Part shown: positions 1-35,777 of the stretch, piece by piece
Position numbering within the stretch: the first letter of the stretch is position 1
How the letters are laid out: the number at the start of each line of letters is the position of its first letter
Made by a program: the position numbers and the translations under genes
Assembly: GCA_025056375.1 (NCBI GenBank)
Contig: JANWWH010000009.1
Location: 1 to 35,777 of the forward strand
Length of the DNA stretch: 35,777 nucleotides
Direction: 5' to 3'
Source: Aquificaceae bacterium
Lineage (GTDB): Bacteria > Aquificota > Aquificia > Aquificales > Aquificaceae
The notes under the pieces: model-generated
Databases searched by the model: none
What the model was told of the DNA's origin: nothing
Seen by the model: only the letters and a program-made list of their open reading frames with translations

Positions 1-1313
<1,313 letters not shown>

Positions 1314-1324
1314 GAGGTTTCACT

Positions 1325-1870
1325 ATGATGGAGGATGTGTTCAAAAGCACTGAAGAGGACATGAAGAAAGCCATCAACTACTTCAGGAACGAAATATCAG
1401 GTCTGCGAACGGGTAGAGCAAGCACCTCTCTGGTGGAGGAGCTAAAGGTGGAATATTACGGCTCGAGGGTGCCCCTCAAACAGCTGGGCACTATAAGTGT
1501 GACGGATGTAAACCAGATAACCATCCAGATATGGGACGCTAACGCAGTCTCAAGCGTGGAGAAGGCTATAATGGAAAACCTGAACCTCACACCTCAGCGA
1601 CAGGGCAACCTGCTGAGAATAACCCTTCCACCCCTGACGCAGGAGAGGAGAAAGGAGCTAACGAAGATGCTTCACAAGATGGCAGAAGAGGCAAGGGTAG
1701 CAGTGAGGAACATAAGGAGAGAAGCCAAGGAGCTCATAGAGGACATGGAAGGCGTCTCCGAAGATGAGATAAAGAGAGCTTTGGAGAGGCTTCAGAAGCT
1801 TACAGACAGATACATTGAGGAGATAAACCAGTTAGCGGAAGGGAAGGAAAAAGAGATTATGGGCGGTTAG
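1325..1870 (+). CDS. frr: Ribosome recycling factor
   Basis: RRF splits the post-termination ribosome together with EF-G. The 181 residues match the usual length of about 185. The sequence carries the family signature segments FRNEISGLRTGRAS, VTDVNQITIQIWD, the NLTPQRQGNLLRITLPPLTQERRKEL region and the helical VAVRNIRREA segment of the long three-helix bundle. The start at 1325 is supported by a good Shine-Dalgarno (AGGAGGT at 1312-1318) six to seven bases upstream; the next ATG at 1328 is an alternative. It follows pyrH after 11 bases, so tsf-pyrH-frr is one operon. No convincing terminator was seen directly after the stop. Confidence 0.97.
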   Translation: MMEDVFKSTEEDMKKAINYFRNEISGLRTGRASTSLVEELKVEYYGSRVPLKQLGTISVTDVNQITIQIWDANAVSSVEKAIMENLNLTPQRQGNLLRITLPPLTQERRKELTKMLHKMAEEARVAVRNIRREAKELIEDMEGVSEDEIKRALERLQKLTDRYIEEINQLAEGKEKEIMGG

Positions 1871-1949
1871 AAGGAAGTGACAGCAACTCCGTAGGAAAAC
1901 ACATAAAAACTTAGCTTCAGAAAAAGCCTCGCAAGCTCGTATATTAAAA

Positions 1950-2006
1950 CATGGCTTTTTGTGATGTGCATATCGTAAACCTTGTCTTTGGAGAATTTTC
2001 AAACAC
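1950..2006 (-). repeat. Dispersed repeat, copy A
   Basis: Read on the minus strand, it starts GTGTTTGAAAATTCTCC and ends CAAAAAGCCATG. It aligns over its whole 57 nt with copy E (35563-35627, plus strand), with about 50 identities by eye and one 8-nt gap (CAAGAAAG present only in copy E). The first 17-35 nt are also found near rpoZ (21498 onward and 21628-21644). It lies 21 nt from the CRISPR-like repeat at 2028-2056. In the plus direction it would sit where a CRISPR leader sits. Confidence 0.75.
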
Positions 2007-2027
2007 TCTAAAGTTTTGATAAATGGG

Positions 2028-2056
2028 GTCGCAACCCCACACAGTGGGATTAAAAC
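2028..2056 (+). repeat. Isolated CRISPR-repeat-like sequence (29 nt)
   Basis: The sequence begins GTCGCAACC and ends GGGATTAAAAC, with an internal CCCAC-ACA-GTGGG inverted repeat. The length, the small hairpin and the ATTAAAAC end (the form of a crRNA 5' handle in Type I/III systems) are what a CRISPR direct repeat looks like. Only one full copy is present, with no regularly spaced partner, so this is not an array. A 19-nt exact partial match lies at 2583-2601. It is read here as a remnant or solo repeat. Confidence 0.55.
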
Positions 2057-2211
2057 CCATTAGGGCTACCTCTCTGGAAGCCTTGTCAGGTTTGGTTTTT
2101 AGCATGCCCCCACCCCTTTCAAGTGCATGCAAATTTTCTCGAAGCGGAGGTAATGCATTTTTTTGCACCACACGGAAGAAAGCTTAACCCTATTCAGTTG
2201 CTAAGATGACA

Positions 2212-2228
2212 AGGAGCTCTCAGCTCCT
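2212..2228. terminator. Short hairpin, possible weak terminator
   Basis: AGGAGCT (2212-2218) pairs perfectly with AGCTCCT (2222-2228) across a 3-nt loop. It is just downstream of the stop of the minus-strand gene at 2266-2517 and could end its transcript. No strong T-run follows on either strand, so termination is only a suggestion. Confidence 0.35.
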
Positions 2229-2265
2229 CCGTTTGTATATAGTATAACGCATCTGCTGGAAAGGT

Positions 2266-2517
2266 TTATTTATCCTCTTTGTGAGGAACTTCCAAAACCT
2301 TATACAAAAGCTGGCGGATTTCTCGTAGTTCTTCTTTAAGCTCCTGCCTTAGCTCGTCAATCCTTTTGTTGACTTCCTGAAACCTTCTATCCGTATCCTG
2401 CTTTAGGTCGTCAATCTTCTTGTTTGTGTCTTCAATCCTCTTGTTTAACAAGCTCACTGCAATACCTATAACAACCGTCAGAGCTGAGATTACGGTTATG
2501 ACCTCCGTTAAGCTCAT
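2266..2517 (-). CDS. Small protein with N-terminal membrane segment and coiled coil
   Basis: No named family is recognised. The 83 residues start with a hydrophobic stretch (about residues 4-25, EVITVISALTVVIGIAVSLL) suited to a single membrane span. A long charged helix follows with regular heptads (KRIEDTNKKIDDLKQ, RFQEVNKRIDELRQ, KEELREIRQLL), so an inner-membrane-anchored coiled coil projecting into the cytoplasm is likely. The gene stands alone on the minus strand between the two CRISPR-like repeats. It has a plausible promoter (TTGCGA, 18 nt, TATATT) ending 7 nt before the ATG and no Shine-Dalgarno, the same leaderless layout as other genes here; this is the best argument that it is real. 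Function is unknown. Confidence 0.6.
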   Translation of the reverse strand: MSLTEVITVISALTVVIGIAVSLLNKRIEDTNKKIDDLKQDTDRRFQEVNKRIDELRQELKEELREIRQLLYKVLEVPHKEDK

Positions 2518-2524
2518 AAGAGAA

Positions 2525-2554
2525 AATATAAGCCACTTTTCAAAACTTTCGCAA
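2525..2554 (-). promoter_or_regulatory. Promoter of the small membrane/coiled-coil gene
   Basis: The -35 TTGCGA (2549-2554), an 18-nt spacer and the -10 TATATT (2525-2530) precede the ATG (2517) by 7 nt. Transcription would begin at or next to the start codon, giving a leaderless mRNA. This is sequence evidence only. Confidence 0.5.
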
Positions 2555-2582
2555 AAAGCTCAAGCAAGCTAACTGACTACAA

Positions 2583-2601
2583 GTCGCAACCCCACACAGT
2601 G
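2583..2601 (+). repeat. Partial CRISPR-repeat-like sequence
   Basis: Nineteen bases identical to the first 19 of the repeat at 2028-2056 (GTCGCAACC...ACAGTG). The match then breaks off, and the sequence runs into AGGAAA and a copy of the dispersed repeat core (2614-2629). The distance of 555 bp from the first copy is far too large for neighbouring array units. Confidence 0.5.
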
Positions 2602-2632
2602 AGGAAAATGTTTGAGAATTTTAAACATCCTC
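2601..2632 (-). repeat. Hairpin containing dispersed repeat core, copy B
   Basis: GAGG plus ATGTTT (2601-2613, with an AAA bulge) pairs with AAACATCCTC (2623-2632) around a 9-nt loop. Read on the minus strand it gives GATGTTTAAAATTCTC, close to the core shared by the other dispersed repeat copies. It sits directly 3' of tRNA-Arg on the minus strand and could affect 3' end formation of that tRNA transcript, which is inference. Confidence 0.5.
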
Positions 2633-2637
2633 ACAAA

Positions 2638-2710
2638 GTGCCCGGGGGGATTTGAACCCCCGACCTTGGGTTCCGGAGACCCACGCTCTGTCCTACTGAG
2701 CTACGGGCAC
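2638..2710 (-). tRNA. tRNA-Arg(CCG)
   Basis: The minus strand folds as a complete cloverleaf: acceptor GTGCCCG/CGGGCAC, D stem GCTC/GAGC, anticodon stem TGGGT/ACCCA with loop CTCCGGA (anticodon CCG, U33 present), and T stem GGGGG/CCCCC with loop TTCGAAT. The 3' CCA is not encoded. The base after the acceptor (position 73) reads T, which is unusual for tRNA-Arg, where G or A is normal. The gene is divergent from murC, whose -10 box begins 10 bp from the tRNA 5' end. Confidence 0.95.
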
Positions 2711-2719
2711 TGCAGAGGA

Positions 2720-2725
2720 TATAAT
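2720..2725 (+). promoter_or_regulatory. -10 box of murC
   Basis: TATAAT is followed by 6 nt and the murC ATG at 2732. No Shine-Dalgarno lies between, so a leaderless transcript is implied. A clear -35 is not seen; it would fall inside the divergent tRNA-Arg gene. Confidence 0.5.
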
Positions 2726-2731
2726 ATACCC

Positions 2732-4090
2732 ATGTTTAGAGAAAAGGTCAAAAGCTTCCACTTTGTAGGCATAGGCGGTATAGGCATGAGCGGTATAGCT
2801 CAGATACTTTTAGAGATGGGTTACGAAGTCTCCGGTTCAGACCTCAAAGAAAACAAGAACACGGAGCTCCTAAAAAGGAAGGGTGCGAGGATATTCATAG
2901 GACACAGAGAGGAGAACTTAGGGAGAGCTCAGGTGCTGGTTTACTCCTCTGCGGTCTCCGAGGACAACCCTGAGCTTAAAAGGGCGAAAGCCCTTGGCGT
3001 TCCTGTAATACCAAGGGGTGAGATGCTGGCAGAGCTCTTCAGACTTAGTGAGGGTATAGCGGTTTGCGGTTCTCACGGAAAGACCACTACCACCTCCATG
3101 ATAGCACACACCTTCCATAAGGCAGGCTACGACCCCACAGTGCTTATAGGTGGAGTGCTTCGGAGCCTTGGCTCTAATGCAAAGTTAGGAAAGGATAAAC
3201 TCATCATCTCCGAAGCGGATGAGAGCGACGGAAGCTTTCTAAAGCTCCTACCTACTGTGGCGGTAATTACCAACATAGACAGAGAACACTTAGGCTTTTA
3301 CAAAGACCTTCAGGAGATAAGAGAAGCCTTTTTAAAGTTTGCGGATGCGGTCCCCTTCTATGGTCTCGTGGTCTTAAACAGGGACGACGAGAACTGCGGA
3401 TGGATAGAAGAGAAAACCCACAGAAGGGTTATGAGTTACGGTATAGAGAGAGGGGCAAGTTTGACAGCCAGAAACCTGAAACTTTTAGAGGGCAGGTATG
3501 CCTTTGAAGTTTGGCGAGAGGGAGAGAGGCTCGGGGAGGTTTATTTGGGCGTGCCCGGAAGGCACAACGTATATAACGCCCTTGCCTGCACCTGCGCGTG
3601 TCTTGAGGCGGGTATAGACTTTGAAACCATAATGGAGTCCCTCCATAGCTTTAGGAATGCGGAGAGAAGGCTTGAATTTAAGGGCTATTTTGGTGATGCG
3701 CCCGTCTACGACGACTACGGACATCATCCTACAGAGATAAGGGCTGTCCTCAGGGCGGTTAGGGAGATGTATCCAGAGAGAAAGGTGGTGCTTGCCTTCC
3801 AGCCTCACAGATATTCAAGAACCCACTACCTTTTTGAAGACTTCCTGCAGGTCCTTAGGGAGGCAGACCTATGTCTCCTTACGGAGGTATACTCCGCGGG
3901 TGAGGAAAACTCCTTCGGCGTAAAGGTGGAGGAGCTGGCAAAAGGTGCGGGTTGTATCTTCTGCCCTACGAAGGAAGAGCTCTTTGAAAAGCTTGAGGAG
4001 CACGCCTGTGAGGGAAAGGTTCTACTCTTTATGGGTGCGGGGAGCATCTCACGGTGGTGTGAGGAGTTTTTGTCTTTGAGAAGGGTATGA
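2732..4090 (+). CDS. murC: UDP-N-acetylmuramate--L-alanine ligase
   Basis: MurC adds L-alanine to UDP-MurNAc in the cytoplasmic phase of peptidoglycan synthesis. The chosen start MFREKVKSFHFVGIGGIGMSG gives 452 residues, the usual length. The open frame runs further upstream to 2612 but passes through the tRNA-Arg gene, so that extension is rejected. The N-terminal UDP-binding GIGGIGMSG loop, the ATP P-loop GSHGKTTTT (residues 113-121), the EADESDGSFL segment, the NIDREHLGFY segment, the GRHNVYNALA motif and the C-terminal YDDYGHHPTEI and FQPHRYSRT motifs are all present. The stop overlaps the recJ start (ATGA), so murC, recJ and the next gene are translationally coupled. Confidence 0.97.
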   Translation: MFREKVKSFHFVGIGGIGMSGIAQILLEMGYEVSGSDLKENKNTELLKRKGARIFIGHREENLGRAQVLVYSSAVSEDNPELKRAKALGVPVIPRGEMLAELFRLSEGIAVCGSHGKTTTTSMIAHTFHKAGYDPTVLIGGVLRSLGSNAKLGKDKLIISEADESDGSFLKLLPTVAVITNIDREHLGFYKDLQEIREAFLKFADAVPFYGLVVLNRDDENCGWIEEKTHRRVMSYGIERGASLTARNLKLLEGRYAFEVWREGERLGEVYLGVPGRHNVYNALACTCACLEAGIDFETIMESLHSFRNAERRLEFKGYFGDAPVYDDYGHHPTEIRAVLRAVREMYPERKVVLAFQPHRYSRTHYLFEDFLQVLREADLCLLTEVYSAGEENSFGVKVEELAKGAGCIFCPTKEELFEKLEEHACEGKVLLFMGAGSISRWCEEFLSLRRV

Positions 4091-5715
4091 GGGGTATCTC
4101 GGGCAAGGAATGGTTACTCCTGAGCGAGGTTATAAAGCCTGACGAGGAACTCGTAAGGAAGGTAGGTTACCTCAAGGCTCAGTTCCTCGCAAACAGAAAC
4201 ATGGACGAGACCGTTCTGGAAAACAAGCTGAAAAACCTGCTACCACCCTTTGAAATCCCTAACATAACTACAGCCAGCGAGATTATAGCGGAGTATGTGA
4301 GAAAGGGCAAGAGGATAGTCCTCTTTGGGGATTACGATGTGGACGGTATAACTGGCACTGCCATGCTCTACCACCTGCTCAAGCAGGCGGGGGCAAAGGT
4401 CTTACCTTTACTACCTTCAAGAAAAAAAGGTTATGGGCTTACGAAGGAGCTGGCTCTAAGGCTGAGCAGGTATGCGGACCTTCTCATAACCGTAGATAAT
4501 GGCACAAGTGCGGTGGAAGAGCTGAACTTAATGAGCATACCCACTATAGTGTTAGACCACCACAACCCGGGCGAAGACCTGCCCTCCGTCCTCATAGTTA
4601 ACCCTAAGCTCGGTAGGGGTGAGGTTAGAGAGTTCAGAGAGCTCTCTTCTTCGGGGCTTGCCTTCTACCTATCCGTCCTCCTGAGGAGAGAGCTTGAGCT
4701 TGACGTGGATGTGCGTGACTACTTGCACCTTGCCTGCCTTGGCACTGTAGCGGATGTGGTGCCTATGAACCTACTGAATAGGATAATCGTTTCCAACGGT
4801 ATAAAGCTCCTTAACCACATACTTAAGGGTAGCCTTCCACTGCCGGGCATGAGACTTCTGATGGAAAGGTCTGGCATTAAGGAAGAAGTGAGCTCGAGAG
4901 ACATAGCCTTCTCGCTGGCACCCAGGCTCAACGCACCCGGGCGGGTGGCAAAGCCTTACGTGTCCTTTAAGCTCATCCTTGAAAAAGACGAAAAGAGAGC
5001 CCAGGAGCTCATGGATAAGATAGACAGGCTAAATCAATACAGGAAACACCTGAGCCAGTCCGCCTTTGAAGAAGCACTCAAGCAGGCTCAGGCACAAAAG
5101 GGAGAGAGGGTTATAGTGATAAGGCTGGAGGAATGGGCGGGTGGTGTTGCGGGCATAGTAGCCGGGAGGCTGTCAAAAGCCTTTAACAAGCCTGCAGTGG
5201 TTCTTTCGGTAGGTAGGGAATACGCCAGCGCCTCCGTGAGGGGGACGGAGGGTGTGGATGTTTACACTTCTCTTAAGGTCTTATCTCACCTTTTTGTTAA
5301 GTGGGGTGGGCACTCCTCTGCCGCTGGCTTCACCATAAGGAGCGAACAAGTTCCCCTTTTTGAGAGATTGGTGAAGGAGGTCTTCTCCGAAGAGTGGAGA
5401 GAGAGGGGTAAAGTTTACATAGACATGAGCCTTCCCTTCTCCTCTATAAACCAGAACCTCTATAACCTTCTGAGAGAGCTTGAGCCCTACGGCGAAGGCT
5501 TCCCCGAACCCCTCTTCCTCTCAGAGCCGGTGGACCTGATGCCAGTAAGAAGAGAAGAGCAAAAACTTACCCTCAGAGTAGGAGACTTTTTCTTAGTTGT
5601 GTGGGATAACCTGTTAACAAAAAGTATGGAGTTTCCCGTGAGAAAGAGAAGAGTAGTCTATCAGATAGACAGAAGAAGGGCAAAAACACTTTTGCTTGTG
5701 GACCTGGAGGCTTGA
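4087..5715 (+). CDS. recJ: Single-stranded-DNA-specific exonuclease RecJ
   Basis: RecJ degrades single-stranded DNA 5' to 3' in recombination and mismatch repair and needs Mn2+/Mg2+. The 542-residue protein has the DHH phosphoesterase motifs in order: FGDYDVDGITG (residues 80-90; D82, D84 and D86 are metal ligands), LITVDNGTS, the DHH triad (157-159) and the DHHA1-domain GGHSSAAGF motif (407-415). The C-terminal OB-like region (about 450-542) is present, so the gene looks intact. The start overlaps the murC stop by 4 nt. Pairing with murC has no obvious functional logic and fits the mixed operons common in this lineage. Confidence 0.94.
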   Translation: MRGISGKEWLLLSEVIKPDEELVRKVGYLKAQFLANRNMDETVLENKLKNLLPPFEIPNITTASEIIAEYVRKGKRIVLFGDYDVDGITGTAMLYHLLKQAGAKVLPLLPSRKKGYGLTKELALRLSRYADLLITVDNGTSAVEELNLMSIPTIVLDHHNPGEDLPSVLIVNPKLGRGEVREFRELSSSGLAFYLSVLLRRELELDVDVRDYLHLACLGTVADVVPMNLLNRIIVSNGIKLLNHILKGSLPLPGMRLLMERSGIKEEVSSRDIAFSLAPRLNAPGRVAKPYVSFKLILEKDEKRAQELMDKIDRLNQYRKHLSQSAFEEALKQAQAQKGERVIVIRLEEWAGGVAGIVAGRLSKAFNKPAVVLSVGREYASASVRGTEGVDVYTSLKVLSHLFVKWGGHSSAAGFTIRSEQVPLFERLVKEVFSEEWRERGKVYIDMSLPFSSINQNLYNLLRELEPYGEGFPEPLFLSEPVDLMPVRREEQKLTLRVGDFFLVVWDNLLTKSMEFPVRKRRVVYQIDRRRAKTLLLVDLEA

Positions 5716-6227
5716 TGGCTCTTGGTAGAGGGCACGACTTTGCAAACCTGCTTATGCTACCCTTATGCCTTTACTACACACCTAGGGAGTTTTATCTTGC
5801 CTTTACCGCAGGCTATCTGGTTGGCACCTTCTTACTCTCTCCTGACCTTGACCTTCCACACTCAAAACCCTCAAAGAGGTGGAAGGGGCTTAGTCTCTTG
5901 TGGAGACCTTACCAGCACCTATCAAAGCACAGAGGGCTTTCACACATCCCCCTTTTGGGCACTTCTGTAAGGTTGGGCTACCTTACTCTCCTTTTCCTCT
6001 TCTCCTATTTTGTCCTGCTGGGGTTTTCTCAGAAGTATGCACCCGGGTTGAAGGAGCTCCTTTTACTCCTTGACCCCCTTGAATTTCTCTCTTCCCTTGC
6101 GGAGAAAGAGTGGGTCTTCTACTTCGCCCTTGGAGTGGTAGCGTCAGAGCTCTTCCACATAGCCCTTGACCTTCTTACGAGTTTTTTTAAGGGCTTCCGC
6201 ATAGCTCGGTCAAAAAGAAGGAGATAG
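5715..6227 (+). CDS. DUF2227-like integral membrane protein, putative metal-binding
   Basis: The start MALGRGHDFANLL at 5715 overlaps the recJ stop (TGATG); a TTG three bases earlier is an alternative. The 170-residue protein has an N-terminal GRGHDF segment, a hydrophobic stretch, and conserved histidine/aspartate clusters: LSPDLDLPHSKPSKRW, HLSKHRGLSHIP and ELFHIALDLLTS. Two or three membrane segments are visible (about 75-95 and 130-155). These clusters resemble the DUF2227/YfhP-type metal-binding membrane families, related to LexA-regulated membrane hydrolases, but the biochemical role is not established. It closes the murC-recJ operon; no terminator was seen before the restriction-modification locus 31 nt downstream. 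Confidence 0.7.
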   Translation: MALGRGHDFANLLMLPLCLYYTPREFYLAFTAGYLVGTFLLSPDLDLPHSKPSKRWKGLSLLWRPYQHLSKHRGLSHIPLLGTSVRLGYLTLLFLFSYFVLLGFSQKYAPGLKELLLLLDPLEFLSSLAEKEWVFYFALGVVASELFHIALDLLTSFFKGFRIARSKRRR

Positions 6228-6258
6228 TTCCATGATATACACGGCGAGGTGGTAAACT

Positions 6259-8742
6259 ATGGTTGGACAGAGGGAAAGACTCTTTTATGAAACACTTAAA
6301 AACCTCTTTGTGGGTGCAAAAGTGGAAGGAAAATCTGGTTACATAAACCTTATTAGGATTAAATCAAAGTATTACAGTAAGATAGAGGAGCTTATAAAGA
6401 GGGACATAGAGGAAATACTTCAAAAGTGGCCAGATTTTAGAGAGGAGCTCTTTGATAAGCTCTACAGCTTCTTCAAGAATTACTTTTCTGAGAGCGGTTC
6501 AGTTCACTTTAGCTCCTCGGGCGTCCACAATCAAGTTTACGAGAGGGTCTACGGGGATGGAGAGGATGTATCTCTCTTCTGGAAGACACGCGGGCTTTAC
6601 TATGTGAAGACAGACAGGCTCTTCCGAAGCATGAGGGTAGAAATAGAAGGGAAGAAGTTCTACTTTGATGCGAGCCAGATAGAACACAGAAAAAGTAACG
6701 AGAGAAAAAGCCTCTATTACCAGTTTGATAAGGTGGAAGGAGGAGAGCTACGCCTTAAGGTCCAATACGGAGAGGGCGGTGTTAGGACTGACTTGGAGGA
6801 GATATGCAGGCAAGCGAAGGCTTCAGGCGTGTCCTTAAAGGAAGAGGAGTTGGAAAAGGCGATAAGAACCTTCGAGAGGCAAGGAGAGGCGGACTTTTTC
6901 TTACATAGAAGGGCAAGAGAGTTTTTAAAGGAGCAGTTTGACCTCTGGCTATACCGATACCTAACGGATACTGGCGTAGAGTGGACGCAGGAGAGGATAG
7001 AACAGGTTCAGTGGTTAAAAAGGGTAGCTTACAAGTTGATAGATTTTGTGGGGCAGTTTGAGGAGGAACTGGTGAGAATTTGGGAAAAGCCTAAGTTTGT
7101 GAGGAGATCCAACTACGTTGTTAGCCTTGACAGGATAGCGAGCAAAAAGGGGGGTAAGGAGGTAATAAAAAAGCTCATACAGCACGCGGGTTGGAAGGAA
7201 CAGGTGAGGGAATGGATAGAGCTTGGAATACTGGAAAGAGAGCCCGAGGCTTTGATGGAAGGTGATGTTATAAAGGGAAAATACAGGTTTTTGCCCATAG
7301 ACACGAAATACTTCAAGGACGTGGAACTTGAGGTGCTTAAGCTTTTCCATCCCCTTGACAGAGAACTTGATGGTTGGCTGATAAAGAGCGAGAACTGGCA
7401 GGCACTTAACACCATACTCCCAAAGTTCAGAGGAAAGGTTCAGACCATATACATAGACCCCCCCTTCAACCTTGAGGGTTCCAACCAGTTTCTCTATCTA
7501 ACCAACTACAGAGACAGCACATGGGCAACCATGCTCGAGAACAGACTGATTTTAGCCAAAGAGTTTCTTAAGGAAAGTGGAAGCATTTTCCTCAGGTGTG
7601 GTCAAAAGGGCAACTGGATTGCCAGATGCCTTATGGACCAGATTTTTGGTGAGGAAAACTACAGGAATGAGATAATCATCAAGAGGGGTAAAAGGACTGA
7701 GAGCAGAGAAGGAAAAAGGTTTGAAAGCGACACAGAATCACTGTTTTTTTACGCTAAAGATAAGGACAGGATGTTCCCTTTTCGCGTGCCCCTGAGAAGG
7801 AAAAGGGAGGAAGAGATGGAGTGGACAAGTATGTTTTTCCCCGAAGAGAGAGGCGACCCCCTCAGGGTTATCTTCGGCATAGGCATAAGGGCACCTGTGG
7901 GCACCCACTGGCAGTTTAGTCAAGAGAGAATAGAACAAGAAGCCAAGAAGGGCAACATAAGGATAATTTGCAAGAGATGTAGCTACATACACCAGGACCC
8001 AGAAGTTACCATAGAAAGCTGTCCTCAGTGCGGTTCTGTAGACTTCAGAGCGGAATACAGAAGAAGGGAGGTGCCTCTTACCAACAACTGGACGGACATA
8101 CCCGGCTATGTCTACACTGTGTCCAAGTCAACGGGCTTTCTGACTGAGAACTCGGAGACCCTTCTTAGGCGCGTCATAGAGTCCACCTCCGAAGAGGGAG
8201 ACCTCGTAATGGACTTCTTTTTGGGCTCGGGGACGACCTGTGCAGTGGCTCACAAGCTCCGGAGAAAGTGGATAGGGGTTGAAATGGGCGAGCACTTCTA
8301 CGGGGTCGTGTTGCGGAGGATGAAAAGGGTTTTAGCTTACGACAAGAGCGGTATATCGGAGGAAGAGGGAGTTAAAGAAAAATACAACAAAAACAGTGCA
8401 GGTGGTTTTTTCAAGTATTACGAGCTTGAGCAATACGAGGATACCCTTTCCAAGGTCAAGTACGAGGATGAGGAGCCCTTTGAGGGCTTTGAGGATACAT
8501 ACGGAGCCTACCTTTTTATGAAGGACGAGAAGCTTGCTTGGGTGCTGGAGCTGGGAGAGCAAGAGGTATGCGTCAACTTTTTCAACCTTTACGATGATGT
8601 GGACTTGGCGGAGACCCTTTCCAACCTTACGGGTAAGTTCTTGGAAAGCATCCACGAGTGGGGGGTGGTCTTTGAAGGGGGAGAAAGAATAGCTTGGAAT
8701 GATGTGGATTACAGGCTGGTAAAACCTCTCCTATGGTGGTAA
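6259..8742 (+). CDS. Site-specific DNA methyltransferase, Type III Mod-like
   Basis: Predicted amino-DNA methyltransferase (N6-adenine most likely) that protects host DNA and probably supplies target recognition. Of its 827 residues, the catalytic motif IDPPFN sits at 399-404 and the AdoMet motif FLGSG at 654-658. The order DPPF before FxGxG is the beta class used by Type III Mod proteins. Between them lies a recognition-type region with a four-cysteine zinc ribbon (C571-x2-C574, C588-x2-C591) and the family segment NNWTDIPGY. The N-terminal 390 residues precede the methylase core and are far longer than in classical Mod proteins of about 650 residues; they are helical and carry no motif recognised here. 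GAGGTGG lies 8-14 nt before the ATG. It is the first gene of a three-gene operon, followed after 3 nt by a nuclease-like gene. Confidence 0.88.
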   Translation: MVGQRERLFYETLKNLFVGAKVEGKSGYINLIRIKSKYYSKIEELIKRDIEEILQKWPDFREELFDKLYSFFKNYFSESGSVHFSSSGVHNQVYERVYGDGEDVSLFWKTRGLYYVKTDRLFRSMRVEIEGKKFYFDASQIEHRKSNERKSLYYQFDKVEGGELRLKVQYGEGGVRTDLEEICRQAKASGVSLKEEELEKAIRTFERQGEADFFLHRRAREFLKEQFDLWLYRYLTDTGVEWTQERIEQVQWLKRVAYKLIDFVGQFEEELVRIWEKPKFVRRSNYVVSLDRIASKKGGKEVIKKLIQHAGWKEQVREWIELGILEREPEALMEGDVIKGKYRFLPIDTKYFKDVELEVLKLFHPLDRELDGWLIKSENWQALNTILPKFRGKVQTIYIDPPFNLEGSNQFLYLTNYRDSTWATMLENRLILAKEFLKESGSIFLRCGQKGNWIARCLMDQIFGEENYRNEIIIKRGKRTESREGKRFESDTESLFFYAKDKDRMFPFRVPLRRKREEEMEWTSMFFPEERGDPLRVIFGIGIRAPVGTHWQFSQERIEQEAKKGNIRIICKRCSYIHQDPEVTIESCPQCGSVDFRAEYRRREVPLTNNWTDIPGYVYTVSKSTGFLTENSETLLRRVIESTSEEGDLVMDFFLGSGTTCAVAHKLRRKWIGVEMGEHFYGVVLRRMKRVLAYDKSGISEEEGVKEKYNKNSAGGFFKYYELEQYEDTLSKVKYEDEEPFEGFEDTYGAYLFMKDEKLAWVLELGEQEVCVNFFNLYDDVDLAETLSNLTGKFLESIHEWGVVFEGGERIAWNDVDYRLVKPLLWW

Positions 8743-8745
8743 ACC

Positions 8746-9216
8746 ATGAACAAACCAAGGAAGACAAATTACACGGATATAGAGTTTAGAGACATGATAA
8801 GGGGGGTCAGCGATAGTAGCCAAAGGGTTTACTTTAGCGATGTGGACTTTGTGGAGTACGTATATAAAAACAATACCAGAGAGTATGTATGTATTTTGGA
8901 AGCCAAAAGGAAGTATCAAATAGGGAACGGTGAATACAGACTGGTTGATTCAGACAAGGCAGTCATAGGCTTGGCAAAGCGGTTAGGAATACCCTTCCTT
9001 TTTGTGTTTTATGAGGAGGGAAAGCTCGAAGACCAAGAGGACGTCCTTTTAGTGTGGGTAGAGGAAGAGGTGGAACTTCTTAGCGTTAGCGGGGCACTCC
9101 AAGAGGGTAAAGCGGTCAATTTAAGTGTGGGTAAACTCAAGGAATTCCTAAGATGCGTAGGAAGCAGACCCTTTAAAGATTGCTGGAGAGAACTTCAAGG
9201 GTCTTTTCTTAGATGA
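8746..9216 (+). CDS. Small PD-(D/E)XK nuclease-like protein, putative restriction subunit
   Basis: No named family is recognised by sequence alone. The 156 residues show a PD-(D/E)XK layout: acidic D32/D34 in FSDVDFVEY, a strand ending in ILEAKRK with E52-x-K54, then a helix/strand DKAVIGLAKRLGIPFLFVFY (residues 70-89), which resembles the segment after the catalytic lysine in many such nucleases. The N-terminal TDIEFRDMIRG helix could supply the first acidic residue. It lies 3 nt after the methyltransferase stop and overlaps the helicase start by ATGA, so the three products are made together. The inferred role is the DNA-cutting subunit of the system, since the helicase shows no nuclease motif of its own. 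This is an inference from motif and context. Confidence 0.65.
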   Translation: MNKPRKTNYTDIEFRDMIRGVSDSSQRVYFSDVDFVEYVYKNNTREYVCILEAKRKYQIGNGEYRLVDSDKAVIGLAKRLGIPFLFVFYEEGKLEDQEDVLLVWVEEEVELLSVSGALQEGKAVNLSVGKLKEFLRCVGSRPFKDCWRELQGSFLR

Positions 9217-11267
9217 TACTGAGCGGAATAATAAAGAGCCTGAACTTAGACTGCGACAACCTCCTAAAGACAGACCTTTTTACCTTTTCTCTTTCCAAGA
9301 CCCTCTTTGAATATCAGGTGGAGGCAGTTAAGAGTGCGGTAAAAGTCCTATACCTCTACTACGGAGAAGGTAGAGAGAAGCTATACCATAGGTATAAAAG
9401 GTATTCGGAGGGTAAAAGTCTTTGCTTCAGGCTTAAAAAACAAGCTGTAGAGATACTTAGTAGTGAAGGTTTTCACATAGAAGAGGACAGGATATGCCTG
9501 CAACAGATAATAAACCGCGCCAGCTTCTGGATGGCTACCGGCTCTGGTAAGACGCTGGTAATTATAAAGGTAATGGAAGTTTTGAAGGAGCTAATCGGTA
9601 GAAAACTTATTCCAAAGTCAGACATTTTGTTCCTTACCTACAGAGAAGACCTTATAGAGCAGTTCACGAGGCACCTTGATGAGTTCAACCAACACAGAGA
9701 TGATAAGATACACGCTTTCAGTCTCAAAGACTATGCAAAGGTAAAGGCGAGGGTAGACTTACACTTAAACAGAGATGGTGTTGATGTGTTTTACTACAGG
9801 TCTGACCTCCTTTCGGAGGAGGAGAAGGAGAAGATACTTAACTACAGGAGATTTCCAAGAAACTGGTATCTCCTACTTGACGAAGCACACAAGGGAGACA
9901 AAAGGGACAGCAAAAGACAGGCTATATTTACCGCTCTGTCAAAGGAAGGGTTTATGTTTAATTTCTCCGCCACCTTTACCGAGGAGATAGACCACCTAAC
10001 CTGCGCTTACAACCTGAACCTTGCAGAGTTTCTTTCTCACGGCTACGGGAAAAGGATAGCACTCCTTGGATACGGCACAGAGGCAATAGTGGACAGGAGA
10101 GGAAAATTCTCAAAAGAAGAAAAGGAAAAGACGCTTTTGAAAACTTTGATTTTGTTCACGCTAATAAAAAAAGCAAGAAAGAGAACCCCTTTCTATCACG
10201 AGCCCCTTATGCTCGTGCTGGGCAACTCGGTTAATACTGAAGAGTCAGACCTTGAGCTGTTCTTTAAAGAACTTTCAAAAATTGCGGGGAAAAGGGTGTC
10301 CGACAAGATGTTCAGCTCCGCACAGGAAGAATTAAAAGAAGAACTCTCCAGCATGAGGTATGCCTTTGAGAGGGAAGCATACTCTCTAAGTGTAGAAGAT
10401 GTATCCATGGAGGAGGTCCTTTATAGGGTTTTTAACGCGGAGGGTCCAGGAGGAATAGAGGTGATAAAGATGGAGGAAAACGCGCAAGAGCTCATTTTTA
10501 AACACAAAGTCTCCGACAGACCCTTTATGTTGCTGAAGATAGGTGACATCTCTAACTGGTTAAAGCACAAACTGGAGGGCTACGAAATAGTTGAGAAGTT
10601 TGACACGAGAAAGGTATTCAGCGAGCTCAACAGCCCAGAAGGCTCCAGCATAAACCTTCTCCTGGGTTCAAGAGCCTTCTACGAGGGATGGGACAGCAGT
10701 AGACCCAACTTAATCCTCTACCTTAACATAGGAAAGCAAGAAGCTAAGAAGTTCCTGCTCCAGTCCATAGGCAGGGGGGTTCGCATAGAAGTCCTCTCAA
10801 AAAGAAAAAGGCTTGCCTTCGTAGACCCTCAGGAATACGAGAAAAACAGAAAATATGTGGACTATCTGGAGACCCTCTTTATCCTTGGCACAAAGCCTGA
10901 AGACCTGAAAAAAGTGCTGGAGGTGCTCAAGGAAGAAGATAAAAGAGCCAAAGAACAATCTTACGAGGTAGGTCTCTCGGTAAGAGATAAAACTCACGCC
11001 CTTCAAAGAGAAGAACCCTCAAGCTTCCAGAAAGTGCGGATAAGCGAAGAGGATTTTGAGCTCTTGAAAGCTTACTGCCAATATCTTGGTCCAAAAATAC
11101 TCCTGCTTAAGCATAATCTTAGCTTAGGAGCTCTAAGGTTTATCCTTGAAAGTATCGAAGAGCCTGAAAGATTTTACGATTTTGAAGGACAGAGCCTAAG
11201 GGACATAGAGCTAATAATGAAAAGAGTAGTGGAACACTTCAAGGTGACCTCATCTCTTCATCCTTAG
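9213..11267 (+). CDS. DEAD/DEAH helicase, Type III Res-like, apparently without nuclease domain
   Basis: Superfamily 2 DNA-dependent ATPase expected to translocate on DNA in the restriction reaction. In its 684 residues are the Walker A MATGSGKT (107-114), DEAH (223-226), the SAT motif in FNFSATF (about 250-256), the motif V segment FYEGWDSSRPN typical of Type III Res and Type I HsdR proteins, and motif VI QSIGRGVRIE (517-526). Classical Res proteins are 900-1000 residues with a C-terminal PD-(D/E)XK domain; here the last 150 residues are mostly helical and no D...ExK pattern was found. The start overlaps the preceding nuclease-like gene (ATGA). The 3' end overlaps the convergent dnaG by 18 nt. 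Confidence 0.85.
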   Translation: MILSGIIKSLNLDCDNLLKTDLFTFSLSKTLFEYQVEAVKSAVKVLYLYYGEGREKLYHRYKRYSEGKSLCFRLKKQAVEILSSEGFHIEEDRICLQQIINRASFWMATGSGKTLVIIKVMEVLKELIGRKLIPKSDILFLTYREDLIEQFTRHLDEFNQHRDDKIHAFSLKDYAKVKARVDLHLNRDGVDVFYYRSDLLSEEEKEKILNYRRFPRNWYLLLDEAHKGDKRDSKRQAIFTALSKEGFMFNFSATFTEEIDHLTCAYNLNLAEFLSHGYGKRIALLGYGTEAIVDRRGKFSKEEKEKTLLKTLILFTLIKKARKRTPFYHEPLMLVLGNSVNTEESDLELFFKELSKIAGKRVSDKMFSSAQEELKEELSSMRYAFEREAYSLSVEDVSMEEVLYRVFNAEGPGGIEVIKMEENAQELIFKHKVSDRPFMLLKIGDISNWLKHKLEGYEIVEKFDTRKVFSELNSPEGSSINLLLGSRAFYEGWDSSRPNLILYLNIGKQEAKKFLLQSIGRGVRIEVLSKRKRLAFVDPQEYEKNRKYVDYLETLFILGTKPEDLKKVLEVLKEEDKRAKEQSYEVGLSVRDKTHALQREEPSSFQKVRISEEDFELLKAYCQYLGPKILLLKHNLSLGALRFILESIEEPERFYDFEGQSLRDIELIMKRVVEHFKVTSSLHP

Positions 11268-12785
11268 CTTTCTTGGCTGTGCCTTGCTCCTTTCCCTTGC
11301 CTTCTGAAAGTCCTCCGGGTCTTCCATCTCCGGCAGTCTAAGCAGGTGGAGGCTTTCTTGAAAAGCTCTCTGGAGGTCGTAGGCTCTGAAGTTTTTTATG
11401 TAATCTGGCAGGAGGTGATACTCTTCTTTGCGGAGGGCTTCCACGAGCTCGATTGCCTGAGGTGATAGCTTTAGCCCCTCCAGCTCCACACCTTCAAAGC
11501 CAAATCTGTAAAGACCCGCCAGCAGGACAGCTTCCTGATAGCCCAGTGAGAAGCTGTTAGCCTTTTTTGTCCCTTCGACCTTTACCGTTCTTTCTTGAAG
11601 GCTTGTCAGTGGAAGCCCGGTAATCCTTGAGAGCTCCTTAAGGAGCTCATACCTCTTGACGCTGTCCGGGATAAAGCTGCAGAAGTAAAGGAGGTCCTCA
11701 AAGGCTTCTTTGTTCCCTTCTCTTATCCTTTCCAAATAGTCAACCTCTACCTCTTTAGCGGAGAGGAGAAGGTTTTTAAGGGTTTCAGGCTCTTTTCTTA
11801 CAAAAGAATCCGGGTCCTCACCCTCAGGGAGGTAGACCACCCTCACTTTCATACCTGTCCTGAGAAGGTAGGGCAAGGAAGACCTAACCGCCTTCCTTCC
11901 CGCCCTGTCTCCATCGTAGAGTAGCACCGCCCTTTTTGTAAGTTTTGAAAGGAGAAGGGCTTGCTCCTCGGTGAGTGCAGTGCCAAGGGGTGCGGTGCAG
12001 TTTCTTATGCCTTCTTGCCAGAGGCTAAGGAGGTCAAAGTAGCCCTCCACCAGTATAACTTCTTCCTTTTCTCTTATGTAATCCTTAGCTTCGTGCAGTC
12101 CAAAAAGACCTGACCCTTTCCTGAAAACCTCCGATTCGGGAGAGTTCACATACTTAGGATGGCCTTCTTCAAGACTTCTACCCCCAAAGGCTACCACATC
12201 ACCGCTCATGTCCCTTATGGGTATAACCAGCCTCTTCCTGAAAAGGTCTCTGTAAAATTCTCCCTCAACATTTACAAGGTTACCGCTCCTCTCGTAAACC
12301 TCCAAAAGACCTTCCTCCTTGAGGAGCTTTACCAGCTTCTCCGTGTCTCCGCCAAAACCAAGCTGGAATTTGTTGATGGTGCTTGAGTTCAAACCTCTGT
12401 TTTGGAGGTATACAAGAGCCTGTGGGTTTTCTCTCAGCTCCTGCCGGTAAAACTCCGTAACCCTCTGAAGGGCAAGCAGGAGCTTGCTATTCTTCTCTTT
12501 CTTCTTAAGTTTTATGGGTATGTTATACCTCTTTGCAAGCTTCTCAAGAGCTTCCAGATAGTCTATGTTTTCGTAAAGAGAAACAAACTTGACCGCATCA
12601 CCGCCCACACCGCAACCAAAGCATTTAAATATACCCCTGGAAGGAGAAACGTAAAAGGAAGGCGTGTCATCTGGATGAAAGGGGCATCGGGCAACAAAGT
12701 TGTTACCCACTCTTTTGAGTTCTATGTAAGAGGAGATGACCTCTACTATGTCTATTTTTCCAAGCTGGTCTTTGGTGGTGGGCAT
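11250..12785 (-). CDS. dnaG: DNA primase
   Basis: DnaG makes RNA primers for chromosome replication. The 511 residues show the CHC2 zinc-binding domain (C34, H37, C55, C58 in CPFHPDDTPSFY...FKCFGC), the primase core with LGFGG and FGGRSL segments, and the TOPRIM motifs VEGYFD (246-251) and YDGDRAG (290-296). The C-terminal helicase-interacting region after about residue 370 is short, since many primases reach about 600 residues, but no frameshift is apparent. The start codon has a TATAAT 7 nt upstream and no Shine-Dalgarno. The promoter overlaps that of the divergent hemD; only 17 bp separate the two start codons. Confidence 0.96.
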   Translation of the reverse strand: MPTTKDQLGKIDIVEVISSYIELKRVGNNFVARCPFHPDDTPSFYVSPSRGIFKCFGCGVGGDAVKFVSLYENIDYLEALEKLAKRYNIPIKLKKKEKNSKLLLALQRVTEFYRQELRENPQALVYLQNRGLNSSTINKFQLGFGGDTEKLVKLLKEEGLLEVYERSGNLVNVEGEFYRDLFRKRLVIPIRDMSGDVVAFGGRSLEEGHPKYVNSPESEVFRKGSGLFGLHEAKDYIREKEEVILVEGYFDLLSLWQEGIRNCTAPLGTALTEEQALLLSKLTKRAVLLYDGDRAGRKAVRSSLPYLLRTGMKVRVVYLPEGEDPDSFVRKEPETLKNLLLSAKEVEVDYLERIREGNKEAFEDLLYFCSFIPDSVKRYELLKELSRITGLPLTSLQERTVKVEGTKKANSFSLGYQEAVLLAGLYRFGFEGVELEGLKLSPQAIELVEALRKEEYHLLPDYIKNFRAYDLQRAFQESLHLLRLPEMEDPEDFQKARERSKAQPRKLRMKR

Positions 12786-12802
12786 AGGATAAATTATAGG
12801 CT
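12786..12802. promoter_or_regulatory. Divergent overlapping -10 boxes between dnaG and hemD
   Basis: On the minus strand TATAAT (12793-12798) lies 7 nt before the dnaG ATG. On the plus strand TAAATT (12790-12795) lies 7 nt before the hemD ATG. The two boxes share 12793-12795. Neither side has room for a 5' UTR or ribosome site, so both mRNAs should be leaderless. A GTGTCA at the right distance (17 nt) on the minus strand is a weak -35 for dnaG. Confidence 0.5.
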
Positions 12803-13518
12803 ATGAGGGTGGTCCTGACACGAAGCCCCGAAGATATACAGAAGGACAGACAGGTCTTTGAAAGGGAAGGCTTTGAAGTCATAGCCCTTCCCCTCATACA
12901 AGAGGTGCCCCTCCACTTTGAAGTGCCGAGGGTGGAGTTTGACTTTGTAGTTTTCCAGAGCCCAAGGGCTGTCAGGCTCTTCCTCTCAAAATACAGACTG
13001 GATGGAGAGAAAGTAGTGGTGGTAGGTGAAAAGACGAAGAGAGAGGTAGAGAGGTTTGGCTACGAAGTTTGGGCTATGCCGGAAGACTACTACGGGAAGG
13101 AACTATTGAAAATCTTCAGAGGGCTCTCTGGAAAGGTGCTCCTACCAAGGTCTGGCGTAGGCAGGGACGAAGTGATAGAGGGTCTTAGGGAACTCGGGCT
13201 TGAGGTCTATCCTCTGGAGGTTTATACCTTAAAGGAGAAGATTTACGAAAGGGGTGAGCTTGTGGAGAAGCTTTCAGGGGCTGATGCAGTGCTCTTTGCC
13301 AGCCCATCCGCCCTCAAGGGACTTTTGGCAAACTTGCAAAAGGAAGATATAAAAAGGCTCTTAGCAGGAAAGGTCTTAGTATGTCTTGGCAAAACCACAG
13401 AAGATTTCCTGAAGGAAACCCTCTGCCTTTACTGTCATACACCTGAAAAACCAACCCTTGAAAAGGTGGTAGAACTCCTCAAAACAATGGCATTAAAATT
13501 GCATAATATAAATGGAGA

Positions 13519-13522
<4 letters not shown>
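12803..13522 (+). CDS. hemD: Uroporphyrinogen-III synthase
   Basis: HemD closes and rearranges hydroxymethylbilane to uroporphyrinogen III, the branch point to haem, sirohaem and corrinoids. The family is weakly conserved. The 239 residues show its usual marks: an N-terminal MRVVLTRSPED strand, DFVVFQSPRAVRLF, a VVGEKTKRE turn, the LLPRSGVGRDEVIEGLRELGLEV linker, VYTLKE and DAVLFASPSALKGL. Two alternating Rossmann-like domains are consistent with this. It starts 17 bp from dnaG on the opposite strand and overlaps lpxC by 4 nt (ATGA) at its end, forming a two-gene operon. hemL lies elsewhere in this window, not in the same operon. Confidence 0.88.
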
Positions 13523-15316
<1,794 letters not shown>

Positions 15317-15341
15317 TCTTAGTGGAGAATTATAAAACCCT

Positions 15342-16106
15342 TCAAGCCTTAAGGCTTTTTCTTCTCAAGGCTTTTCTGTATTCCTCAAGTGCGAGTTTTT
15401 CCTGTTCCTCGTAAGCACTTTCTCTCTCTATAAGGTTCGCCCAGTCCACCAAGTGGGCTTCAAACCAAGGACCATCGGTGCATGCCAATCTTTGTTTTCC
15501 TTCCACAAGAACCCTGCATACCAAACATAGCCCCACCGCATCCAGCATATGAGTGTTGACCATGCTTATCACGGGCTTTTGACTGTATATAGAAGTTAGC
15601 CTTTTTGATAGCCTGTTACTACCTGCGGAGGCTACCAAGTCCACATGGAGAGCTCTGAGCTCTCCATCGTGTATAACTTCGTCAAAGACCCTTCCTGCCT
15701 CTTCCTGCAGGTAAAAATCCTCTGATGTATGGAAGAGTAGGAGCTCCTTTCCTTGAGCCTTCAGAGCCTTTGCCACATTGAGAGCGGGTGCTATACCCCA
15801 GGAGTGGGTGTAGAAGGCTACCTTGCGGTAATGTCCGAGGGGAAAAGGCTTTCCGAGGGGTCCTGCCACATAGAAGAGGTTCTCCGCCTCCTCTATAAGT
15901 TCAAGGGTGGACTTGCCTACACCTTTCACAAAACAGGTAAAGTAACCCTCGCTAACCTCTAATATGCTGAGGGGCACAGGTTCAGAGGTTTCTCTGTGCT
16001 GGAGCATCACGAACTGACCCGGCATAGCCCTTGAGATATGCTCCGCCTTAATCTTTAGTAAACAGGCTTTTTCGGAGAGCTTCACCTTTTCCACTATAGG
16101 GTGCAT
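15342..16106 (-). CDS. NfnA/PyrK-like FAD and [2Fe-2S] electron-transfer subunit
   Basis: Member of the ferredoxin-NADP reductase-like family that includes NfnA/SudB and PyrK. The 254 residues show an FAD domain with MPGQFVMLQHRETSEPVPLSIL, a nucleotide-binding half with VAGPLGKPF, and a C-terminal cluster motif D189-AVGL-C194-LV-C197 ... C209-TDGP. One Asp plus three Cys is the ligand set known for NfnA-type small subunits, rather than the four cysteines of PyrK, so NfnA-like is preferred. No NfnB (GltD-like) or PyrD partner is in the window, so the partner is unknown. The start at 16106 is chosen because TATAAT lies exactly 7 nt before it; an ATG at 16115 overlaps that box. Confidence 0.75.
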   Translation of the reverse strand: MHPIVEKVKLSEKACLLKIKAEHISRAMPGQFVMLQHRETSEPVPLSILEVSEGYFTCFVKGVGKSTLELIEEAENLFYVAGPLGKPFPLGHYRKVAFYTHSWGIAPALNVAKALKAQGKELLLFHTSEDFYLQEEAGRVFDEVIHDGELRALHVDLVASAGSNRLSKRLTSIYSQKPVISMVNTHMLDAVGLCLVCRVLVEGKQRLACTDGPWFEAHLVDWANLIERESAYEEQEKLALEEYRKALRRKSLKA

Positions 16107-16113
16107 GCACAAC

Positions 16114-16119
16114 ATTATA
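16114..16119 (-). promoter_or_regulatory. -10 box of the NfnA-like gene
   Basis: TATAAT on the minus strand, 7 nt before the ATG at 16106 and 12 nt after the stop of the preceding lipoprotein gene. No Shine-Dalgarno lies between, so a leaderless mRNA is implied. Confidence 0.5.
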
Positions 16120-16130
16120 AGGTCTTTGGG

Positions 16131-16577
16131 TCAGGAAGAACCTTCCTTGCTGGAGGTGGGTATGTAGAGCCCCGGGTGGGTCTTTAGGAGCTTACCCCTT
16201 TTGTCAAAGATGTATGTGGAGGGTAGAAAGGTTATAGGAAGGTGGTCGTTAAAACGCACCTCCGTGTCAATCAGCGTAAGGAATTTGTCCCTTATGCCGA
16301 GCTCACGGTAACTCTTCAACACATCCTCGGAGGTCATGGCTACCGCGTAGGATATGATTAAAAATTCTTTTCTCTCTTCTACAAGCCTATTTAGCTCCTT
16401 CAGGTCTTTGGAGTGCCCCGCACAGGTCTTGCTCCAAACATAAAGCAGAGTATCCCTACCCTTGTAGTCGGAGAGATAGACAACCCTGTTGTCGAGGGTT
16501 CTCACCTGCACCTTTGGAATCTTCTCAGCTCTGCAGGAAAGGAGAAAAAGGAGGAAAAGAAGAAGGAGTTTAGACAT
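16131..16577 (-). CDS. Thioredoxin-fold lipoprotein (TlpA/SCO-like), second active-site Cys replaced
   Basis: The start MSKLLLLFLLFLLSCRAEK at 16577 gives a lipoprotein signal with lipobox LLSC (C15); the start lies in the last codons of thrC (8-nt overlap). The mature 130 residues have the thioredoxin-fold pattern of TlpA/AhpC-TSA proteins: LSDYKGRDTLLYVWS, the redox site W48-SKT-C52-A-G-H55, a helix, TLIDTEVRFNDHL, and the cis-Pro region FLPSTYIFDKRGKLL. The expected CxxC is C-x-x-H here, so a normal two-cysteine disulfide cannot form, and a peroxidatic, metal-binding or mixed-disulfide role is possible. It probably faces the periplasm from a lipid anchor. Coupling to thrC looks positional. 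Confidence 0.75.
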   Translation of the reverse strand: MSKLLLLFLLFLLSCRAEKIPKVQVRTLDNRVVYLSDYKGRDTLLYVWSKTCAGHSKDLKELNRLVEERKEFLIISYAVAMTSEDVLKSYRELGIRDKFLTLIDTEVRFNDHLPITFLPSTYIFDKRGKLLKTHPGLYIPTSSKEGSS

Positions 16578-17799
16578 GGGTGAGTATCTTTTCTTTAAAG
16601 TCCGCAAGGCTTGGCTTTATGTGAAGGGTTTCCTTCAGGTATCCCTCCAAAACCTCCATGGTCTTGTAGCCGTTGCCCGTTATGTATGCTACTACCCTTT
16701 CCTCTTTTCCAAAGGCACCCTTTTGGACGAGCTTTTTCAGAACCGCTATGGTTGTTCCACCTGCGGTCTCCGTGAATATACCCTCTGTCTCCGCAAGGAG
16801 CTTTATACCCTCTATGATTTCCTCATCTGTGGCAGTTTCCCAGTCTCCACCGCTATCTTTCGTAACCTGAAGGGCGTATATGCCGTCCGCAGGGTTACCT
16901 ATAGCTATGGACTTCGCTATCGTGTTGGGTCGCACGGGTTTTATAAAGTCCCTTCCCTCTCTCCATGCCTGAGCTATAGGAGAGCATCCCTCCGCCTGTG
17001 CACCGTAGACTCTTGTCTTCACCCCCTCTATGAGCCCCACTTTCAACATCTCTCTAAGACCCTTCCATATCTTGGTTATGAGCGAACCTGAGGCAGCTGG
17101 TGCTACCACCGCATCGGGTGCTCTCCAGCCGAGCTGTTCCACCACCTCAAAGGCAAGGGTCTTGGAACCCTCCGCGTAGAAGGGTCTTATGTTTATGTTT
17201 ACAAAAGCCCACTGAAGCTCACTGGCTATCTCCGAGCATAGCCTGTTTACATCGTCGTAAGTGCCTTCCACTGCCACCACCGTAGGTGAAAAGACTAAAC
17301 TTCCGTATATCTTCTGAGACTCCAGGTTGGCTGGTATAAAGACAAAACAGTTAAGGCTTGCCTGTGATGCGTGGCTGGCCACCGAGTTGGCAAGGTTTCC
17401 TGTAGAGGCGCAGGCAACAGTGTCAAAGCCAAACTCTATGGCTTTGGATATGGCTACGGATACAACCCTGTCCTTGAAGGAAAGGGTAGGGTGGTTTACC
17501 GAGTCATCCTTTATGTAGAGGTTGGAGAGCCCCAGCACCTTACCCAAGTTCTCCGCCTTTTTCAGAGGCGTAAAGCCCGCGTTCAGACCTACCTTTGGCT
17601 CTTCCACGGGCAGGAGGTCTACATAACGCCAGAGGCTTTTTGGTCCTTCCTCTATCTTCTCCCTGCTTATCCTCCGCCTTATCTCTTCGTAGTCATACTT
17701 TACCTCCAAGGGTCCAAAACAGAACTCGCACACGTGCATGGGTTGTATAGGATACTCTCTACCACACTCTCTGCACTTAAGACCGAGGGTCTTTGCCAT
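16570..17799 (-). CDS. thrC: Threonine synthase
   Basis: ThrC converts O-phosphohomoserine to threonine with PLP. The 409 residues begin with a rubredoxin-like zinc ribbon (C9-x2-C12 ... C24-x2-C27) seen in many archaeal/thermophile-type threonine synthases. The PLP site follows with LSFKDR (K109), ACASTGNLANSVA, the VAPAASGSLITKIWKG segment and TAGGTTIAVLKKL. The start has a Shine-Dalgarno (GGAGGTGG, about 17803-17810) and a divergent promoter shared with hemL. The 3' end overlaps the lipoprotein gene. Nothing appears degenerate. Confidence 0.95.
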   Translation of the reverse strand: MAKTLGLKCRECGREYPIQPMHVCEFCFGPLEVKYDYEEIRRRISREKIEEGPKSLWRYVDLLPVEEPKVGLNAGFTPLKKAENLGKVLGLSNLYIKDDSVNHPTLSFKDRVVSVAISKAIEFGFDTVACASTGNLANSVASHASQASLNCFVFIPANLESQKIYGSLVFSPTVVAVEGTYDDVNRLCSEIASELQWAFVNINIRPFYAEGSKTLAFEVVEQLGWRAPDAVVAPAASGSLITKIWKGLREMLKVGLIEGVKTRVYGAQAEGCSPIAQAWREGRDFIKPVRPNTIAKSIAIGNPADGIYALQVTKDSGGDWETATDEEIIEGIKLLAETEGIFTETAGGTTIAVLKKLVQKGAFGKEERVVAYITGNGYKTMEVLEGYLKETLHIKPSLADFKEKILTHV

Positions 17800-17833
17800 A
17801 CCGCCACCTCCGCCAGTGGTCTAAGAGGTTAAG

Positions 17834-17841
17834 ATTATAAT
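17834..17841. promoter_or_regulatory. Bidirectional -10 element between thrC and hemL
   Basis: ATTATAAT reads TATAAT on both strands: minus 17834-17839 toward thrC, plus 17836-17841 toward hemL. Both genes have a proper Shine-Dalgarno, so unlike several neighbours these transcripts have ordinary leaders. Matching -35 boxes are not clear. Confidence 0.4.
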
Positions 17842-17887
17842 ATACGCTGACCTGCATAAAGAAAAGTTTTAAGGTCGGAGGCTTTGG

Positions 17888-19162
17888 ATGAAAAACAGCG
17901 AGCTTTTCCAAAGGGCAAAAAGCCTCATGCCCGGTGGCGTCAGCTCGCCGGTAAGGGCTTTCAAGGCTGTGGGCGGTGAGCCCATTTTGGTGGCAAGGGC
18001 ACAAGGGTCCAGGCTCTGGGATGTGGAAGGCAAAGAATACATAGACTTTCTCATGTCCTGGGGACCCCTCATCCTTGGGCATGCCCATCCTGCGGTTGTG
18101 AGTGCGGTAAGCGAGCAGGCTCAAAAGGGGCTCTCCTACGGTCTTACCAACATACACGAGATAACCCTCGCAGAGCTTGTGGTGTCCTCCATGCCCTCCG
18201 TGGAGATGGTTAGGTTTGTGTCCTCTGGAACGGAAGCCACCATGTCCGCCATAAGGCTTGCCAGAGGATACACGGGCAGAAGGTATGTGGTTAAGTTTGA
18301 CGGTTGTTATCACGGTCACGGGGATGCTCTCCTCGTAAGCGCAGGGTCAGGCGTTGCCACCCTCGGCATTCCTGGAACGCCCGGCGTGCCGGAGGAGGTA
18401 GCAAGGCTCACTCTGGTGGTTCCCTACAACGATGTGGAAGCCCTGGAAGAGGTTTTTAGAAGATACGGAGAGGAGATAGCTTGTGTGATAGTGGAACCGG
18501 TAGCGGGGAACATGGGCGTAGTCCTTCCAAAGGAGGGCTTCTTGGAAGCCATAAGGGACATAACGCGCAGTTACGGAGCTCTGGTCATATGTGACGAGGT
18601 TATAACCAACTTCAGGCTCTCGAAGGGTGGTGCACAGGAGCTTTTCGATAGAGACCCGGACATAACCTGTATGGGTAAGATTATAGGTGGTGGTATGCCT
18701 CTGGGTGCTTATGGGGGTAGGAGAGAAGTTATGGAAAAGGTGGCACCCGAAGGACCGGTCTATCAGGCGGGAACTCTCTCTGGCAACCCCCTCTCCATGG
18801 TGGCAGGTATCGCAACTCTCAGGGAGCTCTTCCGTCTCAACCCTTACGAAGAGCTTGAAAGGCTCACAAAGAAGCTCACCTCAGGCATAGGGGAGGTGCT
18901 TTCTCGCAAAGGCATAGCCCACCGCATAAACCAGATAGCCTCCATGTTTACCATCTTCTTTACCGAGAAGGAGGTTTACGACTACCAGACCGCCAAGAGC
19001 TCCGACAGAGAACTCTTTGGAAGGTTTTTCAGGTTACTGCTAAAAGAAGGCGTCCTCATCCCACCCGCCCAGTTTGAAGCCTGGTTTTTGAGCACTGCGC
19101 ACACAGAGGAGGACATAGACCTTGCTCTGGAAAGGATAGAGAGGGCTGTGGCTTCACTTTAA
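17888..19162 (+). CDS. hemL: Glutamate-1-semialdehyde 2,1-aminomutase
   Basis: HemL makes 5-aminolevulinate from glutamate-1-semialdehyde in the C5 route to tetrapyrroles, using PLP/PMP. The 424 residues match the family. Seen are the PGGVSSPVRAFKAVGGEP start, SWGPLILGHAHPAV, the SSGTEATMSAIRLARG helix, KFDGCYHGHGDALL, CDEVITNFRLS and the PLP lysine K264 in MGKIIGGGMPLGAYGG. The ATG is preceded by CGGAGG (about 17876-17881). The gene diverges from thrC and its 3' end overlaps slt by 9 nt tail to tail. It supplies the pathway that hemD in this window continues. Confidence 0.97.
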   Translation: MKNSELFQRAKSLMPGGVSSPVRAFKAVGGEPILVARAQGSRLWDVEGKEYIDFLMSWGPLILGHAHPAVVSAVSEQAQKGLSYGLTNIHEITLAELVVSSMPSVEMVRFVSSGTEATMSAIRLARGYTGRRYVVKFDGCYHGHGDALLVSAGSGVATLGIPGTPGVPEEVARLTLVVPYNDVEALEEVFRRYGEEIACVIVEPVAGNMGVVLPKEGFLEAIRDITRSYGALVICDEVITNFRLSKGGAQELFDRDPDITCMGKIIGGGMPLGAYGGRREVMEKVAPEGPVYQAGTLSGNPLSMVAGIATLRELFRLNPYEELERLTKKLTSGIGEVLSRKGIAHRINQIASMFTIFFTEKEVYDYQTAKSSDRELFGRFFRLLLKEGVLIPPAQFEAWFLSTAHTEEDIDLALERIERAVASL

Positions 19163-20806
19163 GAGCTCCAAGTAGACATAGTAGTTGTAGAGCACCTTTT
19201 TAACGTAGTCTCTGGTCTCTCCTATGGGTATGGTTTCTATGAAGAGATACTCGTCCTCGTGTTCCTTCCAGCTTCTCACCCTCGTGGGTCCTGCGTTGTA
19301 GCTGGCAAGGGTTCGGACCAGGTCTCCCTTCCATTGGTCAAGCATGTGTCTGAGGTAGGCTGTGCCAAGGGTTATGTTGGTCTCTGGGTCGTAGATGTTC
19401 CTTATGTTGACACCCTCCTTCTTTGCTACATATTGGGCGGTGCTGTCTATTAGTTGCATAAGTCCTCTCGCCTTAGCCACCGAAACCGCATAGGGGTCAA
19501 AGAGGCTTTCTTGCCTCATTACCGCATATATGAGGGCGGTTTCCACGCGATATTTCCGCGAAGCCCTCTCTACTATGTCTCTGTAGGGTTTTGGAAAGGC
19601 GACCGCATTATAGACAAAACTACCGTAGCCATACTTTTTTACCGCAAGCCTCACGGCAAGGTAGGGGTCAAGGCTGGAGAGAGATAGGATGTCCGAAGAG
19701 GACATGTCCCTTATCCGTCTGAAGGCTTCAAGCCTTGCGTATTCGGGAAAGCCTGCAGACCATATAGCCCTTACAATTCTTGCGGTTCTTGGCAGGGCTT
19801 CGTCTTCCATAACCACCCTCATGGCTCTGCTCGCTACAGGAAGACCCAACATGGAACTTGCCACCGCATGGTAAAAACCCGCACCGTTAGAAGCCTTTAC
19901 CAGATACTCATCCGCTCTACCTTTGTCAAACAGTAGGGAGCTCTTATAAGCCCAGAAGTAGCCCGCGGACCTCTCCTCTCCCTTTTTGCTGTGGCTTACA
20001 GACTTGAGGAAACTTTCGTAAGCCTTTGAATACTCACCCCTCATGTAGTAAGCGAGCCCCAGGTTGAATTCCTTCCTGAAGGAGGGTTGCATCCGTTCAA
20101 AATACTCAAGGGCTTCTCCATGCCTACCTGCGTAAAGACTGCGTCTTCCCAGCCTAAATAGGGCTTCAGACATAAGTTCTTTGTCAACTATCTCCGAGAG
20201 GGTCTTCTCAACCTTTTCCTTGTCTCCGAGGTCAAAGTGCAAAAGGGCAAGCTCTACCTTACCCCTCTGGTCCTCACACCTTTCAAACACCCCCAGAGCT
20301 CTGCTACCTTCCTTCAGAGCCTGATAGGACCTGCCCAGTAAGTAACAAACCCTCTGAAAGTCAAGGGGCTCAAGAAGGGCAACCACATCTCTGTAGTATC
20401 GCCTTTTGAAAAGCTCTTCGGAGGCTCTAAGGGCTTCATCTTCGGAGAGCTTTAAGCTGGGTATGAACTCTCTAAAAAGTAGGGGGGCTTTTAGGAAGCC
20501 TGACTTTGGGTCAAGTTCCAGCTCCTTCCAGAGGTCTGCATAGGAACTCTTCAGCTCATCTCTAAGGTTGCCGGGGTTTATCTCCTCCAGAAGTCTCCGG
20601 GACTGCTCCCTTCTGCCCTTTGAGTTTTCCTCCCTGGCTAATAGGAGCAAGAGCTCGTCCCTGAATACCGCATTAGGGTATTCCTTCAAAATTCGGTAAG
20701 CCAGAGAGGAGTCTTTGCTCTGTCTGTATTTTATAAGGAGCTCGTATTCCTCCGGTAGCTGAGCCCAAGAGAAAAGCAAGGGCAGTATGAGAAGAAGGAT
20801 TAACAT
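19154..20806 (-). CDS. slt: Soluble lytic murein transglycosylase
   Basis: Cleaves the MurNAc-GlcNAc bond of peptidoglycan to the anhydro product. The 550 residues start with a signal peptide (MLILLLILPLLFSWAQ, about 1-16). A long alpha-superhelical region follows, rich in TPR-like repeats (RRSLYAGRHGEALEYFERM, LAYYMRGEYSKAYESFLK), as in Slt70. The C-terminal goose-lysozyme-like catalytic domain has the catalytic Glu433 in MRQESLFDPYAVS, the ARGLMQLI segment and the LASYNAGPTRV motif. It acts in the periplasm. It starts 2 nt from the stop of the CopD-like gene, so rpoZ, the CopD-like gene and slt form one transcript. Confidence 0.93.
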   Translation of the reverse strand: MLILLLILPLLFSWAQLPEEYELLIKYRQSKDSSLAYRILKEYPNAVFRDELLLLLAREENSKGRREQSRRLLEEINPGNLRDELKSSYADLWKELELDPKSGFLKAPLLFREFIPSLKLSEDEALRASEELFKRRYYRDVVALLEPLDFQRVCYLLGRSYQALKEGSRALGVFERCEDQRGKVELALLHFDLGDKEKVEKTLSEIVDKELMSEALFRLGRRSLYAGRHGEALEYFERMQPSFRKEFNLGLAYYMRGEYSKAYESFLKSVSHSKKGEERSAGYFWAYKSSLLFDKGRADEYLVKASNGAGFYHAVASSMLGLPVASRAMRVVMEDEALPRTARIVRAIWSAGFPEYARLEAFRRIRDMSSSDILSLSSLDPYLAVRLAVKKYGYGSFVYNAVAFPKPYRDIVERASRKYRVETALIYAVMRQESLFDPYAVSVAKARGLMQLIDSTAQYVAKKEGVNIRNIYDPETNITLGTAYLRHMLDQWKGDLVRTLASYNAGPTRVRSWKEHEDEYLFIETIPIGETRDYVKKVLYNYYVYLELLK

Positions 20807-20807
20807 A

Positions 20808-21215
20808 TCAGCTTATGTAGGTTATTATTAGTAGGACCAGAAGTCCGAGAATTAGGTTAACCGCCACGAGGTTGGGCACCTGAGATAGTCTCCCTCTTCT
20901 AAAGAGGAAAAAGTATAGGTAGACAAAGACCAGCGTCATAAGGGCAAAGAGGAAGAGTTTTGCATGAAAAAGAGGGTTATCGGAGAAGTCTCTTCTGTAG
21001 CCGTGCCACAGACCCATCCCCGTCAAGAAGAGAACCAAAAGGGAGAGCCAAACCGCGGAGAAGAAGCGCGAAAGGACGGATTTCAGAAACCTGTGTCTTT
21101 GCTCCTCTTGAGCCAGCTCCTTCAGAGAAGGTTTCAGAAAGAGAAGGCTATATACCATACCCCCTATCCACACAATAGCGAAGAGAAGGTGCAGAAAGAG
21201 AAGGCTTTTAACCAC
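20808..21215 (-). CDS. CopD-like integral membrane protein
   Basis: The 135 residues form four predicted membrane segments (about 4-27, 50-72, 83-104, 113-133). The N-terminal HLLFAIVWIGGMVYSLLFL resembles the copper-resistance CopD domain and related haem-binding four-helix membrane proteins. H9 and H84 (LFHAKLF) are candidate haem or metal ligands. The GTG start at 21215 overlaps the rpoZ stop by 8 nt, and its own stop is 2 nt from slt, so it is expressed with both. The substrate, if any, cannot be named. DUF4149- or DUF2269-type membrane proteins are alternatives. Confidence 0.65.
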   Translation of the reverse strand: MVKSLLFLHLLFAIVWIGGMVYSLLFLKPSLKELAQEEQRHRFLKSVLSRFFSAVWLSLLVLFLTGMGLWHGYRRDFSDNPLFHAKLFLFALMTLVFVYLYFFLFRRGRLSQVPNLVAVNLILGLLVLLIITYIS

Positions 21216-21438
21216 CTTCAGACCTCTTCCTGAGCCTTACCACTTGCACCTTACCCTGTGCGATGTCCTCTATAGCCTGAAAGGTCTTTTTTATGAGCTC
21301 ACCCCTTGCCCTGTCTCTTATGAATATGTCCTCCCCGCGTTCAAGGAGCTGTTTTACCCGCTTTGCGGACGCATGGACGAGCTCATACCTGGAGGATACC
21401 CTTTTTAAAGCCTCCTCTACATTAGGTCTTTTACTCAT
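21208..21438 (-). CDS. rpoZ: RNA polymerase omega subunit
   Basis: Omega is the small accessory subunit that helps assemble RNA polymerase. The 76 residues have the RpoZ/Rpb6 pattern: MSKRPNVEEALKRVSSRYELVHASAKRVKQL, then KKTFQAIEDIAQGKV. The longer open frame reaching 21516 is rejected because MSKRPN has a strong Shine-Dalgarno (AAGGAGG) and its own promoter between. Family members often start with a conserved segment followed by RYELV...AAKRARQL, which matches. It is first in an operon with the CopD-like gene and slt. Confidence 0.9.
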   Translation of the reverse strand: MSKRPNVEEALKRVSSRYELVHASAKRVKQLLERGEDIFIRDRARGELIKKTFQAIEDIAQGKVQVVRLRKRSEGG

Positions 21439-21457
21439 TCCGAACCTCCTTCCTTTT

Positions 21458-21485
21458 ATTATATACAAAGGGAAAACATCTTCAA
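21458..21485 (-). promoter_or_regulatory. Promoter of rpoZ
   Basis: On the minus strand, TTGAAG (21480-21485), a 16-nt spacer and TATAAT (21458-21463) are followed by an AAGGAGG ribosome site before the rpoZ ATG. This is a conventional leadered promoter. It overlaps a stem (AAACATCTTC/GAGGATGTTT, 21475-21503) that contains the start of repeat copy C. Confidence 0.55.
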
Positions 21486-21497
21486 CAAACAATGAGG

Positions 21498-21546
21498 ATG
21501 TTTGACAATTCTCCAAAGCAGGAAAGGCAATGGTGAGGTTTATTCT
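21498..21546 (+). repeat. Dispersed repeat, copy C
   Basis: It begins ATGTTTGACAATTCTCC and matches copy E for about 31 of its first 35 positions, with divergence or an insertion after that. Its first bases form the right arm of an inverted repeat with 21475-21484. It lies between rpoZ and the nicotinate phosphoribosyltransferase gene. Confidence 0.6.
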
Positions 21547-21627
21547 GCGGAACTTGATGGTGCTCCTCCCGATAAATTTTTCTGCGTTCTCCTATGTGCA
21601 CTACAGAATTGTTGTCGTATGCTTATC

Positions 21628-21644
21628 GGATAATTTTCAAACAT
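21628..21644 (-). repeat. Dispersed repeat core, copy D, covering a stop codon
   Basis: ATGTTTGAAAATTATCC on the minus strand has one difference from the consensus 17-nt core. The TGA inside it is the stop codon of the nicotinate phosphoribosyltransferase gene. It faces copy C in inverted orientation 80-130 bp away. Confidence 0.5.
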
Positions 21645-22905
21645 TTTCAGAGAGGATAACCTTGTATTCAGCAACCTTTTCAAGAGACTTCAGCTCCGGG
21701 GGAAGTTTTGAAAGTTCTTCCATGAAGACTTCTCTTATCTCCTTTAGAGAGGGTAGGGGTCTTAGGAGCTTGCCTTCTTTGCAAAGGAGCTCTACAAGCC
21801 CGCCTTCCTTATAAGGGACAACAAGGTCAAAGGACATAAAGCCCCCCTCGTAATGTCTTATCACCTGCCTTTTGTAAGGGAAGGTTTCCTTTCCTGGGCT
21901 AAGTTTGAACTTTGGCTTCCCTTCGTATTCTACCAGCTTGTAGGCTATGTCCAGATAAGGTGCGTCCGCAGAGGTGAGAAGCTTCGTCCCCACTCCAAAG
22001 ATATCTATGGGCGCACCTGTGGAGAGCCATAGGTCTATGTCTCTCTCCTCCAATCCACCGCTGACCACTATCTTAACATCCCGAAAACCTTCTCTGTCAA
22101 AGAGAGCCCTTACCTCCCTGCTAAGCCTTTCCACATCACCGCTGTCTATACGAACGCCTACCACCCTTACGCCTTCTTTCAGGAGCTCGAGAGCTCTTTT
22201 TGCACCCTGCAGGGTATCGTAGGTGTCTATGAGCAAAACTGTCTTATCAGGAAAGCTCCTTGCAAAAGACCTGAAGGCTTCCTTCTCTTCCTCAAAAACC
22301 ATTACGAAGGAGTGAGCCATAGTGCCAAACACGGGCAAGGAATACCTTTTGCCCGCCAGAAGGTTGGATGTGCCCGCAAAACCCGTTATGTAAGAAGCTC
22401 TGGCACCGTATAGACCCGCATCAAAACCGTGAGCTCTTCTAAGCCCAAAATCCACCAGCGTCCTGCCCCTCGAGGCTATGTAGCATCTTGCGGACTTGGA
22501 AGCCAGCAGGGTGTTGTAGTGCATTAGGTTTATCACCAATGTCTCCAGTAACTGCACTTCAGGCAGGGGACCTTCCACCTGCACCAAAGGTTCGTTATGA
22601 AAGACTATCCTACCCTCTCCTATGGCGTAGAGGTCAGCTCTAAACTCGTAAGCTTCCAGATAGTCCAGAAACCAGCCCTTAAAGAGGTTCAAAGACTTGA
22701 GATACTTGAGGTCTTCTTTTGTAAACCTGAAGCTCTGAAGGTGTTCCAGCAGGGGTTCAAGACCGCAGGATACGAGGAAGTTTCTGGTCTCCGGCAGTTT
22801 TCTGACGAAGAGGCTAAAGACCGCCCTTCCCCTTTTTCCTGCCTCGAGGTAAGCCTGAGCCATAGTAAGCTCGTAAAGGTCTGTGAGAAGGGCTGTAGAA
22901 GGCAT
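21637..22905 (-). CDS. Nicotinate phosphoribosyltransferase
   Basis: Salvages nicotinate to nicotinate mononucleotide for NAD synthesis (PncB-type reaction). The 422 residues show the family marks LLTDLYELTMAQAY, the FLVSCGLEPLLEHL region, ASKSARCYIASRGRTLVDFGLRRAHG, GFAGTSNLLAGKRY, FGTMAHSF, LLIDTYDT and GVRIDSGDVERLSREVR with the phosphoribosyl-binding segment FGVGTKLLTS. The ATG at 22905 is chosen over a TTG at 22923. TAAAAT lies exactly 7 nt before it, and that box includes the TAA stop of the upstream GH57 gene. The stop codon lies in a dispersed repeat core. It is probably also read through from accA and the GH57 gene. Confidence 0.92.
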   Translation of the reverse strand: MPSTALLTDLYELTMAQAYLEAGKRGRAVFSLFVRKLPETRNFLVSCGLEPLLEHLQSFRFTKEDLKYLKSLNLFKGWFLDYLEAYEFRADLYAIGEGRIVFHNEPLVQVEGPLPEVQLLETLVINLMHYNTLLASKSARCYIASRGRTLVDFGLRRAHGFDAGLYGARASYITGFAGTSNLLAGKRYSLPVFGTMAHSFVMVFEEEKEAFRSFARSFPDKTVLLIDTYDTLQGAKRALELLKEGVRVVGVRIDSGDVERLSREVRALFDREGFRDVKIVVSGGLEERDIDLWLSTGAPIDIFGVGTKLLTSADAPYLDIAYKLVEYEGKPKFKLSPGKETFPYKRQVIRHYEGGFMSFDLVVPYKEGGLVELLCKEGKLLRPLPSLKEIREVFMEELSKLPPELKSLEKVAEYKVILSENV

Positions 22906-22912
22906 GCTACTA

Positions 22913-22918
22913 ATTTTA
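22913..22918 (-). promoter_or_regulatory. -10 box of nicotinate phosphoribosyltransferase gene
   Basis: TAAAAT is 7 nt before the ATG at 22905. Its TAA is the stop codon of the GH57 gene. It may be an internal leaderless promoter or chance. Confidence 0.35.
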
Positions 22919-24943
22919 CTCAAATTCCAAAAGCTTCAGGGTTTCTTGACTTAGACTTTCCTTGTTTTCCCAAGCCCAGTTTTGAAGCTCCCAGAGGTTT
23001 AACATGAGTTCCATACTCTCCACCTTCCTGTTGTATTCTCTCACGAAGTTTGCAAAAGCCCTTGCCTCTTCCTCCGAAAGCCCTTTACGAACCCTTTTGC
23101 CTATGTAAGTCTCAAGACAAAACTTGATAAACTCGTCCCTCACATGGAGCATGAGGCTATCCGCCTTTCTAAGAACCTCCCATACCCTCTCTAAAGGTGC
23201 CAAGGCTTTCAAAAGCAGGTAGAGCTTTAACCTCAGGTGCGCTTGAACCTTTGACCTCATCAGCCCCTCCACCTCGAAGGGCTCACCGCGGGCGCGCAGA
23301 AGGAGGTCTTCAAGAAGACCCTCGTAGCCCTCAGTAAACCCCACCTCCGCCTCCAGATAGTCAACCGCCCAGCGGTCAAGCAACCAACTGCGAAGAGGTT
23401 GGGGCATGCGTTCCAATCTGAAGTCCTTAAGGTCCTCTAAGTACTCAAACTCTTCCTCTGTTTCCTTGTCCTCTAAGTGGACCTTCCAAGGTTCAAAACC
23501 CTCTACTCGGTAATGGTATTTACCCAATTCCCCTTCCTGGGGTATCACGTCAGAAAGTTCGAGAACTACCAGAGAGCTTGAAAGTCTTTTCTGTGAAACT
23601 GCATGAGGTAGCACCAGCTTATGCCACACAATAAAGCCGTTGGCGTAGCTCTGCAGGTTGCCGGGGGCGTCTCCTATGGTGTTAAGGAAATCCTCCTCCA
23701 GTTCTCCATCCCCGAGGAGGTCTATGGCTCTTTTGGCGAAGAGGAGGTTCTTTACCGTCTCTATGCCTGACAGGTCCGCAAAGAACCAGCCGTCGGAGGA
23801 AAAGGCATAGCTTACATACTTGTAGGCGTAAAGATGTTTCAAGAGAAGCTTTCTCTCTTCTTTCTTGAGCTCTCTCTTCGTGTGTCTTCTGAAGTATTCC
23901 TCCTTCGAGCCACCCATAAGCACCTCTACGAAGTCAAAAAGAGCCTCCTCTGGGTCGTAAGTATATCTCTCAAGAAGAGGAAAGAGCCTTCGCTTTACCT
24001 CTGACCTAAGCCTTTCAAGGGCTTCCCTCATGGGCTCTCTCCACATCTGTTGCCAGCCAGGCATACCACCCGCCGAACACCCACAGTTAGACCTCCACCT
24101 CTCCACCCCATGGGCACAGCTCCAAGAGGTGAACTCCACTATCTCTGTTTCACCGCCGGGCTTTAGAACCTCGTAGACCTCTTCAAGGGTTTTCATGCTT
24201 GGGCAGTTCTCTATAAGGTAAGCAAGTCCCATCTCGCCAAACTTCTTGTGATGTCCGAAGGTTTCCCCGTCCACCGCCACAAGCGTAAGCCCCTTTCTAT
24301 TCCTCGTCCTCTTAATGAGCTCCTCCATGTTGTTTGTGAGCTCGCCAAAGGCTATACCGTGAGAGAGCTCCCCATCGTATACGAAGATGTCTATGTGTCC
24401 ACCAGAGAGCGGATGTCTGAGAAAGGCACCCCTTTCCTTTACTTGGTGGGGCGCAAGTATTACATAACTTATGCCATGTTTAAGAAGTATAGAAAGGGTC
24501 TTTCTGTCTACTGCCAGCTCAGGAAGCCAGAAACCCCTCGCTTTTCTTCCAAAAACTCTCTCAAAAGCTCTTATGCCCCAAACTATCTGGACTTCTCTGT
24601 CCTCCTCTGGGTCAAGGGGTAATATGGTATGGTTAAAGCTGGTGGCTATTGCATTCCTGCAGTAGTTTCTCAACTTTTCCACAAACCAAGGTTTTTCTCT
24701 CCTTAGCCAGGAAAGGAGACTAAAAGTAAAGTTAAAGCTTATCCGCTCGTAGTTGTTTACCACCTTAACCAGCTTGCCCTCCCTTCTGTAGTGGGCGTAG
24801 AGGTTAGGCAGGTAGGATTCTCTGAATATCCTCTCGTTCCAGTTTTCGTAAGGTTGTGCGGTGGGCTCCATGGGTAAGAGACCCAGATAGGGGTTTTCTC
24901 TGGGCGGTTGGTGAAAATGGCAGTGGACACAAAGAAGGCTCAT
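22916..24943 (-). CDS. Glycoside hydrolase family 57 protein with DUF3536-like C-terminus
   Basis: Predicted alpha-glucan-active enzyme (amylase or glucanotransferase type) in the cytoplasm, since no signal peptide is seen. The 675 residues open with the GH57 motif CVHCHFHQPPRENP. The GIRAFERVFGRKARGFWLPELAVD segment holds a likely catalytic or substrate-binding WxPE, and VAVDGETFGHHKKFGEMGLAYL follows. A conserved HGVERWRSNCGCSAG stretch then leads into the long C-terminal region (about 300-675) typical of the GH57 plus DUF3536 architecture. The start overlaps the accA stop (ATGA). The exact substrate cannot be read from sequence; glycogen metabolism is a reasonable guess. Confidence 0.85.
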   Translation of the reverse strand: MSLLCVHCHFHQPPRENPYLGLLPMEPTAQPYENWNERIFRESYLPNLYAHYRREGKLVKVVNNYERISFNFTFSLLSWLRREKPWFVEKLRNYCRNAIATSFNHTILPLDPEEDREVQIVWGIRAFERVFGRKARGFWLPELAVDRKTLSILLKHGISYVILAPHQVKERGAFLRHPLSGGHIDIFVYDGELSHGIAFGELTNNMEELIKRTRNRKGLTLVAVDGETFGHHKKFGEMGLAYLIENCPSMKTLEEVYEVLKPGGETEIVEFTSWSCAHGVERWRSNCGCSAGGMPGWQQMWREPMREALERLRSEVKRRLFPLLERYTYDPEEALFDFVEVLMGGSKEEYFRRHTKRELKKEERKLLLKHLYAYKYVSYAFSSDGWFFADLSGIETVKNLLFAKRAIDLLGDGELEEDFLNTIGDAPGNLQSYANGFIVWHKLVLPHAVSQKRLSSSLVVLELSDVIPQEGELGKYHYRVEGFEPWKVHLEDKETEEEFEYLEDLKDFRLERMPQPLRSWLLDRWAVDYLEAEVGFTEGYEGLLEDLLLRARGEPFEVEGLMRSKVQAHLRLKLYLLLKALAPLERVWEVLRKADSLMLHVRDEFIKFCLETYIGKRVRKGLSEEEARAFANFVREYNRKVESMELMLNLWELQNWAWENKESLSQETLKLLEFE

Positions 24944-25890
24944 GTCTCTACGAAGGCCCCCATCCTCTCAAACTTCCTCATCCTCTCCTCCACCAGCTCC
25001 TCCTGCCCCATTTTTAGGAGCTCTCTCAGCCCCTTTCTGAGGAAGCACTTGAGTATTCTGGCACTTCTGCGATGGTCCCAGTGAGAAGCCCCCAAAGGTT
25101 CGGGAACTATGGCGTCTATGACGCCGAGCTTGAGCAAGTCTTGGGCGGTGAGCTTGAGAACCCTCGATGCCTCTCTTATCTTGCTCTGGTCCTTCCAGAG
25201 AATAGCTGCGCAGCCCTCTGGAGATATGACCGAGTAAACTGCGTTTTGGAGCATAAAAACCCTGTTAGCAACCCCCAGAGCAAGGGCACCACCAGACCCA
25301 CCCTCGCCTAAAACCACCGCTAAAGTGGGCACTCTCAGGTATCCAAAGGTGTATAAGCTCTGGGCTATAGCCTCCGACTGACCCCTTTCCTCCGCCCCTA
25401 TACCCGGATAAGCACCCGGCGTGTCTATGAGGGTTATCACTGGCATACGGTAACTCTCCGCTAACTTTGCCACCCTTATGGCTTTCCTGTAGCCTTCTGG
25501 GTGTGGCATGCCAAAGTTTCTTTCCATCTTCTCCTTCGTAGTCCTTCCCTTCTCCTGTCCTATGACCGCCACAGGCATATGGTCCAAGTAAGCAAAGCCC
25601 GCCACTATGGCTTTATCGTCACCGAAGCACCTGTCTCCGTGAAGCTCTACGAAATTTTTGAAGATAAGGTTTATGTAGTCTATAGCGTGGGGTCTTTGAG
25701 GATGTCTTGCTACCAGCACCCTTTCCCATGGCTCGAGCCTTGAATAAGTTTCCCTGCTGAGTTTCCTGAAGTCTCTTTGTAGCTTTCTGAGTTCTTTTTC
25801 CTTTTCCCTATCCCCGAGGGTATAAAGCCTCTTTAACTGTTCTATTTTCTGGTTTAGTTCTTGGAGCTCCCTCTCAAAGTCCAGATGCAT
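24940..25890 (-). CDS. accA: Acetyl-CoA carboxylase carboxyltransferase subunit alpha
   Basis: AccA with AccD transfers the carboxyl group from biotin-BCCP to acetyl-CoA, the first step of fatty acid synthesis. The 316 residues fit the family. Features are the N-terminal coiled helix EQLKRLYTLGDREKE, RHPQRPHAIDYINLIF, ELHGDRCFGDDKAIVAGFA, GQEKGRTTKEKMERNFGMPHPEGYRKA, the oxyanion segment TLIDTPGAYPGIGAEERGQSEAIA and GEGGSGGALALGVANRV. The ATG at 25890 has TATAAT 7 nt upstream and no Shine-Dalgarno. The gene lies 17 nt downstream of tRNA-Val on the same strand, so its mRNA may also arise by tRNA processing. Confidence 0.97.
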   Translation of the reverse strand: MHLDFERELQELNQKIEQLKRLYTLGDREKEKELRKLQRDFRKLSRETYSRLEPWERVLVARHPQRPHAIDYINLIFKNFVELHGDRCFGDDKAIVAGFAYLDHMPVAVIGQEKGRTTKEKMERNFGMPHPEGYRKAIRVAKLAESYRMPVITLIDTPGAYPGIGAEERGQSEAIAQSLYTFGYLRVPTLAVVLGEGGSGGALALGVANRVFMLQNAVYSVISPEGCAAILWKDQSKIREASRVLKLTAQDLLKLGVIDAIVPEPLGASHWDHRRSARILKCFLRKGLRELLKMGQEELVEERMRKFERMGAFVET

Positions 25891-25897
25891 TTGGAAG

Positions 25898-25903
25898 ATT
25901 ATA
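25898..25903 (-). promoter_or_regulatory. -10 box of accA next to tRNA-Val
   Basis: TATAAT lies 7 nt before the accA ATG and 3 nt after the encoded CCA of tRNA-Val. Any -35 would be inside the tRNA gene. The layout matches the leaderless promoters seen elsewhere in the window. Confidence 0.45.
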
Positions 25904-25906
25904 ACA

Positions 25907-25982
25907 TGGTAGGCGCGGGCGGATTTGAACCGCCGACCTCTGGCGTGTCGGGCCAGCGCTCTGCCAGCTGAGCTACGCGCCT
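25907..25982 (-). tRNA. tRNA-Val(GAC), CCA encoded
   Basis: The minus strand folds as a full cloverleaf: acceptor AGGCGCG/CGCGCCT, A73 and encoded CCA, D stem GCTC/GAGC, anticodon stem CTGGC/GCCAG with loop CCGACAC (anticodon GAC), T stem GGCGG/CCGCC and loop TTCAAAT. Position 33, almost always U, reads C here (plus-strand G at 25950). Everything else is canonical. It is followed on the same strand by accA. Confidence 0.95.
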
Positions 25983-26071
25983 TTGGAGAGAAAATTATAA
26001 ACCATAAAGCACCACAAGGAGTGTTTTTGGAGATTTCGCGCCCACGCTATGTTAAAATTATAGCTTTGAAG

Positions 26072-26959
26072 ATGCAAAAACACTTAATATCCGCCAGAGA
26101 CCTAAGCAAAGAAGACCTGCTCCTACTAAGAGCTCTTTATGAGGATTTCAAAGGAGGAAGGAGAGAAAGCCTTGAGGGCGATGTGCTTCTTTTCTTCTTG
26201 GAGAGCTCCACGAGAACGCGCTTTTCCTTTGATAGAGCTTGCAGACTTTTGGGTCTTAGAACCTACTACACGGGCAGGGGCGAGAGCTCCATAGAGAAGG
26301 GTGAAAGCTTCTACGATACGGTAAAAACCCTTAAGGTTCTCGGCTTCAGAGCTCTAATCTTTAGAGTCCCCTTTGTGCTCTTTCCTTACGAAGGATACCT
26401 GAAGGAAGGAATGAGCCTTATAAATGCAGGAGACGGCACACACCAGCACCCTACCCAGGGGCTAATTGACCTGTTTACCGCCCTGGAGGTCTTTGGTAAA
26501 CTTGAGGGGCTAAAAGTTGCATACATAGGCGACATAGTTCACAGTAGAGTGTTTAGATCAGGTGCTCACCTTTTCAACCTCTTTGGTGCAAGGCTGGGGG
26601 TTTGTGGACCAAGAACGCTTATACCCTCAGACCTTTCCCCCTTCGGTGTAGAAGGCATCTTCAATAGTCCAGAGGAGGCTATAGACTGGGCGGACTTATG
26701 CATATGGCTCAGGCTTCAGGAGGAGAGGTTTCAGGAAAACCACATACCCAGCAAGGAAAGCTACTTTATGCAGTTTGGTCTTACCAAGGAAAGGCACGAG
26801 AGAATAAGGGGTTACTTTATGCACCCAGGACCGGTAAACCTTTACGTGGATGCGGACGCGCAGGTTTTGTATTCAGAAAAATCTCTCCTACTTAAACAGG
26901 TGGAGAACGGGCTCTATGTAAGGATGGCGGTGCTTTACTGGGCTTTAACAGATGGGTAA
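26072..26959 (+). CDS. pyrB: Aspartate carbamoyltransferase catalytic subunit
   Basis: PyrB joins carbamoyl phosphate and aspartate in pyrimidine synthesis. The start MQKHLISARDLSKED gives 295 residues, the normal size; the open frame extends upstream into the tRNA-Val region and is rejected there. The carbamoyl-phosphate site SSTRTRFSFDRA, the GESFYDTVKTL segment, the HPTQGLIDLFT motif, YIGDIVHSRVFRS, GPRTLIP, LRLQEER and HPGPVN are all visible. Only a weak -10-like TATAGC (7 nt upstream) and no Shine-Dalgarno precede the start. It overlaps coaBC by 8 nt, forming an operon. No PyrI regulatory subunit is nearby. Confidence 0.96.
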   Translation: MQKHLISARDLSKEDLLLLRALYEDFKGGRRESLEGDVLLFFLESSTRTRFSFDRACRLLGLRTYYTGRGESSIEKGESFYDTVKTLKVLGFRALIFRVPFVLFPYEGYLKEGMSLINAGDGTHQHPTQGLIDLFTALEVFGKLEGLKVAYIGDIVHSRVFRSGAHLFNLFGARLGVCGPRTLIPSDLSPFGVEGIFNSPEEAIDWADLCIWLRLQEERFQENHIPSKESYFMQFGLTKERHERIRGYFMHPGPVNLYVDADAQVLYSEKSLLLKQVENGLYVRMAVLYWALTDG

Positions 26960-28109
26960 GGTTCTCCTTGGGGTCAGCTCGAGCATAGCCATATACAAAG
27001 CCTGCGAGCTGGTGAGAGAGCTCAGGAAGTCTGGTCATGAGGTAAGGGTGGTGCTATCGCTCTTCTCCGAAAGGTTCATAAGCAAGCTAACCTTTGAGGC
27101 ACTTTCGGGCAACAGAGCTTACGTGGACTGGGAAGGTGACCCTCTCCTTCACATAAATTTGCCGCGCTGGTCTGATGTTTTCCTAATAGCACCCTGTAGC
27201 ATGAATACCCTTTCCAAAGTTGCTCTTGGCATAGGCGACAACCTCCTTACTACCTGCGCTCTCTCTCATAAGGGACATCTTCTGATAGCACCGGCGGGCA
27301 ATGTGGAAATGTATAAAAATCCAGCGGTGCAAGAAAACCTTAAGAGGCTAAAAGAAAGGGGGGTGATAGTGATAGAGCCTGAGGAGGGGAAACTCCTTTG
27401 CGAAGAGGAAGGGCAGGGAAGACTTGCTTCTCTTGAGAGACTTCTGGACTGGGTGGAATATGCCCTTAGACCAAAACCCTGGAAAGATAAAAGAGTGCTC
27501 CTTACTGTGGGTGCAACCAAGGAGTTTATAGACCGCGTAAGGTTTATCTCCAATCTCTCCAGTGGACTTCTTGGTTTTTCTCTGGCAAGGGTCTTTAGAT
27601 GGTATGGGGCACAGGTGAGAGTGGTAGCTGGCTTTACCACAGCGGAGGAACCGCCGGAGGTGGAGCTCACAAGGGTAGTATCCACTCAGGATATGAGGGA
27701 AAGGGTCAGAGAGCTGGTAGACTGGGCGGATGTAGTGGTAATGAACGCCGCAGTGGCGGACTACAGACCTTTAGAGACCTACGCAGGAAAAATAAAAAAG
27801 GGTAGGCGTCTTACACTTGAGTTAGTGGAAAACCCTGACATACTTTTGGAGCTCGGAAGAGAAAAGGGGAATAAGTTGCTGGTTGGCTTTGCCCTTGAAG
27901 AGGAGGAAGGTCTAACTGAAAAAGCAAAAGAGAAGCTCATCAGAAAGAACCTTGATGTGGTAGTGGCAAACCCCTTGCAAAGCATGGGTTCAGGGTCATA
28001 TAGAGGAAAGGTTATATTTAGGGAGGGTAGGGTTGTGGATGTAGAAGCGGAGAATAAGTTAAGAGCGGCGGAGTGCATAGTTCAGGCTATTACTGAACAG
28101 CTCCTTTAA
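26952..28109 (+). CDS. coaBC: Phosphopantothenoylcysteine decarboxylase / phosphopantothenate--cysteine ligase
   Basis: Bifunctional enzyme for two consecutive steps of coenzyme A synthesis. The N-terminal CoaC flavoprotein domain (about 1-175) has the GVSSSIAIYKACELVREL start, HINLPRWSDVFLIAPCSMNTLSKVALGIGDNLL and the substrate loop PAGNVEMYKNPAVQENL, followed by a flexible CEEEGQGRL lid. The C-terminal CoaB domain (about 178-385) has LLTVGATKEFIDRVRFISNLSSGLLGFSLA, NAAVADYRP, the lysine-rich KIKKG, NPDIL and VGFALEEE. The fusion is the usual bacterial form. The ATG lies inside the last codons of pyrB. The 3' end overlaps the convergent Uma2-like gene by 20 nt. Confidence 0.95.
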   Translation: MGKVLLGVSSSIAIYKACELVRELRKSGHEVRVVLSLFSERFISKLTFEALSGNRAYVDWEGDPLLHINLPRWSDVFLIAPCSMNTLSKVALGIGDNLLTTCALSHKGHLLIAPAGNVEMYKNPAVQENLKRLKERGVIVIEPEEGKLLCEEEGQGRLASLERLLDWVEYALRPKPWKDKRVLLTVGATKEFIDRVRFISNLSSGLLGFSLARVFRWYGAQVRVVAGFTTAEEPPEVELTRVVSTQDMRERVRELVDWADVVVMNAAVADYRPLETYAGKIKKGRRLTLELVENPDILLELGREKGNKLLVGFALEEEEGLTEKAKEKLIRKNLDVVVANPLQSMGSGSYRGKVIFREGRVVDVEAENKLRAAECIVQAITEQLL

Positions 28110-28641
28110 AGACCCCGAAAACCTCTTTGAGGTCTATTTCAAAGCCTTCAAGAACTTTTGAGCTTACTTTGCCCTCTTCTGTAGCGTAGGAAAAAAGCTC
28201 ATAGCTTGCGCCCTTTAGTGCGTATACCATCAGGGTCTTCTCTGAAGGAAAGAGGAGCCAATATTCTCTAACACCTTGAGCCTCGTATATCTTCATCTTA
28301 TCCACCAAGTCTCTCTTAAGGGTGGAAGGTGAAACCACTTCTACCACGAGGTCAGGAACGCCGTATATCTTGTCCTTAACCTTTGATAGCTCCGAAAGGT
28401 AAACTATGTCAGGTTGTAATACCGTATCCTCTGAAAGAACTACGTCTATGGGTGCCGGGACAATTCTATCTTTTGTTTCCGGATGTTTAAGAAGAAGACT
28501 TAATAACCTAACTACCACGAGCTGATGAGAGAAGCTGGGTGCGGGCATTTCATAGACCTCCCCATCTATGAGCTCGAGCCTCCTTTCTTCAGGATAGGTT
28601 TTGAAAAACTCCTCTGCGGTCAGCTTGCTCCTTAACGCCAT
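28090..28641 (-). CDS. Uma2 family (DUF820) putative endonuclease
   Basis: Uma2-type proteins have a PD-(D/E)XK fold, are abundant in cyanobacteria and thermophiles, and have no clearly established role. The 183 residues show LTAEEFFKTYPEERRLELIDGEVYEMPAPS, the LQPDIVYLS segment (D of the PD motif), PDLVVEVVSPSTLKRDLVDKMKIYEAQGVREYW with the E-V-V-S/K-x-x-x-Y pattern, and a C-terminal strand LMVYAL. It follows serA by 13 nt on the same strand and overlaps coaBC tail to tail. No toxin-antitoxin partner is visible next to it. Confidence 0.85.
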   Translation of the reverse strand: MALRSKLTAEEFFKTYPEERRLELIDGEVYEMPAPSFSHQLVVVRLLSLLLKHPETKDRIVPAPIDVVLSEDTVLQPDIVYLSELSKVKDKIYGVPDLVVEVVSPSTLKRDLVDKMKIYEAQGVREYWLLFPSEKTLMVYALKGASYELFSYATEEGKVSSKVLEGFEIDLKEVFGVFKGAVQ

Positions 28642-28654
28642 AGGGTTAAATCTA

Positions 28655-30247
28655 TCATACTACCACCTGCTTGGCAAAGATGATATGGGGTAGTCTTCTT
28701 AGTTCTTCTAACACATCTTCAGGGATGGGGTCGTCGAGGTTGAGTATGCCAAGGGCTATGCCACCCTTCTTCTCCCTTCCGAGCCGGAAGCCTGCTATGT
28801 TTACGCCTGCGCTACCCAGCACACTGCCTATCTTGCCTATGACGCCCGGCACATCTCTGTTTTCAAAGACGAGCATTATGCCCTCAGGTTCCACATCAAC
28901 CCTGTAACGGTCAATCTGGAATATTCTCAAAAGGTGTCCCTCCAAGACGGATCCAGAAACCACTCTTTCCACACCGTCTCCCTTTGCCACCACCTTTATG
29001 TAATGTTTATAATCCTCGCTCTCCTCCGAGGTAAGCTCATCCACTTTTATACCTCTGTCTCTAGCCACATAGCTGGCGTTTATTATGTTGACGGGGAAAT
29101 CCACCCTTTCTTTGAGGATGCCCATAAGCACTGCAGAGGCTATAGGATGAAAGTGTTGAGATATGTCTCCTCTCACCTCTATGTGGACTTCTTTTATGCC
29201 CTCCTCTGCCCATTGAACTAAAAACTTTCCCATCCTCTCCGCCAGGTCTAGGTGCGGCTTTATGAGAGTAAGAACAGAAAGGTCGGGGAAAGGTGCGTTA
29301 ACCACATACTCCACCGTTTGACCTCTGAGAGCCTTTATAACTTGCTGGGCTACTATAACAGCCACATTTTCTTGAGATTCGTAGGTGTTGGCACCTATGT
29401 GAGGTGAAAGGGAGACATTGGGAAACTTTGAGAGCTTTTCTATAAAATCCCTGGAAGGTGGTTCTACAGAAAAAACATCAAGCCCTACGCCCAATAGCTT
29501 ACCGCTTTCAAGTGCCCACAAAAGGTCCTCGTCCTTCACGATGCCTCCCCTTGCACAGTTTATGAGCACCGCACCATCCTTCATAAGCTCAAATTCCCTT
29601 TTTGTTATCATGTGTTTGGTTTCGTGGGTCAGGGGTGCGTGTATGGTGAGGATATCTACCTGTTTTATCATATGGTGGAGGTTATCAAAGAGCTTCACGC
29701 CCAGCCTGTCTCCCTTTTCTCTTGGTATGTAGGGGTCGTAAGCGTAAACGTTCATACCGAAAGCCTTCGCTCTTATAGCCACTTGAGAACCTATGTTGCC
29801 GAGACCGATGATGCCAAGGGTCTTCCCGTAGAGCTCCGTTCCCATAAACTTCTTTCTGTCCCAGCGCCCTTCCACCATGCTGTTATGAGCCACATGGGCG
29901 TTCCTTATCACATTGAGCATGTGGGCGAGAGTGAGCTCGGTAGCGCCTATAGTGTTGGCACCTGGGGTGTTTACAACCAGTATTCCTCTCATGGAGGCGG
30001 ATTCTATGTCCACATTGTCCACACCTACGCCCGCTCTCCCTATAACCTTCAGGTTTTTACCCCTCTCTATCAGCTCTGCAGTCACCGGTGTCCTACTTCT
30101 GGTAACTATGCAATGGTAGTTTTCTACCACCTCAAGGAGCTCTTCGTAAGATATGTCCGGCTCATTGTTAACTTCAAAGTCCGGCTCTCGCCTAAAAAGT
30201 TCTATACCCTTCTCTGAGATGGGGTCTGTTATAAGGATTTTGTGCAT
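28655..30247 (-). CDS. serA: D-3-phosphoglycerate dehydrogenase
   Basis: SerA oxidises 3-phosphoglycerate to phosphohydroxypyruvate, the first step of serine synthesis. The 530 residues represent the long form: substrate domain with SRTPVTAELIERGKNLKVIGRAGVGVDNVD, NAD domain with GLGNIGSQVA (GxGxxG), the catalytic INCARGGIVKDEDLL and PHIGANTYESQ segments, then an intervening allosteric substrate-binding domain (about 320-450) and a C-terminal ACT domain (FENRDVPGVIGKIGSVLG), so serine feedback is plausible. The start has a Shine-Dalgarno (GGAGGT) and a promoter with TTGCAA, 17 nt, TATAAT. Confidence 0.96.
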   Translation of the reverse strand: MHKILITDPISEKGIELFRREPDFEVNNEPDISYEELLEVVENYHCIVTRSRTPVTAELIERGKNLKVIGRAGVGVDNVDIESASMRGILVVNTPGANTIGATELTLAHMLNVIRNAHVAHNSMVEGRWDRKKFMGTELYGKTLGIIGLGNIGSQVAIRAKAFGMNVYAYDPYIPREKGDRLGVKLFDNLHHMIKQVDILTIHAPLTHETKHMITKREFELMKDGAVLINCARGGIVKDEDLLWALESGKLLGVGLDVFSVEPPSRDFIEKLSKFPNVSLSPHIGANTYESQENVAVIVAQQVIKALRGQTVEYVVNAPFPDLSVLTLIKPHLDLAERMGKFLVQWAEEGIKEVHIEVRGDISQHFHPIASAVLMGILKERVDFPVNIINASYVARDRGIKVDELTSEESEDYKHYIKVVAKGDGVERVVSGSVLEGHLLRIFQIDRYRVDVEPEGIMLVFENRDVPGVIGKIGSVLGSAGVNIAGFRLGREKKGGIALGILNLDDPIPEDVLEELRRLPHIIFAKQVVV

Positions 30248-30268
30248 CTTTGACCTCCAGAGAGACCT

Positions 30269-30297
30269 ATTATATTACAGAACGAGGACTATTGCAA
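30269..30297 (-). promoter_or_regulatory. Promoter of serA
   Basis: On the minus strand, TTGCAA (30292-30297), a 17-nt spacer and TATAAT (30269-30274). A GGAGGT ribosome site lies between it and the ATG, so this is a conventional leadered promoter. Confidence 0.6.
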
Positions 30298-30332
30298 AAT
30301 TAATTGCTGCAAGCTTCTTTATTAAGGTAGCC

Positions 30333-30362
30333 TTGCTGAAAAGCAAAGTTAGGTTTTATACA
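30333..30362 (+). promoter_or_regulatory. Promoter of the hypothetical gene at 30373
   Basis: TTGCTG (30333-30338), an 18-nt spacer and TATACA (30357-30362). The ATG follows after 10 nt with no Shine-Dalgarno, leaving at most a few bases of leader. Confidence 0.4.
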
Positions 30363-30372
30363 ATATACTACT

Positions 30373-30777
30373 ATGAGTAAGGAGCTCAACTTTAGAATCG
30401 TCGGAGGTTGGACGCTTGAGGATTTTAGGCTTTACATCAGAGCTACCCTTATAGAACTTATAAAGTTGGAACTGGAAAACCTACCACGGGAAGAGTGGGA
30501 GAAAACCCTCGGCACTTGGAAAAAAATATGTAGCTTTTGCAAAGCTATAATGAAAAAAGAAGAGAAAGAGAGACACGAACTATACAGAAGATTTGGATTT
30601 GACACTACAATGACGCAGATTTCCGAGAGCTTGATAGAAAAGCTACAGACTGCTCAGAACCTTGGTTTAATCGCCGAAAGTGAAAACCCAGATAAGATAA
30701 TAGAGCTTGGACTTGAAGGTATGGAGGCTCACTCAGAAGTCGTAGCCTTCATGAAGGATTTTTTCAAAACTAAGTAG
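30373..30777 (+). CDS. Hypothetical protein, mostly helical
   Basis: No family is recognised. The 134 residues are predicted largely helical and soluble, with no signal peptide or membrane segment. There is an N-terminal FRIVGGWTLEDFRLYIRATLIELIKLELENL helix region, a central C53-SF-C56 pair in a basic stretch, and a C-terminal IIELGLEGMEAHSEVVAFMKDFF helix. The AT-rich upstream region holds a plausible promoter, and codon use resembles the neighbours, which supports a real gene. It stands alone between serA (divergent) and the DUF202 gene. A role cannot be assigned. Confidence 0.65.
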   Translation: MSKELNFRIVGGWTLEDFRLYIRATLIELIKLELENLPREEWEKTLGTWKKICSFCKAIMKKEEKERHELYRRFGFDTTMTQISESLIEKLQTAQNLGLIAESENPDKIIELGLEGMEAHSEVVAFMKDFFKTK

Positions 30778-30843
30778 AAGCAAGAATGTATAAAAAACTC
30801 ACAATTTCACCATGGGTTTATCTTCTATACTTATAAATGTAGG

Positions 30844-31500
30844 ATGCTACTTCTCAAGGATAGGCTTCTCTCCGCAAAGGATGCGCGTATATACATGTCC
30901 ACCGAGAGAACTTATCTGGGATACATAAGGATGGCTCTTTATACCCTTTCCTTTGGCGTCTTTCTTAGGAAGTTTGAGGCTTTAGCCCTTATAACTCAGA
31001 AAATCCATGTTTCTCTCTTTTTGGATTGGACAGCCAAGGCTTCGGCCATAGCGGGGGATATCCTTATCCTTCTGGGGCTTCTTGTCTTCTACAGAGACAT
31101 AAAATACATAGAAGGAGGTATAGAGGTGTCACCCAAGGAAGTTACAGACCCAAGGATATACATGGCGGCGGAGAGAACCTTCCTCGCCTGGGTAAGGACA
31201 GCGATAGCCCTCATAGTCTTCGGCTTTGTGATAGAGAAGTTTGAGTTTTTTTTACTTCAGATAGAAGGGATTTTTAACGTGCGTATAGGTGGTGACCATA
31301 GGGGCTTGGTGGGTGTAGGTGTTTTTATAATCCTCATCGGACTTTTGACCCTTGTGCTTGGTCTGATAAACTTCTACCGCACCATAGCCCAAGTAGACAG
31401 AGGCTACTACAGAACCCACACGCTGCTTTACAAGGTTTACGGTGCGGTTATATTTATCGGTTGTCTGGTGCTTACTTTCTATGTGCTGAGAATAATCTGA
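30844..31500 (+). CDS. Tandem DUF202 membrane protein
   Basis: DUF202/YidH-type proteins are small bacterial membrane proteins of unclear function. Here 218 residues carry two copies of the domain. The first starts DARIYMSTERTYLGYIRMALYTLSFGVFLRKFE (about 11-43); the second starts DPRIYMAAERTFLAWVRTAIALIVFGFVIEKFE (about 101-133). Five or six membrane segments are expected, with a conserved Arg/Glu-rich turn before each first helix. The duplication makes a pseudo-symmetric protein from one gene. TATAAA lies 6 nt before the ATG without a Shine-Dalgarno. sdhA begins 16 nt after the stop. Confidence 0.85.
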   Translation: MLLLKDRLLSAKDARIYMSTERTYLGYIRMALYTLSFGVFLRKFEALALITQKIHVSLFLDWTAKASAIAGDILILLGLLVFYRDIKYIEGGIEVSPKEVTDPRIYMAAERTFLAWVRTAIALIVFGFVIEKFEFFLLQIEGIFNVRIGGDHRGLVGVGVFIILIGLLTLVLGLINFYRTIAQVDRGYYRTHTLLYKVYGAVIFIGCLVLTFYVLRII

Positions 31501-31502
31501 GT

Positions 31503-31508
31503 TAAAAT
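31503..31508 (+). promoter_or_regulatory. -10-like box of sdhA
   Basis: TAAAAT overlaps the end of the DUF202 intergenic gap and precedes the sdhA ATG by 8 nt. No ribosome site lies between, in line with the leaderless layout elsewhere. Confidence 0.35.
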
Positions 31509-31516
31509 TGTAAGCC

Positions 31517-33223
31517 ATGAAATATTACGACGTAGTGGTAGTTGGTGCAGGTGGTGCGGGGCTTCGCACCGCCATAGAGTGTGCAAGAGACTCCTCTGTA
31601 AAGGTGGCTGTGGTTTCCAAAGTTTACCCCACCCGTTCTCATACGGGCGCGGCACAGGGTGGGCTTAACGCTGCGCTGGGCAATGTGGCTCCTCAGGATA
31701 GCCCTGAAGCTCATGCCTTTGATACCATAAAGGGGTCTGACTTTTTGGCAGACCAGGATGCGGTTTACTTTATGTGCAAGCATGCACCGGAGGTGGTCTA
31801 TGAGCTTGACCGCTGGGGTGTGCCCTTCTCAAGGATTGAGGATGGAAGGATAGCCCAAAGGCCCTTTGGGGGTGCCTCCTTTCCAAGAACTGTTTATTCC
31901 GCAGACAGGACGGGTCATGTGCTTTTGCATACCCTTTTCGAGCAGGCGCTGGCAAGGGAAAACATAGACTTCTTCAACGAATTTTTCCTTCTTGACCTAA
32001 TCCACAACGGACAGAGGGTTAAGGGTGTGGTGCTTTACGACATAAGGAACGGGGAAGTGGTTAATCTCAGAGCAAAGGCTGTGGTCCTCGCTACGGGTGG
32101 TTTTGCCCGCATATACTGGCAGAGAAGCACTAACGCCACGGGAAACACTGGGGATGGTGTAGCAGTAGCTCTATTAAATGGTCTTCCTATCAAAGACATT
32201 GAATTCATCCAGTTCCACCCTACTGGACTTGCCAAAACAGGCATACTCCTCTCAGAAGCCTGTAGAGGAGAAGGTGGATATCTTATAAATAAGCTGGGCG
32301 AGCGCTTTATGTTTAGGTATGCACCAGAGAAGATGGAATTAGCTCCAAGAGACATGGTCTCAAGGGCTATAGAATATGAAATAAGGGAAGGAAGGGGCTT
32401 TGGCGAAGGCACCTCCGCTTATGTGCTTCTGGACCTCAGACACCTTGGGGAGGCAAAGATAAGGGAAAGGTTGCCACAGGTGCGTCAACTTTCTGTGGAT
32501 TTTGAAGGGGTGGACCCGGTTCACGAACCAGTCCCTATAAGACCCACCGCTCACTACTGCATGGGTGGTGTGCATGTAGAAAACTACATGACTTCCGCCA
32601 CGCCCCTTGAGGGGCTTTACGCAGTGGGTGAGTGTGCCTGTGTGTCGGTGCATGGAGCAAACAGGTTAGGAGGCAACTCTCTCATAGAGCTTTTGGTCTT
32701 TGGTAAGTTCTGCGGTATATCCGCCAGAGAGTATGTAAAGCAGGTAGACTTTCTGGACCTTACACTGGGTGAAGAGAGAAAGGGCGTGGAGTTTATAGAG
32801 GGGCTTATGAAACGGGAAGGTAAGGAAAAACTCGCGGATGTCAGAAGAAGGATGGGGGAAATCACCTGGGAAAAGGTTGGCATATTCAGGGACGAAGCCT
32901 CTTTACAGTCCGCCTACGAGGAGCTTTCTGAACTACTTCAGAGGTGGGAAAGGGTTCCCGTAGTGGACAAGAGCAAGGTCTTTAACATTAACCTCCTTGA
33001 GCTTATAGAGCTGAGAAACATGTTGCACCTTGCGAGAACGGTCGCCTACTGTGCCTTACACAGGAAGGAATCCAGAGGTGGACATTACAGGAAAGACTAC
33101 CCAGAGAGAGAAGACGAGGACTTTCTTAAACACACGCTGGTAAAGCAAGAAGGTGATAAGCTCAGAGTAGAATACATAGAGGTGAAAATAACCCACCACC
33201 AGCCTGCGGAGAGGAAATACTGA
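31517..33223 (+). CDS. sdhA: Succinate dehydrogenase / fumarate reductase flavoprotein subunit
   Basis: Catalytic subunit of succinate:quinone oxidoreductase or fumarate reductase. In autotrophic Aquificales this enzyme would serve the reductive TCA cycle, running as fumarate reductase. The 568 residues show the FAD-binding VVVGAGGAGLRTAIE, the covalent-FAD His42 in TRSHTGAAQGG, IQFHPTG, SEACRGEGGYLIN, the catalytic-region PTAHYCMGGV and GECACVSVHGANRLGGNSL. Iron-sulfur and membrane subunits are not in the window, so the complex is encoded at several loci. The stop overlaps the start of the site-2 protease gene by one base (TGATG). Confidence 0.95.
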   Translation: MKYYDVVVVGAGGAGLRTAIECARDSSVKVAVVSKVYPTRSHTGAAQGGLNAALGNVAPQDSPEAHAFDTIKGSDFLADQDAVYFMCKHAPEVVYELDRWGVPFSRIEDGRIAQRPFGGASFPRTVYSADRTGHVLLHTLFEQALARENIDFFNEFFLLDLIHNGQRVKGVVLYDIRNGEVVNLRAKAVVLATGGFARIYWQRSTNATGNTGDGVAVALLNGLPIKDIEFIQFHPTGLAKTGILLSEACRGEGGYLINKLGERFMFRYAPEKMELAPRDMVSRAIEYEIREGRGFGEGTSAYVLLDLRHLGEAKIRERLPQVRQLSVDFEGVDPVHEPVPIRPTAHYCMGGVHVENYMTSATPLEGLYAVGECACVSVHGANRLGGNSLIELLVFGKFCGISAREYVKQVDFLDLTLGEERKGVEFIEGLMKREGKEKLADVRRRMGEITWEKVGIFRDEASLQSAYEELSELLQRWERVPVVDKSKVFNINLLELIELRNMLHLARTVAYCALHRKESRGGHYRKDYPEREDEDFLKHTLVKQEGDKLRVEYIEVKITHHQPAERKY

Positions 33224-33867
33224 TGGACATTCAAGAGGTCATAGTTAACCTCCCAGCCCTCATGATAGCGGTTATTTTTCACGAATACGCCCACGGATGG
33301 GTAGCTTACAGGATGGGTGACCATACCGCCAAAGAGTCCGGAAGGCTTACGCTCAACCCCATTCCCCACATAGACCTCTTTGGCACCCTCTTACTGCCGG
33401 GGCTTTTGATGCTTGCAGGTTCACCCATACTTTTTGGATGGGCAAAGCCGGTCCCAATAAACCCCCTCAGGTTTAAAAACCTGAGGCTTGGCACCTTTAT
33501 GGTTTCTATAGCTGGCATAGCCATGAACCTCTGGCTCGCGTTACTCTTTGCTTCTCTTTACAGGCTCATAAGAGAAGGGTATCTTAATTTTCTCAGCGAT
33601 GAAATCCTAATACCCCTTGCTCTATTTCTTGGAAAGGGAGTCCTCATAAACCTGGTGCTCGCCTTGTTTAATGCTATACCCATACCCCCCCTTGACGGAA
33701 GCAGAGCTGTGATGAGCTTCTTCTCGGTGAAATACTGGGAACTTTTCTACAGGTTTGAGATGTACGGATTTTTGATAATAACTCTCCTTCTCTTTACGGG
33801 TTTGCTGGGCAGGATAATATTTCCACCCATACTGTTCCTTTGGAACTATCTTATAGGAAGGGTATGA
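33223..33867 (+). CDS. Site-2 protease family zinc metalloprotease (M50)
   Basis: Predicted intramembrane or membrane-embedded metalloprotease. The 214 residues have the zinc motif H20-E21-x-x-H24 in IFHEYAHGWVAYRMGD within the first membrane helix. The third ligand motif is NAIPIPPLDGSRAV, the family N-x2-P-x2-P-L-D-G form. Four to six membrane segments surround the two motifs. This is the compact SpoIVFB/YwhC-like form without PDZ or CBS domains. The start overlaps the sdhA stop and the stop overlaps the next gene (ATGA). Its substrate is unknown. Confidence 0.9.
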   Translation: MDIQEVIVNLPALMIAVIFHEYAHGWVAYRMGDHTAKESGRLTLNPIPHIDLFGTLLLPGLLMLAGSPILFGWAKPVPINPLRFKNLRLGTFMVSIAGIAMNLWLALLFASLYRLIREGYLNFLSDEILIPLALFLGKGVLINLVLALFNAIPIPPLDGSRAVMSFFSVKYWELFYRFEMYGFLIITLLLFTGLLGRIIFPPILFLWNYLIGRV

Positions 33868-34289
33868 GGTCCTGGGTATACTACATAGAACTTCTTGGGC
33901 ACTACGAGGGGGGGAGGCAAGAAAGAACCTCCGCAGTTTATGTGGTGGCTTTGCCCGAAAACGAACCTCTCACACCAGTGGATATGGAATGCTACGCCTC
34001 TGAATACGCCCCTGCCAGCTTGGCTATAAGTCAGGGGAGAGCCTACGCTATGGGCGTGGATGAACCCATAGAAAACCCACAGGAGCACGGACTGAGAGGC
34101 TACAGAGAGGACCTGGAACTTTACATCTTCGGTGAGGGCGTGGATTTTGAAAAGGGTCTTGAGGAAGTATATAGGGTTTTATACAAGCACTTGAATAAGG
34201 AGGGTCTCTTGGCGGTAGAGCCGGTGGTGGATGTGGGGTGTCCCCCGAGGGAGTTGATGATAAAGTGCCTGAAAAGGGCAGTATCATAG
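33864..34289 (+). CDS. Hypothetical soluble protein
   Basis: No family is recognised. The start MRSWVYYIELLGHYEGG at 33864 overlaps the protease stop by 4 nt and is preferred over a longer frame from 33840. The 141 residues are soluble, mixed alpha/beta, acidic, with a C-terminal pair of cysteines (VGCPPRELMIKCLKRA). The central segment SEYAPASLAISQGRAYAMGVDEP is the least ordinary part and might be a ligand loop. It is the last gene of the sdhA-protease operon and overlaps the convergent flavoprotein gene by 6 nt. The function cannot be inferred. Confidence 0.65.
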   Translation: MRSWVYYIELLGHYEGGRQERTSAVYVVALPENEPLTPVDMECYASEYAPASLAISQGRAYAMGVDEPIENPQEHGLRGYREDLELYIFGEGVDFEKGLEEVYRVLYKHLNKEGLLAVEPVVDVGCPPRELMIKCLKRAVS

Positions 34290-35510
34290 TCTCATGAAGG
34301 GCACCTCCGCAAGGGTAGGATGGGGTAGGCACACTTTCGAAAGCATATCAAGGTTCAGCTCGGAGAAAAGACTTACCGTAAGGGCTGAGGCTATCTCTCC
34401 CGCATCTCTTGAGAGAACCTCCGCACCAATAAAAAAACCCTTCCTGTCAAAGTAAAGGAAAGCCATACCCTCCTCCGTGTGGTAAATGCTACCTACCGCA
34501 AAGGCTCTGAAGCTAACACCCTTTTCTGTAAACTCCATACCTCTCTTCTCAAGCTCTTTCCTTGATAGACCTATCCTTGCGTAGGACAGGGGCTGCGTGT
34601 AAAGCACGTAGGGCACTTTATAGGCAGGAGTATAGAAGCCTTCACCCCTTACTATCCTTTTGGCGACGGAGAGAGCCTGTAACCTGCTGGCATGGGCAGT
34701 TTCGTATATACCGTTAAGGTCACCCACCGCATAGTGGTTTTTTAAGCTCGTCTCGTAGTTTCTGTCTACAACCACATGCCCCAGTTCATCTTTTGCCACA
34801 TCTACCTTTATGCATGCGGAGTTTGGCACTCTTCTGCGCAGATAGTAAGCACCCTCCACAGGTGCATCCGCTGGGCTAAAGACAACACCTGTCTCCTTAA
34901 GGCTCTTTATCAACCTGTTCTTTATAGAGGGATGGAAAAGCTCCAGAGAAGCCTCCTCGAAGAAAACCTCCACCTTTACCCCCATCAGGGCAAACATGCA
35001 GGCAAACTCTAAAAGAAGTAGGTCATCCCCAAGGAGTTTCAGACTCTGGGGAAGTTCCTCAAGCTCCAGAAGGTGGTTGCCGTTTGGACTTTCAGGGTAG
35101 TTCTTTCCCGTGTTAAGAATAAGGTTTTTTGCACTTATCCTTTTGCCTTCCACATCAACCACGTGGGGCTCGACGAGCTCCCCGTATCCTTGTATAAGGT
35201 CCACGCCCTTGAGCATGTTCTCAATCTGGTTTCTTAAAAACTTGGTTAGTTTTTGCTTCTTGTCCTTTAAGTTCTTCAGGTTAAGTTTTAGGGTCTCAGC
35301 AGAAAGAAGGGGGGAACACCTAAGGTCGTAAAGCTTCCTTGCCTCAAAGAGATAGAGTTTTGTGGGTATACAGCCCTCGTGAAGGCACACACCACCCAAA
35401 TGCGCCATATCCCTCTCCACTATAGCCACTTTCAGCCCCGAGTTCCTGATAAACTCAGCCCCAGCGTAAGCAAGCCCCCCGCCCAGTATAAGCACATCGT
35501 AATCAAACAT
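34284..35510 (-). CDS. Lipoamide-dehydrogenase-like flavoprotein with degenerate NAD motif
   Basis: Member of the pyridine nucleotide-disulfide oxidoreductase class I family. The 408 residues (lipoamide dehydrogenases are about 460) keep the FAD N-terminus VLILGGG, the redox disulfide GGVCLHEGCIPTK (C42, C47), the FAD motif HYAVGDLNG (260-268) and the active-site HPTLAE (H397, E402) of the dimer partner. The second Rossmann motif, normally GGGYIGLEFA, reads GDDLLLLEFA (161-170): the glycines needed for NAD(P) are lost. The FAD motif also lacks its third glycine (GGGLAYAG). It may therefore use a different electron partner. The ATG at 35510 has TATAAT 7 nt upstream; a start at 35549 would read through that promoter. 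Confidence 0.8.
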   Translation of the reverse strand: MFDYDVLILGGGLAYAGAEFIRNSGLKVAIVERDMAHLGGVCLHEGCIPTKLYLFEARKLYDLRCSPLLSAETLKLNLKNLKDKKQKLTKFLRNQIENMLKGVDLIQGYGELVEPHVVDVEGKRISAKNLILNTGKNYPESPNGNHLLELEELPQSLKLLGDDLLLLEFACMFALMGVKVEVFFEEASLELFHPSIKNRLIKSLKETGVVFSPADAPVEGAYYLRRRVPNSACIKVDVAKDELGHVVVDRNYETSLKNHYAVGDLNGIYETAHASRLQALSVAKRIVRGEGFYTPAYKVPYVLYTQPLSYARIGLSRKELEKRGMEFTEKGVSFRAFAVGSIYHTEEGMAFLYFDRKGFFIGAEVLSRDAGEIASALTVSLFSELNLDMLSKVCLPHPTLAEVPFMRL

Positions 35511-35517
35511 GCGTATA

Positions 35518-35523
35518 ATTATA
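35518..35523 (-). promoter_or_regulatory. -10 box of the lipoamide-dehydrogenase-like gene
   Basis: TATAAT on the minus strand ends 7 nt before the ATG at 35510, with no Shine-Dalgarno between. It is one of the clearest cases of the leaderless layout. Confidence 0.5.
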
Positions 35524-35562
35524 AGGTGGTTATTAAAGCAGGACACCACAGTGGCTCTGAGA

Positions 35563-35627
35563 ATGTTTGAAAAATCTCCAAAGCAAGAAAGACAAGGTTT
35601 ATAATATGCACCCTACAAAAAGCCATG
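35563..35627 (+). repeat. Dispersed repeat, copy E
   Basis: It starts ATGTTTGAAAAATCTCC and ends ACAAAAAGCCATG. It is 65 nt long and aligns end to end with copy A except for an 8-nt insertion. It contains TATAAT (35600-35605), upstream of a ribosome site AAAGGAG (35631-35637) and an ATG at 35646, so this copy may supply the promoter of the last gene. Confidence 0.7.
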
Positions 35628-35645
35628 TCTAAAGGAGTGGCAAAC

Positions 35646-35777
35646 ATGAAATATATTAGCAACAAAGATGTATCCTTCCTCTTAGAGCTAATTAGCCACA
35701 CAGTTCTACAGTCAACATCCACCAGCAAAAAGACCAGGCAAACCCCAGTTTATCCTATAGGACTCATCTTGCTCGCC
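35646..35777 (+). CDS. N-terminus of an unknown gene (3' end outside window)
   Basis: The start MKYISNKDVSFLLELISHT is supported by AAAGGAG eight bases upstream and a TATAAT at 35600-35605 inside repeat copy E. Forty-four codons are open to the window edge, with a helical beginning and a Thr/Ser/Lys-rich stretch (STSTSKKTRQTP) after it. No family can be named from this fragment. It is read as a real gene mainly because of the ribosome site. Confidence 0.4.
   Translation, partial: MKYISNKDVSFLLELISHTVLQSTSTSKKTRQTPVYPIGLILLA

Follow-up and report, generated by a model that had tools for sequence, protein, structure and literature searches.

The operon at positions 6259-11267 probably encodes a restriction-modification system of Type III-like design in which a separately encoded, exchangeable subunit has taken the place of the fused nuclease, a replacement that has happened repeatedly. 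A methyltransferase (Mod) gene is followed by genes for a small candidate nuclease and for a Res-like helicase that has no nuclease domain. At least four further loci of Aquificota, hot-spring relatives of Aquifex, show this gene order, and the fused nuclease of Res was apparently lost at least twice independently.

Organization of the operon and the methyltransferase

The operon is located on a 35.8-kb contig (C82) of the draft host genome (G000, 82 contigs); the whole stretch analysed, 35,777 nucleotides, is referred to below as the window. The original prediction had placed three open reading frames on it, with their motifs and junctions, all of which were confirmed at these positions:

6259..8742, forward strand: Mod, beta-class DNA methyltransferase, Type III-like, 827 aa
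7456..7467, forward strand: DPPF, catalytic motif IV of Mod (aa 400-403)
7969..8031, forward strand: CxxC...CxxC zinc-ribbon-like insert of Mod, between motifs IV and I (aa 571-591)
8218..8232, forward strand: FLGSG, AdoMet motif I of Mod (aa 654-658)
8746..9216, forward strand: candidate PD-(D/E)XK-type nuclease, diverged phrog_16357 relative, 156 aa
8839..8847, forward strand: D32-V-D34, acidic motif (the "PD" half)
8899..8907, forward strand: E52-A-K54, the "(D/E)xK" half, in predicted strand 47-55
9213..9216, forward strand: ATGA overlap of the small-protein stop and the helicase start
9213..11267, forward strand: Res-like SF2 helicase/ATPase without nuclease domain, 684 aa
9540..9554, forward strand: GSGKT, Walker A of the helicase (aa 110)
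9879..9890, forward strand: DEAH, Walker B of the helicase (aa 223)
10761..10790, forward strand: QSIGRGVRIE, motif VI of the helicase (aa 517)
10980..11264, forward strand: helicase tail (aa 590-684), aligned to the linker of fused Res and ending at the start of the relatives' nuclease lobe

Over its entire length Mod agrees with PDLC03638 (MTase_III), PADLOC's model for Type III methyltransferases (E 5e-269). It also matches the Pfam family PF01555 (E 1e-38), which indicates an N6/N4-type enzyme. Its assignment to the beta class fits, since motif IV precedes motif I. The zinc-ribbon-like insert, weakly similar to an Spt4-type zinc finger, is probably located in the target-recognition region. 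According to a pattern check, the CxxC...CxxC insert is also present in the Mods of loci L024, L046, and L104 and absent from 38 other Mods.

A 3-nt gap separates the Mod and small-protein genes (TAA ACC ATG). The sequence GGTGGTAAAC(T/C)ATG is found 5' of both Mod (window 6248-6261) and the small protein (8735-8748), and the second copy forms the final Mod codons (WW, stop) and at the same time a likely ribosome site. Downstream, a convergent primase gene on the reverse strand (11250-12785) overlaps the last bases of the helicase gene. The upstream neighbours, recJ and a DUF457-like gene, are conserved in eight same-genus genomes, and neither the operon nor the primase gene is present beside them within the stretch read; the position of the operon is therefore variable.

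A Res-like helicase without nuclease lobe

The helicase matches ResIII (PF04851) of Pfam (E 1.6e-15) and REase_III (PDLC03654; E 2e-20). It contains the SF2 motifs of a Type III Res, comprising GSGKT, DEAH, SAT (aa 252), and motif VI, and lacks the PD-(D/E)XK nuclease fused to the C terminus of such proteins. Its identity to fused Res proteins reaches 44% (L022) and 43% (L012), with the alignment running up to their nuclease lobe. A nuclease hidden in the C terminus was rejected, as no PD...(D/E)xK motif occurs in the protein and its tail matches the linker only; the predicted absence of a nuclease from the helicase was thus borne out. Neither a remnant nor a relocated copy of the fused lobe was matched in the window or the rest of genome G000, and transfer of the lobe to another place in the genome was likewise rejected.

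Relatives were collected with a helicase alignment from a genome collection (one genome per species, 84,980 species) and viral contigs, giving at least 84 loci; those examined from the genome collection were the best 80 of 284, and a scan of this collection with a single protein had given no match. In 83 of the 84 listed loci, L048 being the exception, Res carries a C-terminal extension and comprises 937-1045 aa where complete. The extensions inspected closely end with PDFxFWL...FIDPKx, a PD-D-x-K signature. Within Aquificota, such fused relatives are L012, L022, L149, L151, L152, and L153. Among the matches listed, the fused relative nearest to the window helicase is held by L032 and L033, near-identical operons from MAGs labelled Omnitrophota and Aenigmatarchaeota; these labels probably result from a binning error. 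In a related genome (L031, G078) the Mod and Res genes are decayed, with several stops.

Identity of the small protein

Scans of the window small protein against Pfam, NCBIfam, PADLOC, and PHROGs revealed nothing significant, and its PDB sequence searches returned only noise. A profile of this protein and its L024 counterpart, however, detected relatives in genomes G036 and G052, along with a broken copy in G056 (L161) interrupted by a stop. Each of the two intact genes immediately follows, with an overlapping junction, a gene for a DPPY methyltransferase. The set of relatives was then extended to 22 viral loci, 11 of which contain a DPPY methyltransferase directly upstream. In three of the phage loci, from Streptomyces phages (L162, L163, L164), the proteins are about 308 aa long and comprise two domain copies, of which the N-terminal copy is degenerate and the C-terminal copy contains D-x-D...DYK.

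The relatives match phrog_16357 with E-values of 1e-19 to 1e-21. The window protein has no direct match to phrog_16357 but is recognized by the family HMM built here (E 0.0044 to 3e-5). When the window and L024 proteins were left out of the HMM, it topped the non-family sequences among 6,739 segments (E 0.0044); addition of L024 improved the value to E 3e-5. Its identity to the family is about 16-26%, and the relationship, as judged from these profiles, appears real but distant. In the family alignment (A8, 16 sequences) D32, D34, and F35 are invariant, E52 is nearly so and K54 is found in most members; the D...(D/E)xK pattern that defines the PD-(D/E)XK active site (PMC1189080) is thus conserved across the family.

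An AlphaFold2 model built from the window protein together with 15 viral relatives (pLDDT 72, pTM 0.74, moderate confidence) comprises helix 12-21, strands 28-30, 37-40, and 47-55, helix 68-80, and strand 84-89. This alpha-beta-beta-beta-alpha-beta core corresponds, with moderate confidence, to the PD-(D/E)XK fold, and the modelled D32/D34 precede the second strand while E52/K54 lie within the third, which is the usual arrangement. In a Foldseek comparison with the PDB, archaeal Hjc resolvases were the top matches (prob 1.00, E 1.2e-3), followed by more Hjc chains, the SPARDA nuclease, tRNA splicing endonucleases, and DpnI; none of the matches fell below E 0.001. An earlier single-sequence model was poor, yet several Hjc chains were among its matches. 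The predicted PD-(D/E)XK fold is well supported, although not proven.

Motif, family context, and predicted fold together indicate that the small protein is very probably a PD-(D/E)XK nuclease. They agree with the original prediction of a separate small nuclease-like protein, and the best structural matches belong to the Hjc nuclease fold rather than to a non-nuclease one. The accompanying proposal, that the nuclease of Res was split off and moved upstream, is not supported: the small protein shows no sequence kinship with the C-terminal Res nuclease, its relatives sit behind other methyltransferases in phages and bacteria, and the small proteins in other split loci belong to different families. 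Descent of the small protein from a displaced Res nuclease was rejected, a search of the window with the lobe having given nothing significant.

Recurrence of the split form and its evolution

The three-gene order was looked for in all 136 Aquificota genomes available, and the loci were then read. Besides the window, the split form (lengths of Mod, middle protein, and helicase) is present in the following loci:

Window: 827, 156, and 684 aa
L024 (G022): 883, 153, and 659 aa
L023 (G063): 829, 256, and 666 aa
L147 (G008): 862, 260, and 672 aa
L148 (G023): 876, 261, and 615 aa
L048 (G053, Thermocrinis), probable split locus: middle protein 197 aa, helicase 673 aa

The reading frames of L048 are broken in Mod and probably also at the helicase end, which makes its split status less certain. 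For L150 (G056), which lies at a contig edge, the sequence covers no more than a short helicase end. Genome G023 contains one split and one fused set. Every split locus with a visible slot between mod and res has a gene there, and a nuclease motif is present in five of the six. For the short helicases of L048 and L150 the dN/dS ratio of 0.14 reveals purifying constraint; silent sites of the L023/L147 pairs are saturated, so that no ratio could be given. A different arrangement is found in L146 (5010-8468, genome G010), which encodes Mod, a 243-aa middle protein (KYDIDLEI...FIEVEE), and Res with an intact fused PD-D-x-K nuclease.

Genes between mod and res are also present in 33 of the 69 listed fused loci in which the Mod end is visible, including L034, L037, L038, L041, L042, L047, L051, and L067. 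By eye, these genes are unrelated and include, e.g., Fic-like, PIN/ImmA-like, MNT/HEPN-like, and BRO-like ones. Since about half of the fused loci hold unrelated genes there, the slot collects passengers too and looks like a cargo hot spot.

The middle proteins of the window and L024 are related to each other (BLAST E 2e-7), as are those of L023 and L147 (62%), while those of L148, L048, and L146 each stand alone. The D-x-D-[FY]...E-x-K motif is present in the middle proteins of the window, L024, L023, L147, and L148; L048 and L146 contain only looser versions. A tight form, D[ILVM]D[FYL]-x(6,18)-[ED]xK, was chosen after these proteins had been seen, and the counts obtained with it are descriptive: it occurs in three of 390 ORFs (130-320 aa) of the first set of loci, all three being middle proteins of split loci, and in none of the 33 listed fused loci with slot genes (slot ORFs of at least 100 aa). 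The comparison of five of five first split loci, the window included, with zero of 33 fused loci (Fisher 9e-6) is equally descriptive, given the post-hoc motif and the relatedness of the loci. Profile comparison detected no significant link of the middle families to each other or to known nucleases, and searches of plasmids and phages with three of the remaining middle proteins gave no hits. Two further kinds of small protein, apparently unrelated to that of the window, carry the motif in other split loci.

A tree of helicase cores separates the split forms into two groups far from each other, one comprising L147, L148, L023, and L024 with L146, and the other comprising the window, L048, and L150 with the fused L032. 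A single clade of split helicases was rejected (AU p 1.8e-9, or 1.6e-4 with L146 counted in), and the distribution of fused and split forms needs three changes on the tree. Taken together, the evidence indicates that the fused domain was lost and an unrelated nuclease recruited. Exchange or repeated recruitment is suggested by the window and L024, whose small proteins belong to one family although their motors are distant from each other. The coexistence of a middle gene and an intact lobe in L146 suggests that gain preceded loss, but this middle gene could also be a passenger. As both are present there, a middle gene does not always replace the lobe.

Proposed mechanism and alternative explanations

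In the proposed system Mod would recognize and methylate the target, as its family does, and the short Res would act as an ATP-driven motor starting at unmethylated sites bound by Mod. The small nuclease would bind the motor and cut where the fused lobe does in the relatives. A nuclease of another lineage, otherwise found beside methyltransferases in phages and Aquificaceae, could have taken the slot between mod and res, and other motif-bearing proteins may have filled the same slot in related loci. Beyond gene content, motif, and predicted fold, these steps are modelled on Type III enzymes (PMC4005696, PMC11142916).

It is unlikely that the small protein instead functions as an independent Type II-like restriction enzyme, shielded by Mod methylation, with the helicase being separate or idle. 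The relatives in phages, G036, and G052 do resemble such a two-gene pair, following a methyltransferase with no helicase nearby. In the window, however, the small protein coincides with the loss of the lobe from a helicase that has kept all its motor motifs; moreover, 156 aa leave little room for target recognition, and the sequence preference of the protein would have to match that of Mod.

About equally improbable is an operon that now only methylates, in which the middle gene is passenger cargo and the helicase a decayed, nuclease-less Res. The unrelated slot genes of fused relatives and the combination of middle gene and intact nuclease in L146 favour such an explanation, but the helicase motifs are intact, the short form has been kept in at least two lineages, the related pair L048/L150 is under constraint, and the slot is filled in every split locus where it is visible, mostly with a motif-bearing protein.

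The chances are poorer still for a protein of PD-(D/E)XK fold that serves as a regulator, DNA-binding adaptor, or brake and not as a cutter. Such folds can lose catalysis, and phage relatives carry a degenerate N-terminal domain copy; the window copy, however, has retained D32, D34, E52, and K54, and the helicase would be left without any cutter.

Removal of the Res C terminus by frameshift or misassembly, which the draft state of the genome and the broken frames of L048 might suggest, is largely refuted, since the primase gene ends in the helicase stop region on the opposite strand, the search for lobe sequence in the window and G000 was negative, and helicases of independent genomes have a similar end point.

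The separate, exchangeable nuclease subunit could be part of a more general scheme, considered here tentatively and given somewhat less than an even chance. Mod and motor would form a fixed sensor-translocator of a modular defence platform, and the nuclease would be an effector that can be exchanged, drawn on separate occasions into a slot of its own from several PD-(D/E)XK families, among them the methyltransferase-linked phage-type one. The lobe would have been lost after gain of the effector, with L146 as an intermediate.

Relation to known systems

Type III enzymes are characterized by a Mod2Res1 complex and by ATP-dependent cutting 25-27 bp from inverted sites. The window system shares the beta-class Mod, the SF2 motor of Res, and the mod-res order with EcoP15I, EcoPI, and m4C systems such as DthLIII of Desulfurobacterium (PMC8259958). 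Its close relatives have the C-terminal PD-D-x-K nuclease in Res, whereas the window Res lacks the lobe and a small protein of another nuclease lineage is encoded between mod and res. It is assigned as Type III-like and not as a plain member because the nuclease is not fused to Res. Published accounts present Res as a helicase that carries a nuclease itself (PMC8259958, PMC4005696); no description of a separately encoded Type III nuclease was found in the accessible literature, with REBASE and many subscription papers lying outside this scope.

The closest functional parallel is provided by CglI and NgoAVII (PMC4267653), which also consist of three proteins, a methyltransferase, a nuclease, and a DEAD helicase/ATPase, with ATP-driven cutting by a separate subunit. 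Their nuclease is, however, of the PLD type and cuts beside the site recognized by the R-N complex, and their methyltransferase is a Type II 5mC enzyme. Neither is found in the window system, which has a small PD-(D/E)XK nuclease candidate and Type III homologues as Mod and motor. Eco86II and BspHIV (PMC8259958) likewise have an additional conserved gene in their mod-res operons, but there it lies 5' of mod and codes for a helicase-like ATPase, and the nuclease is retained in Res.

By profile and motif, the small protein would belong with the phrog_16357 proteins of Streptomyces and other phages, which often adjoin methyltransferases. These proteins differ in having no helicase partner, in the profile length of 309 positions, and in the two domain copies of the Streptomyces phage members. 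Archaeal Hjc Holliday-junction resolvases represent the closest solved fold to the small-protein model; their role is different, and PDB sequence searches found no sequence kinship.

The nuclease lobe of EcoP15I was proposed to aid in the formation of a sliding clamp and to act on head-on collision of two enzymes (PMC11142916). A natural motor without this lobe would allow a direct test, by omission of one subunit, of whether the nuclease must be covalently attached for sliding. The operon also contributes an example of nuclease exchange from nature to ideas on the origin of restriction types by domain reshuffling (PMC6158711), suggesting that the cutting tools are swappable in this class of restriction enzymes, and directs attention to phrog_16357 as an uncharacterised methyltransferase-linked nuclease family. 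Two Aquificaceae genomes (L159:5462-6657 and L160:5823-7095) encode a small DPPY methyltransferase together with a phrog_16357-type nuclease candidate; it is possible that this two-gene unit is an unannotated Type II system.
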